Source: an uncultured Litoreibacter sp. (GTDB lineage: Bacteria; Pseudomonadota; Alphaproteobacteria; Rhodobacterales; Rhodobacteraceae). From it: a stretch of DNA of 64,000 nucleotides. Position numbers and translations under genes: made by a program. The notes under the pieces are model-generated. The model searched no databases. It was not told the DNA's origin and saw only the letters and a list, made by a program, of their open reading frames with translations. The stretch is from contig NZ_CANMXB010000001.1 in assembly GCF_947501785.1 (NCBI RefSeq), positions 434,001-498,000 on the forward strand. The letters are read 5' to 3'. Below, piece by piece: positions 1 through 64,000 of the stretch; position 1 is the first letter of the stretch, and the number at the start of each line of letters is the position of its first letter.

Positions 1-150
1 GAGCATTGTAAATAACCCCTAGAAACAAGGCCCCCACCGGAGCCGAGATTCTCGTCCAGAGGTTATCAAATGGTTAAGGCGTCAGGCTTGGATGGCAGCA
101 GTTTTCTTAAAATGACGCGGCAAGTTTGACCGCGCCAGCCTGTTGCCCGG

Positions 151-2100
151 CTATGCTCGGTTCATTCGGTTGTCGATAAGGTCGTCGACCACCGAGGGAT
201 CTGCCAATGTAGAGGTATCCCCAAGCGCGCCGTAATCATTCTCAGCAATTTTGCGAAGAATACGGCGCATAATCTTGCCAGACCTGGTCTTGGGCAGGCC
301 AGGCGCCCACTGTATCAGGTCGGGCTTGGCGATAGGGCCGATATCCTTGCGGACCCAGACTTCCAACTCCTTGCGCAACTCCTCGGAAGGAACTTCGCCG
401 CTCATCAGAGTAACGTATGCATAGATGCCCTGGCCCTTGATATCGTGCGGGTAGCCGACCACCGCAGACTCAGAGACTTTGGGGTGCGCGACCAGCGAGG
501 ATTCGACCTCGGCCGTGCCCATCCGGTGCCCTGACACGTTGATAACATCGTCGACCCGGCCCGTGATCCAGTAATACCCGTCGGCGTCGCGTTTGCAGCC
601 GTCACCGGTGAAGTAGTAGCCCTTGTAGTCGTCGAAATAGGTTTTCATGAAGCGGTCATGGTCGCCAAAGACGGTGCGCATCTGCGCGGGCCAGCTGTCT
701 TTGATGCAAAGCACACCTTCGGCCTCCATGGATGTGATTTCTTCGCCAGAGGTGGGTTCCAGGATCACGGGCTCGATGCCGAAGAACGGGGTGGTGGCGG
801 AGCCGGGCTTGGTGGTGGTGGCCCCGGGCAGGGGCGTCAAAAGGTGGCCGCCGGTTTCCGTCTGCCACCATGTATCGACGATCGGGCAAGTGCCTTTGCC
901 AACCACGTCATTGTACCAGTTCCAGGCTTCGGGATTGATAGGCTCGCCCACGGTGCCCAGGACCTTGATGGAGGACAGGTCGTAAGGTTCGACAAAGCTG
1001 TCACCCTGACCCATCAGCGCGCGGATGGCGGTGGGGGCGGTGTAGAATTGGTTGACCTTGTGCTTTTCGCAGACGGCCCAGAACCGACCTGCGTCGGGGT
1101 AGGTGGGCACGCCCTCGAACATCAGCGTGGTCGCGCCGTTGGCCAAGGGCCCGTAGACGATGTAGCTATGGCCGGTGACCCAGCCCACATCCGCGGTGCA
1201 CCAGAAGACGTCGCCGTCATGGTAGTCGAACGTGTATTGATGCGTCATCGACGCGTAGACGATGTAGCCGCCGGTGGTGTGGACCACGCCTTTGGGCATG
1301 CCGGTTGATCCAGATGTGTAGAGGATGAACAGCGGGTCCTCGGCCCCCATTTCCTCGGGCGGGCAGTCGGCGGGGACGGTGGCCTCCATCTCGTGCAGCC
1401 AGTGGTCGCGGCCTTTGGTCATGGGGACGTCGCCACCAGTGCGGCGGACGACTAGCATTTGGGCGTCATGGGTCACGCCCTCGAACGCCTTGTCGCAATT
1501 GACCTTGAGCGGGGTGTTCTTGCCGCCGCGCGGGGCCTCGTCTGCCGTGATAACCACCTTCGCCTCGGACCCGTTCACACGGGCTGCCAAAGCGTCGGCG
1601 GAGAAACCCGCGAAGACGATGGAATGGATAGCCCCGATCCGCGTGCAGGCGAGCATTGCAACGGCGGCCTCGGGGATCATCGGCATGTAGATGACCGCGC
1701 GGTCGCCTTTGCCCACGCCCATGGCTTTCAGCACGTTGGCAAATTTGCAGGTGCGGGCGTGCAGCTCGTTATAGGTGATGTGCAGCGCGTCGTCGGTGGG
1801 GCTGTCGGGCTCCCAGATGATGGCGGTCTGATCGCCGCGGGTCGCCAGATGGCGGTCGATGCAGTTGGCAGAGACGTTGAGCGTGCCGTCTTCGTACCAT
1901 TTTATATCGACCTTGCCGTGCTCGTAAGTAGAGTCTTTGACTTTCGTATACGGCGTCATCCAGTCGATGCGCTTGCCATGCTCGCCCCAGAACGCCACCG
2001 GGTCCGCGATGCTGTCTGCATACATCTTGTCATAGGTTGCCTTGTCGGCATGCGCGTTCGCCGCAAATTCTTTCGAAGGTGCGTAGGTCTTGTCGGTCAT
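151..2100 (-). CDS. acs: Acetyl-coenzyme A synthetase
   Basis: Activates acetate to acetyl-CoA through acetyl-AMP (AMP-forming, EC 6.2.1.1) in the cytoplasm. The 649-residue length matches the family. Visible landmarks are the adenylate-forming P-loop [12 protein letters not shown] near residue 265, the WWQTETGG motif in the middle, [13 protein letters not shown] in the C-terminal lid, and [11 protein letters not shown] near residue 610, which carries the lysine that is acetylated to switch the enzyme off. The frame is open upstream to 2217, but the family N-terminus begins at the ATG at 2100 ([10 protein letters not shown]), so that start is chosen. It is followed upstream by a LIV-type transporter operon on the same strand, 52 bases away. 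The CrbS/R-like genes at 9-12 kb are probable regulators (inference). Confidence 0.96.
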
Positions 2101-2152
2101 GTCAGTCCCTCGGGATTTTATAGGTCTTTTGGGTAGGTTAGGGCAGGGCGCG

Positions 2153-2908
2153 CTAGATCGCCAGATACTCCGCCCTGAGTTTTTCGTCGTCCAGAACCTC
2201 TTGGGCCGAGCCGTCATAGACGACGGAGCCGGTATCGAGGATCACCGCCCGGTCGGCAAGCTTGAGCGCGGCGACGGCGTTCTGTTCAACGATGATGGTG
2301 GTGATGCCTTGGTCACGAATGATACCAAGCGTCTTGGCAATCTCTTGCACGATAACCGGTGCGAGGCCTTCATAAGGCTCGTCGAGAAGCAGCACTTTAA
2401 TGTCCCGACAAAGCGCGCGCGCGATTGCCAACATCTGTTGTTCGCCGCCCGATAGGGTAGAGCCGTCTTGCTTGCGACGCTCTTCGAGGCGCGGAAACAG
2501 CTCGTAGACGCGCTCCAGCGACCAGCCGATTGGCGGCGCAATTTGTGCAAGCTTCAGGTTTTCCTCAACAGTCAGGCCTTGGATGATGCGACGATCTTCC
2601 GGCACCAACGCAATGCCCGCTTGTGCGGCCTGAAAGGATTTCATCTTGTGCAGCGGTTCGTGATCCAGCCAGATCTCGCCATGGTTGACCTGTGGGTCGT
2701 CCATCCGCGCAATCGCGCGGAGGGTAGACGTTTTGCCCGCCCCGTTGCGGCCCAGAAGGGCGAGGATTTCGCCCTCATGCACGTTGAAGCTGATGCCTTG
2801 TACGATGAAGCTTTCGCCGTAGTAGGCCTCGACATCCCACAAGCTTAGAAAGGCCGGTTGGGTGGCCGCGTTGTTGGCGTTCTTGTTGAAGTCGGGTTTG
2901 ACGGTCAT
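2153..2908 (-). CDS. LIV-type ABC transporter, ATP-binding protein (LivF-like)
   Basis: Cytoplasmic ATPase of a high-affinity hydrophobic amino-acid/carboxylate (HAAT) type importer. The 251 residues contain Walker A GRNGAGKT (about residue 53), the ABC signature [15 protein letters not shown] (about 155) and Walker B VLLLDEP, followed by the H-loop region. The N-terminal 20 residues before the ABC fold are a variable extension. It is the last gene of a five-gene minus-strand operon (binding protein, two permeases, two ATPases), 12 bases after the LivG-like gene. The substrate cannot be read from the ATPase; the closeness to acs suggests a short-chain acid rather than a branched-chain amino acid (inference). 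Confidence 0.9.
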
Positions 2909-2920
2909 CAGAGCGCCTCC

Positions 2921-3679
2921 TTAAACCTGAGCTTCACCGAGATACGCTTCGCGTACCTTCGGGTGGCCCTTGATATTTTCCGGCGTGTCTTCGACCAGCG
3001 GCGTGCCTTGGGCCAGCACGGTGATCCGCTCTGCCATCGAGAAGACGACGTGCATGTCATGCTCGATGATCGCCATGGTGATGTCGCGCTTTTCCTTGAT
3101 CTCTTTCAGCAGGTCGATCGTGTTGTTCGTGTCGGCCCGCGCCATGCCCGCTGTTGGCTCGTCCAGAAGCAGCAGCTTGGGTTCCTGCACCAGACACATC
3201 GCCATTTCCAGCCGCCGCTTGTCACCGCGCGACAGCGAGGCCGCGTGCATGTGGCTTTTCTCCAGCATGTTGACGTCGTCGAGGATTTGCTCGGCTTGGG
3301 TGGTGATGTCGCTTTGGCCGCGCAGGGTGGCGAAGGCGTTCATCTTGAAGGCCCCGTCGCGGTGCGCAAAGCAGGGGATCATGATGTTTTCCAGCACGGT
3401 GAGATCGGCAAAGATTTCGGGCGTTTGAAACACGCGGGAGACCCCCATCTGGTTGATCTCATGCGGTTTGCGGCCCAGAAGGCTTTGGCCTTGGAAAGTC
3501 ACCGACCCTGTGTCGGGGATCAGCTTGCCGACGAGGCAGTTGAGCAGCGTGGATTTGCCCGCCCCGTTCGGCCCGATGATGGCGTGGACGGTGTTTTCCT
3601 CGATGCTGAGGTTGACGTCGCCCAGCGCCTGCAACCCGCCGAAGCGTTTGCCGACATTTTTGATCTCTAGGATACCCAT
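2921..3679 (-). CDS. LIV-type ABC transporter, ATP-binding protein (LivG-like)
   Basis: Second ATPase of the HAAT importer, 252 residues. Walker A GPNGAGKST is near residue 37 and Walker B LLLLDEPTAGM near 157. The signature is LSRGDKRRLEMAM, a variant of LSGGQ typical of LivG-like subunits that pair with a canonical LivF partner. The longer loop between Walker A and the signature (residues about 60-130) also marks the LivG branch. It sits 12 bases after the LivM-like permease and 12 bases before the LivF-like gene, so all are probably one transcript. Confidence 0.9.
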   Translation of the reverse strand: MGILEIKNVGKRFGGLQALGDVNLSIEENTVHAIIGPNGAGKSTLLNCLVGKLIPDTGSVTFQGQSLLGRKPHEINQMGVSRVFQTPEIFADLTVLENIMIPCFAHRDGAFKMNAFATLRGQSDITTQAEQILDDVNMLEKSHMHAASLSRGDKRRLEMAMCLVQEPKLLLLDEPTAGMARADTNNTIDLLKEIKEKRDITMAIIEHDMHVVFSMAERITVLAQGTPLVEDTPENIKGHPKVREAYLGEAQV

Positions 3680-3691
3680 GTCTGATGCTCC

Positions 3692-4891
3692 TTATTCTGC
3701 AGGTGTCTTGGCGCCGTCAGCGGGCGTGTCTTCGGTTTTCTTGCGCGAGAAAATCGACCTGATGCGCTGCCCGCCTTCAACCAGCCCGCCGGGCAGGAAG
3801 ATGATGACCAGCATGAACACCACGCCAAGCGTCAGGTGCCAGCCCTTGCCGATGAAGGGGTAGACCAACGTAACGAACACGTCCTGCATCCCATCGGGCA
3901 TGAAGGCGAACCACTGCTCCAAGATCGCTTTGTTGATTTTGGAGACGATGTTTTCCATGTATTTGATCGCGCCTGCGCCCAGCACCGGACCGATCATCGT
4001 GCCTGCACCACCCAGAATGGTCATGATGACCACCTCGCCTGAGGCCGTCCAGAACATCCGCTCCGCACCGGCCAGCGGGTCCATTGCCACCATCAAGCCG
4101 CCTGCGAGACCGGCATACATGCCGGAGATCACGAAGGCCGCCAACGTGTAGGGGCGCGAGTTCAACCCGGTGTAGTTCAAACGCGTCTGGTTGGTCTTGA
4201 TCGCCCGCAGCATCAGCCCGAAAGGCGACTGAAAGATGCGGATAGAGGCGTAGAAGGCCAACACCATGATTAGGGCGCAGAAATAGTAGCCCACGTTGAA
4301 GCTGAAGGACCAGCTGCCCAGGACCAGCTCATAGGTGCTGCGCATCTCCAACCCGAAGAAGCCGGGGACAGGGATGTTGCCGTCAACTGCGCCTGCACCA
4401 AAGATGCGCGGATCGCTCAAAGACAGCGTTAACCCGGTTTCGCCGCCCGTGATGGGCGTCAGCACGGAGGCCGCCAGCGAGAACATCATCTGCGCAAAAG
4501 CCAGCGTCAGGATAGAGAAGTAGATGCCCGACCGGCGCAGGCACACGAAGCCGATGATCACCGACAAGAGCCCTGCCACCACGACGGAGGCCATGATTGC
4601 CGGGATGATGTTCATGCCCAGAAGCTTGAACATCCAGACCCCCGCGTAGGAGCCCACACCCAGGAAGGCGGCGTGGCCGAAGCTGAGATAGCCGGTGAGG
4701 CCGAACAGGATGTTGAACCCGATGGCGAAGATGCCAAAGATGACGAAGCGTTGCATCAGGTCAGGATAGCCCGCGTTGAACTGCGCCATGGCGCTGTCCG
4801 TGGGGAAGGGGTTCATCAAGAAGGGCGCGAAGGCGACCAAAAAGACGACGAAGAAAAGAAGCCGGGTGTTCTTTGCGCTTAGGCCTAACAT
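3692..4891 (-). CDS. LIV-type ABC transporter permease (LivM-like)
   Basis: Inner-membrane permease of the HAAT importer, 399 residues with about ten hydrophobic segments. The family stretch [18 protein letters not shown] is near residue 65, and the cytoplasmic coupling loop [14 protein letters not shown] near residue 225. The C-terminus ([14 protein letters not shown]) is a short charged tail. The gene begins 4 bases after the LivH-like permease stops, which suggests translational coupling. Specificity is unknown from sequence. Confidence 0.9.
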
Positions 4892-4895
4892 ACGC

Positions 4896-5927
4896 TTAGT
4901 CCTCCATCACGCCGCGCTTACCCAGAAGGCCGCGTGGACGGGTTAGTAGAATTACGATGGCTGCCAGATAGATGACGACCTGGTTGATGCCGGGCAGGAA
5001 CTCGATCACCTCGCGCATGGAGGCAAAGCTCTGCAGGATGCCTAGGACGAAGCCTGCCAACACCGCTCCGGGGAGCGATCCCATGCCGCCCACAACCACC
5101 ACCACGAAGGATATCACGAGGAAGTCCATGCCCATATGGTAATTGGGTGAGTTGATGGGGGTGTACATCACCCCGGCCAACCCCGCGACCACCGCCGCGA
5201 GCCCGAACATCATGGTGAAGCGCTTGTCGATGTCGATGCCCAACAGGCCCACGGTTTCGCGGTCGGCCATCCCGGCGCGCACTACCATCCCGAAGGTGGT
5301 GAATTGCAGGAAGGCAAACACCCCCGCGATGATGAAGGCCGCGAAGCCGAAATACACCAAGCGCCAGTAGGGGTAGATGATCCGGTTCGGCTCAAACCCG
5401 AGCAGAACACCGAAATCAAAGCTGCCCTTGAACGCGTCTGGGGCAGGGGCCGGGATTGGGTTGGCGCCAAAGTAGTATTTGATGATCTCTTGCAGCACGA
5501 TGGCCAGCCCGAAGGTCACCAGAATTTGGTCCGCATGGGGGCGCTTGTAGAAGTGCTTGATCAGCCCGCGCTCCATCACGATGCCAATGACCAGCATGAC
5601 GGGAATGGCGAAAAGAATGGCAAGGGGGACGGACCAGTCGATGATTGTAGCGGCCGCACTTTCGCCAAGCCAGTCCTGAATATAGGGCACCTGCACCTTC
5701 AGCGGGTTGCCCAGAAAGTCTTTTTGGGTGTCGTCAATGACGGTGTGGCTGAGCGTCAGGATGCGTTGCAGCGTCACGGTGCAGAACGCCCCGATCATGA
5801 ACAGCGCGCCATGCGCAAAATTGACCACGCCGAGCGTGCCGAAGATCAGCGTCAGGCCAAGGGCAATCAACGCATATGCGGAGCCCCCGTCTAATCCACT
5901 GAGAAGTTGAAGAACAATTGCTTCCAT
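4896..5927 (-). CDS. LIV-type ABC transporter permease (LivH-like)
   Basis: First permease of the HAAT importer, 343 residues with about eight to nine membrane segments. The N-terminus has the family pattern [20 protein letters not shown], and the coupling loop [19 protein letters not shown] lies near residue 215. Residues about 60-105 form a soluble insertion ([20 protein letters not shown]) between early helices that short LivH proteins lack. It is separated from the upstream binding-protein gene by 125 bases containing a strong stem-loop, consistent with different expression levels within one operon. Confidence 0.9.
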
Positions 5928-6006
5928 CTTGCCGACCCCAAAGATGTGACGCGTCCGTGGCTCTGGAAGAGCAGGGTATTCGCGTAGTCCGGATGAAGTT
6001 TAAGGT

Positions 6007-6035
6007 GTGCAGCCCCCTGCGAGAGGGGGCCGCAC
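6007..6035 (-). promoter_or_regulatory. Intercistronic stem-loop between binding-protein and permease genes
   Basis: Perfect 7-base stem GCCCCCT/AGGGGGC with a 5-base loop, extended by GTGC/GCAC around one A-C mismatch. No T tract follows on the minus strand, so it is more likely an mRNA-stabilising or partial attenuator element that favours the binding-protein part of the transcript. Confidence 0.5.
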
Positions 6036-6052
6036 GTCGTGAGTGGTGCCTC

Positions 6053-7402
6053 TTAGGCGCCTGGGTTGCAGGTGCCCAGCTCGCCGCCAAAGATGGAGGC
6101 ATCGTAGGTGACCTGCGCCGCAGGTGTGACTTCCACGATTTCGAGAAGGTCGAACTCGGATGTCGGGTTCTCTTTACCCTTCACAACCAGCACGTCTTTG
6201 AAGCACTGGTGGTCCTCGGCGCGGTACAGCGTCTTGCCGTTGCCCATGCCGTCGAACTCGAAGCCTTCCAAGGCTTCTGCAATGCCGCATGGGTTGAACG
6301 TGCCAGCACGCTCAGCAGCATCCGCATAGAGCAGCGTTTGCACGTAGCATGTGTGCGCCGCCTGCGAGGGTGGGAAGCCGTACTTTTCGCCGAAGGACTT
6401 AACGAACGCTTTGGAGCCTTCGTCTGTCAGCGACCAGTGCCAGTTGGTGGACCCGAAGATGCCCTTAACGTTTTCGCCAGCACCCTTCGCCATCAGGCGG
6501 GAGTAGAGCGGAACGATGATCTCGAAGTTCTTGCCGTTGGCTTGCGCTTCACGCAGGCCGAACTGAACTGCCGAGGTCAGGGAGTTCACCATGTTGCCGC
6601 CGTAGTGGTTCAGAACCAGAACGTCAGCGCCGGACTGCAGCACGGGTGCCACGTAGTCTTTGAAGTCGGTCTGTGCTAGCGGTGTCTTAACAGCTGCAAC
6701 AGTTTCCCAACCCATGGCTTCTGTGGACGTCCGAACGGCTTCCTCAGTTGTGTAGCCCCAGTTGTAGTCGGCCGTCAGGTGGTAAGCTTTACGGTCTTTG
6801 CCGTAGTTGTCACCCAAGATCGGCGCGAGCGCCGCACCGGACATGTAGGAGTTGAAGAAGTGACGGAAACCGTTGGCCTTCTTGTCCTTACCTGTCGTGT
6901 CGTTGGAGTGGGTCAGGCCCGCCATGAAGATGATACCAGCTTCTTGGCAAAGCGCTTGCACAGCAACAGCCACACCGGAGGACGAGCCGCCAGTGATCAT
7001 GATTGCGCCGTCTTTTTCGATCATCGACTTCGCGGATGCGCGTGCGGCATCAGGCTTGGTCTGCGTATCGCCTGTGACGTACTCGACTTTTTTGCCGAGG
7101 ATGCCGGCGCCGGTCAGGGCTTTCGATGAGAACGTGCTCATCATGCCGCCGTCGCCGCCACCGTTCAGGTGCTCAACCGCAAGCTCATATGCGCGCAGCT
7201 CGTCAGCGCCCTCATCAGCGTAGGGGCCAGACTGTGGCACGTTGAAGCCCAGAGTAACGGTGTCACCCTGTGGCGCGTTCAGATAGCCTGCGTGGCCATC
7301 GGCCCAGGATGGGCTGAAAAACTGTGGTGCGGCCAGTGCGGCGCCGCCGGCAACGGCAGACGTCTTCAGCAGCCCACGGCGTGTGAAGTTAGACTTGGAC
7401 AT
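6053..7402 (-). CDS. LIV-type ABC transporter substrate-binding protein
   Basis: Periplasmic receptor of the HAAT importer, 449 residues. The N-terminus has a twin-arginine signal, TRRGLLKTSAVAGGAALAAP, with likely processing near residue 34 (PSWADG), so export by the Tat pathway is probable. The mature part has the two-lobed Peripl_BP_6 pattern: LGFNVPQSGPYADEG at the start, a GGSSSGVAVAVQ ligand-loop stretch near residue 135 and DYNWGYTTEEAVR near 205. It is the first gene of the minus-strand transport operon and diverges from the ScfR-type regulator. The ligand is unknown. Context with acs makes acetate, propionate or another small carboxylate a reasonable guess, not a demonstration. Confidence 0.88.
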   Translation of the reverse strand: MSKSNFTRRGLLKTSAVAGGAALAAPQFFSPSWADGHAGYLNAPQGDTVTLGFNVPQSGPYADEGADELRAYELAVEHLNGGGDGGMMSTFSSKALTGAGILGKKVEYVTGDTQTKPDAARASAKSMIEKDGAIMITGGSSSGVAVAVQALCQEAGIIFMAGLTHSNDTTGKDKKANGFRHFFNSYMSGAALAPILGDNYGKDRKAYHLTADYNWGYTTEEAVRTSTEAMGWETVAAVKTPLAQTDFKDYVAPVLQSGADVLVLNHYGGNMVNSLTSAVQFGLREAQANGKNFEIIVPLYSRLMAKGAGENVKGIFGSTNWHWSLTDEGSKAFVKSFGEKYGFPPSQAAHTCYVQTLLYADAAERAGTFNPCGIAEALEGFEFDGMGNGKTLYRAEDHQCFKDVLVVKGKENPTSEFDLLEIVEVTPAAQVTYDASIFGGELGTCNPGA

Positions 7403-7489
7403 TAATATCCTCCCTAGGTGGTTTTGGGGGTGGACCTCCTCAGGACACCCCCGCCTCGATTTTTCGAGATGCGCTACTATCGCGGCAGA

Positions 7490-7509
7490 TTAGCAAAACT
7501 GGCAACAAA
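7490..7509. promoter_or_regulatory. Possible ScfR/PccR-type operator in the divergent promoter region
   Basis: TTAGCAAA, then four bases, then GCAACAAA. The first half matches seven of eight bases of the TTTGCAAA half-site known for the DUF2083 regulator PccR, whose sites are two half-sites four bases apart; the second half matches poorly. It lies between the transporter operon and the divergent DUF2083 regulator. Weak call. Confidence 0.25.
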
Positions 7510-7621
7510 GCACTGGATTATCGCATTTTTTCTGTAAATTTATGGACTTTGCGGGCGCAGAAATAGTAAAGTAATTTTCTAAGCGCCGCAGCGGGGGCGG
7601 GAATTTAGGTTAGGAATCAAC

Positions 7622-8911
7622 ATGTCGCGCGCAATTTTGACAGGCAGCCGAATTCGCGATCGCAGGCTGTCGGTAGGCATGAAACAGGCTGATCTCGCCG
7701 CGAAGGCCGGGATTTCGGCCAGCTATCTCAACCTGATCGAGCATAACCGCCGCAGAATCGGGGGCAAACTGTTGGTCCAGATAGCGTCCACGCTTGACAC
7801 GGAGCCGACGACCCTGAGCCAAGGGGCGGACAGCGCAATGCTAGAGGCCCTAGAAGCGGTCGCAGAGCAGGCAGGCGACGTTAGGGTGGAGGCAGACCGC
7901 GTCGAAGAACTGGTTGGCCGGTTTCCGGGGTGGGCCGCGAAACTGGCGGAGCAGGGTGACCGCATTGAGGCCTTGGAGCAGACGTTAAGGGGGTTAAATG
8001 ACCGGCTGACCCATGACCCTGTCCTGTCGGAAAAAATGCACGAAGTGTTAGGCGCGGTTGCCGCCATCAGGTCTACATCCTCCATCCTGGTGGAAACACC
8101 AAATATCGACGCGGACTGGCGGGCCCGGTTTCATGCCAATATCGACACAGAAAGCCGCCGCCTGGCTGAGACCTCGGCAGCTATGGCAGCACATTTTGAT
8201 CGGCTGACGCGCGATGACGCCGGTTTTACGACCCCTCTAGAAGCGATCTCGGCCTTTTTCGAGCGGCGCGGATTTCATGTTGAAGAAATTGAGCAGAAAG
8301 GGGCGGCGGCAATCGAGCCCTTGATCCGCGCCGCGTCCGAGATCTCCGGGACCTCTGCGCGGCAAATGGCGCGGGCAGTCCTGTCGCTCTATGCTGACGA
8401 CGCCCGCGCCTTGCCATTGAAGGCATTCGCGGAAGCCGCCGCATACCTGAACTATGACCCTGCTGCGCTTGCTCAACGGTACGGCGTTGATTTGCAATCG
8501 GTATTTCGAAGGTTAGCAACCTTGCCACGCCAACCTGATGCGCCCGAGATCGGGTTGGTGACCTGCGATGCGGCAGGCGCCATCTTGTTGCGCAAACCGC
8601 CCGCCGGGTTTTCGCTGCCGCGCTTTGGGGCCGCGTGTCCGCTTTGGCCGCTCTTTGCGGCGTTGCGCACTCCGGGCCTGCCGACGCGTCAGGTGGTGCA
8701 AAGCAGCGAGGGGGCTTCTTTCATCGCATATAGCGTTGCGGGGCCGGTGTCCCAATCCAACTTCGACGCGGTGCCCGTGATCCGCGCGGCCATGCTGTTG
8801 GTTGCCACCGAAGAAGAGCCGGCTGCGCCCATTGGCTCCACCTGCCGGGTCTGCCCACGCCGCAATTGCCAAGCGCGGCGCGAGCCATCAATCTTGTCAC
8901 GCAAAGCCTAA
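7622..8911 (+). CDS. XRE-family short-chain acyl-CoA regulator (ScfR/DUF2083 type)
   Basis: Transcription factor of 429 residues. Residues about 5-60 are an XRE-type helix-turn-helix (QADLAAKAGISASYLNLIEH). The middle is a Peptidase_M78-like/linker region, and the C-terminus has the DUF2083 cysteine pattern CRVCPRRNCQARREPS at about residues 408-423. Known members (RamB, PccR, MccR) sense short-chain acyl-CoAs and control acetate, propionate or methylmalonyl-CoA genes. It is divergent from the LIV-type transporter and followed by the response regulator 93 bases downstream. The ATG at 7622 has TTAGGAATCAAC just upstream as a weak ribosome site. Which promoters it binds is inferred only from position. 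Confidence 0.8.
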   Translation: MSRAILTGSRIRDRRLSVGMKQADLAAKAGISASYLNLIEHNRRRIGGKLLVQIASTLDTEPTTLSQGADSAMLEALEAVAEQAGDVRVEADRVEELVGRFPGWAAKLAEQGDRIEALEQTLRGLNDRLTHDPVLSEKMHEVLGAVAAIRSTSSILVETPNIDADWRARFHANIDTESRRLAETSAAMAAHFDRLTRDDAGFTTPLEAISAFFERRGFHVEEIEQKGAAAIEPLIRAASEISGTSARQMARAVLSLYADDARALPLKAFAEAAAYLNYDPAALAQRYGVDLQSVFRRLATLPRQPDAPEIGLVTCDAAGAILLRKPPAGFSLPRFGAACPLWPLFAALRTPGLPTRQVVQSSEGASFIAYSVAGPVSQSNFDAVPVIRAAMLLVATEEEPAAPIGSTCRVCPRRNCQARREPSILSRKA

Positions 8912-9004
8912 GGCTTTTGACAGCGCGGCGTTTCTGGTCATTACTGTTTTGCAACCTTTGCCGGCCCGTCTGATTGCGGGCCACTCTTGGGGAGGAGAGG
9001 CAAA

Positions 9005-9391
9005 ATGGGAAATTCTGTTCTTCTTATAGAAGATGAACCCAATATCATCGAGGCTATCAGCTTTTTGCTGGAACGCGACGGCTGGACGGTGCGTCTGCAC
9101 ACGCAGGGGGAAGGCGCGGTTGAGGCGGTAACGACCGCCGATCCGGATGTGGTGGTCTTGGACGTCATGCTGCCGGGGCGGAGCGGTTTCGACATATTGC
9201 GCGAGCTGCGCCAAGGCGCGGCCCGCGCTGATCTGCCAGTCCTGATGCTCACCGCGCGCGGGCAGACAAAGGATCGCGAGCTGGCAGAAAGCTACGGCGT
9301 CAGCTGCTTCATGACCAAGCCATTCTCCAACGCGGAGATGTTGCAAACGGTGCGCGACCTGGCCGAAGGCCGTGACCCATCCGCCGCATGA
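9005..9391 (+). CDS. Single-domain response regulator (CrbR-operon context)
   Basis: A receiver-only (CheY-like) protein of 128 residues. The acidic pocket IEDEP is at residues 8-12, the phosphoacceptor is Asp53 in VVVLDVMLPG, then LTARGQ with the conserved Thr, and MTKPF with the conserved Lys. There is no output domain, so it must act through protein contacts or phosphorelay. The ATG at 9005 with GGAGAGG eight bases upstream is preferred over an in-frame TTG at 8987. Its stop overlaps the next gene's ATG (ATGA). The probable kinase is encoded two genes downstream. Confidence 0.88.
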   Translation: MGNSVLLIEDEPNIIEAISFLLERDGWTVRLHTQGEGAVEAVTTADPDVVVLDVMLPGRSGFDILRELRQGAARADLPVLMLTARGQTKDRELAESYGVSCFMTKPFSNAEMLQTVRDLAEGRDPSAA

Positions 9392-9648
9392 AAGACGGGC
9401 CGGCATCCAACCGCAAGCCACCAGAGTTTCTGGAGCAGAGCGTCTACCGCAGGCGCAGGTTGATCGACGCAATAAAGTTGTTGCCTGTCCTCGGCGGATG
9501 CCTGTTTCTGCTGCCGGCATTGATCCTCGGGGACGGGGCCGGGTCGACGGCCATGCGATTGGTCTATTTCTTCTTTACTTGGGTGGTGTTGATCATGATT
9601 TGCGCCGTTTTGGTGCGGGCGTTGTCACGTAGCGATGAGGAGGGGTAA
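9388..9648 (+). CDS. Small two-helix membrane protein preceding the symporter-kinase
   Basis: An 86-residue protein with a basic N-terminus (YRRRRLIDAIK), a membrane segment at about residues 30-48 (LLPVLGGCLFLLPALIL) and a second at about 56-78 (LVYFFFTWVVLIMICAVLV). It is coupled by ATGA to the response regulator and ends 3 bases before the symporter-kinase. Sodium:solute symporters often have a small two-helix partner encoded just upstream (for example YjcH before ActP, and DUF4212 proteins). Position and topology fit that role here, but no family signature could be identified. Function unproven. Confidence 0.75.
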   Translation: MKDGPASNRKPPEFLEQSVYRRRRLIDAIKLLPVLGGCLFLLPALILGDGAGSTAMRLVYFFFTWVVLIMICAVLVRALSRSDEEG

Positions 9649-9651
9649 CGC

Positions 9652-12315
9652 ATGGTGACCTTCAACATCCTGGTGGCCGTTGCTCTGGTCTACGTTGCTG
9701 CCCTGTTTGCGATTGCCTTTTATGCGGATCGCAGCGCCGAGCGGGGTGGGACCAAATGGCTGCGCTCTCCGCTGACCTACACCCTGTCGCTGAGCGTCTA
9801 CTGCACGGCATGGACGTTTTATGGTGCGGTTGGCAACGCGGCGCGCTCAGGGTTGGAGTACCTCACCATCTACCTGGGCCCCACGCTGGTCTTTCTTGGC
9901 TTCTGGGTTCTGCTGCGCAAATTGGTGCGCATTGGCCGCGCTGAACGGATCACCTCAATTGCGGACCTTATCTCGTCGCGCTACGGCAAATCCGGTGCGC
10001 TTGCGGTGTTGGTGACATGCCTCGCGGTCACCGGAACGACCCCCTATATCGCACTTCAGCTGCAATCCGTGACGCTCAGCTTTGCGGCCTTCGTACCGGA
10101 AGGCGGCAGCACCGACCTGAACGCAACGGCGCTTTGGGTCGCCGCAGGGCTGGCAATTTTCACCATCCTTTTCGGCACCAGAAATCTGGATGCGAACGAG
10201 CGCCATCATGGCGTGGTCACCGCCATTGCGGTCGAGGCAATTGTAAAGCTGATTGCCTTGCTTGCCGTGGGTATCTTCGTGGTCTGGGGCGTCTCCGGCG
10301 GGCTGTCTGACACGTTGCAAATCATCGAGGCCAGCCCCGTCGCCGAATGGCGCCCCGACGCGGGGCGTTGGATCGGCATGACCTTCCTGTCCGCGGCCGC
10401 CATCATCTGCCTGCCGCGCATGTTTCAGGTCATGGTCGTCGAGAACGAGGATGAGCGCCACCTGACCATCGCCAGCTGGGCCTTCCCGCTCTACCTCATG
10501 GCGATGAGCCTGTTCGTCCTGCCCATCGCCGTCGTGGGCCTTGCGGTGCTGCCGGACGGCGCGAACCCCGACCTTTTCGTGCTAACCCTGCCACTGGCGC
10601 TGGATCAGGAATTGCTTGCCATGTTGGCGTTTTTGGGCGGGTTTTCCTCGGCGACCTCGATGGTGATCGTGGCGGCGATTGCGCTTAGCACGATGGTGTC
10701 AAACCACATCGTGCTGCCAATCTGGCTGTCCCTGCAAGGGCCCAAAGCCAGCATTTCGGGCGATGTGCGCGACGTCATGATCTTGTCGCGCCGCATCTCC
10801 ATCGGGGCGGTTCTGGCGTTGGGCTACGCGTATTTCAGAATTACCGGCGGCACGGCGGCGCTGTCGTCCATCGGGTTGGTCAGTTTCGCGGGTGTGGCCC
10901 AGATTGTGCCGGCGTTGCTGGGAGCGATATATTGGCGCGGTGCCACCCGGCGTGGGGCGCTGGGCGGGTTGGTCGTGGGTTTTGTCGTATGGGGCTACAC
11001 GTTGTTTGTGCCGGCGATCGGCTTGTTGCCTGATACCATCATGCAAGACGGGCTGTTTGGGCTCGACTGGTTGCGTCCGCAGGCGCTGTTCGGGTTGGCG
11101 GGGCTTGATCCGCTGGTGCATTCCATATTCTGGTCAATCGCGTTGAACTCGGTGGTGTTTCTGGCGCTGTCTTTGATCACCTTCCCCAGTCCCATTGAGC
11201 GGCTGCAAGGGTCGGCCTTTGTCAACGTTTTCAACCGCGGCGAAAGTGGCGCTGGGTATCTGGGCGGCGTTGCGGAAAGCGAAGATCTGCTGGTCATGGC
11301 GCAGCGGTTGCTGGGCCCGCGTGAAGCGCAAACCCTGTTCCAGAAAAGCGCCGAGTTGCAGGGCAAAACTGGCTATCTTCCTGACCCGACCCCTGAGTTT
11401 GTTTCCACGCTCGAACGCGAGCTGGCAGGTTCGGTGGGCGCGGCAACCGCTCATGCGATGGTCCGCCAGATTGACGGAAACGCGGCGGTGTCGGTTCAGG
11501 ACCTTTTGGCCGTGGCCGACGAATCTGCGCAGATGCTGGAATATTCCAGTCAGCTGGAGGACAAATCCCGCGAGCTCGAACAAACCGCGCGTCAGCTACG
11601 AGACGCCAATGAAAAGCTGACTGCATTGTCCGTCCAGAAAGACGCATTTCTCAGTCAGGTCAGCCATGAGCTGCGCACCCCGATGACCTCGATCCGTTCC
11701 TTCTCGGAGTTCCTGATGGAAGAGGGGATGAAATCCGCGGATAGGGTGCGCTATTCCAAGATTATTCATGACGAGAGCATTCGCCTGACGCGGTTGTTGG
11801 ACGACCTTCTGGACCTCAGCTTTCTGGAAAGCGGGCAGGTGGTTTTGAATGATCAGCTGGCGTCGTTGCAAGACATACTGGACCGCGCGCTGTCCTCGGC
11901 TGGGGCCGTAAAAGACGGGATGGCGGTCAAACGCACGCAGGCCGACGAACAGGTTACGCTGCGGACCGACACGGACAGGCTCAGTCAGGTGTTTATCAAT
12001 CTTATCTCCAATGCGCAGAAATACTGTGATGCGGCGTCTCCAAGCCTGACCATATCGGTCTCGCAGAAGCCGGATCAGGTCGAGATTGATTTCGTCGACA
12101 ACGGCACCGGCATCCCCCGCGACCAGCAATCGATTATTTTTGAGAAATTTGCGCGACTTAGCGACCATTCCTCAGCCGGCAGCGCCGGCCTGGGATTGGC
12201 CATTTGCCGAGAGGTCATGTCTAGGTTGGGCGGTACGATAACCTATCTGCCGGGGCAAGGCGGCGCTGCATTCCGCGTCAGCCTCCCAATTGAGCGGCTC
12301 GCGGCGGCGGCATAA
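9652..12315 (+). CDS. Sodium:solute symporter fused to histidine kinase (CrbS-like)
   Basis: An 887-residue sensor. Residues 1 to about 510 are an SLC5/SSS-type membrane domain with about 13 segments (for example VYCTAWTFYGAVGN and ADLISSRYGKSG near the start). A soluble linker (about 530-630, STAC-like position) and a coiled coil lead to a HisKA domain with His672 in QVSHELRTPM, then HATPase boxes N (INLISNAQKYC), G1 (VDNGTGIP) and G2 (GSAGLGLAI). CrbS of Vibrio and Pseudomonas has this architecture with an extra PAS domain, and with CrbR it controls acs. This copy has no visible PAS domain. Start ATG 9652 follows GAGGAGG. It probably senses or transports acetate (inference from family and nearby acs). 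Confidence 0.88.
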   Translation: MVTFNILVAVALVYVAALFAIAFYADRSAERGGTKWLRSPLTYTLSLSVYCTAWTFYGAVGNAARSGLEYLTIYLGPTLVFLGFWVLLRKLVRIGRAERITSIADLISSRYGKSGALAVLVTCLAVTGTTPYIALQLQSVTLSFAAFVPEGGSTDLNATALWVAAGLAIFTILFGTRNLDANERHHGVVTAIAVEAIVKLIALLAVGIFVVWGVSGGLSDTLQIIEASPVAEWRPDAGRWIGMTFLSAAAIICLPRMFQVMVVENEDERHLTIASWAFPLYLMAMSLFVLPIAVVGLAVLPDGANPDLFVLTLPLALDQELLAMLAFLGGFSSATSMVIVAAIALSTMVSNHIVLPIWLSLQGPKASISGDVRDVMILSRRISIGAVLALGYAYFRITGGTAALSSIGLVSFAGVAQIVPALLGAIYWRGATRRGALGGLVVGFVVWGYTLFVPAIGLLPDTIMQDGLFGLDWLRPQALFGLAGLDPLVHSIFWSIALNSVVFLALSLITFPSPIERLQGSAFVNVFNRGESGAGYLGGVAESEDLLVMAQRLLGPREAQTLFQKSAELQGKTGYLPDPTPEFVSTLERELAGSVGAATAHAMVRQIDGNAAVSVQDLLAVADESAQMLEYSSQLEDKSRELEQTARQLRDANEKLTALSVQKDAFLSQVSHELRTPMTSIRSFSEFLMEEGMKSADRVRYSKIIHDESIRLTRLLDDLLDLSFLESGQVVLNDQLASLQDILDRALSSAGAVKDGMAVKRTQADEQVTLRTDTDRLSQVFINLISNAQKYCDAASPSLTISVSQKPDQVEIDFVDNGTGIPRDQQSIIFEKFARLSDHSSAGSAGLGLAICREVMSRLGGTITYLPGQGGAAFRVSLPIERLAAAA

Positions 12316-12378
12316 CCAATTGTAAACCAATCTGGGCGATGTTGGCCGGGACCAAAGCGACAGAAAACACCCAGAATT

Positions 12379-13380
12379 TTGAGCAGCACCGGCGACATCC
12401 TCCGCAAGAAAATGCGACCACGCGCGGGCGTGGTGGGGCCATGCTTGGCTTGGTGGCAAGGGGATGTTGACCGCGTTGTGCGAAAAGCCTGCAAACAGCA
12501 GTTTGACCTCGATGTGAAACTGTCCGGCCTAGTGGGCAGGCAGGCGCATGCCCCTGCGGCGCTAGATGAAATGCCCAAAATTGCGTTGCCTTTTCTTCTC
12601 CGAAAGGCGGGTGGTGAGGCCGCTCTTTTTGTGTTGGACGGTACCTTGATTGATGGTCTGATCGAACAGCAAATCCTGGGGAAAGTCATGCCCATGGAAC
12701 GCATTGACCGTCCGGTCACAAAGATTGATGCGGGGTTGAGCGAAGGGTTCGTCGTGGCCGCAATCGCCGCGATCTGCGCGGAGGCGCATGGTCAGCTGGC
12801 CGGTTTGTCGGTCGCAGGTCCCGAACAGGATCGCGCCGCGCTACGTTTGGCCTTGGGGGAAGGGGCCTACGATATCCTAAGCGCCGAAATGGACATGGGG
12901 CCGGGCGTAAAGACAGGCCGGTTCGAGATATGGGTGCCAGCCGCGGCGGTTGAAACCAAGCCGAAGGCCAAAGGGGAGCGGAATGCCGATATGGTCGCCA
13001 TGCTGCAGGATTGCGAGGTCGAACTGACCGCCTATCTGCACGGATGCGCGCCCACGGGCAAGGAGTTGATGTCGCTGGATGTCGGCAGCGTTTTGTCATT
13101 GCCGAAGGCCGCGCTAACCGATGTTGAGCTCACCGATTGCAGCGGGCAGGTCTTTGGCAAAGGCCGGCTTGGTCAGCTTGACGGCGCGCGCGCGGTGCGG
13201 CTGACCTCGTTAAGCCACGCGCCCGCCTCTTTGCCCCCTGCGCCGCAGCCGGCGTCAATTGCGTTGGTGGAAACCGCCGCACTGGCCGCCACGGACCAAG
13301 GCCGTGTTGCGCCCGAAAAGACTGATGCCGCGCCAACAGAGCGTGCAGCCGCAATCGTTGACGAAAGCGCGGCAAGCTGA
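12379..13380 (+). CDS. Orphan FliM/FliN C-terminal (SpoA) domain protein
   Basis: A protein of about 333 residues. Residues about 210-275 (VELTAYLHGCAPTGKELMSL ... GKGRLGQLDGARAVRL) match the SpoA fold shared by flagellar motor switch proteins FliM and FliN and type III secretion C-ring proteins. The N-terminal 200 residues resemble the middle domain of FliM only weakly, and the last 50 residues are Ala/Pro-rich and probably disordered. No flagellar gene is nearby. The start is uncertain: TTG at 12379 keeps an N-terminus (ILRKKM) that looks conserved, while ATG at 12412 is the next choice; neither has a strong ribosome site. Confidence 0.6.
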   Translation: MSSTGDILRKKMRPRAGVVGPCLAWWQGDVDRVVRKACKQQFDLDVKLSGLVGRQAHAPAALDEMPKIALPFLLRKAGGEAALFVLDGTLIDGLIEQQILGKVMPMERIDRPVTKIDAGLSEGFVVAAIAAICAEAHGQLAGLSVAGPEQDRAALRLALGEGAYDILSAEMDMGPGVKTGRFEIWVPAAAVETKPKAKGERNADMVAMLQDCEVELTAYLHGCAPTGKELMSLDVGSVLSLPKAALTDVELTDCSGQVFGKGRLGQLDGARAVRLTSLSHAPASLPPAPQPASIALVETAALAATDQGRVAPEKTDAAPTERAAAIVDESAAS

Positions 13381-13429
13381 CCCCAAGCCTGGCGATTGGC
13401 GGGGATCGGGCCAATTCAAAGGGGCGGAC

Positions 13430-13457
13430 AAAAAAAGGCGCCCCGAAGGAGCGCCTC
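13430..13457 (-). terminator. Intrinsic terminator of glnA
   Basis: Read on the minus strand: AGGCGCTCC, loop TTC, GGGGCGCCT, then seven T. The stem is nine base pairs with one wobble. It lies 23 bases after the glnA stop. Confidence 0.85.
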
Positions 13458-13479
13458 TTTCCGAAATTTTTTGGACCGC

Positions 13480-14886
13480 TTAGCAGCTGTAATACATTTT
13501 GTATTCCATTGGGTGCGGCGTGTGCTCGTAGGCGTAAACCTCTTCCCACTTCAGATCCATGTAGCCTTCCAGCTGCGACTTGGTGAACACGTCACCCGCT
13601 GTCAGGAACTCGTGGTCAGCTTCCAAGGCTTCCAGAGCTTCGCGCAATGAGCCACAGACCGTTGGGATCTCTGCCAGCTCTTCTGGCGGCAGGTCGTACA
13701 GGTCCTTGTCGGAGGATGGGCCCGGGTCGATCTTGTTCTTGATACCGTCAAGGCCAGCCATCAGCAGGGCTGCGAAGCACAGGTACGGGTTGGCAGCTGG
13801 ATCGGGGAAGCGGGCTTCCACGCGCTTGGCCTTGGGGTTCTCGGCCCATGGGATACGGACACACCCAGACCGGTTACGTGCCGAGTAAGCACGCAAGACC
13901 GGAGCTTCAAAGCCCGGGATCAGGCGTTTGTAGCTGTTGGTCGATGGGTTGGTGATCGCGTTCAACGCTTTGGCGTGCTTCAGGATGCCGCCGATGAAAT
14001 ACAGCGCTTCCTGAGACAGGTCGGCGTATTTGTCGCCAGCAAACAAAGGCTTGCCGTCTTTGAAGATCGACATGTTCACGTGCATGCCGGTGCCGTTGTC
14101 ACCTGCGATGGGCTTCGGCATAAAGGTCGCCGATTTGCCGTAGGCGTGCGCCACGTTGTGGATCACGTATTTGTATTTCTGCAGCTCGTCCGCCTGATGG
14201 GTCAGTGAGCCGAAGATCAGGCCCAGCTCGTGCTGGCAAGACGCCACTTCGTGGTGGTGCTTGTCGACCCTCATGCCGATGTTTTTCATCGTAGACAGCA
14301 TTTCAGAGCGCAGGTCTTGCGCCGCGTCCGTTGGGTTCACAGGGAAGTAGCCGCCCTTGATGCCGGGACGGTGGCCCATGTTGCCCATTTCGTATTCGGC
14401 GTCGGTGTTCCAGGACGCGTCTTGTGCGTCGACCTCGTAGGACACTTTGTTCATCTCGACCGAGAAGCGCACGTCGTCAAACAGGAAGAATTCAGCCTCA
14501 GGGCCGAAGTAAGACACATCGCCAATACCTGTGGATTTCAGGTAGGCTTCGGCGCGTTCCGCAGTGCCGCGTGGGTCGCGGTCGTAGCTTTCGCCAGTGT
14601 CAGGCTCGACCACGGTGCAGTGCACGCAGAGCGTTTTTTCGGCGTAGAACGGGTCCACATAAGCCGAGGACGGATCCGGCATCAGTTTCATGTCGGACTG
14701 GTCGATGGATTTCCAACCCGCGATGGACGAGCCGTCAAACATGAAGCCCTCTTCCAGGAAGTCTTCGTCGACCTGGTCGGCCATGACTGTTACGTGCTGC
14801 AGCTTGCCGCGTGGGTCTGTAAAGCGGATGTCCACGTACTCGACGCTTTCGTCCTTCATGGTCTTAAGCATATCCTTGGCGCTCAT
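13480..14886 (-). CDS. glnA: Glutamine synthetase type I
   Basis: Makes glutamine from glutamate, ammonia and ATP in the cytoplasm. The 468-residue length is standard for GSI-beta. Landmarks are [11 protein letters not shown] at the N-terminus, [10 protein letters not shown], the metal/ammonia site [19 protein letters not shown], the ATP-site stretch NRSGCVRIP, and the adenylylation tyrosine in DLYDLPPEE near the C-terminus. The presence of that tyrosine predicts GlnE-type covalent control. It follows glnB by 35 bases on the same strand, the usual glnBA order of alphaproteobacteria. Confidence 0.97.
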
Positions 14887-14921
14887 GTGACCTGATCCTC
14901 TCTGTTAACTGATGGGTTGGA

Positions 14922-15382
<461 letters not shown>

Positions 15383-15420
15383 TGTAGCCTGCAAATGCAT
15401 CTAAATGGAATCGCGAGCCA

Positions 15421-16101
15421 ATGACAGAGCCGATGACAATCTCCTCCGCCGAAATGCGGGCCTTGGAACAGGCCGCAATCGACAGCGGCAAAGTCACGGG
15501 GCTGGAGCTGATGGAGCGTGCCGGCCAAGGCGTGGTGGATGCGATTTTTGAGGAATGGCCGGAGTTAGGAACAGTCACGAAATATGCCACGGTCCTTTGC
15601 GGCCCCGGCAATAATGGTGGCGACGGCTTTGTCATCGCTAGACGGTTGGCTGAACGGGGCTGGGCCGTAGAAATGCCCTATCTTGGCGACCCGATGCGAT
15701 ATTCGCCAGATGCGGCGAAGATGTTTTCTTTGGTGCCAAACACGGTATTAGCAGTCCAAGTAACGGCCGATGAAGCACCGGCCATTGGCTCTGCTATTTT
15801 CGAAACAGAGACAGTTCTGGTCATTGACGCTGTTTTTGGGATCGGTCTGTCCCGCGCATTAGATCGCGACTATGCTGGGCTGCTTTGTTCCGATCTTGCA
15901 ATGTATTACATGGCAGATCTTGGCGTGAAATGTGTTGCTGTCGATATCCCATCGGGGCTGTCATCTGACCACGGGCAACCTTTAGGAAACGCCTTCAGGG
16001 CCCATTTGACAGTTACGTTTCATAGCTTGAAGCCCGGTCACGTTCTACGGTTTGGACCGGAATATTGTGGCAAAACCGTAGTCAAGGATATCGGCCTGTG
16101 A
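15421..16101 (+). CDS. nnrE: NAD(P)H-hydrate epimerase (YjeF N-terminal domain), separate protein
   Basis: Interconverts R and S forms of damaged, hydrated NAD(P)H. The 226 residues correspond to the YjeF_N Rossmann domain: SSAEMRALEQAAIDSG and LMERAG at the start, the phosphate loop CGPGNNGGDGFVIARRL near residue 60, DAVFGIGLSR near 140, and VDIPSGLSSDHG near 178. In most bacteria this domain is fused to the dehydratase domain in one protein of about 500 residues. Here it stops at 16101 with the dehydratase starting in another frame at 16098, giving a GTGA overlap. This may be a real split or a single-base frameshift. Confidence 0.85.
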   Translation: MTEPMTISSAEMRALEQAAIDSGKVTGLELMERAGQGVVDAIFEEWPELGTVTKYATVLCGPGNNGGDGFVIARRLAERGWAVEMPYLGDPMRYSPDAAKMFSLVPNTVLAVQVTADEAPAIGSAIFETETVLVIDAVFGIGLSRALDRDYAGLLCSDLAMYYMADLGVKCVAVDIPSGLSSDHGQPLGNAFRAHLTVTFHSLKPGHVLRFGPEYCGKTVVKDIGL

Positions 16102-16934
16102 CCAGCCTCGTACTCTCCGCCACACAAATTGACGCGCTCCGGAAGCATCCGCACCAGCACAAGTACGATCACGGGCACCTGTTGGTCCTGTCTGGCCCGC
16201 GCCATCAGACCGGCGCGGCACGGCTCGCCGCCATATCCGCGCTTAGAGCAGGCGCGGGGCTGGTGACCATGGGCGCAACCGAACGCACTTTGCCGGAACT
16301 GGCGGCGCATTGCACCGAAGTGATGCTGGCGCAGATAGAGACCGGGGCTGCGCTCTCTGCCATGCTGGATGCGGACCAGCGCGTCAACGCGCTGTGCATC
16401 GGGCCGGGGCTGCGGGTGGATCGCCATGGTGGTGATCTGGTGATGCACGCGCTGCAAAGCAAAAGGCCCTGTGTGCTGGATGCGGATGCATTGACGCTCA
16501 TCGCTCAGAATGATGCTCTACGATCCGACGTCCACGACACATGTGTACTCACTCCGCATATGGGCGAGTTCAAGCGGCTTTTCCCCGACATCAACATCGA
16601 CGACAAAGCCAAGGCGGCTCAAACGGCTGCGGACCAAATCGGCAGCGTGATCCTGCTCAAAGGGTCGCAAACCGTCATAGCAATGCCCGGCGGCAAACCC
16701 GCCACATTAGACAGCTCCAAAATGAAAAACGCCCCCTGGCTGGCGACAGCGGGGGCGGGGGATGTGTTGGCGGGTATCATTGCGGGCTTGTTGGCTCGGG
16801 GGATAGAACCGGTGGAGGCGGCGCAAATTGGCGCCGTGCTGCATCTTCACGCAGCAGGCGCCAAAGGGCCGGGGCTGGTAGCAGGTGATCTGCCGTACCT
16901 GCTACCAAAGGCCTTGCAAGACTTGGGCGTTTAG
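16098..16934 (+). CDS. nnrD: ADP/ATP-dependent NAD(P)H-hydrate dehydratase (YjeF C-terminal domain), separate protein
   Basis: Dehydrates S-NAD(P)HX back to NAD(P)H using ADP or ATP. The 278 residues hold the ribokinase-like YjeF_C fold: HKYDHGHLLVLSGP near residue 20, AARLAAISALRAGAGLVT, CIGPGLR, VLDADALTL, LTPHMGEFKRL, LLKGSQTVI, and the nucleotide/catalytic ATAGAGDVLAGIIAGL near 215. The GTG at 16098 overlaps the epimerase stop; there is no separate ribosome site, so coupling is expected. It ends convergent with the Hint gene, sharing the four bases TTAG. Combined with the epimerase it makes 504 residues, the size of a normal fused Nnr. Confidence 0.85.
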   Translation: MTSLVLSATQIDALRKHPHQHKYDHGHLLVLSGPRHQTGAARLAAISALRAGAGLVTMGATERTLPELAAHCTEVMLAQIETGAALSAMLDADQRVNALCIGPGLRVDRHGGDLVMHALQSKRPCVLDADALTLIAQNDALRSDVHDTCVLTPHMGEFKRLFPDINIDDKAKAAQTAADQIGSVILLKGSQTVIAMPGGKPATLDSSKMKNAPWLATAGAGDVLAGIIAGLLARGIEPVEAAQIGAVLHLHAAGAKGPGLVAGDLPYLLPKALQDLGV

Positions 16935-17443
16935 GCCGCGTCTGCAAAATCCAAGGTGTCGACCGAGGCAACGGTCAGTTTGGACACGATCTCGACTCCA
17001 TCGGCGTAGAACACTTCCTCGCCGTCGAAGCGCAGCTCGTAGACGGAATGGTCCGACACGGCGTCTTCTTCCGAGATGTATTTGCCATCGACCATGCGGG
17101 CAATCGGGATGATCACCGCGTCGCGGCCAAACAGAACCTCAGCGCGCCAGTCGCGGACCATGACTTCCTGATCAGGGGCAACTTTCATTTCTGACGTTGG
17201 GCGGGAATAGCCCAAAGTGCCTCTGCCAACTGTGATGGCGCGGAATGTGTGAGTGGTGACGGACAGTTCGCGCAAAACGCGCAGGCCGTTGCGGGTGATG
17301 ATGCGCTCGCCGGCTTCCAGCTCGGCGATTGGCTTGTAGCCTGACATCGTCAGAACGTTGCAGTTGCCAAGAAGGCCGGTGATTTTTGCAGCGTTGTTCA
17401 TTTCGTTTCCCCCACCGTGAGTTTTGAGCGTGTTGGCAGACAT
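16931..17443 (-). CDS. Hint-domain protein of Rhodobacterales type
   Basis: A 170-residue protein with a Hint (hedgehog/intein-like) domain from about residue 30: NCNVLTMSGYKPIAELEAGE, then RIITRNGLRVLRE, and the closing strand YELRFDGEEVFYADGVEI. In canonical Hint_2 proteins a block like LSPNHRVLV supplies the histidine; here it reads VAPDQEVMV, so the histidine is replaced by Gln. The CTPGT block at the start is also degenerate (GNCNVL). Self-cleavage is therefore doubtful. ATG 17443 with GGAGAG just upstream is preferred to the upstream in-frame start at 17500. Function unknown. Confidence 0.65.
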   Translation of the reverse strand: MSANTLKTHGGGNEMNNAAKITGLLGNCNVLTMSGYKPIAELEAGERIITRNGLRVLRELSVTTHTFRAITVGRGTLGYSRPTSEMKVAPDQEVMVRDWRAEVLFGRDAVIIPIARMVDGKYISEEDAVSDHSVYELRFDGEEVFYADGVEIVSKLTVASVDTLDFADAA

Positions 17444-17651
17444 CGTCTCTCTCCGGTTTAATATTTCGATAAGGATTGATCGCCGCCAATTGGGGCACAA
17501 AAGGGGCGGACCTGTGCCCCAATGCGGGCGATGTCAGGATCATTTCGGGGCCAAACCGGGCAAAATCAGGCGATAGGGCGGGAATACCTTACCATCTGGG
17601 GCGATTTTTGCCTCGCATCCCCGCATGACCTTTGCTAATGACACGCCAACT

Positions 17652-17675
17652 CAGCCGCAGGTTCGCTTGCGGCTG
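17652..17675 (+). other. Stem-loop just upstream of the tRNA
   Basis: CAGCCGCA, 8-base loop, TGCGGCTG, an 8-base perfect stem ending 12 bases before the tRNA and followed by TGAAAGTTTTT. It could be a leader or processing element of the tRNA-tig transcript. Confidence 0.35.
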
Positions 17676-17686
17676 TGAAAGTTTTT

Positions 17687-17771
17687 GCGGGTGTGGCGGA
17701 ATTGGTAGACGCACCAGATTTAGGTTCTGGCGCCGCAAGGCGTGGGGGTTCAAGTCCCTTCACCCGCACCA
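17687..17771 (+). tRNA. tRNA-Leu(UAG)
   Basis: An 85-base class II tRNA. The acceptor arms GCGGGTG and CACCCGC pair, followed by A and an encoded CCA. The D-arm contains GGTAG; the anticodon stem CCAGA/TCTGG frames the loop TTTAGGT with anticodon TAG. A long variable arm and GGTTCAAGTCC (T-arm) follow. It lies 26 bases before the trigger-factor ATG and may share its transcript. Confidence 0.97.
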
Positions 17772-17797
17772 TGACTATATATAAGGACGGACATGAC

Positions 17798-19135
17798 ATG
17801 ACGGTCACTGAGACCCTGAACGAAGGCCTCAAGCGCGGCTATACCATCGACATCCCAGCCGCAGATCTGGATGCCAAGGTGAATGAAAAGCTGCTTGAAG
17901 CGCAGCCCGACGTTGAAATGAAGGGCTTCCGCAAAGGCAAAGTCCCGATGGCGCTGCTGAAAAAGCAGTTTGGCGACCGTGTGATGGGCGAAGCCCTGCA
18001 GGAAACAATCGACGGTGCCATGTCCAAGCATTTCGAAGAATCCGGCGACCGCCCCGCGATGCAGCCTGAGATGAAGATGGAAGGCGAAGACTGGAAGCCA
18101 GGCGACGACGTCAAAGTGAACGTGTCCTACGAGACTTTGCCTGAGATTCCCGACGTGGACATGAAGAAGATCAAGCTGGAACGCATGGTCGTCAAAGCCG
18201 ACAAGAAAGACGTCGACGAAGCGCTGTCCAACCTGGCCGAATCCGCGCAAAACTTCGAAGACCGCAAAAAGGGCTCAAAGTCGAAAGACGGCGACCAGGT
18301 GGTCATTGATTTCCTTGGCAAAGTTGACGGCGAGGCCTTTGACGGTGGTGCTGCGGAAGACTACCCGCTGGTGCTTGGGTCCAACTCCTTTATCCCCGGT
18401 TTCGAAGAGCAGCTGGTTGGCGCCAAAGCCGGCGATGATGTAGAAGTTAAGGTCGACTTCCCCGCTGAATACCAAGCCGAGCATCTGGCGGGCAAAGCTG
18501 CCGTGTTCGAATGCAAGATCAAAGCGGTCAAAGAACCAAAAGCCGCCAAGCTGGATGACGAGCTGGCCAAGCAGTTCGGCGCCGAGGATCTGAAAGCGCT
18601 GACCGCACAGGTCGAAGAGCGCCTAGAGGCCGAATACACAGGTGCATCGCGCGCTGTGATGAAGCGTAAATTGCTTGATGAGCTGGATAAGTTGGTAAAA
18701 TTTGAATTGCCTCCGTCGCTTGTTGATGCGGAAGCCGGTCAAATTGCGCACCAGCTGTGGCATGAAGAAAACCCTGAAGTGGAAGGCCACGACCACCCAG
18801 AGATCGAAACCACTGACGAGCATAAAACGCTTGCTGAGCGCCGCGTGCGTTTGGGCCTGTTGCTGGCCGAGCTTGGTCAGAAAAACGAGATCGAAGTGAC
18901 CGACGCCGAGATGACCCAAGCGATCATGAACCAAGCGCGTCAATACCGTGGGCAAGAGCGTGAATTCTTTGAATTCGTTCAAAAAAATCAGCAAATGCAG
19001 CAACAAATGCGCGCGCCGATTTTTGAAGACAAAGTCGTCGACTTCGTGTTCGAGCTTGCTGAAGTGAAAGACAAAACCGTTAAGAAAGCGGACCTTGAAA
19101 AAGCTGTTGAAGCACTGGACGACGACGCGGCATAA
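17798..19135 (+). CDS. tig: Trigger factor (ribosome-bound chaperone and prolyl isomerase)
   Basis: A 445-residue chaperone that binds near the ribosome exit tunnel. The N-terminal ribosome-binding signature is [18 protein letters not shown] near residue 45. The FKBP-type isomerase domain runs over about 155-240 ([37 protein letters not shown]). The C-terminal chaperone arms are helical and charged. The frame is open upstream through the tRNA, so the start is set at ATG 17798, which has AAGGACGG eight bases before it. Acidic C-terminus [10 protein letters not shown] strong terminator follows. Confidence 0.95.
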
Positions 19136-19162
19136 GCGCGCTTTCAACTGCAATTACGATCT

Positions 19163-19191
19163 AGGCCGGTCCCAGCGGATCGGCCTTTTTT
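19163..19191 (+). terminator. Intrinsic terminator of tig
   Basis: AGGCCGGTCC, loop CAGC, GGATCGGCCT, then five more T. Ten base pairs with one G-T wobble. Confidence 0.9.
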
Positions 19192-19270
19192 GTTGCCTCA
19201 TGCGCGCGATGCGTCACTGAATGAGCATGACCTTGCTGAAATTCTGCCCCAATTCCTGGTCAACATGCCT

Positions 19271-19288
19271 TTAACGAGAACACGTTAA
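19271..19288. promoter_or_regulatory. Inverted repeat before the 19.3-kb membrane protein
   Basis: TTAACG, six bases, CGTTAA. It ends 10 bases before the ATG at 19299, overlapping where a ribosome site would be, so it could act on DNA or RNA level. No known regulator is assigned. Confidence 0.3.
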
Positions 19289-19298
19289 GGGTTGGGAT

Positions 19299-19898
19299 AT
19301 GGCACTCGCTGACTACGGATTTGATGCAACTTTTGAGGCTTCTGAAAACGAAAGCCCGATTGTTTTGTCGTTGGACGAAAGCACCACGCGTACCGGTTAT
19401 GCGGTGCGGGCATCTCAGGCGGCCGCGGGGCTCAAGGCGCGCTATAGCCGCATCATTCTGTCAGCAGCTATGTCGGGGACCGGTCTGTTTCTCATGATCG
19501 CTGGCGGTTCCATCGTCGCCGATGGGGCGAAGGGCGCATGGCTTTTGACCCCGATCGCGATCTACCTCTTTCTGGCGGGCCTTGTCTGGTTGTCGGCGCT
19601 GCTGCGTCGCCCGCAGGAGCTGAACGTTGACCACAAAGGGCGTTGTTTCCATCTGATCAAGCGCGGGCTGCGCGGGGCGGAAGTCGGGCGTCAGACCATC
19701 CGGTTTGAAGAGGTGGTGAAAATTTCGCTGATTGACCATCTGGCTTCGCTCGACATGCGGGCAAGCGCGATGAATTGGGACATGGGCCGCATTGACGTCA
19801 CTTGGCGTCAGAACACGGTGACCCCCATGATCACAGGCGATGTCGCCGAGCTGGAGCCGCTGCTACGCCGTTTGCGCCGCGAAGTGGGTATGGCGTAA
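19299..19898 (+). CDS. Hypothetical membrane protein
   Basis: A 199-residue protein of unknown function. The first 45 residues are acidic and soluble (DYGFDATFEASENESPIVLS). Two membrane helices follow at about 50-75 (IILSAAMSGTGLFLMIAGGSI) and 82-102 (LLTPIAIYLFLAGLVWLSALL). The C-terminal 95 residues are a soluble, probably cytoplasmic, strand-rich region (ELNVDHKGRCFHLI, TIRFEEVVKISL). It stands alone between two terminators, so it is monocistronic. No recognised domain. Confidence 0.75.
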   Translation: MALADYGFDATFEASENESPIVLSLDESTTRTGYAVRASQAAAGLKARYSRIILSAAMSGTGLFLMIAGGSIVADGAKGAWLLTPIAIYLFLAGLVWLSALLRRPQELNVDHKGRCFHLIKRGLRGAEVGRQTIRFEEVVKISLIDHLASLDMRASAMNWDMGRIDVTWRQNTVTPMITGDVAELEPLLRRLRREVGMA

Positions 19899-19927
19899 GT
19901 CACACGGCCTCATCGCATGTTACTGGG

Positions 19928-19951
19928 CCCGCCTGACAAGGCGGGTTTTTT
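19928..19951 (+). terminator. Intrinsic terminator after the 19.3-kb gene
   Basis: CCCGCCT, loop GACA, AGGCGGG, then six T. Seven perfect base pairs. Confidence 0.9.
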
Positions 19952-19999
19952 GTTCCATAAACGCTCAGGCACCATGTTAACCCGTTGCGGATCTGCATT

Positions 20000-20578
20000 A
20001 TGACGATGAAACGACTGAATATTCTGGCAGTGTTCGGCGTATTCCTCATCGCAGCCACACTATACCTTTGGGGGCAGCCGCCCATTTGCACCTGTGGAGA
20101 GGTGAAGCTGTGGATCGGCTCCATTTTCGATAGCGGAAATTCCCAACATATCGCGGACTGGTATACTTTGAGCCATATCCTGCACGGTGTGCTGATCGCG
20201 CTGGGTGGGCGTCTGCTGTTCCCGCGCGTCCGGTTTGAGACGCTATTTTTGGTGGCAATTGTGACCGGCGTCGGCTGGGAAATCGTCGAGCATACCGAAT
20301 TTGTCCTTGGCGCATTTCGCGCCACGACAGTCAATCAAGGCTATTATGGTGACAGCATCCTGAACGCCGTCGCGGATTACATCTGGATGATGGGCGGATT
20401 TTTCGCGGCCTCAGCGATGCGCACGCTCTATGTGGTGATCGCCGTCGCGGTGCTGGAATTGTCAGCCGCCTTCATTGCGCGCGACAGTCTCACGCTCAGC
20501 ACGCTAATGCTGCTCTTCCCGGTCGATGCGGTGGAAACCTGGCAGCAAGAGCTGAACCCGAACAAGCCAAGTTCCTGA
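20000..20578 (+). CDS. DUF2585 (UPF0314) membrane protein
   Basis: A 192-residue protein with about four to five membrane helices: an N-terminal one (ILAVFGVFLIAATLYLWG), then GQPPICTCGEVKLW with conserved cysteines, SQHIADWYTLSHILHGVLIA, and GVGWEIVEHTEFVL. This His/Glu-bearing pattern is the DUF2585 family, common in alphaproteobacteria, function unknown. ATG at 20000 or 20006 is possible; an upstream in-frame TTG has no support. It is convergent with the ribosomal operon, with a terminator between them. Confidence 0.8.
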   Translation: MTMKRLNILAVFGVFLIAATLYLWGQPPICTCGEVKLWIGSIFDSGNSQHIADWYTLSHILHGVLIALGGRLLFPRVRFETLFLVAIVTGVGWEIVEHTEFVLGAFRATTVNQGYYGDSILNAVADYIWMMGGFFAASAMRTLYVVIAVAVLELSAAFIARDSLTLSTLMLLFPVDAVETWQQELNPNKPSS

Positions 20579-20582
20579 CGCA

Positions 20583-20616
20583 AAAAGAAAAAGGCCGCCC
20601 AGAATAGGGCGGCCTT
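20583..20616 (-). terminator. Intrinsic terminator of rpsF-rpsR-rplI
   Basis: On the minus strand AAGGCCGCCC, loop, GGGCGGCCTT, then TTTCTTTTTG. Ten base pairs. It may also work weakly for the convergent DUF2585 gene. Confidence 0.88.
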
Positions 20617-20641
20617 CTCAATTCTCGAAACGCCGGAAGGC

Positions 20642-21277
20642 TTAGTCTTCTTCGGACGCCGCGTCTTCTTCAGCAGGTGCATCTTCTGCGACGGCCTCAG
20701 CAATCGCTTCGTCTTCGGATGCGGCAGCGCCGATATCGTCAAACAGCTCTGCAATTTCAAACTCGGCTTCGGCTTCTTCTTCAGCAGCCAATTCCTGGAT
20801 CGATTTGCCGGAGGCTTGCAGTTCAGCTTCCTCGGTCGAGCGGGCAACGTTCAGCGTGAAGGTCGCGTCAACTTCGGGGTGCAGCGACGCAATCACGTCA
20901 TGCAGGCCCAGATCTTTGATCGGACGTTCCAGCGCAACTTGACCACGGTCGATCGAGAAGCCCTCTGCCGTTGCCACGTCAGCCGCGTCACGCGTGGTGA
21001 CAGAGCCGTAAAGCGAACCCGAATCAGACGCTTGACGAATGATGACGAACTGCTGGCCACCAAGTTTTTCAGCCAATGCTTCGGCTTCTTTCTTGGTTTC
21101 CAGGTTGCGTGCTTCCAGCTGTGCTTTCTGCGCGTCGAACTGGGCTTTGTTGGCCTCAGTTGCGTTCATCGCTTTGCCTTGAGGTAGCAGGTAGTTGCGT
21201 GCGAAGCCCGGCTTCACATCAACCACATCGCCCATCTGGCCGAGCTTTGCGACGCGTTCCATAAGGATAACTTGCAT
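20642..21277 (-). CDS. rplI: 50S ribosomal protein L9 with acidic C-terminal extension
   Basis: Binds 23S rRNA at the base of the L1 stalk. The N-terminal domain is typical: [32 protein letters not shown] (begins at residue 1). The central helix and C-terminal domain follow to about residue 150. The protein is 211 residues, against about 150 usually. The extra 60 are highly acidic and Ala-rich ([19 protein letters not shown]) and probably disordered, a tail I associate with Rhodobacterales L9. Last gene of the three-gene ribosomal operon. Confidence 0.95.
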
Positions 21278-21290
21278 GTGCTTGCTCCCC

Positions 21291-21518
21291 TTACTTCACT
21301 GCGTATGGCAGCAGGGCCAAGAAACGCGCACGTTTGATGGCACGGGCCAGCGCACGTTGGTTTTTGGCGCCCACAGCGGTGATACGCGATGGAACGATCT
21401 TGCCACGCTCAGAGATGTAGCGTTGCAGGGTACGTGTGTCTTTATAGTCGATCTTGGGGGCGTTTTCGCCCTCAAACGGATCCGACTTACGACGGCGGAA
21501 AAATGGTTTTGCAGCCAT
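21291..21518 (-). CDS. rpsR: 30S ribosomal protein S18
   Basis: A 75-residue protein that pairs with S6 on the platform of the small subunit. It has the basic N-terminus [12 protein letters not shown], the core [20 protein letters not shown] (about residue 25) and the signature [18 protein letters not shown]. Middle gene of the operon, 13 bases before rplI and 29 after rpsF. Confidence 0.97.
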
Positions 21519-21547
21519 GATTTATCTCCTGTTCTTAAAGTCGAATT

Positions 21548-21898
21548 TTACGGGCGGGGACGGCGTTCACGCTCGTCGCGCTTCTGCATCTGAACCGAAG
21601 GGCCTTCTTCGTGCTCGTCGACCTTGATGGTCAGAACACGCATGACATCGTCATGCAGGCGCATCAGGCGTTCCATTTCCTGCACGGCAGGCGCCGGTGC
21701 GTCGGAACGGACATAGGCGTAGTGGCCTTTGCGGTTCTTGTTGATCTTGTAGGCCATCGTTTTCAGGCCCCAATACTCGTGCTCGACCATTTTGCCGCCA
21801 TTGTCCGTAAGGACGGCGCCGAAATGTTCAATCAGACCTTCTGCTTGCGCATTCGACAGGTCTTGGCGCGAGATAAACACGTGCTCATACAAAGGCAT
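21548..21898 (-). CDS. rpsF: 30S ribosomal protein S6
   Basis: A 116-residue protein that binds the 16S rRNA platform together with S18. The sequence starts MPLYEHVFISRQDLS and contains YWGLKTMAYKINKNRKGHY near residue 45. The C-terminal tail is Arg/Glu-rich. The frame continues upstream to 21931, but the family starts at the ATG at 21898. It heads the ribosomal operon, whose promoter must lie in 21899-22163, shared with the divergent yceI. Confidence 0.96.
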   Translation of the reverse strand: MPLYEHVFISRQDLSNAQAEGLIEHFGAVLTDNGGKMVEHEYWGLKTMAYKINKNRKGHYAYVRSDAPAPAVQEMERLMRLHDDVMRVLTIKVDEHEEGPSVQMQKRDERERRPRP

Positions 21899-22100
21899 GT
21901 GCGTACTCCAAGTTTTACGTGCGTGCTTCAAAGACCGGGCAGTGATCCCTCCGCGCCCCGGTCACGAGGGGCACCGCAATTAAAAAGTTTTGCGGAGGAT
22001 GCGCCCTTTTACAGGGGATGGGGCTGCGATCAAGCCTTAAATACAGGCGCAATCCCGCCACCAGCGTTTGCGCACACAATCTGTTGAATGGCTGCGGATT

Positions 22101-22114
22101 GCCAGACGTCTGGC
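22101..22114. promoter_or_regulatory. 14-base palindrome upstream of yceI
   Basis: GCCAGACGTCTGGC is a perfect palindrome 50 bases before the yceI ATG. A -35-like TTGCCA at 22099 overlaps it and AT-rich AATAAATAA follows, so it could be an operator over the yceI promoter. Confidence 0.4.
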
Positions 22115-22163
22115 GGCAATAAATAACTCTGCACATTCTGAAACCTCGAAAGGGTCCAAACAC

Positions 22164-22736
22164 ATGAAAACCATCGCACTTGCCGCCGCCATGGCACTGT
22201 CCACCACCGCCGCATTCGCGGACGCGGAGAAATACACGCTCGACAGCAGCCACAGCCAGGTGGTGTTCACCTATAACCACCTCGGGTTTTCCACCACCTA
22301 CGGAATGTTTTCGGGGTTTGCAGGCGACATCATGTTCGACAAGGACGCGCCAGAGGCGTCTTCCGTGACCGTTTCTATCCCGGTGAAGTCGATGTTTACT
22401 GGCTGGGAAGCGCGCGAAGGCCACTTCTTCAGCCCTGATTTCCTGAATGCGGCTGACGGCGACATGGTTACCTTCACATCCACGGCCATCGAAGTGACGG
22501 GCGACGACACCGCTAACATCACAGGCGATCTGACCATCCAAGGCACCACCAAGCCCGTTGTTTTGGCCGCCAAGCTGAACCAAGCGGGCGACAATCCCCT
22601 TGCTGGCAAGCCGTGGCTTGGCTTTGACGCTACCACATCCGTGCTGCGCTCTGATTTCGGCTTGGGCGCGTTTGCCCCGGCTGTCAGCGACGAAGTGAAG
22701 ATCATGATCTCGATCGAGGCACAAAAGGCCGAATAA
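22164..22736 (+). CDS. YceI-family periplasmic protein
   Basis: A 190-residue secreted protein with a lipocalin-like barrel that binds polyisoprenoid lipids. The signal peptide MKTIALAAAMALSTTAAFA is cleaved before DAEKY. The YceI pattern follows: YTLDSSHSQVVFTYNHLGFS, a GFAGDIMFD strand, FFSPDFLNAADGDMVTFTS, and GDLTIQGTTKPVVLAA. The ATG at 22164 is chosen because the signal peptide begins there, with CGAAAGGG upstream. A second YceI domain occurs 3 kb away fused to cytochrome b561. Confidence 0.9.
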   Translation: MKTIALAAAMALSTTAAFADAEKYTLDSSHSQVVFTYNHLGFSTTYGMFSGFAGDIMFDKDAPEASSVTVSIPVKSMFTGWEAREGHFFSPDFLNAADGDMVTFTSTAIEVTGDDTANITGDLTIQGTTKPVVLAAKLNQAGDNPLAGKPWLGFDATTSVLRSDFGLGAFAPAVSDEVKIMISIEAQKAE

Positions 22737-22761
22737 CCACAGCTGCCTGATAATCCCCGGA

Positions 22762-22796
22762 AACCCGCCACAGCATTGCTGCGGCGGGTTTTTTCT
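22762..22796 (+). terminator. Intrinsic terminator of yceI
   Basis: AACCCGCC, A, CAGC, loop ATT, GCTG, C, GGCGGGTT, then TTTTC. Twelve pairs with one internal mismatch. Confidence 0.9.
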
Positions 22797-22842
22797 TTGG
22801 TATATGTGGTTGACGTTTCGGGCCCGCTGCGGCTTTTTGCAA

Positions 22843-22858
22843 TTAACGTATACATTAA
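22843..22858. promoter_or_regulatory. Operator-like palindrome upstream of otnK
   Basis: TTAACGTATACATTAA, palindromic except for one base pair, centred on GTATAC, 32 bases before the otnK start. GntR-family (FadR-type) regulators of sugar-acid genes commonly use such a centre. The regulator gene is not in the window. Confidence 0.5.
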
Positions 22859-22890
22859 TATTGGGCGCAGAGCCGCCTCGGGGGGATTTA

Positions 22891-24150
22891 ATGACTGTCT
22901 TGGGCTGCATCGCCGATGATTTTACCGGCGCGACCGACCTTGCGGGGCTGCTGGCGCGGTCCGGGGCAGCGGTGAATCTGCGGATCGGTATTCCCGACAG
23001 CCCGCCGTCAGAGACGGCGGATTTCGAGGTGATCGCTCTTAAATGCCGTACGGAACCGGTGGCAGAGGCCGTGGCCGAAACCAAAGCGGCGCTCGCGTGG
23101 TTGCAGCAGACCGGGGCGGAGCGGTTCTTCTGGAAATACTGCTCCACCTTTGACAGCACGTCCCAAGGCAATATTGGCCCCGTGGCCGAGGCCTTGATGG
23201 CCGACCTAGGTGCTGCGCAAACCATCTACTGCCCGGCCTTCCCCGAAAACGGGCGCTCCATCTTCATGGGCAACCTGTTTGTGGGGGAGCAGCCTTTGGC
23301 GGAAAGCCCGATGAAGGACCATCCGCTGACACCGATGCGCGACAGCAACCTGATGCGTCTGCTGGAACCGCAGGTCACACGCCCAGTCGGGCTGGCGAAC
23401 CGCTTGGTGGTGGATCGTGGCGTAGAGGCTTTGCAAACCCATTTCGCAAATTTGCATAAAGATGGCGTCGCGCATGTCGTGGTCGACGCTGTGTCTGATG
23501 CCGACCTGACCACCATCGCCGAGGCGTGCGCCGGTATGAGCCTGATAACAGGCGGCAGCGCCGTCGCCATGCCGCTTCCCGCGATCTATCGTGAGATGGG
23601 CTTGCTGGGGGTAGGGGCGGCTGATGCGCGGCACATTGCCCCCAAGGGTGGGACTTTGGTTCTGTCGGGCAGCTGTTCGGCGATGACGCGGGCGCAAGTG
23701 GCCGCCTATCTGGAGGTCGCGGAGGGCTTTCGCCTCGACCCGCTGGAATTGGCCGAGGAAGGCGTAGACGCCGCCAAGAACTGGCTGCTTTCCAAGCCTG
23801 CCGCCGCGCCCAAGATCATCTACGCAACCGCTGACCCCAAATCCGTCGGCGCCGCGCAAAACAAGCTGGGCGTCGCCCGCGCCGGAAAGCTGGTGGAGGA
23901 CGCCCTGGCGGAACTGGCCACATTGGCCCGCGACAACGGCACCCGCCGCTTTGTCGTCGCCGGGGGTGAAACCTCCGGTGCGGTGACCAAGTCCCTGAAT
24001 GTAGACAAACTCTCCATCGGGCGCGAAATCGCGCCGGGGGTGCCGTGGACGTATACTAACTCCGGCGGATACGACATCGCGCTGACCCTGAAGTCGGGCA
24101 ATTTCGGCTCTGAAAGCTTCTTTGCCGACGCGTTGGAGATGCTCACATGA
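22891..24150 (+). CDS. otnK: 3-oxo-tetronate kinase (DUF1537 family)
   Basis: Phosphorylates 3-oxo-tetronate at C4 during breakdown of four-carbon acid sugars (threonate, erythronate). The 419 residues begin with the DUF1537 N-terminal signature LGCIADDFTGATDLAGLLAR, then FWKYCSTFDSTSQGNIGP near residue 75 and CPAFPENGRSIFMGNLFV. The C-terminal nucleotide-binding half has VLSGSCSAMTRAQ and FVVAGGETSGAV. The ATG at 22891 follows a GGGGGGA ribosome site; the longer upstream reading has no support. It overlaps otnC by ATGA. Confidence 0.92.
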   Translation: MTVLGCIADDFTGATDLAGLLARSGAAVNLRIGIPDSPPSETADFEVIALKCRTEPVAEAVAETKAALAWLQQTGAERFFWKYCSTFDSTSQGNIGPVAEALMADLGAAQTIYCPAFPENGRSIFMGNLFVGEQPLAESPMKDHPLTPMRDSNLMRLLEPQVTRPVGLANRLVVDRGVEALQTHFANLHKDGVAHVVVDAVSDADLTTIAEACAGMSLITGGSAVAMPLPAIYREMGLLGVGAADARHIAPKGGTLVLSGSCSAMTRAQVAAYLEVAEGFRLDPLELAEEGVDAAKNWLLSKPAAAPKIIYATADPKSVGAAQNKLGVARAGKLVEDALAELATLARDNGTRRFVVAGGETSGAVTKSLNVDKLSIGREIAPGVPWTYTNSGGYDIALTLKSGNFGSESFFADALEMLT

Positions 24151-24791
24151 CCCCGGAAACAAAGCTACGTGAAGACATCTGCCTGCTCGCGAAATCCATG
24201 TTTGACAGGGGCTTAACCGGTGGGTCCTCGGGCAACATCTCGGCGCGACTGCCAGATGGCAAGCTGCTGGTCACCCCCACCGGCAGCTGCTTCGGCAGGC
24301 TCGACCCGGCACGACTGGCGGTTTTGGACGGTGGTCAGCACATCGCTGGCGACGCGCCCACCAAAGAGGTCGCGCTGCACGCGGCCTTCTACGACACGCG
24401 GCCCACGGGCGCGGTGGTGCATCTGCATTCCTGCCACTCCGTGGCGCTGTCTGTGCTGCCCGACACAGACCCCGACAACATGCTGCCGGCGATCACCGCC
24501 TACGGCGTGATGAAGCTCGGCAAAGTGGCGTTGCTTCCGTATTTCATGCCGGGTGATCCCGCGATGGGCGACGCGATCAAAGGCCTCGCAGGCAAGCGCA
24601 GCGCGGTGGTGTTGGCCCATCACGGGCCAGTTGTGGCGGGAAAGGACATCGAGGCCGCCTGCTACGCCATGGAAGAGCTGGAAGAGACAGCCAAGCTGAC
24701 CCTGATGACGCGCGGCATGACGCCGAACTTACTCAATGACGCCCAAATTCAAGGGCTTGTGACCAAATTCGGAGTGGAATGGGATGACTGA
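24147..24791 (+). CDS. otnC: 3-oxo-tetronate 4-phosphate decarboxylase (class II aldolase family)
   Basis: Converts 3-oxo-tetronate 4-phosphate to dihydroxyacetone phosphate and CO2. The 214-residue class II aldolase/adducin fold has GGSSGNISARL near residue 25, the metal ligands in VVHLHSCHSV (about 90), the catalytic Glu in APTKEVALHAAF, and the third metal histidine in LAHHGPVV near 153. It is translationally coupled to otnK and overlaps otnI by eight bases. Confidence 0.9.
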   Translation: MTPETKLREDICLLAKSMFDRGLTGGSSGNISARLPDGKLLVTPTGSCFGRLDPARLAVLDGGQHIAGDAPTKEVALHAAFYDTRPTGAVVHLHSCHSVALSVLPDTDPDNMLPAITAYGVMKLGKVALLPYFMPGDPAMGDAIKGLAGKRSAVVLAHHGPVVAGKDIEAACYAMEELEETAKLTLMTRGMTPNLLNDAQIQGLVTKFGVEWDD

Positions 24792-25536
24792 TTTTTCCGC
24801 CAATCTGGGCTTCTTGTGGAAAGAGCTCGCTCTGCCGGACGCCATTCGCGCCGCCAAGAAGGCGGGCTTCGCCGCCGTCGAAATGCACTGGCCCTACGCC
24901 ACACCCGCCGCGCAGGTCAAAGCAGCGCTGGACGAAACCGGCTTGCCGCTGCTGGGGGTGAACACAATCCAGGGCGAGGAGGGCGAAAACGGCCTTTGCG
25001 CTTTGCCGGGGCGGCAACAGGACGCGAAAGCCTCTATCGATCAGGCGATTGCATATGCGGATGCAACGCAGGCCAAGGCGATCCATGTCATGGCGGGGTT
25101 CGCCGACGGCCACGAAGCACACCAGGTTTTCGTCGAAAATCTGCGTTATGCGTGCGGGTCCACGGACCGGACCATTCTGATCGAGCCGCTGAACCACCAT
25201 GATGCGCCGGGCTACTTTCTGAACTCCTCCAGCCAAGCCGCTGATATCATTGCTGAAGTGGGGATGCCCAATCTCAAGCTGATGTTTGACTGTTACCACC
25301 TGCAAATCATGGAGGGCGACCTGACCCGCCGCCTGACCCATCATCGTGGCATCATCGGCCATATCCAGTTCGCCTCCGTTCCCGAGCGGGCAGAGCCTGA
25401 TCTAGGCGAGGTGAATTACACCCACATCTTCGCTTACCTCAAAGAGCTGGGCTACGACGCGCCGCTGGGGGCGGAATACAAGCCCCTCTCCGGCAAGACC
25501 GAGGCGGGGCTGGGCTGGATGAAGACGCTCAGCTAG
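24784..25536 (+). CDS. otnI: 2-oxo-tetronate isomerase (hydroxypyruvate isomerase-like)
   Basis: Converts 2-oxo-tetronate to 3-oxo-tetronate, the substrate of OtnK. A 250-residue xylose-isomerase-like TIM barrel: NLGFLWKELALPDAIRAAKK at the start, ILIEPLNHHDAPGYFL near residue 137 with the metal Glu, LMFDCYHLQIMEGD near 172, HIQFASVPERAEPDLGE, and the closing GAEYKPLSG. Its stop overlaps the convergent cytochrome b561 gene (CTAG). The dehydrogenase that makes 2-oxo-tetronate is not adjacent. Confidence 0.88.
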   Translation: MTDFSANLGFLWKELALPDAIRAAKKAGFAAVEMHWPYATPAAQVKAALDETGLPLLGVNTIQGEEGENGLCALPGRQQDAKASIDQAIAYADATQAKAIHVMAGFADGHEAHQVFVENLRYACGSTDRTILIEPLNHHDAPGYFLNSSSQAADIIAEVGMPNLKLMFDCYHLQIMEGDLTRRLTHHRGIIGHIQFASVPERAEPDLGEVNYTHIFAYLKELGYDAPLGAEYKPLSGKTEAGLGWMKTLS

Positions 25537-26714
25537 CCGCGTTTCGCGGTCAAGTTCACGCTGATCACCACGTCATAGGCCAGTGAGCCTTCGGTTGGCT
25601 GGGTGCCGTTGCCGATGCGGAAATTGGTGCGGTTTACGCGGGTCTGGCCTTCCATCACGGCTGTGTCTCCGTCGATCTGCAAGGTGAAGGGCAGGAAGAC
25701 CGGGGCCCCGGTCGCGCGGATGGTCAACATGCCGCGCGCAACGTAGCCTTGATCTTGCGCAAAGATATCCGCGCGGTAGGTGGCCGTGTTGTGGTTTTGC
25801 GCATCAAAGAAATCCGCGCCCATGGCTTGCTGCGTGACCGAGCCCAGTGTGAGCGACGGGATCGAGATGGTGACCTCTACATCGCCGTATTTGCCGTCCC
25901 CATTTGGGGTTTCATCAAAGTTGATCGCTGCGGTCCATTCGGCAAAGCTGCCCTCTACATCGTTGCCGAGCTGGCGCACTGTGATGCCAAGCGTGCCGTC
26001 TTGCACGACCCATTCGCCCTTGGCCTCTGCAAGTTCCACCCCTTCGATGGTCTCATGCGTAAAGAGGCCAAGGCTTGCGCCAATGCCAATGGCTGCCGCG
26101 TAGACACCCACAGCCACCAGCGGTGCGGCATTTGAATGGGCAGGCTCGGGGGGGGTACCCGGCTCCGAATGGCCCGGCAGCATCCGCCGCAATGTGTCGT
26201 CTTTATCGATGAAATGATGTTTCAGCGCGCCTGCGAAATGCAAAAGGATGGACACAACCAGCACGCGCTCAAAGATGATGTGCAGCGATCCGGCGGTATG
26301 GGCCAATGTCTCGTCCACCGGCACAAAGGGCAGGCCTTGGCCGAAGGGCCACCAGATCGGAGCGAAGCCGGTGGTTGCCGCGTGATGCACCCAGCCAGAA
26401 AGCGGAACGAGTATCAGCGAGGCATACAGCAACCAGTGGACCAGCCCGGCCAGAAACGTCTCAGCCTTGCGGTCTGCGTGCAGCGCCCCGGGTTTGGGCT
26501 GCATCACCGCCCATGCGATCCGCGCGAGGGCTACGAAGAAGATGAAAACGCCCATGGTTTTGTGGATCGAGAACAGCGTCGGCTTCAATGGGTCCGCATC
26601 CGCCATCCCATTGGCCACGATCCCCAAGGGGATCATCGTCAGGATCAGCGCGGCGATGAGCCAGTGGAAGGATTTGGCGACGCTGCCATAGGTGGTTGTC
26701 GAGTTGTCGCGCAT
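25533..26714 (-). CDS. Cytochrome b561 fused to a YceI domain
   Basis: A 393-residue fusion. Residues about 1-175 are a four-helix cytochrome b561 with haem-ligand candidates in SFHWLIAALIL, SIHKTMGVFIF, GWVHHAATTG and LHFAGALKHHF. A linker rich in Pro/Glu and a fifth helix (APLVAVGVYAAAIGIGASLGL) lead to a periplasmic YceI domain at about 220-390 (GTLGITVRQLGNDVEGSF, DFFDAQNHNTATYRADIF). The start at 26714 has ACGGAGC at good spacing; ATG 26729 five codons upstream is an alternative. A role in electron transfer with lipid or quinone binding is plausible, not shown. Confidence 0.88.
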   Translation of the reverse strand: MRDNSTTTYGSVAKSFHWLIAALILTMIPLGIVANGMADADPLKPTLFSIHKTMGVFIFFVALARIAWAVMQPKPGALHADRKAETFLAGLVHWLLYASLILVPLSGWVHHAATTGFAPIWWPFGQGLPFVPVDETLAHTAGSLHIIFERVLVVSILLHFAGALKHHFIDKDDTLRRMLPGHSEPGTPPEPAHSNAAPLVAVGVYAAAIGIGASLGLFTHETIEGVELAEAKGEWVVQDGTLGITVRQLGNDVEGSFAEWTAAINFDETPNGDGKYGDVEVTISIPSLTLGSVTQQAMGADFFDAQNHNTATYRADIFAQDQGYVARGMLTIRATGAPVFLPFTLQIDGDTAVMEGQTRVNRTNFRIGNGTQPTEGSLAYDVVISVNLTAKRG

Positions 26715-26872
26715 TTGAAGCTCCGTCATTTGCTCATGTTTTTTGGCACCCTAGGATATGCCCATCGTTATCAAAACCCGCGTTAGCGGCACAGTTTCTG
26801 TGCGTGGTTTGCTTGTGAACGCAGCCCCGGTTGGCTAAGTCATGTGAAAAGGCAGAACGCAGAGGGGCAAAT

Positions 26873-27811
26873 ATGCGGGCATTCGTATTTCCGGGGCAGG
26901 GCGCGCAGGCGGTCGGCATGGGCAAGGAGCTGGCGGAGGCCTATCCATCGGCCAAGGCCGTCTATGACGAGGTCGACGCCGCCCTTGGCGAAAAGCTGTC
27001 GGACATCATTTGGGGCGACGATCAGGACAAGCTGACCCTGACGCAAAATGCGCAGCCTGCGCTGATGGCAACGTCGCTCGCTGTCATGGCGGCGTTGAAG
27101 GACGAAGGCGTGGGGATCGATGCGGCGTCTTTCGTGGCCGGCCATTCCTTGGGCGAATATTCCGCGCTCGCGACGGCGGGCACGTTCTCAATCGCCGACG
27201 CCGCGCGCCTTTTGCGCAAGCGGGGCGAAGCGATGCAGGCGGCGGTCCCCGTGGGTCAAGGCGCGATGGCGGCTGTTCTGGGGTTGGATTTCGACGCGGT
27301 GACAGCCGTGGCGGCCGATGCCGCGCAGGGCGAGGTTTGCCAGGTGGCAAACCAGAACGACCCCACCCAAAATGTGCTGTCTGGCGGAAAGGCCGCCGTC
27401 GAGCGTGCGATCGACATGGCCAAAGACGCAGGCGCGAAGCGCGCGATTTTGCTACCGGTCTCAGCCCCGTTTCACTGCGCATTGATGCAGCCCGCGGCAG
27501 ATGTGATGGCGCAAGCCTTGGCGGATGTGACCATGAACGCACCGTCCTCGCCCGTGGTGGCCAATGTGGTGGCTGAAGCCGTCAGCGACCCCGACCAGAT
27601 CCGCAAACTGCTGGTAGAGCAGGTCACAGGGCAGGTCCGTTGGATGAGCTCTGTGCAATGGATGTCCGCCAACGGCGTTACCGAGATTTGGGAGATTGGC
27701 GCAGGCAAGGCGCTGTCCGGCATGATCCGCCGCATCGACCGCGAGATAGCAACCCGTGCGGCGCTGAGCCCGGACGACGTGAAAGCGGCGGCCGACGCCC
27801 TCAACGCTTAA
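26873..27811 (+). CDS. fabD: Malonyl-CoA:ACP transacylase
   Basis: Loads malonate onto acyl carrier protein for fatty-acid synthesis. The 312 residues start AFVFPGQGAQAVGMGKEL, with the nucleophile serine in AGHSLGEYSAL near residue 92, QNAQPALMATSLA before it, and the catalytic histidine in SAPFHCALM near 201. ATG 26873 is preceded by AGAGGGG; the upstream in-frame start is not supported. fabG follows after 14 bases. Confidence 0.96.
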   Translation: MRAFVFPGQGAQAVGMGKELAEAYPSAKAVYDEVDAALGEKLSDIIWGDDQDKLTLTQNAQPALMATSLAVMAALKDEGVGIDAASFVAGHSLGEYSALATAGTFSIADAARLLRKRGEAMQAAVPVGQGAMAAVLGLDFDAVTAVAADAAQGEVCQVANQNDPTQNVLSGGKAAVERAIDMAKDAGAKRAILLPVSAPFHCALMQPAADVMAQALADVTMNAPSSPVVANVVAEAVSDPDQIRKLLVEQVTGQVRWMSSVQWMSANGVTEIWEIGAGKALSGMIRRIDREIATRAALSPDDVKAAADALNA

Positions 27812-27825
27812 AGAAAGAGACATAG

Positions 27826-28563
27826 ATGTTTGATTTGACTGGAAAGAATGCGCTGATCACCGGGGCTTCGGGCGGCATTGGGGGGGCGATCGCCAAGTCG
27901 CTTCATGATGCGGGCGCAACCGTAGGGCTGTCTGGGACGCGGGTGGAGCCGTTGGAAGCGCTGGCCGCGGAATTGGGCGAGCGGGCGCATGTGCTACCTT
28001 GCAACCTCAGCGACTTTGATGCCGTGGATGCGTTGCCGAAACAGGCGGCAGAGGCGATGGGATCGGTCGACATCCTGGTCAACAACGCAGGCATCACGCG
28101 CGACAACCTTTTCATGCGCATGTCGGACGACGAATTCCGTTCCGTCATTGACGTGAACCTGACCTCGACCTTCAAGCTGTGCAAAGGCGTTTTACGCGGG
28201 ATGATGAAGGCGCGTTGGGGCCGGATCGTGAATATTTCATCTGTCGTGGGGGCCACCGGCAACCCGGGACAAGGCAACTATGCGGCGTCCAAGGCCGGTA
28301 TGGTGGGCATGTCTAAATCGTTGGCCTACGAGGTGGCGAGCCGGGGGATAACCGTCAATTGCGTGGCGCCGGGGTTCATCGCCACGGCCATGACCGATAA
28401 GCTGACGGAGGATCAGAAGGCGGGCATCCTGACGCAAATTCCCGCCGGTCGTATGGGAGACCCCGAAGAAATTGCGGGCGGTGTGCTGTATTTGTCCAGC
28501 GCGTCAGCGGCCTATGTGACGGGGACGACCTTGCATGTAAATGGCGGCATGGCCATGCTGTAA
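27826..28563 (+). CDS. fabG: 3-oxoacyl-ACP reductase
   Basis: NADPH-dependent reduction of beta-ketoacyl-ACP. The 245-residue SDR protein has the TGASGGIGGAIAKSL dinucleotide loop at residue 12, LVNNAGITRDNLFMRM (the FabG-specific extension of NNAG), the catalytic Ser in NISSVVGATGNPGQ, YAASKAG with Tyr/Lys, and the C-terminal TGTTLHVNGGMAML. Part of the fabD-fabG-acpP run. Confidence 0.97.
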   Translation: MFDLTGKNALITGASGGIGGAIAKSLHDAGATVGLSGTRVEPLEALAAELGERAHVLPCNLSDFDAVDALPKQAAEAMGSVDILVNNAGITRDNLFMRMSDDEFRSVIDVNLTSTFKLCKGVLRGMMKARWGRIVNISSVVGATGNPGQGNYAASKAGMVGMSKSLAYEVASRGITVNCVAPGFIATAMTDKLTEDQKAGILTQIPAGRMGDPEEIAGGVLYLSSASAAYVTGTTLHVNGGMAML

Positions 28564-28594
28564 AACCGGACCTCATGGGGGTTGCATGAACCGT

Positions 28595-28621
28595 TTGCGT
28601 TCCCCATTTGGTATGCTATAG
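28595..28621 (+). promoter_or_regulatory. Possible promoter of acpP
   Basis: TTGCGT followed by TATGCTATAG about 11-15 bases later, inside the 187-base gap between fabG and acpP. A separate promoter is expected because acpP is highly expressed; the spacing is short, so this is tentative. Confidence 0.3.
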
Positions 28622-28750
28622 GCGCACCAGATTTGCTAAAGGCCGGCAATGCAGCTCGGGCTTTGGTCGTCGCAACTAGGCGGCACTCAAAGGCCAGACG
28701 GCCACCAACATTGCGAGGCAAACCCTCGCGCGAATACGAGGATACTCATC

Positions 28751-28984
28751 ATGAGCGACATCGCAGACCGCGTAAAAAAGATCGTTGTCGAGCACCTGGG
28801 CGTTGAAGAAGAAAAAGTTCTCGACAACGCTTCTTTCATTGACGACCTGGGCGCAGACAGCCTGGACACGGTTGAGCTGGTTATGGCGTTTGAAGAGGAA
28901 TTCGGCATCGAAATTCCCGACGACGCTGCTGAAAACATCCAGACATTTGGTGACGCTGTTAAGTTTATCGGCGCCGCTTCCTAA
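28751..28984 (+). CDS. acpP: Acyl carrier protein
   Basis: A 77-residue acidic carrier for fatty-acid synthesis. The phosphopantetheine site is Ser37 in the motif [19 protein letters not shown]. It begins [17 protein letters not shown], the standard four-helix ACP. ATG 28751 is chosen over an upstream in-frame start at 28649 because the family N-terminus is there. It probably has its own promoter in the 187 bases upstream. Confidence 0.97.
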
Positions 28985-29026
28985 GCGCGTTGTCGCGGCC
29001 TCAGTAAGGGGCCGAGCACCACTAAA

Positions 29027-29965
29027 CTAGATTTGCGCGACGCCTGTGAAGGTGTCGCGCTCTTCGTTTTGAACCGCCTCCAAAGGGCGCGATAGTTTGA
29101 GCGTGGCCTGCATTTCTTTCTGGCTCAGGGCCGTTTCGAATTGCACGCCGGCAAAGCGGCTATTGCTCCAGGTGACCGTCGCGATCCGGCTGATGTTGCC
29201 AAATTGGATGTTTACGCAGGTTCCGGCGGGCAGGTTCAGCGGGTTTTCGACATTGGCGCCAGTCAGGCTAAGATCGACCACGGTCTGCGTGTCGATATTG
29301 TTCACGGCACCCAGCAATACCGGAATATTGCAGGCAAATCGCCTTGAGCGACGTGTTTCGCGTTTGCGGCGCACCGTTTGAAACCTGACACCCGCATAGA
29401 TACCGATCAGCAGTCCAATCACCCCGAAGAACATGCCCAAGGCCAGGGCGGGCGCGGCAAAACCGCTTTGATGGGACCCAAAATCCACCCCCCACACTCT
29501 ATAGACCTTGCTGGCAAACTCAGATTGGTCTGCGGCGTTGCGTGGGTCGCAGAATTCGTCGGTCAGATCCTTGGCAACCCTATAGCTGCGCTGAAAGCCG
29601 GACCCGTTCAAAAAAGGCTTCACCTTTTCAGGGCCTTGGGTGATGGCCAGCTGGCTCAGCGCGCCCAGCTTTACCTTCAGCCGCAGAATGTCATCCAGTT
29701 TGCGTTCATAGCCGAGTGGTTTCAGCGTCTCAAACATGCCGAACTTGCTTATTTTCTGGCGTTGGTCGTTTATGCGGTGCCCGGCCCGGGCGACAGAAGC
29801 GGTGTCGTGAAGCCTCTTAAGATCCTCGACCTCATAAACGATGCTGGAAAGCACCGGCAATGCGCTGCAATTGGCCAAAGCGCCGCTTGCTGCGGCAAGT
29901 GACAGCCAGATCACGGCAACGGCGCGCAGCAAACCTGTTCGGGCGATGAGGGGACGTGGACACAT
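29027..29965 (-). CDS. Membrane PilZ-domain protein with periplasmic sensor region
   Basis: A 312-residue protein. Residues 1-31 look like a signal peptide (LLRAVAVIWLSLAAASGALA, followed by NCSALP). Residues about 32-175 are a helical periplasmic region of unknown family with a conserved-looking Cys pair (C33 and the C in DEFCDPRN). A membrane helix follows (APALALGMFFGVIGLLIGIYA). The cytoplasmic part carries a PilZ domain with the c-di-GMP motifs RRSRR (RxxxR) and DLSLTGANV (D/NxSxxG). This suggests a transmembrane c-di-GMP effector. It is convergent with acpP. Confidence 0.75.
   Translation of the reverse strand: MCPRPLIARTGLLRAVAVIWLSLAAASGALANCSALPVLSSIVYEVEDLKRLHDTASVARAGHRINDQRQKISKFGMFETLKPLGYERKLDDILRLKVKLGALSQLAITQGPEKVKPFLNGSGFQRSYRVAKDLTDEFCDPRNAADQSEFASKVYRVWGVDFGSHQSGFAAPALALGMFFGVIGLLIGIYAGVRFQTVRRKRETRRSRRFACNIPVLLGAVNNIDTQTVVDLSLTGANVENPLNLPAGTCVNIQFGNISRIATVTWSNSRFAGVQFETALSQKEMQATLKLSRPLEAVQNEERDTFTGVAQI
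29035..29070 (+). terminator. Probable acpP terminator inside the end of the PilZ gene
   Basis: GCGCGACGCC, loop TGTGAA, GGTGTCGCGC (ten pairs, one wobble), then TCTTCGTTTT. It lies 50 bases after acpP but within the 3' coding end of the convergent PilZ gene. Confidence 0.6.
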
Positions 29966-30043
29966 TGGGCAATCCGAAGAAATAGTGGCTTCGAATTACT
30001 GCGCGAGAGTTAAGATCGGGTTTCGCACGTCGCGATACGTCCG

Positions 30044-31075
30044 TCAGGTGCGTTTGACCTCTGCCAACCTGCCCAAGACATCCAGACCTTGCTGGTTCAG
30101 GAAATGCAAAATATCAATGAAGACCCAGTTTTCCGCCAGTTTGTCACCGTCGCGGCGATAGACATCGACTACCCGCATGTCGCTGGGGCGGTTTGAACCG
30201 GGAAGCCCTAGATATCCGCCGGTAGGTGTTACCGTCAGGTTTGGCCAGCCGAAGAAACCACCGTAGTTACCCTCGGCGATACGCGCCACATGGCCGTTGA
30301 ACACCCGATTGGCCAATTGGCGGCGGAAAGGCTGTTGGTGTTGTTCCACATATCGCTCGATGGTGAAGACCGCGCCGATCCCGGCAGGGCCGTACCAGGC
30401 CATGTCTTCATGCCAGTGCTGACTGAGTTCCTCGCGCGGGGTGAGGGGCTTGGCATCTGATTTGCCTTGGATGATAGCGTTGGCTTTCGAGATATTCGCG
30501 GCCATATCATTGATTGTTTTCAGCGTCTTAGCCCCTTCGGCGGGGTCCTGGGCGTCAAAGAGCTGGCCGTCATTGGTCAGCGGGCCGGGATGCACAAAGG
30601 ACGCCGCGGTTTGCGGCGGCAGCGGGTTGAGGCCCGCTTGATGGATGACGTCCAGAATGTCGATGAACAGCGCGGTCTCGGCGATTTTGCCGCCATCGAT
30701 GCGGTGGAATTCTGCGTAGCGGATCATCGCTATCTTGCGGGTTGCGGGGATGCCCAGCCAGTCTTGGTCAAACAGCGCTTTGAAATGCCCCATGGAGCAG
30801 GTCCAGACCGAGCTTTGGCCGTCTGTGTCGTTGAGGCCTGCAAAAAAGATGGTTTCGCGGCGCTGAAGCGCGCTGAACGATGACAGAAGTGGCGCCCAGA
30901 AGGCGTCGATCACCTCTTGCGCGCCGGATTGCTCGTGGAACGGATGAAGCCCCCGCCAGTGATAATCCTTGCCTGTATGGGCTTGGAGGGCGGCTAACCT
31001 GTCGGCAGGCGCGGCGGCGTCAAAGGCGGCCATGTAAGCGCGGGTCACCGCCTTGGCGGGCTGAAAGTCGGTCAT
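30044..31075 (-). CDS. Tandem SnoaL-like (NTF2-fold) polyketide-cyclase-type protein
   Basis: A 343-residue protein made of two SnoaL-like cone-barrel domains: residues about 10-150 (DYHWRGLHPFHEQSG, KIAETALFIDILDVIHQAGL) and about 205-340 (DMAWYGPAGIGAVFTIERY, KLAENWVFIDILHFLNQQGL). The repeated WVFIDIL/LFIDIL ends show the internal duplication. Such proteins act as cyclases, isomerases or hydrolases on small lipophilic substrates; the substrate here is unknown. It stands alone between the PilZ gene and fabF. Confidence 0.8.
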   Translation of the reverse strand: MTDFQPAKAVTRAYMAAFDAAAPADRLAALQAHTGKDYHWRGLHPFHEQSGAQEVIDAFWAPLLSSFSALQRRETIFFAGLNDTDGQSSVWTCSMGHFKALFDQDWLGIPATRKIAMIRYAEFHRIDGGKIAETALFIDILDVIHQAGLNPLPPQTAASFVHPGPLTNDGQLFDAQDPAEGAKTLKTINDMAANISKANAIIQGKSDAKPLTPREELSQHWHEDMAWYGPAGIGAVFTIERYVEQHQQPFRRQLANRVFNGHVARIAEGNYGGFFGWPNLTVTPTGGYLGLPGSNRPSDMRVVDVYRRDGDKLAENWVFIDILHFLNQQGLDVLGRLAEVKRT

Positions 31076-31274
31076 TGTGGATCCACGAATGCGTATTCAG
31101 CCAAGGAGTAGCCGTTGCTGCCCCTTGTGCAAGCACAATTGGCCAGGGACGGAGGAAAAGTGCCTTGAGCGGCCACCCTGGCTCGGCAGAAAGCTGCGCG
31201 CGGCCACTTTCCCTTGGCAGCGGCGCCGTGTAGAAGTCGGGGAAACCTTTGTGAGGGATAAAAAGGGGGCAGAT

Positions 31275-32528
31275 ATGCGTCGGGTCGTTATCACAGGATT
31301 AGGAATGGTGACGCCGCTTGGAAGCGGTGTTGAGGAGACATGGAAGAACGCGCTGGCCGGCAAATCCGGCGCGCGGACGATCCAGAAATTTGACGCCTCG
31401 CATCTGGGCACCGGCTACGCCTGCGAAGTGCCTCGCGGCGAGGGGGCGGGTGAGTTCAACCCTGACGACTTCATGCTCGCCAAGGACGCGCGCAAAGTGG
31501 ATGACTTTATCCTATACGGCATGGCCGCCGCGCAGATGGCGGTGGAAGACGCCGATTGGCAGCCTGAAGAGCTGAGTGAGCTGGAACGCACCGGTGTTAT
31601 GATCGGGTCAGGCATTGGCGGGTTGCAATCCATTTCCGAGACCGCCGTTCTGATCAAGGAGCGCGGACCCCGGCGGGTCTCGCCATTCTTTATTCCCGGC
31701 GCATTGGTCAACCTGGTGTCGGGCCAGGTGTCGATCAAATACGGATTTAAGGGCCCAAATCATGCGGTTGTGACCGCTTGTTCAACTGGCGCGCATGCCA
31801 TTGGCGATGCGGCACGGCTGATTGCTTTGGATGATGCGGACGTGATGATTGCAGGCGGCGCGGAAAGCCCGATTTGCGAGATCGGCATTGCGGGGTTCAA
31901 CGCCTGCAAGGCGCTGTCGACGGCGCATGCGGATGACCCAGAGAGTGCCTCGCGGCCGTGGGATGCAGACCGGGATGGTTTCGTGATGGGTGAGGGCGCC
32001 GGTGTGGTCGTGTTGGAAGAGTATGAGCACGCCAAAGCACGTGGCGCGAAGATTTACGGCGAGGTGCTGGGCTACGGGCTGTCTGGTGACGCACACCACA
32101 TTACCGCACCGCCTGAGGATCATGAGGGCGCGGAACGCGCGATGCGGGCGGCTGTGAAGCGGGCCGGGATTGATGTCAGCGCGATTGACTATGTCAACGC
32201 GCACGGGACCTCGACCATGGCGGACACGATCGAGTTGGGCGCGGTTGAACGGCTGCTGGGCGATGCGGCTGACGGAGTGGCGATGTCGTCGACCAAGTCG
32301 ATGACCGGACACCTGCTGGGCGCTGCGGGCGCGATTGAGGCGATCTTCTGCATCTTGGCGATGCGCGACAATGTATGCCCGCCGACCATCAACCTGGACA
32401 ACCCAGCCGCCGAGACGAAGATCAATCTCTGCGCAAACAAGGCGGTGGAGCGTGACGTTAACGTTGTACTGTCGAACTCCTTTGGCTTTGGCGGCACCAA
32501 TGCCTGCCTGATTATGGGGAAGGTCTAG
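31275..32528 (+). CDS. fabF: 3-oxoacyl-ACP synthase II
   Basis: Elongating condensing enzyme of fatty-acid synthesis, 417 residues. Start RRVVITGLGMVTPLG; catalytic Cys in VTACSTGAHAIGDA near residue 170; the two histidines in NAHGTSTMADT (about 310) and SMTGHLLGAAGA (about 347); the glycine-rich end SNSFGFGGTNACLI. ATG 31275 follows AAAAGGGGG; the open frame to 31077 lacks the family sequence. mltG follows after 6 bases. Confidence 0.97.
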   Translation: MRRVVITGLGMVTPLGSGVEETWKNALAGKSGARTIQKFDASHLGTGYACEVPRGEGAGEFNPDDFMLAKDARKVDDFILYGMAAAQMAVEDADWQPEELSELERTGVMIGSGIGGLQSISETAVLIKERGPRRVSPFFIPGALVNLVSGQVSIKYGFKGPNHAVVTACSTGAHAIGDAARLIALDDADVMIAGGAESPICEIGIAGFNACKALSTAHADDPESASRPWDADRDGFVMGEGAGVVVLEEYEHAKARGAKIYGEVLGYGLSGDAHHITAPPEDHEGAERAMRAAVKRAGIDVSAIDYVNAHGTSTMADTIELGAVERLLGDAADGVAMSSTKSMTGHLLGAAGAIEAIFCILAMRDNVCPPTINLDNPAAETKINLCANKAVERDVNVVLSNSFGFGGTNACLIMGKV

Positions 32529-32534
32529 GCCTCG

Positions 32535-33695
32535 ATGTGGAAGTCCATTGCCTCTAACTTTCTGACGATCTTCATTCTGGCCCTGTTCGCCGTTGGCGGA
32601 CTTATTGGCTGGGGTCAGTCGCAGTACAAAGCGGAAGGGCCTCTGCAACAGGCCGCGTTCTTTGAGGTGCCGCGCGGGGCATCTTTGCGGGCTGTGTCCG
32701 AGCGGCTGGAAGCGCAGGGCGCGATTTCCAACGCCTCGATCTTCCGCATCGGGGCTGAATATTCGGACAAGGCGCAGCAGTTGAAATTCGGCAATTACGA
32801 GATCCCTGCAGGCGCCTCAATGGCCGATATCATTGATATTGTGACCGCGGGCGGGCCGTCCACGTTCCGGTTCGTGGCCACCTACCTGATCCGCAATACG
32901 GGCGGCGAGTTGCGGTTCCGTGAGCGCACGCCCGGGACGGGGGAAGAGGTCGTGCTGGCCGAATTCAAGGCCGGAGAGCCTTTGCCTGAGGCCTATTCCG
33001 AAGCCGTGGCGGCTGAAGTGCCGATCGTCTACCGCGTGTCCGTTGCGGAAGGGTTGACCAGCTGGCAGATCGTCGAAGGGCTGAAAGGCGCGGATTTCCT
33101 GGACGGAGAGGTGGCGGACGTTCCGGCTGAGGGATCATTGGCCCCTGACACCTACGAGGTGAGCCGTGGGGCCGAGCGGGGGACCATTTTGGACCGGATG
33201 GCGCAGGCACAGGTGCGTATCCTGGATCAGGCCTGGGAGAACCGCGCACCGGATCTGCCGCTTGAATCCAAGGAGGAGGCGCTGATCCTTGCGTCCATCG
33301 TTGAGAAGGAAACCGGTGTTCCCGAGGAGCGGCGTCAGGTGGCGAGCGTGTTCACCAACCGCCTGAACCAAGGCATGAAGCTGCAGACAGACCCGACGGT
33401 GATCTACGGGATCACCTTGGGGCAAGGCAACGGCCTGGGGCGCGGCATTCGGCAGTCAGAGTTGAACCGTCGCACAGATTACAACACTTATATCATCCCG
33501 GCCTTGCCGCCGACGCCGATTGCCAACCCGGGCAAACTTGCGATTGAAGCGGCGTTGAACCCGGACAGCACGCCGTACATCTTCTTCGTGGCTGATGGCA
33601 CTGGCGGGCATGCATTTGCGGAAAATCTGGCCGATCATAACCGCAACGTTGCGGAATGGCGCAAGATTGAGGCCGAACGCAACGCGAATAACTAG
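32535..33695 (+). CDS. mltG: Endolytic murein transglycosylase (YceG-like)
   Basis: Inner-membrane enzyme that cuts nascent peptidoglycan and limits glycan strand length. The 386 residues have one N-terminal anchor (FLTIFILALFAVGGLIGW), a LysM-like region (FFEVPRGASLRAVSERL) and the YceG catalytic domain: ILASIVEKETGVPEER with the catalytic Glu near residue 256, then LQTDPTVIYG and YNTYIIPALPPTPIANPG. The position immediately before the GTA cluster is the usual one in Rhodobacterales. Confidence 0.94.
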   Translation: MWKSIASNFLTIFILALFAVGGLIGWGQSQYKAEGPLQQAAFFEVPRGASLRAVSERLEAQGAISNASIFRIGAEYSDKAQQLKFGNYEIPAGASMADIIDIVTAGGPSTFRFVATYLIRNTGGELRFRERTPGTGEEVVLAEFKAGEPLPEAYSEAVAAEVPIVYRVSVAEGLTSWQIVEGLKGADFLDGEVADVPAEGSLAPDTYEVSRGAERGTILDRMAQAQVRILDQAWENRAPDLPLESKEEALILASIVEKETGVPEERRQVASVFTNRLNQGMKLQTDPTVIYGITLGQGNGLGRGIRQSELNRRTDYNTYIIPALPPTPIANPGKLAIEAALNPDSTPYIFFVADGTGGHAFAENLADHNRNVAEWRKIEAERNANN

Positions 33696-33785
33696 AGCGT
33701 GCGCTGCCCCGTGCGGCGTGCGCGTTAACTATTTGCGCTTTGAAATGCTGGGGTATGGCCCTGCGGAGCGCTTGCATCGTTAACT

Positions 33786-33800
33786 TTAACACATTGTTAA
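33786..33800. promoter_or_regulatory. CtrA-like full site
   Basis: TTAACACATTGTTAA: TTAA, seven bases, TTAA, the spacing of a full CtrA box, and also a palindrome of TTAACA/TGTTAA. It lies about 36 bases before the candidate -35. CtrA is required for GTA production in Rhodobacter capsulatus, so the site is plausible but unproven. Confidence 0.5.
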
Positions 33801-33835
33801 TAAACAATTTATTTTAGAATTTGGCGCGAATTGTG

Positions 33836-33864
33836 TTGACTCTTCGAACGGTCTCTGGCATACC
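33836..33864 (+). promoter_or_regulatory. Candidate GTA promoter
   Basis: TTGACT, 17 bases, CATACC. The -35 matches five of six bases of the consensus, while the -10 matches only three, as expected for a promoter that needs an activator. Confidence 0.35.
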
Positions 33865-33885
33865 TTTGGACAAGATGGAGAAATA

Positions 33886-33914
33886 GGGTCAGCAGCAATG
33901 CTCTGGCCCTTTTT
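33886..33914 (+). terminator. First terminator in the GTA leader
   Basis: GGGTCAG, C bulge, AGC, loop AAT, GCT, CTGGCCC, then TTTTT. Ten pairs with one bulge. It lies 191 bases after mltG. Confidence 0.85.
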
Positions 33915-33929
33915 ATATGGAAATTTGCG

Positions 33930-33966
33930 AGCGGCACGGACCTCAAGGTTCCGGGCCGCTTTTTTG
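33930..33966 (+). terminator. Second terminator in the GTA leader
   Basis: AGCGGC, A, CGGA, loop CCTCAAGGT, TCCG, G, GCCGCT, then TTTTTG. Ten pairs around one mismatch. It ends 46 bases before the g1 start codon. Confidence 0.85.
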
Positions 33967-34012
33967 TTTCCCGAGCTCACGAACAGATGCAGCGGCGTGG
34001 TTTGGAGGCGCG

Positions 34013-34456
34013 ATGGATGAGACACCGAAACAGGTGATCCTATTGGGGAGCCCTGAAACCGGAGATACGACACAGAAAAAGCCCGAATATGTCGGGGCAT
34101 TGGAACCGGAACTTGCCCGTGAAAGCGACGCGGCCAAGGCCCATATCGACGACACGCTACAGGTCTTCGTGCGGGTTCTGAACCGGTTGCGACGCACTTT
34201 GGAAGACTATTCGGTCAAGGTCGAAAACGACGACCTTCAAGCGGCCGGACTCAACTCGGAAATGCGGCAGATTGGGCCGTTACTGTCGGCCACGATACAG
34301 CAGGAGAAAAAGGTCAATGACACGATTCAACAGCGCGTTGGCGAGGCAGGAAAATACGCATTCGACCTTGAAAGCGCCCGATCTGAAATTCGGGGCCGCC
34401 TCGCTCGCCTGCGCAAGCAGCACGGAGCAGAACGAGTTTCTGACGGGACTGAGTGA
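34013..34456 (+). CDS. GTA small terminase subunit (g1)
   Basis: A 147-residue helical protein corresponding to RcGTA g1, reported to work as the small terminase. It has an acidic start (MDETPKQVILLGSPETG), a long coiled-coil stretch at about 45-110 (VLNRLRRTLEDYSVKVEND) and a basic C-terminal helix (SEIRGRLARLRKQHG). ATG 34013 follows TTTGGAGG; the frame is open upstream through the leader terminators, which argues against a longer protein. It overlaps the proposed g2 start by 140 bases. Confidence 0.82.
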   Translation: MDETPKQVILLGSPETGDTTQKKPEYVGALEPELARESDAAKAHIDDTLQVFVRVLNRLRRTLEDYSVKVENDDLQAAGLNSEMRQIGPLLSATIQQEKKVNDTIQQRVGEAGKYAFDLESARSEIRGRLARLRKQHGAERVSDGTE

Positions 34457-35729
34457 CCATGCATTGGCGGCCCTGCCATACGTGTTTGAATTCTGGGCGT
34501 TGGAGCATCAATTGCCGCCCGAGGGGGACTGGCGCAGCTGGGTTGTGATGGGCGGACGTGGCGCGGGCAAAACCCGCGCAGGCGCCGAATGGCTGCGCGC
34601 CCAGGTTGAAGGTGCGACGCCTTTGGACCCGGGCGTGGCGTCACGTGCGGCGTTGGTTGGCGAGACCTTTGATCAAGTCCGCGACGTGATGATTTTTGGC
34701 GCAAGCGGCATAATGGCCTGCACCCCGCCGGACCGCCGCCCGAAATGGGAAGCAACCCGCCGCCGTCTGGTTTGGCCCAACGGCGCCGTGGCTGAATGCC
34801 ATTCAGCCTCATCACCCGAAGAGATGCGCGGCCCGCAATTTGATGTGGCCTGGCTGGACGAGCTTGCAAAATGGGGCAAGGGCGACGAGGCGTGGGACAT
34901 GCTGCAATTTGGCCTGCGGCTTGGGGCCCATCCCCGGCAGGTGGTGACGACCACGCCCAAGAACGTCGATGTGCTCAAGGGCATATTGGAACAGTCATCG
35001 ACCGTTGTGACGTCCGCCCCGACAGAGGCGAACGCGGCTTATTTGGCGGAGAATTTCCTGAAAGAGATCAGGGCAAGATACGGCGGCACCCGGCAGGGCC
35101 GCCAGGAATTGGACGGCGAACTGGTCGAGGATTTGGACGGCGCCTTGTGGACCATGGACATTCTGGACGGCGCGCGCCGCAAAACGCTGCCGGAGTTCGA
35201 CCGCGTGGTTGTGGCCGTTGACCCGGTGGTATCGAGGGGCGGCGGGGCGGATGCCTGCGGCATCGTTGTTGCCGGCGCAGTCTTGAAGGGCGAGCGGCAA
35301 GACTGGCACGCCGTGGTGTTGGAGGATGCAACCGTCCACGGGGCATCGCCCCTTGGCTGGGCGACTGCGGCCGTCGCTGCTGCGGAAAGGCACGGCGCAG
35401 ACCGCATCGTGGCGGAAGTGAACCAGGGCGGCGCGCTTGTCGAAGAGGTGTTGCGGCAAGTGGACCCGTTGGCCCCCTACAAGAGCGTGCACGCGAGTTC
35501 CTCCAAGGCGGTCCGCGCAGAACCGATCGCGGCGCTCTATGAGCAAGGGCGGGTCAGCCATTATGGAGACCTGACCGCGCTTGAGGACCAGATGAGCCAG
35601 ATGACGGTGACCGGCTTCAAGGGCCGTGGCAGCCCAGACCGGGTGGACGCGCTGGTTTGGGCCATTCGGGAATTGCTGCTTGGTGGCGAGCAGAGCGCTC
35701 ACCCGCGCATACGGACGGTGGGACATTAG
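34317..35729 (+). CDS. GTA large terminase subunit (g2)
   Basis: ATP-driven DNA packaging motor and headful nuclease, about 470 residues as drawn. Walker A is GGRGAGKTRAG, Walker B VAWLDELAKWG, then a TTTPKN coupling motif. The RNase-H-like nuclease starts at VVAVDPVVSRGGGADACG and ends with DRVDALVWAI. Conserved sequence begins around ALPYVFEFWALEHQLPPEG, 45 residues in, so the true start may be later than ATG 34317. That ATG was chosen because AGGAG lies 10 bases upstream and no later in-frame ATG precedes the conserved core. Confidence 0.9.
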   Translation: MTRFNSALARQENTHSTLKAPDLKFGAASLACASSTEQNEFLTGLSDHALAALPYVFEFWALEHQLPPEGDWRSWVVMGGRGAGKTRAGAEWLRAQVEGATPLDPGVASRAALVGETFDQVRDVMIFGASGIMACTPPDRRPKWEATRRRLVWPNGAVAECHSASSPEEMRGPQFDVAWLDELAKWGKGDEAWDMLQFGLRLGAHPRQVVTTTPKNVDVLKGILEQSSTVVTSAPTEANAAYLAENFLKEIRARYGGTRQGRQELDGELVEDLDGALWTMDILDGARRKTLPEFDRVVVAVDPVVSRGGGADACGIVVAGAVLKGERQDWHAVVLEDATVHGASPLGWATAAVAAAERHGADRIVAEVNQGGALVEEVLRQVDPLAPYKSVHASSSKAVRAEPIAALYEQGRVSHYGDLTALEDQMSQMTVTGFKGRGSPDRVDALVWAIRELLLGGEQSAHPRIRTVGH

Positions 35730-35835
35730 CGCGCCCCTAGGGGCATGTAGACCTAATTGAAATGTTGAGAGGCGGGAGCGAAGGCTGCCGCCTTTTCTTT
35801 TGGCAGGCCGTGGGCGGCCAAACAGGAGCGACGAA

Positions 35836-36999
35836 ATGGTGTTTGACTTTTTGAAGCGAGGCGGCGCGCAGGCGGCGGAGGTGAAGGCCTCAGCCACGGG
35901 GCCGGTGATTGCCTGGCACGGCTCTGGCCGGGTGGCGTGGAGCCCGCGCGATACGGTGTCCCTGACCAAGGCGGGGTTCTCGGGCAACCCGGTGGGGTTC
36001 CGCGCGGTGAAGATGGTGGCGGAAGCTGCCGCAGCCCTGCCGCTTGTCTTGCAGGACGAGGGGCAACGGTTTGACACGCACCCGGTGCTGGCGCTGTTTT
36101 CCCGGCCCAATGCGGCGCAGGGGCGGGCGGAGATGTTTGAGGCCTTGTATGGCCAACTGCTGCTGAGCGGGAACGGCTATGTGGAGGCCGTGGGCGACGG
36201 CGTGCCAAGCGAGCTGCATGTGCTGCGCTCGGACCGCATGGCGTTGGTGCCCGGCTCGGACGGGTGGCCAGTGGCGTATGACTACGCCGTGGGCGGCAAG
36301 AAGCATCGCTTTTCGATGCTGGATGGTGCCCCGATTTGCCATGTGCGCAGCTTTCATCCGCAGGACGACCATTACGGGTTTTCCCCCTTGCAGGCGGCTG
36401 CGAGCGCGATTGACGTGCACAACGCGGCCTCGCGCTGGTCGAAGGCGCTGTTGGACAATGCCGCAAGACCATCTGGGGCGATTGTGTACAAGGGCTCCGA
36501 TGGGGCGGGGGCGATGACCAACGACCAATATGAGCGATTGCAAAACGAGATGGAGGCGCATCATCAGGGCGCGCGAAATGCGGGCCGTCCGATGTTGCTG
36601 GAAGGCGGATTGGATTGGAAACCGATGGGGTTTTCGCCTTCAGACATGGAGTTCCAGAAGACCAAGGAGGCCGCAGCGCGGGAGATCGCGCAGGCCTTCG
36701 GGGTGCCGCCGATGCTGTTGGGCATTCCGGGTGACGCCACCTACGCCAATTACGCGGAGGCCAACCGGGCGTTTTATCGCCTGACGGTGTTGCCGCTGGC
36801 GGGCAAGGTGCTGGGGGCGCTGTCGCATTGGGTGTCGGAGCTGTCTGGCGAGCCGGTGCAATTGGCGCCGGACCTGGACCAGATCGCCGCTTTGAGCGTT
36901 GAGCGGGACGCGCAATGGGCAAGGGTGGCCGCGGCGCCGTTCCTGAGTGACGGAGAGAAACGGGTGCTTTTGGGCCTGCCGCGTGAGGTGAGCCCATGA
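35836..36999 (+). CDS. GTA portal protein (g3, HK97 type)
   Basis: Dodecameric ring through which DNA enters the head. The 387 residues match HK97-family portals: SGNPVGFRAVKMVAEAAAAL near residue 50, LLLSGNGYVEAVG near 110, FHPQDDHYGFSPLQAAASAI near 170, and the closing QAFGVPPMLLGIPGDATYAN near 290. ATG 35836 follows AGGAG. The stop overlaps g3.5 (ATGA). Confidence 0.93.
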   Translation: MVFDFLKRGGAQAAEVKASATGPVIAWHGSGRVAWSPRDTVSLTKAGFSGNPVGFRAVKMVAEAAAALPLVLQDEGQRFDTHPVLALFSRPNAAQGRAEMFEALYGQLLLSGNGYVEAVGDGVPSELHVLRSDRMALVPGSDGWPVAYDYAVGGKKHRFSMLDGAPICHVRSFHPQDDHYGFSPLQAAASAIDVHNAASRWSKALLDNAARPSGAIVYKGSDGAGAMTNDQYERLQNEMEAHHQGARNAGRPMLLEGGLDWKPMGFSPSDMEFQKTKEAAAREIAQAFGVPPMLLGIPGDATYANYAEANRAFYRLTVLPLAGKVLGALSHWVSELSGEPVQLAPDLDQIAALSVERDAQWARVAAAPFLSDGEKRVLLGLPREVSP

Positions 37000-37250
37000 G
37001 CGATGAGAAACCTCAGCGGGCGGGCGGGTCGCGATACCTGTACGAGCCGTTTGAATACGCCCGCGCCGACACGGTGCAGGCCAATGAACGGGTGCAGGAC
37101 GAACGTTGGCGCGCGCTGGAGTACCGGCTGGGCCAGATTGAACAGACCCTGGAGCGGGTGGAGCGCCGCGTTTGGTTCACCATCTTTGGTGTCACGGCGG
37201 CGGTTCTCAGCGAAACAGTCACAGGATTATTGGGGGGCGCAGGCCTATGA
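36996..37250 (+). CDS. GTA small protein g3.5
   Basis: An 84-residue protein at the g3.5 position of RcGTA. It has a coiled-coil middle (RWRALEYRLGQIEQTLERVE) and one C-terminal membrane helix (FTIFGVTAAVLSETVTGLL). It is coupled to both neighbours by ATGA. Its role in particle assembly is not established. Confidence 0.82.
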   Translation: MSDEKPQRAGGSRYLYEPFEYARADTVQANERVQDERWRALEYRLGQIEQTLERVERRVWFTIFGVTAAVLSETVTGLLGGAGL

Positions 37251-37795
37251 GCATGGATCAGCTAGAACGCAAATATTGCGTGATCTCGGATCAGATCGAA
37301 TTGGGCGCGGGTGCGACCATTGCGGGCTACGCCTCGCTGTTTGACGAGGTTGACCAAGGCGGCGATGTGGTGATGCCTGGGGCCTATGCCGCGTCGCTTG
37401 CGCGGCTGGACAGCGCGGGTACCCGCGTGAAGCTGTTGTGGCAGCATGACCCGGGTCAGCCGATTGGCGTATGGGATGAGGTGCTGGAAGATGAACGCGG
37501 CTTGTTCGTCAAAGGCCGGCTGCTGACGGAGACGCAGCGGGGCCGGGAGGCGGCCGCGCTGATCGAGGCGGGAGCAATTGACGGTTTGTCGATTGGGTAC
37601 CGCACCATCAGGGCGGATCGCGACGCGAAGGGCCGCAGGCAATTGGCCGAGTTGGAGCTATGGGAGGTGTCGCTAGTGACCTTCCCAATGCTTCCTGAAG
37701 CCCGCATCGGCGCAAAGGCCGACGCCCGCGACCCGGATATGTCGCAGAACCTGGCGGGGGTCCTGCGGACCCTGCGCCGCACGCTTGCCGAGTAA
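37247..37795 (+). CDS. GTA prohead protease (g4, HK97 type)
   Basis: Processes the capsid N-terminus. The 182 residues belong to the S78 (HK97) protease family: GYASLFDEVDQGGDVVMPGA, the catalytic His in KLLWQHDPGQPIG near residue 65, the catalytic Ser in GAIDGLSIGYRT near 115, and ELWEVSLVTFPMLPEA. Start ATG 37247 sits in the g3.5 stop (ATGA). Confidence 0.93.
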   Translation: MSMDQLERKYCVISDQIELGAGATIAGYASLFDEVDQGGDVVMPGAYAASLARLDSAGTRVKLLWQHDPGQPIGVWDEVLEDERGLFVKGRLLTETQRGREAAALIEAGAIDGLSIGYRTIRADRDAKGRRQLAELELWEVSLVTFPMLPEARIGAKADARDPDMSQNLAGVLRTLRRTLAE

Positions 37796-37837
37796 CGCCA
37801 AGCATTTTTCACGAAACCCTTAGTTGAAGGTGACTTC

Positions 37838-39052
37838 ATGACCAAACCCGAGACCAAGTCCGGGGCCGGCGGAGCTTTGCCCGCCATCCCGGCCAATTAC
37901 GATGCTCCGGCGGCTGATCTGGCAACAGAGATGACAGGCTTCCTGAGCGACTTCAGCGCCTTTCAGGCCGACATCAAATCCCGACTGCAACAACAGGAAG
38001 ACCGCATGACCCATCTGGATCGCAAAACCATCTCGCGCGCCCGCCCGGCGCTGTCTACGGCCGTTGAGGCCGACGCGCCGCACCAAAAGGCGTTCAATTC
38101 CTACCTGCGCTCTGGCGACGATGATGCGCTGCGTGGGTTGGAGCTGGAGGGCAAGGCGCTGTCTTCCTCGATTGCTGCTGAGGGGGGCTATCTGGTAGAC
38201 CCGCAGACGTCGGACACCATTCGCGGCGTGTTGAAATCGACCGCGTCGCTGCGCGCCGTGGCCAATGTGGTCAATGTCGAGGCAACCGCATTTGAAGTCC
38301 TGGTCGACCACACTGAAATGGGGGCTGGCTGGGCCACTGAGGCGGGGTCCGCGACCGAGACGGACACCCCTCAGATCGACCGCATCCAGATCCCACTGCA
38401 TGAGTTGTCGGCCTTGCCGAAAGCCTCGCAGCGATTGTTGGATGACAGCGCCTTCGACGTCGAGGGTTGGCTGGCGACGCGCATTGCGGACAAGTTTGCC
38501 TCCAGCGAGGCGGCGGCTTTCATCAGCGGCGACGGCATCGACAAGCCCAAGGGTTTTCTGACCCACACCGCCGTAGACAACGACATCTGGAGCTGGGGCA
38601 ACCTTGGCTACATCCCGACCGGCGCTGCAGGCGATTTTGCCAGCGGCGAGGCGGCGGATGCCATTGTGACGCTGGTCTATTCGCTGGGGGCCAAGTACCG
38701 GGCGAATGCGTCTTTCGTGATGAATTCAAAAACAGCCGGCGCGGTGCGCAAGATGAAAGACGCGGATGGCCGGTTCCTGTGGTCTGACGGTCTGGCGGCT
38801 GGTGAGCCGTCACGCCTGATGGGCTACCCGGTTCTGATTGCCGAAGACATGCCAGATATCGCAGATGACGCGTTCGCGGTCGCCTATGGTGACTTTGGCG
38901 CCGGCTACACCGTGGCGGAGCGCCCGGACCTGCGCATCTTGCGTGACCCGTTCTCCGCCAAGCCGCATGTGTTGTTCTATGCGACCAAGCGCGTGGGCGG
39001 TGACGTCAGCGACTTTGCGGCGATCAAGCTGCTGAAATTCTCGGTCAGCTAA
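37838..39052 (+). CDS. GTA major capsid protein (g5, HK97 fold)
   Basis: Forms the T=3-like oblate head of the particle. The 404 residues have an N-terminal scaffold region of about 100 residues with coiled-coil potential (MTGFLSDFSAFQADIKSRL), expected to be removed by g4. The HK97 core starts around LSSSIAAEGGYLVDPQTSD and includes LLDDSAFDVEGWLATRIAD and ANASFVMNSKTAGAVRKMKD. It is followed by a strong stem-loop that may help keep this transcript abundant. Confidence 0.95.
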   Translation: MTKPETKSGAGGALPAIPANYDAPAADLATEMTGFLSDFSAFQADIKSRLQQQEDRMTHLDRKTISRARPALSTAVEADAPHQKAFNSYLRSGDDDALRGLELEGKALSSSIAAEGGYLVDPQTSDTIRGVLKSTASLRAVANVVNVEATAFEVLVDHTEMGAGWATEAGSATETDTPQIDRIQIPLHELSALPKASQRLLDDSAFDVEGWLATRIADKFASSEAAAFISGDGIDKPKGFLTHTAVDNDIWSWGNLGYIPTGAAGDFASGEAADAIVTLVYSLGAKYRANASFVMNSKTAGAVRKMKDADGRFLWSDGLAAGEPSRLMGYPVLIAEDMPDIADDAFAVAYGDFGAGYTVAERPDLRILRDPFSAKPHVLFYATKRVGGDVSDFAAIKLLKFSVS

Positions 39053-39066
39053 GGCTGCGCGAGACC

Positions 39067-39098
39067 GGCCCCGCCCGCTTCACCCGGCGGGCGGGGCC
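39067..39098 (+). other. Stem-loop after the capsid gene
   Basis: GGCCCCGCCCGC, 8-base loop, GCGGGCGGGGCC: a 12-base perfect stem, 14 bases after the g5 stop. Only ACCTTTCATT follows, not a T tract, so RNA stabilisation or partial termination is likelier than a full stop. Confidence 0.6.
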
Positions 39099-39139
39099 AC
39101 CTTTCATTCCAAACTTTTCGCTGTTGCTGGAGGTACCAA

Positions 39140-39736
39140 ATGGTGCTGGTGGAACTGACATCCATTGACCTGTCCGACCTGCCGATGGAGGCCTTCAAGG
39201 CGCATCTGCGGCTGGGGACCGGCTTTGACGACGACGCTATTCAGGATGAGGTCTTGGAAAGCTACATCCGCGCGGCCATGGCCGCCATCGAGGCCCGCAT
39301 CGGCAAGATGTTGTTGCATCGGCAAGTGGTGTGGGAGCTGACCGACTGGGCGGATGCCGCGTCGCAGCCTCTGCCGGTTGCACCTGTGTCGCAGGTCAGC
39401 GCCGTGGCAACGATAGATCGCACGGGCAGCGAAGTCGCCATAGCGCCAAGCGCCTACCGCCTGGAGCGCGATACCCATAGGCCGAAACTGGTTGGCCAAG
39501 GCGGGGCTTTGCCGTCCGTGCCCACAGGTGGAACCGTGCAGGTGACATTTGACGCGGGCTATGGCGCGGCCTGGCTGGATATTCCGCCGGATCTACGCGA
39601 AGCCGTGTTTCTTCTGGCCGCGCATTACTACGAAAATCGGCGGGATTGCTCGGGCGCGACTGGGCTGATGCCATTTGGCATAATGGCGCTGCTGGATGCG
39701 CATCGTAACATCCGCATTCTCGGTAGTCGCGCATGA
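39140..39736 (+). CDS. GTA head-tail adaptor (g6)
   Basis: A 198-residue connector that docks below the portal, gp6/phiE125 gp8 family. It begins with the typical helical packing pattern LPMEAFKAHLRLGTGFDDD and AAMAAIEARIGKML, continues through strands (VSAVATIDRTGSEVAI) and ends IPPDLREAVFLLAAHYYENR. ATG 39140 follows GGAGGTACCAA. Coupled to g7 by ATGA. Confidence 0.88.
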   Translation: MVLVELTSIDLSDLPMEAFKAHLRLGTGFDDDAIQDEVLESYIRAAMAAIEARIGKMLLHRQVVWELTDWADAASQPLPVAPVSQVSAVATIDRTGSEVAIAPSAYRLERDTHRPKLVGQGGALPSVPTGGTVQVTFDAGYGAAWLDIPPDLREAVFLLAAHYYENRRDCSGATGLMPFGIMALLDAHRNIRILGSRA

Positions 39737-40071
39737 GCGGCGTCACTTTGAACCGCCGGCTGATGCTGGAGGATGCCACGCGTGTCTCGGATGGGGCGGG
39801 TGGATATGTGGAGGCCTGGCAACCGTTGGGAGAGCTATGGGCGGGGTTGAAAGCCGGCAGTGGCAGAGAGCGTATTGGCGGTACGGCGACCTTGTCGGCA
39901 GTGCCTTACCGGATCACCGTGCGGGCCGCGCCCTTTGGGGCGGCGTCGCGGCCCAGGCCTGACCAACGGTTTCGCGAAGGGGCGCGCATTTTTCGTATCC
40001 TGGCCGTCGCTGATGACGACGCCGATCGCCGGTTTTTAACCTGCCACTGCATTGAGGAGGTAACGGGATGA
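39733..40071 (+). CDS. GTA head-closure protein (g7)
   Basis: A 112-residue phage head-tail joining protein (SPP1 gp16-like). All-beta pattern: LNRRLMLEDATRVSDGAGGY, then WAGLKAGSGRER, and FREGARIFRILAVADDDADR near the end. It starts within the g6 stop and its own stop overlaps g8 (ATGA). Confidence 0.86.
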   Translation: MSGVTLNRRLMLEDATRVSDGAGGYVEAWQPLGELWAGLKAGSGRERIGGTATLSAVPYRITVRAAPFGAASRPRPDQRFREGARIFRILAVADDDADRRFLTCHCIEEVTG

Positions 40072-40478
40072 GCTACGGCGTATCAGCGGCTCTTCAGGCC
40101 GCGGTGTTTGGGGCCTTATCCGCCGACACGGTCTTGGACGGGCTTGTCGCGGGCGCGGTCTTTGATGAGGAGCCCTCGGGCGTGTTGCCAGCTTCATACG
40201 TCTCGCTTGGGGCGGAACGGGTTCGAGACAGGTCTGACGCAACCGGGGCGGGCGCAATACACGAATTTGATGTCTCGGTCGTGACCGAGGGGGACGGGTT
40301 CTTTGCCGCAAAGCAGATTGCCGCAGCCGTTTCGGACGCATTGGTGGACGCTGAACTGGCACTGAGCCGCGGACGGTTGGTGTCCTTGCAGTTTTACAAA
40401 GGCAAAGCAGCCAAGGTTGAAAGCGGACGGATCAGACGGATTGATCTGATCTTTCGGGCGCGGGTGCAGGACGGCTGA
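40068..40478 (+). CDS. GTA tail terminator (g8, DUF3168)
   Basis: A 136-residue DUF3168 protein that caps the tail tube and joins it to the head. Pattern: ALQAAVFGALSADTVLDGLV, the exposed loop VFDEEPSGVLPASYVSLG, and VVTEGDGFFAAKQIAAAVSD. Strong ribosome site GAGGAGGT before ATG 40068. A structured gap of 139 bases follows. Confidence 0.88.
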   Translation: MSYGVSAALQAAVFGALSADTVLDGLVAGAVFDEEPSGVLPASYVSLGAERVRDRSDATGAGAIHEFDVSVVTEGDGFFAAKQIAAAVSDALVDAELALSRGRLVSLQFYKGKAAKVESGRIRRIDLIFRARVQDG

Positions 40479-40617
40479 GGAGTTCCCCCTTTTGGCGACG
40501 TAGTCGCCTGTCAGGCAAGAGGGGACATTTTTGAACATGCGAAGGGGGCGGGCGTTTTTTTGAATCTGCGCGCGCTGACCTTGGTGGATTTCGGACAATT
40601 TGAATTGGAGAAGCGCG
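40479..40617 (+). other. Structured gap between g8 and g9
   Basis: Contains the hairpin GGCGAC-GTA-GTCGCC (40494-40508) nested in a weaker GTTCCCC.../...AGGGGAC pairing, followed by ATTTTT, and later GGGCGTTTTTTT. This is the longest non-coding gap inside the GTA cluster and may tune expression of the tail tube gene. Confidence 0.5.
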
Positions 40618-41037
40618 ATGGCTGTGCAACGCGGAAAAGACTTGTTGCTGAAGGTGGATCTGACCGGTGACGGGCAGTTTGAAACGATAGCGGGGCTTAG
40701 GGCCACGCGGATTTCGTTCAATGCCGAACAGGTGGACGTGACCTCGCTTGAAAGCGCGGGGGGGTGGCGCGAACTGCTGGGCGGGGCGGGCGTGAAATCC
40801 GCTTCGATTTCCGGCTCCGGCGTGTTTCGTGACGAGGGCACCGACGAGCGGGCCAGGCAGATATTCTTCGACGGAGAGATGCCGGAGTTTCAGGTTATCA
40901 TCCCTGACTTTGGAGTGATCACTGGCAAGTTTCAAATTACGTCGATTGAATATGCTGGATCGATGGAGGGGGAGGCGACCTATGAGTTGTCCTTGTCCTC
41001 GGCAGGCGCGATTGCCTTTGTGCCGGATGCTGGGTGA
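40618..41037 (+). CDS. GTA major tail tube protein (g9)
   Basis: A 139-residue tail tube subunit (TP901-1 type). Pattern: VQRGKDLLLKVDLTGDGQFE, then RISFNAEQVDVTSLESAGGW, GSGVFRDEGTDERARQIF and the final strand YELSLSSAGAIAFVPDAG. ATG 40618 follows TTGGAGAAG. Stop overlaps g10. Confidence 0.9.
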   Translation: MAVQRGKDLLLKVDLTGDGQFETIAGLRATRISFNAEQVDVTSLESAGGWRELLGGAGVKSASISGSGVFRDEGTDERARQIFFDGEMPEFQVIIPDFGVITGKFQITSIEYAGSMEGEATYELSLSSAGAIAFVPDAG

Positions 41038-41354
41038 TGGGGAACCCGTGGGCAGGCGAGGTGACGCTGGTTCTGGATGGTACATCGATTGACCTGAAAC
41101 TGACCCTCGGGGCCCTGGCGGAGCTGGAAAGCGCGTTGGAGGGTGAAACGGTTCTCGAGCTGATTGAACGGTTTGAGGCGGGGCGGTTTTCGACACGAGA
41201 TGTTCTGGCGTTGATTGTGGCGGGACTGCGAGGGGGCGGCTGGCAGGGGCGGTCCGCAGATTTGCTTTCGGTGGAGATCGAAGGTGGTGTGCTGGCGGCC
41301 ACCAAGGCCGCAGCCCAGCTGCTGGCGCGCGCCTTTGCGGGGGGCGGCGATTGA
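41037..41354 (+). CDS. GTA tail assembly chaperone (g10)
   Basis: A 105-residue GTA-specific protein. It begins NPWAGEVTLVLDGTSIDLKL and has a helical C-terminal half (DVLALIVAGLRGGGWQ). ATG 41037 overlaps the g9 stop as TGATG; GTG 41034 directly before it is an equal alternative. Likely wraps the tape measure during assembly together with g10.1, by analogy with siphophage chaperones. Confidence 0.82.
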   Translation: MGNPWAGEVTLVLDGTSIDLKLTLGALAELESALEGETVLELIERFEAGRFSTRDVLALIVAGLRGGGWQGRSADLLSVEIEGGVLAATKAAAQLLARAFAGGGD

Positions 41355-41548
41355 ACGGGTTTGATTGGGCGGCACTGCTGAAAGCAGGCGTGCAGGGCGC
41401 AGGGCTCAGGCCTGCGCAGTTCTGGGCGCTGACCCCATATGAGCTGAGTGTCGTGTTGGGCGTGGACGGGGCGGAGGCTCCGCTGACGCGGGCGCGATTG
41501 ATGGAACTGGACGCACTTTATGGAGGGCGCGATGACGGATGTGTTTGA
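41351..41548 (+). CDS. GTA tail assembly chaperone (g10.1)
   Basis: A 65-residue protein of the small phage tail assembly chaperone family found in GTAs (TIGR02216 type): FDWAALLKAGVQGAGLRPAQ, then LTPYELSVVLG and a basic-acidic end. TTG start at 41351 overlaps the g10 stop (TTGA). It overlaps the g11 start by 17 bases. Confidence 0.8.
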   Translation: MNGFDWAALLKAGVQGAGLRPAQFWALTPYELSVVLGVDGAEAPLTRARLMELDALYGGRDDGCV

Positions 41549-42197
41549 CGGGTTGGACGCGCTTGAAGGGCGTATCGAGGGGCTGGAGACCTCACTTGGC
41601 GGTGCAGAGGCCGTGGTGACCACTTTCGAGGTGGAGTTGGCCGCAATGCGGCAGACGATGCTGTATACGTCCAAGGAGGTGCAGTCTTTGTCCCTGTCGA
41701 TCGGCGGCGGGCTGCGCAAGGCTTTTGACGGATTGGCCTTTGACGGCATGAAGCTGTCCGACGCGTTGAAGACTGTTGCACAAAGTATGATCAACGCGGC
41801 CTACAACACCGCCATGAGGCCCGTGCAAAACGGGTTGGGCTCGGCGATTGCCAACGGCGTCAACTCATTGGTTTCCGGCATCCTGCCGTTTGAAAAGGGC
41901 GGTGCATTCAGCCAAGGCCGCGTGATGCCATTTGCCAAGGGCGGGGTCGTAAGTGGGCCCACCAACTTTGCGATGCGCGGCGGCATGGGATTGATGGGGG
42001 AGGCAGGCCCAGAGGCCATCATGCCATTGGCGCGCGGACCGGATGGGCGCCTTGGTGTGTCCGCCGGAGGGGGAGGGCGGCCCGTGCAGGTCGTGATGAA
42101 CATCTCCACCCCTGATGTGGCCGGATTCCAACGATCGCAAAGCCAGATCGCCGCGCAGATTAACCGCGCCATGGCGCGCGGTCAACGCAACCGCTGA
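41532..42197 (+). CDS. GTA tail tape measure protein (g11)
   Basis: Sets the tail length. Only 221 residues, matching the short GTA tail and far below phage lambda-type tape measures. It has an N-terminal helical region (DALEGRIEGLETSLGG), a central hydrophobic/amphipathic part (AYNTAMRPVQNGLGSAIANG) and a Gly-rich C-terminus (EKGGAFSQGRVMPFAKGGVV, GEAGPEAIMPLARG) common to tape measures. ATG 41532 follows TGGAGGG. Confidence 0.9.
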   Translation: MTDVFDGLDALEGRIEGLETSLGGAEAVVTTFEVELAAMRQTMLYTSKEVQSLSLSIGGGLRKAFDGLAFDGMKLSDALKTVAQSMINAAYNTAMRPVQNGLGSAIANGVNSLVSGILPFEKGGAFSQGRVMPFAKGGVVSGPTNFAMRGGMGLMGEAGPEAIMPLARGPDGRLGVSAGGGGRPVQVVMNISTPDVAGFQRSQSQIAAQINRAMARGQRNR

Positions 42198-42219
42198 ACA
42201 CAAAACGGGAGAATTGCCG

Positions 42220-42852
42220 ATGCAATTTCATGAGGTGCGGTTCCCCGCATCGCTGTCCTTCGGCTCGCTTGGCGGACCGGAGCGGCGCACAGAAGTGGTC
42301 ACCTTGGCCAACGGGTTTGAAGAACGCAACACGCCGTGGGCACATTCTCGGCGCCGCTATGACGCGGGCGTTGGCCTGCGGTCTTTGGAGGATGTCGAGT
42401 TGATGATTGCGTTCTTCGAGGCGCGCCAGGGTCAGCTTTACGGGTTCCGTTGGAAAGACTGGTCCGACTATCGCTCTTGCAAAGCCTCAGCTGACGTGAC
42501 CTTTGAAGACCAGGTTGTCGGGACCGGCGATGGCGTTTCGAGAAGCGTTCAGCTTATCAAGACATATGCTTCTGGTCCGCACCGTTATGAACGACCGCTG
42601 AGCAAGCTGGTTGCTGGCACGGTAAAGCTGGGCTTTGACGGGCTACAGGTTTTTGAAGGGGTCGACTGGGACGTAAACTTGGACACCGGCGTCGTCACGT
42701 TTGAGCACGCGTTGGACGAAGGTGTCGAGATTACAGCCGGGTACGAATTCGACGTGCCGGTGCGATTTGCCACCGACGCCATCCAGACCAGCGTTGCCTC
42801 CTTTCAGGCCGGCGAGGTTCCCAGCGTACCGGTTGTGGAGGTACGCCTGTGA
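42220..42852 (+). CDS. GTA distal tail protein (g12, DUF2460)
   Basis: A 210-residue DUF2460 (TIGR02217) protein forming the ring that links tube and baseplate: FHEVRFPASLSFGSLGGPE, RRYDAGVGLRSLEDVELMIA, FFEARQGQLYGFRWKDWSDY and VNLDTGVVTFEHALDEGVEI. ATG 42220 with CGGGAGAA upstream is preferred to in-frame starts inside g11. Coupled to g13 by GTGA. Confidence 0.92.
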   Translation: MQFHEVRFPASLSFGSLGGPERRTEVVTLANGFEERNTPWAHSRRRYDAGVGLRSLEDVELMIAFFEARQGQLYGFRWKDWSDYRSCKASADVTFEDQVVGTGDGVSRSVQLIKTYASGPHRYERPLSKLVAGTVKLGFDGLQVFEGVDWDVNLDTGVVTFEHALDEGVEITAGYEFDVPVRFATDAIQTSVASFQAGEVPSVPVVEVRL

Positions 42853-43727
42853 GTACTTTGATCGACCATTTGCGGGGCAAGTTGACCCATGTCTGCCGCT
42901 GTTGGGCAGTGACCCGGTCGGATGGGCAGGTTTTTGGCTTCACCGACCATGACCGACCGCTGACATTTGAGGGGATTACCTTCAAGGCCGACACCGGCAT
43001 GACGGCCCGCGCCTTGGAGCAGGTGACCGGTCTGGCCGTAGACAACACGGAAGCTGTTGGAGCGCTGTCTGACGCCGCAGTAACAGAGGCCGACATCGTG
43101 GCCGGTCGTTTTGACGGAGCAGAAATTCGAGCTTGGAAGGTACATTGGCGTGACGTGGCCGCCCGCGAATTGCAGTTTTGCGGGACAATCGGGGAACTGA
43201 AGCGCAGTGACGGCGCTTTTCATGCAGAGCTGCGCGGTCTGAGCGAGGCGTTGAACCAGCCCGTTGGGCAGATTTTTCAGCAAAGCTGTCAGGCGTTGCT
43301 GGGAGACGCGCGTTGCACGGTCGACCTTACCGCCCCTGGGTACCAGACGGACGTCGCCGTTGAAAAGGTTGATGAGCAGCGGATGTTTACGTTCTCGGAA
43401 CTGCCCGGCTTTGACGACCGTTGGTTCGAAAGAGGCCGACTGGTTGTGAAGAACGGTGATGCCGAAGGGCTGGTGGGGGTGATCAAGAATGATCGCTTCA
43501 AGGACGGGGTCCGGGTTATCGAGTTGTGGGAACAACTGCGCGCGCACATCCAGCCCGGTGACGTCGTGACGCTAGAGGCGGGCTGCGACAAACGTAAAGA
43601 AACTTGCCGTCTGAAATTCGCCAACTTGGCCAATTTCCGCGGGTTTCCGCATATCCCGGGCGAAGACTGGCTGGTTGGGTATCCGACCGCGACAGGACGC
43701 AACGATGGCGGGAGCAGGTACCAATGA
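42849..43727 (+). CDS. GTA baseplate hub protein (g13, DUF2163)
   Basis: A 292-residue DUF2163 (TIGR02218) protein. Pattern: CRCWAVTRSDGQVFGFTDHD near the start, AVGALSDAAVTEADIVAGRF, FQQSCQALLGDARCTVDL, and the C-terminal cysteine block DKRKETCRLKFANLANFRGF ending PTATGRNDGG. Several paired cysteines (C265/C270 region) could bind a metal cluster. GTG start in the g12 stop. Confidence 0.92.
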   Translation: MSTLIDHLRGKLTHVCRCWAVTRSDGQVFGFTDHDRPLTFEGITFKADTGMTARALEQVTGLAVDNTEAVGALSDAAVTEADIVAGRFDGAEIRAWKVHWRDVAARELQFCGTIGELKRSDGAFHAELRGLSEALNQPVGQIFQQSCQALLGDARCTVDLTAPGYQTDVAVEKVDEQRMFTFSELPGFDDRWFERGRLVVKNGDAEGLVGVIKNDRFKDGVRVIELWEQLRAHIQPGDVVTLEAGCDKRKETCRLKFANLANFRGFPHIPGEDWLVGYPTATGRNDGGSRYQ

Positions 43728-44161
43728 GCACCGTCACCCAACGCGTGATCTCGGAAGCCCTGTCCTGGGTTGGAACGCCCTATCAACATCAAGCCTCCCG
43801 CAAGGGGGCCGGGACGGATTGCCTTGGGCTGCTGCGTGGCGTTTGGCGGCACGTTTATGGCGCAGAGCCCGAAAGCGTCCCGGCATACACCGCCGATTGG
43901 TCAGAGCCGCAGGGCAGGGAAGAACTGCTGTGGGCTGCCGAACGGCACCTGATCTGCAAACCCACCAGCGATGCCGCAGCAGGGGACGTATTGTTGTTCA
44001 GAATGCGTCGCGGCGCGGTTGCGAAACATCTGGGACTGCAGGTGCGCGCCGGGCAGAACGCCGCATTCGTGCATGCCTACAGCGGATACGGGGTCACGGT
44101 GTCGCCTTTGTCGGAACCCTGGGCGCGGCGGGTTGTGGCCCGGTTCTCCTTCCCCGGCTAG
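43724..44161 (+). CDS. GTA NlpC/P60 peptidase (g14)
   Basis: A 145-residue cell-wall peptidase of the baseplate, cutting peptide cross-links for DNA entry. Catalytic Cys in KGAGTDCLGLLRGVW near residue 33; catalytic His in AKHLGLQV near 102. Start ATG 43724 lies in the g13 stop (ATGA); 43 non-coding bases separate it from g15. Confidence 0.92.
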   Translation: MSTVTQRVISEALSWVGTPYQHQASRKGAGTDCLGLLRGVWRHVYGAEPESVPAYTADWSEPQGREELLWAAERHLICKPTSDAAAGDVLLFRMRRGAVAKHLGLQVRAGQNAAFVHAYSGYGVTVSPLSEPWARRVVARFSFPG

Positions 44162-44204
44162 CGCCCCACCTGGTCGCATTATCATTCATTGAGCGAGGTG
44201 CCTG

Positions 44205-47200
44205 ATGGCAACCATTCTTCTTTCAGCGGCAGGTGCCGCCATTGGCGGCGCGATCGGCGGCGGCGTCTTGGGTCTTAGCTCGGTTGTGATCGGGCGCGCC
44301 ATCGGGGCAACAATTGGTCGTGCAATTGACCAAAGCCTTATGGGAACCGGCAGCCAGACAGTCGAGACCGGCAAGCTGGACCGCATGCGCATTATGGGAG
44401 CCAGCGAAGGTGGTGCGGTGCCGCGCGTCTTTGGTCGAACGCGTGTCGCGGGCAACGTCATCTGGACCTCGAATTACCGCGAAACGGTGACGGCGCATCG
44501 CAGCGGCGGCAAAGGTGCCCCGAAGGGGCCCACGACGCATGCCTATTCCTACTCCATCAGCCTGGCGATAGCGCTTTGTGAGGGCGAGATAGCGCGTGTT
44601 GGTCGGGTTTGGGCCGACGGCGCCATCGTCAATCGCGACGACCTTAACATGCAGGTTTACCGTGGCACCGAGGACCAGTTGCCGGACCCGGTCATGAGCG
44701 CCATCGAAGGCGACGGGCAGGTGCCGGCCTATCGTGGCATTGCCTATGTCGTATTTGAAGATCTGCCCCTAGAGGCATTTGGCAACCGCGTGCCACAGTT
44801 TTCGTTTGAAGTTTTGCGCCCCGCGCAGCCTGAGTTTCACAACGAGCCAAGTTCCATCGCTGACTTGGTGGAGGGTGTCGCGCTCCTGCCCGGCAGCGGA
44901 GAATACGCGTTGGCCACCACACCTGTCTTCCGCCCCAATGCGGCGGGGGCCGAGGTGGCCGTGAACCAGAATTCACAAGGTGGTCAGGTCGACATTGTAG
45001 CCTCACTTGAGGCGCTGACAGGGGAGTTGCCACGCTGCAAGTCAACCTCCCTTGTCGTCAGCTGGTTTGGTGATGATCTACGTGCAGGCCACTGTCGCTG
45101 CCAACCAAAGGTGGAGGAGGCCGCGCCGGCAGAGATTGGGTCGTCCCTTTTAGGCGTCGGATCACGGCCTGCCGACGAGGATGGCGAGAACAGCGATTTC
45201 AGCGCATGGGTCCCCGAGGAGGAAGACCGGCATCCATGGATCGTCGGCGGTGCGACCCGAGCGCAGGCAGAGGTTGTGGGTAAGATAGACGGGCGCCCAG
45301 TTTATGGGGGAACGCCATCCGACGCATCTGTGATTGAAGCCATTGCGGCGCTGCATGACGCTGGTCAAGACGTGATGTTCTACCCGTTCCTGCTGATGGA
45401 AGTTCTGGACGGCAACAGCTTGCCCGACCCTTGGACGGGATCCACGGGCCAGCCCGCATTGCCCTGGCGCGGGCGGATTACGAGCGAACGTGCGCCCGTT
45501 GTTGCCCAATCGACTGACCAGACAGCGGCCGCACGCACCGAGGTTGCGGCGTTTATGGGAAGCGCGGTGCCCGCCGATTTCACCATTAACGGTCAGCAAG
45601 TGACATATGACGGGCCGGAAGAATACTCCTACCGCCGCTTCATTCTGCACTACGCCCATCTATGCGCCGCGGCAGGCGGGGTGTCGGCGTTTTGCATTGG
45701 ATCCGAGATGCGCGGTTTGACACAACTGCGTGATGAAACTGGCAGCTTTCCCGCCGTGGAGGCGTTCCGGCAGCTGGCCGCCGAAGTGAAGGCCATATTG
45801 CCCGGCGCCAAGGTTGGCTACGCCGCGGACTGGACGGAATACTTCGGCTACCACCCGCAAGACGGAACCGGCGACGTGCTGTTTCATCTAGATCCGCTTT
45901 GGGCCGACGACGCCATCGATTTCATTGGGATAGACAATTACATGCCCATTGCGGACTGGCGCGCAGACGAGGCGCAGGCGGATGCCGCGTTCGGCTCAAT
46001 CTACAACCTGGACTATCTGAGTTCGAATGTGGCGGGAGGCGAAGGGTTCGATTGGTATTACCGCGACCAGCAGGAACGCGATCTGCAAATTCGCACGCCA
46101 ATCTCAGACGGGGCATATGGTGAAGATTGGATCTATCGCTTCAAGGACCTCAAGGGCTGGTGGCAGAATGCGCACCATGACCGTATCGGCGGCGTAAGAT
46201 CATCGGTATCAACGGCTTGGGTTCCCAGCTCAAAACCATTCTGGATGACCGAATTGGGATGCGGCGCCATCGACAAAGGGCCAAACCAGCCGAACAAATT
46301 TTTCGACGCAAAGTCGAGCGAAAGCGGGTTGCCACATTACTCAAACGGCAGGCGCGATGACTATGTCCAGCTGCAGTTCTTGCGGGCGTATCATGACCAC
46401 TTCGCCGACATACAAAACAACCCAGTATCTACCGCCTATGGCGGCTCCATGGTGGACGTTTCAAAGACCCATATCTGGGCTTGGGACGCGCGCCCGTGGC
46501 CAGATTTTCCCAACAACACAGCGGTTTGGAGCGACGGAGAAAACCATCTGACTGGGCATTGGTTGACCGGTCGCACCGGTGTTCAGACCTTGGCCTCTGT
46601 CGTCGCTGAACTCTGCGAGGCGGCTGGGGTGACGCAATATGATGTGAGCGCCTTGGAAGGCGTTTTGCGCGGATTTACGATCGACGAGTTTGAGACCGGG
46701 CGTGCTTCGTTGCAAACTCTGATGGTGGCGTTCGGCTTTGATGTCATCGAGCAGGGCGGTTCGCTGATTTTCCGCAATCGGGGTGTGAGTGATGCGATCA
46801 TAGTTGGCGAAGATGACTATGTTCGTCTGGACGGCGAGGAGGCCGTTATTGAGGCGGTACGCGCGCCGCAGGCGGAAGTTGTGGGTGAAGTCCGCCTCGG
46901 CTACGCCGCCGGCGAAGGCGCTTTCGAGACCCACGTTGCTTCGGCCAGATTTCCTGACGACACGATGGCATTGTCCTCTCAAAACGATCTGCCGCTTTCC
47001 TTAAACGCGGCTGAAGCGCAGGGTATCGCCGAGCGGTGGTTGGCAGAAGCACGGGTCGCACGCGAAACCGTGCGCCTGGCGTTGCCCCCATCACGCAGCG
47101 AGGTGGGTGCTGGCGATGTCATCGCGTTGTCAACGGAGGGCGACGTGCTCAGCACATACCGTGTGGACCGCGTCGAGGACAGCGGACCGCGTCTGTTGGA

Positions 47201-48215
47201 AGCCAGCCGCATTGAGCGTCAAATATACACCCCCAGCGAAGGCAGCGAAACTTTACCCGAGCATCGCGCGTTTAGCATTCCGGTTCCAATCACCACGCAG
47301 TTTATGGATTTGCCGCTGTTAACTGGCAATGAGGTGCCGCATGCCCCGCATGTCGCGGTCTCGGCCGATCCCTGGCCGGGGTCCGCCGCTGTTTACAGCG
47401 CGTCCAACGACGCAGACTACGATTTGGATCAGCTGATTGAACGCCCTTCCATTCTCGGAGTGACGCAATCGCCGCTGGACGCCGCTGCGCCCGGTCTTTG
47501 GTGTGACGGTCCTGTGCTTCGGGTTGTGTTGCAACGCGGCACGTTGAGTTCGAGCGATCGAGCACGGGTGCTAAACGGAGCAAACGCGGCTGTCATCGGC
47601 GACGGGTCCTCCTCCAACTGGGAAGTCATTCAATTCGCAACCTCCGAGCTGGTGGCTCCACAGACATATGATCTGAGCGAGTTCCTGCGGGGGCAGGCCG
47701 GTTCGGACGGCATCATGCCCACCCAGTGGCCTGCTGGAAGCACCTTCGTGATGCTGGACGGCGCGCCGCAACAGCTGGATCTGCAACTGGCGCAGCGAGA
47801 GTTGGCCCGCCATTACCGCGTTGGTCCGGGGTTGCGTCCTTTGGATGACCCAGCATTTAGACATTATGTTGAAGCATTTGGCGGTGTTGGGCTGCGTCCG
47901 TTTACACCAGCCCACCTTCGGGTCGTTCCGCATGCGGGTGGATGGGATGTCGGATGGATTCGAAGAACGCGGATAGATGGCGATAGCTGGGCGTCCGTTG
48001 ACGTACCGCTTGGCGAGGATTTCGAGCGTTATCTCGTGCGAGTCGTCAAAGACGAGGTGGTGTTGCATGAGGCGCAGGTGGCCTCGCCCGAGTGGAGCTA
48101 CCCTGCGGCGACCGCTTTGGCTGAGGGTGCCGTCGCTCCGTTCGAAATCCAAATCGCTCAAGTTTCTCAAAGTTTCGGGCCTGGGCCCTTTGCAAGGAAG
48201 ATCATTCATGTCTGA
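44205..48215 (+). CDS. GTA megatron tail protein (g15)
   Basis: The 1336-residue tip protein of the particle, a fusion of several phage baseplate functions. It has an N-terminal glycine-rich hydrophobic helix (AAIGGAIGGGVLGLSSVVIG), then a phage-tail hub-like part. The GTA TIM-barrel/glycosidase-like domain lies at about 430-760 (PGAKVGYAADWTEYFGYHPQ, FIGIDNYMPIADWR, PFWMTELGCGAIDKG). Tail-protein-3-like repeats follow, and a C-terminal immunoglobulin-like part ends QSFGPGPFARKIIHV. It probably contacts the recipient cell. It overlaps the next gene by eight bases. Confidence 0.94.
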   Translation: MATILLSAAGAAIGGAIGGGVLGLSSVVIGRAIGATIGRAIDQSLMGTGSQTVETGKLDRMRIMGASEGGAVPRVFGRTRVAGNVIWTSNYRETVTAHRSGGKGAPKGPTTHAYSYSISLAIALCEGEIARVGRVWADGAIVNRDDLNMQVYRGTEDQLPDPVMSAIEGDGQVPAYRGIAYVVFEDLPLEAFGNRVPQFSFEVLRPAQPEFHNEPSSIADLVEGVALLPGSGEYALATTPVFRPNAAGAEVAVNQNSQGGQVDIVASLEALTGELPRCKSTSLVVSWFGDDLRAGHCRCQPKVEEAAPAEIGSSLLGVGSRPADEDGENSDFSAWVPEEEDRHPWIVGGATRAQAEVVGKIDGRPVYGGTPSDASVIEAIAALHDAGQDVMFYPFLLMEVLDGNSLPDPWTGSTGQPALPWRGRITSERAPVVAQSTDQTAAARTEVAAFMGSAVPADFTINGQQVTYDGPEEYSYRRFILHYAHLCAAAGGVSAFCIGSEMRGLTQLRDETGSFPAVEAFRQLAAEVKAILPGAKVGYAADWTEYFGYHPQDGTGDVLFHLDPLWADDAIDFIGIDNYMPIADWRADEAQADAAFGSIYNLDYLSSNVAGGEGFDWYYRDQQERDLQIRTPISDGAYGEDWIYRFKDLKGWWQNAHHDRIGGVRSSVSTAWVPSSKPFWMTELGCGAIDKGPNQPNKFFDAKSSESGLPHYSNGRRDDYVQLQFLRAYHDHFADIQNNPVSTAYGGSMVDVSKTHIWAWDARPWPDFPNNTAVWSDGENHLTGHWLTGRTGVQTLASVVAELCEAAGVTQYDVSALEGVLRGFTIDEFETGRASLQTLMVAFGFDVIEQGGSLIFRNRGVSDAIIVGEDDYVRLDGEEAVIEAVRAPQAEVVGEVRLGYAAGEGAFETHVASARFPDDTMALSSQNDLPLSLNAAEAQGIAERWLAEARVARETVRLALPPSRSEVGAGDVIALSTEGDVLSTYRVDRVEDSGPRLLEASRIERQIYTPSEGSETLPEHRAFSIPVPITTQFMDLPLLTGNEVPHAPHVAVSADPWPGSAAVYSASNDADYDLDQLIERPSILGVTQSPLDAAAPGLWCDGPVLRVVLQRGTLSSSDRARVLNGANAAVIGDGSSSNWEVIQFATSELVAPQTYDLSEFLRGQAGSDGIMPTQWPAGSTFVMLDGAPQQLDLQLAQRELARHYRVGPGLRPLDDPAFRHYVEAFGGVGLRPFTPAHLRVVPHAGGWDVGWIRRTRIDGDSWASVDVPLGEDFERYLVRVVKDEVVLHEAQVASPEWSYPAATALAEGAVAPFEIQIAQVSQSFGPGPFARKIIHV

Positions 48216-48924
48216 GACCGCCAAATTAAAGCTCCCGCTTGTCGCTGCCGCGCAGGCGCAAAAGCACGTTACCGTCAATGAGGCCCTGGTGGCGCTCGAT
48301 GCGGCTGTGCAGCTCAATGTCGAGAGCCGTACGCTGGGTTCGCCACCACTTGTTGTTGTCGACGGGGAAAGTTACCTCGTTCCTGTTGGCGCGGTGAACG
48401 CCTGGGATCAGCAAGACGGCAAGATCGCGAGCTTTGTGAATGGTGGCTGGCGGTTTCTTACACCTGACACTGGGTGGCAAATGTGGGTGGAAGATGAAGT
48501 TGTCCGCCTAACCTTTGACGGCGCAGATTGGGTTGAAAACGTGCTGGCAACATCTGCAAATAAGGCGGCTATTCGCGCTGAGGTGATTGAGCTGGATTTT
48601 GACGTGGGGGCTGGGGGCGGCAGCGTTGACACTGCAACCATTATTCCGCCGAATTCCAGCGTCTTTGCGGTCACCGGCCGGGTTCTGACGACCATTACCG
48701 GCGATTTGAGTGACTGGTCGCTTGGTATCGACGGCGCAGAAACCAGATACGGGTCCGGCTTGGGGTTGGGGTCTGGTTCGTGGCTGCGGGGTGTGACGGG
48801 CCACCCGGTCACATATTACACGCCTGCGGCACTCAGACTGACGGCAAACGGAGGCAGCTTCACCGGCGGTGTAGTTCGATTGGCTGTGCATATGATGCAC
48901 TTTGATCTGCCGGACGGCGACTAG
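48208..48924 (+). CDS. DUF2793 protein coupled to the GTA cluster
   Basis: A 238-residue protein. DUF2793 covers residues about 5-95 (KLPLVAAAQAQKHVTVNEAL, GGWRFLTPDTGWQMWVEDE). The C-terminal half is strand-rich and Gly/Ser-rich (VDTATIIPPNSSVFAVTGRV, GSGLGLGSGSWLRG), like a fibre or carbohydrate-binding head. DUF2793 also occurs in GTA head-spike proteins of R. capsulatus, which are encoded elsewhere in that genome. The overlapping start implies cotranscription with g15. A spike or fibre role is inferred. Confidence 0.85.
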   Translation: MSETAKLKLPLVAAAQAQKHVTVNEALVALDAAVQLNVESRTLGSPPLVVVDGESYLVPVGAVNAWDQQDGKIASFVNGGWRFLTPDTGWQMWVEDEVVRLTFDGADWVENVLATSANKAAIRAEVIELDFDVGAGGGSVDTATIIPPNSSVFAVTGRVLTTITGDLSDWSLGIDGAETRYGSGLGLGSGSWLRGVTGHPVTYYTPAALRLTANGGSFTGGVVRLAVHMMHFDLPDGD

Positions 48925-49015
48925 CATGATCACAGGTTTGTGCGGCGCGCCTCTTTCATCATGGCCAAGACTCACCATGTAATGATATAGCAGAGGCGAA
49001 CCGCAGGAGCATGAC

Positions 49016-49825
49016 ATGGCGCATTCGAAACCGACATTGGCAAAGATTGACCCGGTGTGGGAACGCATCTCTAGCGAAGCGCGTGATGCTATCTCTGCCG
49101 AGCCCCTGTTAGGGGGCATGATCCATGGAACAGTGCTGCATCACCGGAGCCTGGAGCACGCTTTGGCATTTCGGATGTCGCAAAAACTGGCCTCCGCCGA
49201 GATGTCCGAACAGATTTTGCGTGAAATTGCTGATGAGGCATATGTCTCTGAACCCGCATTGGGCGACGCCGCCCGCGCTGATATCGTCGCTGTTTTCGAA
49301 CGTGACCCGGCCTGCCACCGGTTTTTGCAGCCGCTTCTCTACTTCAAGGGGTTTCAGGCGATTCAGTCCTACCGGGTTGGCCACTGGCTTTGGGAACAAG
49401 GGCGCAAGGATCTTGCCTACTTCTTCCAGATGCGCGTGAGCGAAGTCTTCGGATTTGACGCGCACCCAGCCGCCAAAATCGGTCGTGGCATCATGATTGA
49501 CCACGCGCATTCCATAGTGATCGGGGAAACAGCGGTCGTTGGTGATAACGTTTCCATGCTGCATTCCGTCACTTTGGGCGGAACCGGAAAGGAAGATGAT
49601 GACCGTCATCCCAAGATTGAAAACGGGGTGCTGATCGGCGCGGGCGCGAAGGTGTTGGGCAATATCACCGTCGGCCATTGCTCCCGCGTGGCGGCGGGGT
49701 CCGTGGTGCTAGAAGCGGTGCCGCCGATGAAGACAGTGGCAGGTGTACCGGCCAAAATCGTGGGGGAGGCAGGCTGTTCGCAGCCGTCGATCACCATGGA
49801 TCAGCTGCTAAAAGGCCAGCTCTGA
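49016..49825 (+). CDS. cysE: Serine O-acetyltransferase
   Basis: First committed step of cysteine synthesis: acetyl-CoA plus serine to O-acetylserine. The 269 residues have the helical N-domain (VWERISSEARDAISAEPLL), the substrate loop FQAIQSYRVGHWLWEQGR, the catalytic His in MIDHAHSIVIGETAVVGDNV and left-handed beta-helix hexapeptides (IENGVLIGAGAKVLGNITVG). The C-terminus ends DQLLKGQL without the usual terminal Ile, so docking to cysteine synthase may be weaker. ATG 49016 follows AGGAGCATGAC. Confidence 0.95.
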   Translation: MAHSKPTLAKIDPVWERISSEARDAISAEPLLGGMIHGTVLHHRSLEHALAFRMSQKLASAEMSEQILREIADEAYVSEPALGDAARADIVAVFERDPACHRFLQPLLYFKGFQAIQSYRVGHWLWEQGRKDLAYFFQMRVSEVFGFDAHPAAKIGRGIMIDHAHSIVIGETAVVGDNVSMLHSVTLGGTGKEDDDRHPKIENGVLIGAGAKVLGNITVGHCSRVAAGSVVLEAVPPMKTVAGVPAKIVGEAGCSQPSITMDQLLKGQL

Positions 49826-49850
49826 CGAAATGTTCGAATAGTGAAATGAT

Positions 49851-49885
49851 AAACGGCCGCTGCAGGATGCAGCGGCCGTTTTTTG
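49851..49885 (+). terminator. Intrinsic terminator between cysE and pdhC
   Basis: AACGGCCGCTGCA, loop GGA, TGCAGCGGCCGTT, then TTTTTG. Thirteen perfect pairs. Mainly for cysE; the minus strand has a weaker T-rich end (TTTATCATTT) and may also serve pdhC. Confidence 0.92.
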
Positions 49886-49903
49886 TTATTTGAGTGATAG
49901 CGC

Positions 49904-51190
49904 TTAGGCCAGCATCATCACCGGATTTTCCAGATTATCTTTGATGGCATTCAGCAAGTTCGCGCCAAGTGCACCGTCGATAACGCGGTGATCGACGCTC
50001 AAGGTGGTGGACATTACGGTCGCCACTTTCACTTCGCCATCTTCGCCTACAACCGGCTTCTTGGTCCCGGCACCCACCGCAAGGATCGCGGCATGTGGAG
50101 GGTTGATGATGGCGTCGAAATTGTCGATGCCAAACATGCCGAGGTTGGAAATCGCGAAGCTGCCGCCTTGGTATTCATGCGGGGCGAGCTTGCGATCGCG
50201 GGCGCGGGACGCGAGGTCCTTCATCTCCGCCGACAGCGCGGACAGCGATTTCATCTCTGCGTCTTTCAGCACCGGTGTGAACAGCCCGCCTTCAATTGCC
50301 ACGGCCACGGCCACGTCGGAGGGCTTCAGTGACAACATGCGGTCACCGGCCCAAACGGCGTTTGCGTCTGGCACCTGTTGCAGCGCCAAGGCGCAGGCTT
50401 TGATGATGAAGTCGTTGACCGACAGCTTGATCCCGCGTGGTTCCAGTGACTTGTTGAGCTGGCTGCGGAACTTCAGCAGAGCGTCCAGTTCAATGTCGCG
50501 GCGCAGGTAGAAATGCGGCACGGATTGTTTGGCTTCGGTCAAACGCGCAGCGATTGTTTTCCGCATGCCGTCCAGCGAGACTTCTTCGAAGTCTCGGTCG
50601 GCGTAGGTTTTGAGCACCACGTCGGTTGCGGGACCAGCGGCCATGGAGGCCGGGGCCGCCGCAGCAGCAGGCGCAGATGCTGTCGGGGCAGGGGCCGCAC
50701 CTGGTTTGGCGTCTTCCACATCCGCTTTGACAATCCGGCCTTTCGGGCCGGAGCCCTTGATTTGGCTCAGATCCAGGCCTTTATCCTTGGCAATTCGGCG
50801 CGCCAGTGGAGAGGCGAACACCCGGTCTCCGTCCTTGGCAGGGGCTGCAGATGGTGCCGCTGCCGGAGCCTCAGCAGCGGCAGGAGCCGCCGCAACGGGA
50901 GCGGAAGCCGGTGCAGCCGAGGCCGCCCCGATGTCGTCCGCGCTTTCCCCGTCTTCCAGGATCACGGCAATCGGCGTGTTCACTTTCACTCCCTCGGAGC
51001 CTTCCTCGACCAGAATTTTCCCGATCACACCTTCATCCACGGCTTCAAATTCCATGGTGGCTTTGTCGGTTTCAATCTCGGCCATCACATCGCCAGACGC
51101 GACGGTGTCGCCTTCCTTCACCAGCCATTTGGCCAGCGTGCCTTCCTCCATCGTGGGGGAGAGGGCGGGCATGAGTAATTCAATAGGCAT
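49904..51190 (-). CDS. pdhC: Pyruvate dehydrogenase E2, dihydrolipoamide acetyltransferase
   Basis: Transfers acetyl from lipoamide to CoA and forms the complex core. The 428 residues have one lipoyl domain at 1-80 (lysine in [11 protein letters not shown]), an Ala/Pro linker, the peripheral subunit-binding domain at about 125-160 ([20 protein letters not shown]) and the catalytic domain with [15 protein letters not shown] near the C-terminus. It lies 12 bases after pdhB. Its lipoyl domain is nearly the same as that of PdhB. Confidence 0.96.
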
Positions 51191-51202
51191 ATCCGGCTCT
51201 CC

Positions 51203-52564
51203 TTAGCGGTAGGTGACGGCTTTGACGGCGTCCATGACTTCCGTCGTCGTGGTCAGCGCAAGCTTTTCGAGGTTGGCGGCGTAGGGCATTGGAACGTCCT
51301 TGCCAGTGCAGTTCAGCACAGGGGCGTCGAGGTAGTCGAACGCCTCCGTCATGATCTGGGCGCTTAGATAGCTGCCGATAGAACAGACGGGGAAACCTTC
51401 CTCGACCGTCACGCAACGGTTTGTTTTTTTTACGCTTTCGATCACGGTCGGCATATCCAGCGGGCGCAAGGTCCGCAGGTCGATGACTTCCGCCGAGATG
51501 CCTTCTTTGGCCAGCTCGTCTGCCGCTTCCAACGCGTATTTCATCCCGATGCCGAAGCTGACGATGGTTACATCCGTGCCTTCGCGCCAAATCTTGGCTT
51601 TGCCGAATGGCACGGTGTAGTCATCCATCACCGGCACGTCAAAAGACTGGCCGTAGAGGATTTCATTCTCCAGGAAGATCACCGGGTTCGGGTCGCGGAT
51701 CGCGGTTTTCAGCAGGCCTTTTGCGTCGGCGGCTGAATAGGGCATCACCACTTTCAGGCCGGGCACCTGAGAATACCACGATGCGTAGTCATGAGAGTGC
51801 TGGGCACCCACACGGGCGGCCGCTCCGTTCGGGCCACGGAACACAATCGGCGCACCCATCTGGCCGCCGGACATGTAAAGCGTCTTCGCGGCAGAGTTGA
51901 TGATGTGGTCAATCGCCTGCATGGCGAAGTTGAAGGTCATGAATTCAACAATCGGATTCAAGCCGCCGAAGGCCGCGCCCACACCGATCCCAGCGAAGCC
52001 ATGTTCGGTAATTGGCGTGTCGATCACGCGGCGCGCGCCGAACTCGTCCAGCAACCCTTGGGAGATTTTGTAAGCGCCTTGGTATTCGGCGACCTCCTCA
52101 CCCATAAGGAACACATTTTCATTGGAGCGCATTTCTTCGGCCATGGCGTCGCGCAATGCTTCGCGCACGGTCGTCTGCTTCATTTCGGTGCCTTCGGGAA
52201 TGTCGGCTTCCACCGGCGTGACAACCGCGACGGGAGCGGCAGGGGTCGCAGCGGCAGCGGCAGGTGCCTCGGAAGCGGTAGCCGCAGGGACAGGGGCCGA
52301 AGCCACATCATCTGCGCTTTCGCCTTCTTCGATCATCACGGCGATAGCAGTGTTCACTTTCACGCCTTCGGTGCCTTCGGCGACCAGAATTTTGCCAACG
52401 ATGCCTTCGTCAACGGCTTCAAATTCCATCGTGGCCTTGTCGGTCTCAATCTCGGCCAGAATGTCGCCGGACGAAACGGTGTCGCCCTCTTTGACAAGCC
52501 ATTTGGCCAATGTGCCTTCTTCCATGGTGGGCGAGAGGGCGGGCATTAGTATTTCAGTCGCCAT
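51203..52564 (-). CDS. pdhB: Pyruvate dehydrogenase E1 beta subunit with N-terminal lipoyl domain
   Basis: The thiamine-dependent E1 beta chain, 453 residues, about 120 longer than usual. The extra part is an N-terminal lipoyl domain (1-80, [11 protein letters not shown]) and a Val/Ala/Pro linker. The E1-beta core starts at [20 protein letters not shown], then [33 protein letters not shown] and [20 protein letters not shown]. This fusion is characteristic of alphaproteobacterial PdhB. It is 3 bases from the pdhA stop. Confidence 0.96.
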
Positions 52565-52567
52565 GTC

Positions 52568-53569
52568 TTAAGCCTCCGCTTCCATGTAAATGTCTGTGTA
52601 AAGCTCGTCCAAGCTGGGCTCCGGGCTTTCTTTGGAGAACTCGGCGGCCTCGTTCACCACCGACTTGATCTCTTTGTCGATCGCTTTCAGGTCATCCTCA
52701 GATGCGTGCTTGCCGGTCAGAAGCATATCGCGGACCTGTTCAATCGCGTCTCGCTCGTCGCGCATCTTTTGCACTTCTTCGCGGGTCCGGTACTTGGCGG
52801 GGTCCGACATTGAATGCCCCCGGTAGCGGTAGGTCTTGATCTCAAGGATGTAGGGACCTTTGCCCGCACGGCAGTGGGCCACGGCCTTCTCGCCGGCCTC
52901 TTTGACCTTCAGCACGTCCATGCCGTCTACCTCTTCACCCTCAATGCCGTAAGCGGCGCCGCGTTCCCAATAGGATGGCGATTTGGTGGAGCGTTTGGTG
53001 GATGTCCCCATTGCGTATTGGTTGTTTTCAATGACAAAAACCACCGGCAGATCCCATAGCTCGGCCATGTTATAGGCCTCGTAGACCTGGCCTTGGTTGG
53101 CCGCGCCGTCCCCGAAATAGGTGAAGGTGACGTTGTCATTGCCCTTGTACTTGTCAGAGAAAGCCAGCCCTGCGCCCAACGGCACCTGAGCTGCGACAAT
53201 CCCGTGGCCTCCGTAGAAATGCTTCTCCTTGGAGAACATGTGCATTGAGCCGCCTTTGCCTTTGGAGTACCCGCCTTCGCGGCCCGTCAGCTCGGCCATC
53301 ACGCCTTTGGGGTCCATGCCGCAGGCCAGCATGTGGCCGTGGTCACGGTAGGAGGTGATGCGCTTGTCGCCTTCCTTGGCGGCGGCCTCTAGGCCAACGA
53401 CGACGGCTTCTTGGCCAATATAGAGGTGGCAGAAGCCGCCAATCAGCCCCATGCCATAAAGCTGCCCGGCTTTTTCTTCGAACCGGCGTATCAACAGCAT
53501 GTCTTTGTAATACTGAAGGAGCTCGTCCTTCGAAACATTCGCTTTCTTAGCGGGTTTTTTGGCGGCCAC
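52568..53569 (-). CDS. pdhA: Pyruvate dehydrogenase E1 alpha subunit
   Basis: The thiamine diphosphate-binding E1 chain that decarboxylates pyruvate, 333 residues. It has RRFEEKAGQLYGMGLIGGFC near residue 31, the cofactor motif FGDGAANQGQVYEAYNMAEL with GDG near 165, ENNQYAMGTSTKRS, and the phosphorylation-loop-like YRYRGHSMSDP. The GTG at 53569 follows GGAGG at ten bases. It heads the pdhABC operon. An 18-base palindrome sits 29-46 bases upstream. Confidence 0.96.
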   Translation of the reverse strand: MAAKKPAKKANVSKDELLQYYKDMLLIRRFEEKAGQLYGMGLIGGFCHLYIGQEAVVVGLEAAAKEGDKRITSYRDHGHMLACGMDPKGVMAELTGREGGYSKGKGGSMHMFSKEKHFYGGHGIVAAQVPLGAGLAFSDKYKGNDNVTFTYFGDGAANQGQVYEAYNMAELWDLPVVFVIENNQYAMGTSTKRSTKSPSYWERGAAYGIEGEEVDGMDVLKVKEAGEKAVAHCRAGKGPYILEIKTYRYRGHSMSDPAKYRTREEVQKMRDERDAIEQVRDMLLTGKHASEDDLKAIDKEIKSVVNEAAEFSKESPEPSLDELYTDIYMEAEA

Positions 53570-53597
53570 GGCGCGTCATCCTCCCAGATTTCAAAAG

Positions 53598-53615
53598 TAG
53601 TTTAACGTTAAACTA
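53598..53615. promoter_or_regulatory. Operator-like palindrome upstream of pdhA
   Basis: TAGTTTAACGTTAAACTA, an 18-base perfect palindrome centred on CG, as LacI-family operators are. Its core TTAACGTTAA fits TTANCGNTAA, shared with sites before gap1 and gap2. Confidence 0.65.
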
Positions 53616-53738
53616 GTTTCTATCAGACCAGACTTGGGTTTGCACGTCCAGATTTTTTCAGAACCGCCATGCTGCACAAGCATAGCTTTCCGTCACGTCA
53701 AACGTGTGACAGGCGGGCAGGTTCCTACAGAATAGAAT

Positions 53739-54041
53739 TTAGCGGATGATGATCTCGTCAGCGCGCATCATGCCCAGAACCTCGCGGGCCTGCATGTCCA
53801 ACAAGTCGAGATCCAGGTAGGTGTCCGAAAGCCGCCGTGTTTTGTTGCGCATCTCGGCCACTTCAACTTCAAGCGCGTCCAGTTCGGCGCGCAGCGTGTC
53901 AATTTCGGCTTCCACCTGGACGCGACGGAAGATGCCATAGTCGCCCTGAACGGCCGCAAAGGTGAAATACGCGCCCATGCAAAACAGGACCGTGCAAATC
54001 AATAGCGAGGTCAGTCCAGGGGATTTGCGGGAGGTGGTCAT
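53739..54041 (-). CDS. ftsB: Septum formation initiator (FtsB/DivIC family)
   Basis: A 100-residue bitopic division protein. A short cytoplasmic start (MTTSRKSPG), a membrane helix (LTSLLICTVLFCMGAYFTFA), and a periplasmic coiled coil (VEAEIDTLRAELDALEVEVA) ending in DLDLLDMQAREVLGMMRADE, which matches the FtsB end motif. The frame continues upstream to 54155, but the family starts at ATG 54041; the ribosome site is weak. Confidence 0.88.
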   Translation of the reverse strand: MTTSRKSPGLTSLLICTVLFCMGAYFTFAAVQGDYGIFRRVQVEAEIDTLRAELDALEVEVAEMRNKTRRLSDTYLDLDLLDMQAREVLGMMRADEIIIR

Positions 54042-54176
54042 TGCGCGGTTTTTGCCTCTTGGTGCCGTCTTGTTTGCGGCGGCTTTCCGAGACCATAGGG
54101 CAGGTGATTCGCGATGTGAATCCCTTTTGTGCATTTTTATGTAAAAAACGCGCAAAAACAGCAGCGAACGAGTGGG

Positions 54177-55070
54177 TTACCCGCTGATGGAGGCCCGGTA
54201 AATGCTGTCGATGGTGTCCGCCAATTGCGCGCGGAAGGTCGCATCGTCTTGGCTCGCCGATAGCCCTTCGGTCAGCGCGCGCGAGAAGCTCGCCACCACG
54301 CCTGCGTTTTTCGCCAGACGCGCATTGGCTTCGGCCCGGTCGTATCCCCCCGATAGGGCCACGACCCGCATCACGCGGTCATGGTCGACCAAAGCTTTGT
54401 ATTGGTTGGCGGTCTCGGGCAGGGTCAGTTTCAGCATCACGTCTTCGCCCGGCTTCAACGCGTCGAGCTCGGCACCAATGGCATCCAGCAGCATCGCTTC
54501 GGCGTCAGCTTTGTTGTCCATCGAAATGGTGATCTCGGGTTCAATGATGGGCACAAGGCCTGCCGCCAAAATCTGCTTACCAATCTCAAACTGCTGCGCC
54601 ACGTTGGCGGCGATGCCCGACTTGGAGGCCTCCCCAATCACCGAACGCATTTTGGTGCCAAACATCTCTGCGGCAACGGCGCGTTTCAAAAGAGCGTCGA
54701 GGCCGTCAATGGGTTTCATCAACTGCACGCCATCTGCGGCATCGGCCAGGCCCTTGTCGACCTTCAGAAACGGCACTACACGGCTGTCTTCCCACAGGTA
54801 GGTGCCGGACGGCTTGCCGCCCATCTCGCGATCCATGGTTTTTTCAAACAGGATCGCACCGATGACCTTGTCGCCGGAAAACTCGGGCGCCTCCGCGATG
54901 CGCGACCGCATCGCGTGGATCAGGTCGTACATTTCGTCTTCGGACGCGTAAGCGCCTTCGTCAATGCCATATAGCCGCAACGCTTTCGGTGTCGATCCGC
55001 CCGATTGATCCAATGCGGCGATGAAACCAGCGCCTTTCAGGATTTGCTCAACTTGGCTTTGGTTCGGCAT
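54177..55070 (-). CDS. fda: Fructose-bisphosphate aldolase class I
   Basis: Reversible cleavage of fructose 1,6-bisphosphate through a Schiff base, needing no metal. The 297 residues are of the bacterial (Staphylococcus-type) class I: GAGFIAALDQSGGSTPKALR at the start, GAILFEKTMDREMGGKPSG, FLKVDKGL with a conserved Lys, GLVPIIEPEITISM, and LKLTLPETANQYKAL carrying the Schiff-base lysine. Minus strand like pgk and gap, but separated by the SDR gene. Confidence 0.93.
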   Translation of the reverse strand: MPNQSQVEQILKGAGFIAALDQSGGSTPKALRLYGIDEGAYASEDEMYDLIHAMRSRIAEAPEFSGDKVIGAILFEKTMDREMGGKPSGTYLWEDSRVVPFLKVDKGLADAADGVQLMKPIDGLDALLKRAVAAEMFGTKMRSVIGEASKSGIAANVAQQFEIGKQILAAGLVPIIEPEITISMDNKADAEAMLLDAIGAELDALKPGEDVMLKLTLPETANQYKALVDHDRVMRVVALSGGYDRAEANARLAKNAGVVASFSRALTEGLSASQDDATFRAQLADTIDSIYRASISG

Positions 55071-55160
55071 GATGTGACCCCGGTAAATGACGTTGCCGCT
55101 TCTCTAGGGCAGGGGTCAGGGGTATGCAAACATGGTGGCGCTAACATGCGCCATTTTTTG

Positions 55161-55934
55161 CTATTTTCGGGCGTAGAACTGTTTGGTGGTCCAGGCAATG
55201 ACGCGGCGTGGCAGGAGCCGGGGCAAAAAGGCAAATATCTTATTTATGATGCCGGGAACCTTGATGTGCTGGCCAGCTTTCAACGCGCGCCACCCGGCAA
55301 TTGCCACGTCTTCGGCACTTGCCATCATCCCCATATTGGTCAGCCGCACATTCTTCATGTCGGCGCCCTCGAAAAATTCGGTCTTGGTGGCCCCGGGGCA
55401 AAGCGCCGAGATCAAAATGCGGGTCCCGCTCAGTTCTTCCGCAACAGCTTCGCTGAGGTGCAGCACATAGGCCTTTGAGGCATGATAGACGGCCATTTTC
55501 GGCCCCGGCAGGAAGCCGGCGGTTGAGGCGACATTCATGATCTTGCCGTGGCCTTGTGCGCTCATATATTGCACGGCGCGTTTCATCAGGTCGGTCAGCG
55601 CCACCATGTTGACGTTGATGGCGTCAAGTTCGCGCTGCCAGTCATTTTCAGCAAACATCCCATTGGAGCCAAGCCCCGCATTGTTGACCAAAACATCAAT
55701 ATCGCCGGCAGCCGTGGCCGCATCCCACAATTTGGCGGCGGCATCGGGCTTGCTGAGATCCGACACTATGCTCACAGATTTGACGCCAAATTCCTCACTG
55801 AGCGCCGCGCCGACCGCGTCCAGCTTGTCCTTGGAGCGCGCGGCGAGGATCAGATCATACCCATCTTTGGCCGCGCATTTGGCCAGCTCCTTGCCGATCC
55901 CCTCAGATGCTCCGGTGATCAACGCATAGCCCAT
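55161..55934 (-). CDS. SDR-family oxidoreductase
   Basis: A 257-residue short-chain dehydrogenase of classical type. NAD(P) loop TGASEGIGKEL near residue 7, LVNNAGLGSNG, catalytic Ser in NVASTAGFLPGP, Tyr/Lys in VYHASKAYVL, and CPGATKTEF. The C-terminus is basic and hydrophobic (FAFLPRLLPRRVIAWTTKQF), suggesting membrane contact. It starts 12 bases after pgk, so it is likely in the same transcript. Substrate unknown. Confidence 0.85.
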   Translation of the reverse strand: MGYALITGASEGIGKELAKCAAKDGYDLILAARSKDKLDAVGAALSEEFGVKSVSIVSDLSKPDAAAKLWDAATAAGDIDVLVNNAGLGSNGMFAENDWQRELDAINVNMVALTDLMKRAVQYMSAQGHGKIMNVASTAGFLPGPKMAVYHASKAYVLHLSEAVAEELSGTRILISALCPGATKTEFFEGADMKNVRLTNMGMMASAEDVAIAGWRALKAGQHIKVPGIINKIFAFLPRLLPRRVIAWTTKQFYARK

Positions 55935-55946
55935 AATGTGCTCCTC

Positions 55947-57125
55947 TTAGCCGTCTAATGCAGCAACTCCCGGCAGGGTCTTGCCCTCCATCCATTCCAG
56001 GAAAGCGCCGCCCGCAGTCGAAATATACGTGAAATCGTCGGCGGCACCACTCACGTTTAAGGCAGCCACGGTGTCACCGCCCCCCGCAACCGAGATCAGA
56101 TTGCCCGCTTTCGTCTGCTCCACAGCCTTCGCGGCGGCGGCGTTGGTTGCTATATCAAAGGGCGGAATTTCAAATGCGCCCAGCGGGCCGTTCCAGATTA
56201 GCGTTTGGCATGCGTCAAACACCGCTTCCAAGTTGTCGACGGTTTTAGGTCCTGCGTCGAGGATCATCGCGTCGGCAGGGCAGGCGTCGGCCGCCACGGT
56301 CTCGTTCTCGGCCCCCGCTTTGAATTCCCGTGCCACAACAACATCGACAGGCAAGTGAATCGTGCAATTCACTTTGGCCGCTTTCGCAATGATCTCTGAC
56401 GCCGTGTCGGTCATATCGTGCTCGGCCAGTGATTTGCCCACATCAATGCCCTGAGCGACAAGGAAGGTGTTCGCCATGCCCCCGCCAATCACCAGATGGT
56501 CGGTTTTCTCGACAAGGTTGGCCAGCAACTCCAGCTTGGTGGACACTTTCGCGCCGCCTACCACGGCCACAACGGGCCGTTTCGGAGCGCCCAATGCGCT
56601 TTCCAAGGCGCTGAGTTCCGCTTGCATTAGCCGCCCCGCGCAAGACGGCAGCAGCCGCGCAATCGCCTCGGTCGAGGCATGGGCGCGGTGCGCGGCTGAA
56701 AACGCATCATTGACATAGATGTCCCCCAGCGACGCTAACCGCTCTGCGAAGGCACCATCATTCTTCTCTTCACCGGGATTGAACCGCAGGTTTTCCAGCA
56801 ATGCGATGCTGCCGTGTTCCAGATCACGCAGCCGCGCGCCGTAATTGCCATCAATGAAATGTACATTGCGGGCCAGACATTTCTCGACTGCTGGCACAAT
56901 TTGCTCCAACGACATCTCCGGTATCACCTGGCCCTTGGGCCGTCCGAAATGCGCCATCAGCACCGCCTTGCCGCCGCGATCCAAAACCTCGTGCACTGTG
57001 GGCACAATCCGCCTGATGCGCGTGTCGTCGGTGACTTGGCCGTCTTCGACAGGCACGTTGATGTCCACACGGATCAGCACCGTTTTGCCGTCCAGATCAA
57101 TATCGTCGAGCGTTTTCCAAGCCAT
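55947..57125 (-). CDS. pgk: Phosphoglycerate kinase
   Basis: Reversible transfer of phosphate between 1,3-bisphosphoglycerate and ADP. The 392 residues have [79 protein letters not shown] and the closing [13 protein letters not shown] short length and standard motifs indicate a full enzyme. gap1 is 106 bases upstream, across a terminator-like hairpin. Confidence 0.97.
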
Positions 57126-57155
57126 GTCGTGGGATTTCCTCAGGTAATCAGTTGG

Positions 57156-57165
57156 TTAACGAAAA
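57156..57165. promoter_or_regulatory. Near match to TTANCGNTAA before pgk
   Basis: TTAACGAAAA: one of the eight fixed bases differs. It lies 31 bases before the pgk ATG, next to the gap1 terminator. Weak, reported because of the better sites at gap1, gap2 and pdhA. Confidence 0.3.
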
Positions 57166-57191
57166 TCAGCAACCCCTTGAGGTTGCTGATT
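57161..57191 (-). terminator. Hairpin between gap1 and pgk
   Basis: Minus strand: AATCAGCAACC, loop, GGTTGCTGATT, then TTC. Eleven perfect pairs with a four-T run overlapping the stem end. Terminator or attenuator for gap1. Confidence 0.65.
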
Positions 57192-57231
57192 AATCTTACA
57201 TGGCGCGCAAGCGCGCGGAAAGGGGGCCTGC

Positions 57232-58236
57232 CTAGATCAGCTTGCCCATCGCAACAGCCGTATCGGCCATTCGGTTGGAGAAGCCCCACTCGTTGTCATA
57301 CCAGCTCAGCACCCGCACCATATTGCCGTCCAGGACTTTGGTCTGCTCAGACGCGTATGCGGACGACGCCGGGTCGTGGTTGAAATCGGATGAAACCAAA
57401 GGCTTATCCGAATAAGCCAGAATACCCTTCAAGGGCCCGCTCTCGGCGGCGGCCTTCATCAGCGCGTTGATCTCTTCTTCCGTGGTGTCGCGCGACGCCT
57501 CAAAGGTCAGGTCCACGCAGCTGACATTCGGTGTGGGCACGCGGATCGCTACGCCGTCCAGCTTGCCGTCCAGCTCTGGCATCACCAGCCCGACGGCTTT
57601 GGCGGCGCCAGTGGAGGTCGGGATCATCGACAGGGCCGCTGCGCGCGCGCGGTAGAGGTCTTTGTGCATGGTGTCCAAAGTTGGCTGGTCGCCGGTGTAG
57701 CTGTGCACGGTGGTCATGAAGCCTTTGTTGATGCCCAACCCGTCATTCAGGACCTTGGCGATCGGAGCCAGACAGTTCGTTGTGCAAGACGCGTTCGAAA
57801 CAATCAGATCATCCGCGGTCAATGTGTCGTCATTCACACCGTAAACAATTGTTTTATCAGCATTTTTTCCCGGCGCAGAGATCAGGACGCGCCTGGAGCC
57901 GTTTTCGAGATGGGCTTGGCAAGCCTCTTTGGAGGTGAAGACGCCGGTGCATTCGAGAACCACGTCCACATCTGCCCAGGGCAGATCGGCGGGGTTGCGT
58001 TCGGCGGTCACTTTCATCGGGCCGCGGCCCACGTCGATCGTGTCGCCTTTCACCACAACCTCTTGCGGGAAACGCCCATGCACGGTGTCATATTGCAGCA
58101 GGTGAGCATTGGTCTCGACCGGGCCTAAGTCGTTGATTGCAATGACATCTATGTCAGTGCGGCCGGACTCGATGATGGCGCGCAGGACGTTGCGGCCAAT
58201 GCGGCCAAACCCGTTGATGGCGACTTTTACGGACAT
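57232..58236 (-). CDS. gap: Glyceraldehyde-3-phosphate dehydrogenase, copy 1
   Basis: Phosphorylating dehydrogenase of glycolysis/gluconeogenesis, 334 residues. [20 protein letters not shown] at the start, the ribose-contact segment [11 protein letters not shown] with Asp, catalytic Cys in [14 protein letters not shown] near residue 152, His in [10 protein letters not shown], and [12 protein letters not shown]. The Asp is typical for NAD preference. ATG 58236 is the family start; the open frame to 58302 is not used. An operator-like site lies 47-58 bases upstream. Confidence 0.96.
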
Positions 58237-58282
58237 GGGGAGGCTCCTTAAAAAAGTATCAGACTTGGTTTCTTGAACGCTT

Positions 58283-58294
58283 GTTACCGCTAAC
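58283..58294. promoter_or_regulatory. LacI-type operator candidate upstream of gap1
   Basis: GTTACCGCTAAC, palindromic except for the two N positions, core TTACCGCTAA (TTANCGNTAA). It starts 47 bases before the gap1 ATG. Confidence 0.6.
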
Positions 58295-58380
58295 GGATTC
58301 ATTTGACCACCGGGTTCTGATCACAGATTGTCATTCACCATTTGGCAAGCATTTGCGGCGCGCATGGTGGCTGATTGGAG

Positions 58381-58435
58381 TTTTGGGACAATTTGGGACA
58401 AAACGTTCAGCGCGATTTCCCAAATTGTCCCAAAA
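58381..58435. repeat. Perfect 18-base inverted repeat with tandem TTTGGGACAA units
   Basis: Left arm TTTTGGGACAATTTGGGA at 58381-58398, right arm TCCCAAATTGTCCCAAAA at 58418-58435, loop 19 bases. The left side carries two tandem copies of TTTGGGACAA and the right side one reverse copy. It is neither a REP of known type nor a terminator with a T tract. It lies between gap1 and a truncated gene. Confidence 0.75.
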
Positions 58436-58514
58436 ATCTCTGGAAAGGATTTGGTAACCGATTGGCCGACCGCCACCATGTCACAGGTTAACGCAAGATG
58501 AACAGGCGAGTGCT

Positions 58515-58670
58515 TTAGTCCAGCTTGGCGGCTATCGGTTTCAGGCGGCGCATATCGGTGCCGCAGCACCCGCCGAAAACCGTTATGGCCGGGTTCGCCC
58601 GGATAAGATCCGCGATTTGTTGTCCAAGCTCCTCAGTGGGTGCGCTGGTCGTCGCGGGACCGGAGGCGGG
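58515..58670 (-). pseudogene. 3' remnant of a homocysteine S-methyltransferase gene
   Basis: The minus strand, reading to the TAA at 58515-58517, encodes about 50 residues with the family end: APTEELGQQIADLIRANPAI, then VFGGCCGTDMRRLKPIAAKL. GGCCGT is the zinc-binding cysteine pair of homocysteine/betaine-dependent methyltransferases, which are normally about 300 residues. No start codon and no upstream part of the gene is present. Beyond about 58690 the frame carries no family-like sequence. So the first five-sixths of the gene has been lost, probably with insertion of the neighbouring accessory DNA. Confidence 0.72.
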
Positions 58671-58771
58671 CTTGTCGAGTGGAGATGTTTGAAAGCCGAC
58701 TTTGCGGACTTTGCTGACATTGGGCGATTTATGCTAGCACGGATGAAGTTACTCAATTTGGGAACACCTCG

Positions 58772-59140
58772 ATGGAGCAGGAAGAGAATTGGAATGAGCG
58801 GCTCAATCGCGAAATGCCACTCCCGAAGGAATTTAAGTTGGCTCGATCAAGAATAATGTACATTGAGTTTAAGGGGGATGATGGACTAGAAGGCGCAGCC
58901 AGAATTGGGAGGCTCTACCTCTCCAAATCCGGGAAAACTCTTTACTACAAAGGTTGGCGCTTCCAGAGTTTGAAAGGGCTTGGGTTCAAATCCAACTACA
59001 TCAATCTAGAAAGTGGTGACTATTTCTGGATATCGGGACCACGCAAAGACCAAAATGATCGGCTTTACGGGGGCAACAAAGATGTTGTCGTTGATGAAGA
59101 CGTAAGAGCCGAATATGAGAAAATGATAGCCAAAGTTTAG
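58772..59140 (+). CDS. Conserved hypothetical protein of the accessory island
   Basis: A 122-residue soluble protein, no signal or membrane segment. The core is MYIEFKGDDGLEGAARIGRL, then YLSKSGKTLYYKGWRFQSLK, GFKSNYINLESGDYFWISGP and DRLYGGNKDVVVDEDVRAEY. I recognise this pattern from small bacterial proteins often labelled by mistake as deoxyxylulose-phosphate synthase; it has no such domain. AT-rich codon use (AAA, ATT, AAT) differs from neighbours and suggests transfer. ATG 58772 has TTTGGGAAC about ten bases upstream. Confidence 0.65.
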   Translation: MEQEENWNERLNREMPLPKEFKLARSRIMYIEFKGDDGLEGAARIGRLYLSKSGKTLYYKGWRFQSLKGLGFKSNYINLESGDYFWISGPRKDQNDRLYGGNKDVVVDEDVRAEYEKMIAKV

Positions 59141-59480
59141 CACTGAGGACGAAGCTGCTGTTTGGTGAGGGCATTGCCGGACCGCGGGATGGCGACCCAA
59201 CAGCCATTCGGCAGCACTTTATGGCAGCAAGGTCATCTTCCACACATTCGACGCGCCAAGATCAACAAAATCGCCAGCCCTGTCAGGCGGTCTGGCGATG
59301 CCCGGGGCCTGACGGCCTGTTAACCGGGCTGGTGCAAAGAACTCAAGCCGGCAGGCAAGGGCTCAGAGTAGACGTTTATTCGTGTCACCGTGAGGCTCGG
59401 CTTTTGGCGGGGTCGCGCTGCGGTCGTCGGGGTTCCCGCTTTCGCGGGAATGACAGGCGAGGCAGTAGTGGCTGTTGAGG
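59141..59480. other. Gene-poor stretch with a REP-like hairpin
   Basis: No convincing gene is visible in these 340 bases on either strand. Near the right end, TTCCCGC, loop TTTC, GCGGGAA (59433-59450) followed by TGACAG resembles the dispersed palindromes with a CCCGCGAAAGCGGG core seen in many proteobacteria. The rest appears to be decayed sequence. Confidence 0.5.
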
Positions 59481-59624
59481 TCAGCGCCAGAACGCCAGGT
59501 ATTCAATCAGTTCGCTCAGTTTGCGGCCGAGGAAGACGTGCAGGTCCCAGCCGAAGACGAACTGGTCCAGCGCAAATATCGAGAGGATGAGGAGGCCCAG
59601 AGCAATAGCGATCTTATTGGTCAT
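59481..59624 (-). CDS. 47-residue membrane protein directly after gap2
   Basis: Short open frame of 47 codons plus stop: MTNKIAIALGLLILSIFALD, then QFVFGWDLHVFLGRKLSELI, ending EYLAFWR. One membrane helix (residues 5-22), an aromatic segment, and an amphipathic C-terminal helix. GAGGG is placed five bases before the ATG, and the gene starts 18 bases after the gap2 stop on the same strand, so it is probably cotranscribed. I recall similar small proteins beside gap in other Rhodobacterales, sometimes given the neighbour's name. Function unknown. Confidence 0.75.
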   Translation of the reverse strand: MTNKIAIALGLLILSIFALDQFVFGWDLHVFLGRKLSELIEYLAFWR

Positions 59625-59642
59625 GGGCCCTCGGTGTTCAGG

Positions 59643-60641
59643 TCAGAGGCGTCCCATCGCGGCGGCCACGTCGGCCATGCGGCAGGAGAAGCCCCACTCG
59701 TTGTCATACCAAGCCAATACCCGAACGGTACGCCCGCCGACAACCTTCGTCTGATCAGGCGCAAAAATGGATGAATAATTCGTGTGGTTGAAGTCGATTG
59801 AGACTTTCGGCTCGGGGTCGTAGCTGAGCACCGCGCCCATGTGACCGGCAGCGGCCTCGGCGACGATGGAGTTGATGTCTTCGACTGTGACGTCCTTGCC
59901 GGCCTCAAAAGTCAGATCCACAGCGGACACGTTCGGGGTAGGGACCCGCATCGCGGTGCCGTCCAGCTTGCCGGACAGTTCCGGCAGCACCTCGCCCAAC
60001 GCTTTCGCGGCCCCGGTGGAGGTCGGGATCATCGCCATGGCGGCAGCGCGGGCGCGGTAGAGGTCGTCATGGCGGCGGTCCAGCGTCGGCTGGTCGCCGG
60101 TGTAGCTGTGAATGGTGGTCATGATGCCGCGCTCAATGCCGATTGCGTCGTTGAGCACCTTGGCCAGCGGGGCCAGGCAGTTGGTCGTGCAGGACCCGTT
60201 GGAGACCACGCCATGTTCGGGCAGCAGGTCACGATGGTTCACACCATAGACGATGGTTTTGTCGACGTTTTTGCCGGGCGCCGAGATCAGCACGCGTTTC
60301 GCGCCGCGCTCCAGATGCACGCCGGCCTTTTCTTTGGAGTTGAACTTGCCAGTGCATTCCATGACGACGTCGATGCCGGACCAGTCGAGCTCGTCGGGGT
60401 TGTAGGTCGAAAACACCTTCATCGGACCGCGGCCCAGATCCATGGTGTCGCCCTCAACCCGGACCTCGCCGGGGAAGCGGCCATGCACGCTGTCGTATTT
60501 CAGAAGATGCGCGTTTGTCTCGATCGGGCCCGTGGCGTTGATCGCCACCACCTGCACATCATTGCGCGCGCTTTGCGCGATATGAGCCAGAGTACAGCGG
60601 CCAATGCGGCCAAACCCGTTGATTGCGACTGTGGTCGTCAT
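59643..60641 (-). CDS. Glyceraldehyde-3-phosphate dehydrogenase, copy 2
   Basis: A 332-residue GAPDH paralogue of copy 1. [20 protein letters not shown] start, catalytic Cys in [14 protein letters not shown], His in TTIHSYTGDQ, and [12 protein letters not shown]. The ribose-contact segment reads VVAINATGPIE: the NAD-selective Asp of copy 1 is replaced by Ala, followed by Thr, so NADP use or dual specificity is plausible and a gluconeogenic role possible (inference). Two operator-like sites are upstream. Confidence 0.94.
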   Translation of the reverse strand: MTTTVAINGFGRIGRCTLAHIAQSARNDVQVVAINATGPIETNAHLLKYDSVHGRFPGEVRVEGDTMDLGRGPMKVFSTYNPDELDWSGIDVVMECTGKFNSKEKAGVHLERGAKRVLISAPGKNVDKTIVYGVNHRDLLPEHGVVSNGSCTTNCLAPLAKVLNDAIGIERGIMTTIHSYTGDQPTLDRRHDDLYRARAAAMAMIPTSTGAAKALGEVLPELSGKLDGTAMRVPTPNVSAVDLTFEAGKDVTVEDINSIVAEAAAGHMGAVLSYDPEPKVSIDFNHTNYSSIFAPDQTKVVGGRTVRVLAWYDNEWGFSCRMADVAAAMGRL

Positions 60642-60728
60642 GGACCCGTTCTCCTCTAACCCTACATGGGTCCATATACAGATGTATGGCGCGGCGGAGA
60701 ACCCGGGATTTTCGTTTTACGACAGACT

Positions 60729-60740
60729 GTTAGCGTTAAC
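60729..60740. promoter_or_regulatory. LacI-type operator candidate upstream of gap2 (proximal)
   Basis: GTTAGCGTTAAC, core TTAGCGTTAA (TTANCGNTAA), 88 bases before the gap2 ATG. A second copy is 52 bases further upstream, five helical turns away on the same DNA face. Confidence 0.6.
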
Positions 60741-60780
60741 ATGCCTAAATGGGTGGCAATCTGAAAACACAATATCTTGT

Positions 60781-60792
60781 GTTAGCGATAAC
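60781..60792. promoter_or_regulatory. LacI-type operator candidate upstream of gap2 (distal)
   Basis: GTTAGCGATAAC, core TTAGCGATAA (TTANCGNTAA), 140 bases before the gap2 ATG. Confidence 0.6.
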
Positions 60793-60909
60793 TGTTTCGG
60801 AGTGCCGTGTGCCAAGCCGATGCCCGCGCACTGAGTCGCGCCGCGACCTGCGCGGCGGCGTTGTCTTCACATGACGCTGGGTGTCTTGCCTCAGAAAGGC
60901 CCCGCCGGG

Positions 60910-61293
60910 TCAGCCGGCCTTGGCTTCGATACTGTCCGCCAGAGCCTCGGCGCGGGCCGCTATCTCGGCCATGCTGTCCGAAATTTGAGGGGGGATCACC
61001 GCGACCTCCACCTTGTTGGGCGGGGACGATTTCAGGGTGGTCAGTTCCTTCGTCTGGGCCTCGATACGCGCCTCTGCCGCGCGCAGCTCTTCTTCGAGCC
61101 CGGCGGTTTTGTCGGCGAGCATCAGCCCGGCCATCAACAGCATCCGCGTCTCGGGCATGCGCCCGATCTGCTCGGCCAGCACGCTGGCTTCGTTGTCGAG
61201 CAGCTTGGCGGCGGATTGCAGGAAATGTTCCTCGCCGGTTTGGCAGGCCACCTGGAAGGTGCGGCCGCCAATGTCGATATTCACTTCTGGCAT
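60910..61293 (-). CDS. zapA: Cell division protein ZapA
   Basis: A 127-residue FtsZ-bundling protein. The N-terminal ZapA fold is PEVNIDIGGRTFQVACQTGE, followed by LLDNEASVLAEQIGRMPETR and LLMAGLMLADKTAGLEEEL, and a C-terminal coiled coil (EARIEAQTKELTTLK). It follows a coiled-coil gene by 3 bases on the same strand. Confidence 0.9.
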   Translation of the reverse strand: MPEVNIDIGGRTFQVACQTGEEHFLQSAAKLLDNEASVLAEQIGRMPETRMLLMAGLMLADKTAGLEEELRAAEARIEAQTKELTTLKSSPPNKVEVAVIPPQISDSMAEIAARAEALADSIEAKAG

Positions 61294-61296
61294 GGG

Positions 61297-61758
61297 TTAG
61301 CCCTCCTTCACGATTGGGGCCAGCTCGGCCATGATGTCGTCCAGCTCCGCCAGATCATTGGCGCGGGCGGCTTTGAGATGTTCCAGTTCGGCCGCTAGGC
61401 CAGCATCCGCCGCGCCGCTGTCGCCGTTGCGCAGGGCGGCGTTGTTCTCGCTCATTGCGGCGATCACGGCGTTGAGGCGCTTGTTCTCCGCCTCGGCGTC
61501 TTCCAGCCGGTCGGTCATCCGCAAAACGCGGGTTTCCAGGCGTTCGATCCGGGCGACGTTCTTCTCGCTGGTGGCGACAAGGCGCGCGTTGGTCGTGCGC
61601 TCTATTTCGAGCTCTTCCACCAGATCGGCATCCGGTTCCGCCGGAGCCGGGGCGGGGGCTGGTGCGGCGGCGGACTGCGCCGGGGTGTTCTCAATTGACC
61701 ACGCGATGCGGTCAAGCGCCGCCGTGATGCGGTTTTCAAGCTCTGGTATGTCTGACAT
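61297..61758 (-). CDS. Coiled-coil protein upstream of zapA
   Basis: A 153-residue protein, function not established. An N-terminal helix (LENRITAALDRIAWSIEN), an Ala/Pro linker (APAPAPAPAEP), then a long coiled coil (about 50-110, RIERLETRVLRMTDRLEDAE) and an acidic end. Proteins of this kind are regularly encoded just before zapA in Rhodobacterales; a division role is inferred from this operon. Confidence 0.75.
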   Translation of the reverse strand: MSDIPELENRITAALDRIAWSIENTPAQSAAAPAPAPAPAEPDADLVEELEIERTTNARLVATSEKNVARIERLETRVLRMTDRLEDAEAENKRLNAVIAAMSENNAALRNGDSGAADAGLAAELEHLKAARANDLAELDDIMAELAPIVKEG

Positions 61759-61900
61759 GGCTGCCCCCTAATCTTCCAATTCAAGCCCCTGTTCGGGCGG
61801 ATCGAATCGCAAACTCCACCCGTCAGACGCTTATTTGCGCCAAGCCTACGGAATTTGTGGCCGATTTCAAAGGCCTTGGGCGGGGACGTGCCTGTAACGC

Positions 61901-61928
61901 TTGAACTCCGCCGCTGTGCTGCTATCAC
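61901..61928 (+). promoter_or_regulatory. Possible tkt promoter
   Basis: TTGAAC, 16 bases, TATCAC, 44 bases before the tkt GTG. Both hexamers fit sigma-70 reasonably. Confidence 0.4.
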
Positions 61929-61971
61929 CGCTTGCAACCAAACAACACGCGCCTAATGGGGGACCCTCGAC

Positions 61972-63990
61972 GTGGATATTGCCAGCCTTCGCGAAAATCA
62001 TCCGGAACATTGGAACAAGGCCTGCGCGATCCGCGTGCTGACGCTGGATGCGGTTGCCGCCGCCAATTCAGGGCATTCGGGCATGCCGATGGGCATGGCG
62101 GACGTGGCCACCGTGCTGTTTGAGAAGCATCTGAAATTTGACGCCGCCGCGCCGAACTGGCCCGATCGCGACCGGTTCATCCTGTCGGCGGGGCACGGGT
62201 CGATGCTGCTCTATTCGCTGCTGCACCTGACGGGCTACGCGGATATGACCATCGAGCAGGTGAAGAACTTCCGCCAGCTGGGCGCGATTACGGCGGGCCA
62301 CCCTGAGTTTGGCCACGCGACGGGCATCGAGACCACCACCGGCCCGCTGGGGCAGGGGATTGCCAACTCGGTCGGCTTCGCGCTTGCCGAAGAGGTGCAG
62401 CGCGCGAGTTTCGGCAAGAAGATGGTGGACCACTACACCTACTGCATCGCCGGCGACGGCTGCCTGATGGAGGGCGTCAGCCAGGAAGCCATTGGGCTGG
62501 CGGGCAAGCATGAGCTGGGCAAGCTGATCGTGCTGTGGGACAACAACAACATCACCATCGACGGCACCGTCGAGCTGTCGGACCGCACCGACCAGGTGCA
62601 GCGCTTCAAGGCGTCGGGCTGGCATGTGCAGGAAATCGACGGCCACGACCCCGACGCGATTGATGCGGCCCTTGAGAAAGCGAAGAAGACCAAGAAGCCG
62701 TCGATGATTGCGTGCAAAACGCATATCGCGCTGGGGTCTTCGGCGCAGGACACGTCCAAAGGCCACGGCGCTTTGACGGCCGATGACCTGATCGCGGACA
62801 CCCGCAAGGTTTACGGGTGGGAGCACGGGCCTTTTGTGATCCCCGCCGACATCAAGTCGGCTTGGGAGGCCATCGGCGCACGTGGCGCGGCTGATCGTGA
62901 CGCATGGGAGGCCCGCCTGGAAGCCATGCCCGCAGGCAAGCAAGCGCGGTTTGCGCGCCAGCAAGCAGGCGCCGCGCCGCGCAAGCTGTCGGCCACCATC
63001 AAGGCCCTGAAAAAGCAGATCAGCGAAAGCGCCCCGAAAGTGGCGACCCGCAAAGCGTCGGAAATGGCCTTGGAGGTCATCAACCCGATCATGCCCGAAA
63101 CCTTCGGCGGCTCGGCCGACCTGACGGGGTCCAACAACACGCTGACCTCGGATATGGGGGTGTTTGACCCGTCCAACCGCAAGGGCCGCTACATGTATTA
63201 CGGCGTGCGGGAGCACGGCATGGCCGCCGCAATGAACGGCATGGCTTTGCATGGCGGATCAAAGCCTTACGGCGGGACGTTCATGTGTTTCACGGACTAT
63301 GCACGTGGGTCCATGCGCCTGTCGGCGCTGATGGGCATCCCTGTCACTTACGTCATGACACACGATTCAATTGGTCTGGGCGAAGACGGCCCAACGCACC
63401 AGCCGGTGGAGCATTTGGCGATGCTGCGCGCGACGCCGAATATGAATGTGTTCCGCCCGGCGGATGCGGTAGAGACGGCCGAGGCCTGGGAGGTCGCGCT
63501 GACCTCGCCCAAGACGCCATCCGTTCTGGCGCTGTCGCGGCAGGGGTTGCCAACGGTGCGCACCACGCACACCACCCGCAACGAGGCCTCCAAAGGGGCT
63601 TATGTGCTGGCTGAGGCCGAGAACAAGCGCCAAGCCATCTTGATGGCGACCGGGTCGGAAGTGTCCATCGCGATGGAGGCAAAGGCGCTTCTGGAAGCGG
63701 ATGGGATCGGGACGCGAGTCGTGTCCATGCCCTGCTGGGAGCTGTTTGAGGCGCAGGACGAGACATACCGCCGCAAGGTGCTGCCGGCGGGCCCTGTGCG
63801 CGTGGCCATCGAGGCGGGGGTGCAATTTGGCTGGGACAAATGGCTGACCGGCGAACGCGGCAACCGCAACAAGGCGGGCTTTGTCGGCATGGAAGGCTTC
63901 GGCGCGTCGGCCCCGGCGGGCGAGCTGTACGAGCATTTCGGGATCACGGCGAAAGAGACCGCTGCAAAGGTGCGTGAGCTTCTGTCTTAG
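61972..63990 (+). CDS. tkt: Transketolase
   Basis: Thiamine-dependent transfer of two-carbon units in the pentose phosphate pathway, 672 residues. [18 protein letters not shown] near residue 24, [35 protein letters not shown], the cofactor motif [18 protein letters not shown] near 153, [10 protein letters not shown], then [16 protein letters not shown] and [19 protein letters not shown] in the pyrimidine domain. GTG start at 61972 follows GGGGGACC. The stop is 10 bases before the window ends. Confidence 0.97.
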
Positions 63991-64000
63991 GCCGGGCGGC

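Follow-up and report, generated by a model that had tools for sequence, protein, structure and literature searches.

The DNA analysed, a stretch of 64,000 nucleotides (hereafter, the window), contains on its forward strand the beginning of a GTA cluster together with the gene 5′ of its leader, mltG (YceG; 32535–33695; Pfam YceG, E 3.6e-77). The stretch between mltG and g1 consists, in order, of a TTAA-N7-TTAA box, a promoter, a start region, hairpin 1, hairpin 2 and 47 bases. GTA g1 (34013–34456, ATG at 34013) was named from its position and its similarity to the g1 of relatives; it has no Pfam match, and the literature describes it as the small terminase in R. capsulatus. It is followed on the same strand by g2, encoding the large terminase TerL (34458–35729; Pfam Terminase_6N/6C), by a terminator-like hairpin with T's (35769–35799) at the same place as terGTA of Caulobacter, and by g3, encoding the portal (35812–36999; Pfam Phage_portal, E 7e-88). 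The TTAA-N7-TTAA box (33786–33800) was read from the alignment, similar sequence is found in many leaders of the genus, and it resembles a CtrA site. According to the accessible part of PMC6363796, CtrA does not bind the R. capsulatus GTA promoter.

The promoter is sigma70-like and reads TTGACT-17-CATACC (33836–33864). Its −35 element, TTGACT (33836–33841), was read from the alignment and retains TTGAC in 19/19 leaders of the genus, and the promoter pattern TTGACNNNNCGNACGNTC has a single occurrence in the whole genome. A packaged scan left this promoter unlisted and gave a different pair instead; the 47 bases that separate hairpin 2 from g1 showed no promoter, either in that scan or in our own reading. 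The −10 element is CATACC (33859–33864), the family consensus being near TATAGG. The 17-nt spacer (33842–33858) contains CGAACGGTC at 33845–33853. G11 and C14, which fall in the spacer, are nearly invariant in the family alignment (61 rows), and a form of GCGAACGGTC is present in clade A of the genus and absent from most of clade B. The spacer is thus partly conserved, and its letters differ from those of the Caulobacter ZBE; it is a candidate site for the C-terminal (GafZ-type) part of GafA, its position matching that of the ZBE as given in the accessible text of PMC11150451. By eye, leaders of the genus, for example L096 and L100, have a further, inverted copy of the spacer motif (CTGCGAACGGTC type) some 50 bp 5′ of the −35 element; mostly this upstream inverted copy alone is retained in clade B, and an inverted repeat lies round the −10 element in several clade B leaders. 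The predicted start site, placed by spacing, and the conserved initial transcribed sequence CAAGATGGA occupy 33871–33879. The family consensus of this region is CAnGCTGGA, with several columns invariant or nearly so, although within the genus many leaders of clade B have C in place of its T; that it holds a sigma-dependent promoter-proximal pause element is a guess.

Hairpin 1 with its T tract occupies 33885–33914 (stem-loop 33885–33910, T's 33910–33914), and hairpin 2 occupies 33929–33965 (stem-loop 33929–33961, T's 33960–33965). Each is a GC-rich hairpin directly before a U tract, the form of an intrinsic terminator, and the pair lies some 15 bases apart exactly where it had been described. 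Folded alone, hairpin 1 reached −16.5 kcal/mol (z −2.97; 4/200 shuffles as good) and hairpin 2 −20.7 kcal/mol (z −2.68; 3/200), and the predicted 102-nt leader reached −43.7 kcal/mol (z −4.55; 0/200). Both were detected by a terminator finder in which RNAfold judges each hairpin preceding a T tract, and both were missed by a packaged terminator scan. Hairpin 2 ranked 8th and hairpin 1 36th among the 50 terminator-like sites on both strands of the 64 kb, and the covariance model of the leader matched the window at 33836–33970 with 49.7 bits. Elsewhere in the window, a strong two-way terminator (49851–49881), whose GC stem resembles the one in hairpin 2, separates a cysE-like gene from a convergent dihydrolipoamide acyltransferase-like gene (names given by eye).

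The genus sample comprised 21 genomes; g2 was found in 19, and all 19 leaders were used. Hairpin 2 was present 3′ of the promoter in 19/19. Hairpin 1 passed the finder in 6/19 leaders (the window, L093, L094, L095, L097 and L106), and an inserted stretch with hairpin 1 or its remains was seen in eight genomes (the window, L091–L095, L097 and L106); hairpin 1 failed the finder in L091 and L092, the nearest relatives of the window in the tree. In L093, L094 and L106, the one full-length match of the covariance model was too short for hairpin 2 and hence used hairpin 1, and a second, partial match fell on hairpin 2. The two modules aligned in register in L094, L097 and L106 (0/500 shuffles as good) and more weakly in L093 (7/500) and L095 (11/500); this comparison counted these five loci, the window, L091 and L092 being excluded for overlap of the compared stretches. 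Given the in-register alignment and the model matches, hairpin 1 looks like a lineage-specific duplicate of the conserved module in part of the genus. The leader model matched 20/21 genus genomes, the exception being 79% complete. Conservation in other genomes, which the first-pass annotation had proposed as a check for both hairpins, extended across the family for hairpin 2 and was confined to part of the genus for hairpin 1.

The family-wide comparison used 80 loci from named genomes, from which L002–L004 were dropped because they lay on the same contigs as genus genomes; the remaining 77 include three from other orders or families (L077, L080 and L081) and, with the 19 genus loci, gave 96 loci. 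A regular expression recognised the promoter with its start region in 77/96. A terminator followed the promoter in 71/77 of these, compared with 3/77 on the reverse strand, a mean of 6.4 and a maximum of 11 of 77 in 20 shuffles, and 35/1404 random places; the zone searched was 80 nt (110 nt in eight loci) starting 40 nt after the −35 element. Four of the six misses kept the promoter and had a weak, short-tailed or broken hairpin (L026, L043, L064 and L073); in L052 the expression misplaced the promoter, and the hairpins of L097 were found by the terminator finder.

Covariation was assessed on homologues of hairpin 2. The 84 loci with a hairpin pick were reduced to 68 by removing 8 in which the pick was wrong and another 8 that contain the inserted stretch, to 64 by a redundancy filter, and to 61 by dropping L052, L057 and L074, which had no clean −35 element. 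RNAalifold gave a single hairpin with no competing helix in these 61 leaders. All 11 of the 11 named stem pairs had changes on both sides, and the covariation score was 0.433, as against 0.203 ± 0.012 when shuffled (0/500) and 0.045–0.196 when slid. Across the 11 named pairs 94.8% of cells pair, a figure biased upward since the rows were chosen for having a hairpin; a better gauge is change on both sides of a pair at aligned positions, and this indicates that the structure of hairpin 2 has been kept by selection. The covariance model matched 282/394 family genomes (252/347 good ones) and, by genus, 281/393 of those sampled in the family; 4 of the 282 matching genomes had it twice. On the strength of sequence comparison, the hairpins exist, are conserved and stand where they could gate the cluster: the conserved promoter stands 5′ of the conserved terminators, and transcripts from 33836 must pass them, as had been claimed.

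The module is closely linked to GTA genes. At E 1e-80, g2 was found in 326/394 family genomes. Among the matches listed (150 for the model and 149 places for g2), 88 genomes were common to both, and 87 of these had the module upstream of g2 on the same strand at a distance of 378–469 nt (median 395); the 88th had module and g2 on two separate contigs. Ten of 20 listed genomes without g2 at E 1e-80 had a model match; five of these ten (G074, G087, G099, G148 and G155) were inspected together with G284, and the start of TerL stood behind the element in 6/6. As g2 is present in 15 of 20 listed family genomes without a model match, a fair part of the GTA carriers either lack the module or have one that escaped detection; some of the 15 may be misses of the model. 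An independent test came from viral contigs, which were fetched with a pattern that holds promoter and start-region letters and no terminator. The pattern alone retrieved 39 contigs, with g2 downstream in 39/39 and a terminator in 38/39 (36/37 distinct), the exception being L190. In the class sample, the model matched 1/304 non-family genomes (G451), partially and at an unrelated intergenic terminator, presumably that between recA and alaS as read by eye. A separate case in the same genus is L246 (G006:C49:12500-24500), where the leader promoter and terminator (75.6 bits) lie behind mltG and are soon followed by a gene like those at the end of the cluster. Queries g1–g6 had no match there, g2 was not found in the G006 genome and the DUF6456 gene lies elsewhere in it; the locus reads as a large GTA deletion that spared the leader.

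The 19/96 loci without a recognised promoter were of several kinds. L006 and L067 were cut by contig ends; L010 and L107 have the module though the regular expression missed it; L057 and L074 gave weak model matches (26.7 and 17.7 bits); and L077, L080 and L081, from other orders or families, were not recognised by the expression. GTA genes without a module match were found in L060, L072 and eight Roseovarius-titled loci (L012, L013, L016, L017, L020, L035, L039 and L063); the module is carried by six other Roseovarius-titled loci (L010, L014, L021, L036, L046 and L079), and the eight clusters without it may use another control.

Outside the family, g2 was found in 71 genomes of the class, and 27 fetched loci together with L077, L080 and L081 gave 30 for examination. 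A strict layout test (TTGAC, spacer, −10 and terminator within 50 nt) was passed by 3/30 (L080, L237 and L242) and failed by 27/30; the reverse strand gave 0/30 and shuffles a mean of 0.15 and a maximum of 1, and the same test on family loci gave 65/93 forward and 0/93 reverse. By eye, L231, L233, L244 and L232 look similar to the module, and L231 and L233 share GTGACACGCTGA with the start region of the family (GTGACATGCTGG). These loci are suggestive only of a module-like layout beyond the family. Searches directed at R. capsulatus itself were blank: part of a primer taken from the accessible text of PMC6854486 had 0 matches in the viral contigs, and a capsid search at a needlessly strict E of 1e-220 found nothing in the 394 genomes.

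A second terminator-like hairpin (35769–35794, or to 35799 with its T's) lies within the operon, between TerL and portal. It folded with a z of −3.34 (0/200 shuffles as good) and was present in 13/16 genus loci with intact g2 and in 35/93 loci overall, compared with 9/93 on the reverse strand. In Caulobacter, the proven terGTA is downstream of gtaT, the large terminase gene, according to the accessible part of PMC11150451. With terminators predicted after the promoter and after the first genes, expression of the operon would need a polymerase that passes them.

Deletions in TerL were observed alongside. In seven genomes, TerL is joined in frame, with an identical junction, to the GTA_TIM part of an Rcc01698-like tail protein: L106, L107 and L108 (G018, G016 and G002, same genus) and L169, L170, L172 and L173 (G099, G148, G087 and G284). 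The junction lies in the ..FDAAW(V/A)DE motif of TerL, at about residue 136; no portal or capsid match was found in the 7–8 kb fetched for L169, L170, L172 and L173, and the leader promoter and terminator are kept in 7/7. Inteins were ruled out as the cause of the split TerL genes, which are deletion fusions instead. In a tree of the TerL N-terminal part (few columns), the junction needs 7 changes, at least 4 of them forced by well-supported branches, which may reflect either repeated identical deletions or a deletion allele spreading by flank recombination. TerL is broken in other ways in L171 and L174 (G155 and G074), where the leader is intact; in L174 an early part of TerL is apparently fused to a later one, and L171 runs into a stop.

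The genome of the window (G000) contains one DUF6456 match (E 7.4e-61), in a 422-codon open frame with an N-terminal HTH, which is GafA-like. The search was positive in Caulobacter vibrioides as a control, and DUF6456 was found in 20/21 genus genomes, the exception being 57% complete; G012, of the same genus and 82% complete, has two DUF6456 matches over the cut-off. With E values up to 1, a search of solved structures gave no sequence relative of GafA. The two ends of R. capsulatus GafA correspond to Caulobacter GafY and GafZ, and GafZ lets polymerase through terGTA and rrnB T1, as described in the accessible part of PMC11150451, where Tran and Le (2024) raise the possibility that an antitermination activity of R. 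capsulatus GafA has so far gone unrecognised. In R. capsulatus, the C-terminal part of GafA is reported to bind a fragment 76–125 bp upstream of g1 that holds the −10, the −35 and the start site (accessible texts of PMC9638019 and PMC6363796), and GafA is described as acting through RNAP omega (PMC9638019). The main texts of these two papers have zero words beginning 'terminat', and searches of the open-access PMC literature turned up no account of the terminator in this leader. In the phage collection, the 103-kb record MW462191.1, named Bacteriophage sp., encodes a TerL like that of GTAs (51%) as well as a protein resembling GafZ (35%, covering 45% of the query).

A Q-like promoter–terminator gate opened by GafA-dependent antitermination is, in our analysis, the best mechanism and probably the right one; antitermination by GafA is favoured because of its homology with Caulobacter GafZ and because of the layout. 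The leader would be the late promoter of the GTA, equipped with an intrinsic terminator of its own close to the start. RNA polymerase would start near 33871 and, if unmodified, would stop in vivo either some 43 nt on, at hairpin 1, or some 95 nt on, at hairpin 2, thereby yielding a short leader RNA. GafA, as the dedicated GTA activator, would bind the promoter spacer through its GafZ-like C-terminal part and be loaded onto polymerase at initiation, making it terminator-resistant; polymerase modified by GafA would read through the leader hairpins and the TerL–portal terminator. Hairpin 2 would be the ancestral gate, and hairpin 1 a later copy tightening it in part of the genus. Counterpoints to this gate are the GTA loci that have no module match or a weak or broken terminator, the TerL–portal hairpin being present in only 35/93 loci overall, the absence of the spacer motif from most of clade B, and the description of GafA as acting through RNAP omega.

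The alternative that survives best, although we regard it as rather unlikely, is a leaky insulator, in which basal firing and read-through are damped by the terminators, polymerases get past them in a fixed proportion, and GafA only raises initiation. The reported action of GafA via RNAP omega (accessible text of PMC9638019) and the GTA loci that have no terminator would agree with it. However, most of the GTA mRNA should be lost at a strong covarying terminator that usually begins some 20 nt downstream of the predicted start, a second terminator lies inside the operon, and the homologue GafZ is an antiterminator in the account of PMC11150451, as far as accessible.

That the hairpins merely end the fabF–mltG transcript, with the GTA promoter downstream of them, was the alternative offered by the first-pass annotation, and it now appears very improbable. 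The gene mltG is indeed the upstream neighbour, on the same strand, in the window and in many relatives, but the module was found in 24 loci without mltG just upstream (among them L052, with its misplaced promoter). The upstream genes in these 24 loci were taken as the longest open frames, and many are on the same strand as the GTA; four, however, are divergent and send no transcript into the module, namely PepT (pepT) in L044 and L047, an aminotransferase in L078 and an SH3-domain protein in L058. These leaders contradict the alternative for the family, and a terminator of mltG was rejected. In the window, moreover, the hairpins lie 189 and 233 nt past mltG and are tied to the promoter, and no conserved promoter was seen downstream of them in the genus alignment.

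An independent small RNA gene ending at hairpin 2, with the GTA behind it by accident, is held to be just as improbable. It would account for the predicted RNA of 50–95 nt with its own promoter and terminator, and G006, which retains the module after loss of GTA genes, is compatible with it; a by-product regulatory RNA is possible. The absence of an Rfam match at the leader also fits, an Rfam family there having been rejected with a tRNA as the sole match in the window; a tandem repeat was likewise rejected, none having been found. Against such a gene, the module adjoins g2 in 87/88 genomes (among the matches listed) and in 39/39 viral contigs, and the conserved part consists of promoter and terminator, with little room for another function. 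RNA-based attenuation through a leader peptide, a riboswitch or an alternative antiterminator fold is the least credible of all and was rejected: some leaders do have ATGCTGGACGAG.. right after the predicted start, but the ATG is unconserved (among the 49 best-scoring leaders, about half have CAA there), the leader reading frames end at differing places by eye, the usual 20 nt or so alone before the hairpin is too little for an aptamer, and RNAalifold gave no competing helix.

The attenuation or antitermination raised by the first-pass annotation is accordingly retained in part: strict attenuation, by alternative folds or a leader peptide, is unsupported, and factor-dependent antitermination by GafA fits better, given the homology with GafZ (PMC11150451, accessible part). 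Beyond the GafA-dependent gate, a wider and more tentative reading, to which we give slightly less than even credence, sees in the GTA leader a late-gene switch of phage origin that has been domesticated. Expression would be decided mainly at the terminator by GafA as a processive antiterminator, the TerL–portal terminator would be a second gate, and GafA would be a fused activator-antiterminator; the ancestral promoter-plus-proximal-terminator cassette would survive in the majority of the Rhodobacteraceae genera sampled and also, its letters changed, in some GTAs from other families of Alphaproteobacteria. GTA producers lyse, and expression must therefore be tight. Antitermination has been shown for the Caulobacter GTA, whereas for R. 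capsulatus GafA the Caulobacter authors go no further than to suggest it. A conserved, covarying terminator fixed after the GTA promoter provides a concrete target for this suggestion, offers a reason why GafA retains a GafZ-like domain, and connects the control of GTA with the late switch that its phage ancestor would be expected to have had. The promoter–terminator module may also serve as a short signature for locating GTA promoters.

Among known systems, attenuators of amino-acid operons and riboswitches place a premature terminator between the start site and the first gene. The leader described here differs from them in that no alternative fold, aptamer or conserved leader peptide was found. 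In lambda-type Q systems (pR'-tR'), and also with AlpA, a factor site in the promoter is followed by an initial transcribed region, a proximal terminator and a long late operon. The GTA leader is similar, with a promoter-proximal terminator 3′ of the presumed factor-loading promoter, in the position that it has in the Q layout. GafZ itself reportedly resembles neither Q nor AlpA in sequence or structure (PMC11150451, accessible part). The RcGTA promoter (Fogg 2019; Sherlock and Fogg 2022) is alike in that the probe bound by GafA probably lies at the equivalent place; these accounts, as far as accessible, treat binding and initiation and no leader terminator. Compared with Caulobacter GafYZ/terGTA (PMC11150451, accessible part), GafA here is a single fusion protein, the letters of the binding site differ, and the first terminator or terminators are in the leader, where RNA is predicted to end some 43 and 95 nt from the start, whereas terGTA is downstream of gtaT. 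The two systems have in common a main GTA promoter, a GafZ homologue, a candidate element between −35 and −10, and a terminator or terminator-like hairpin between TerL and portal, at the place of terGTA.
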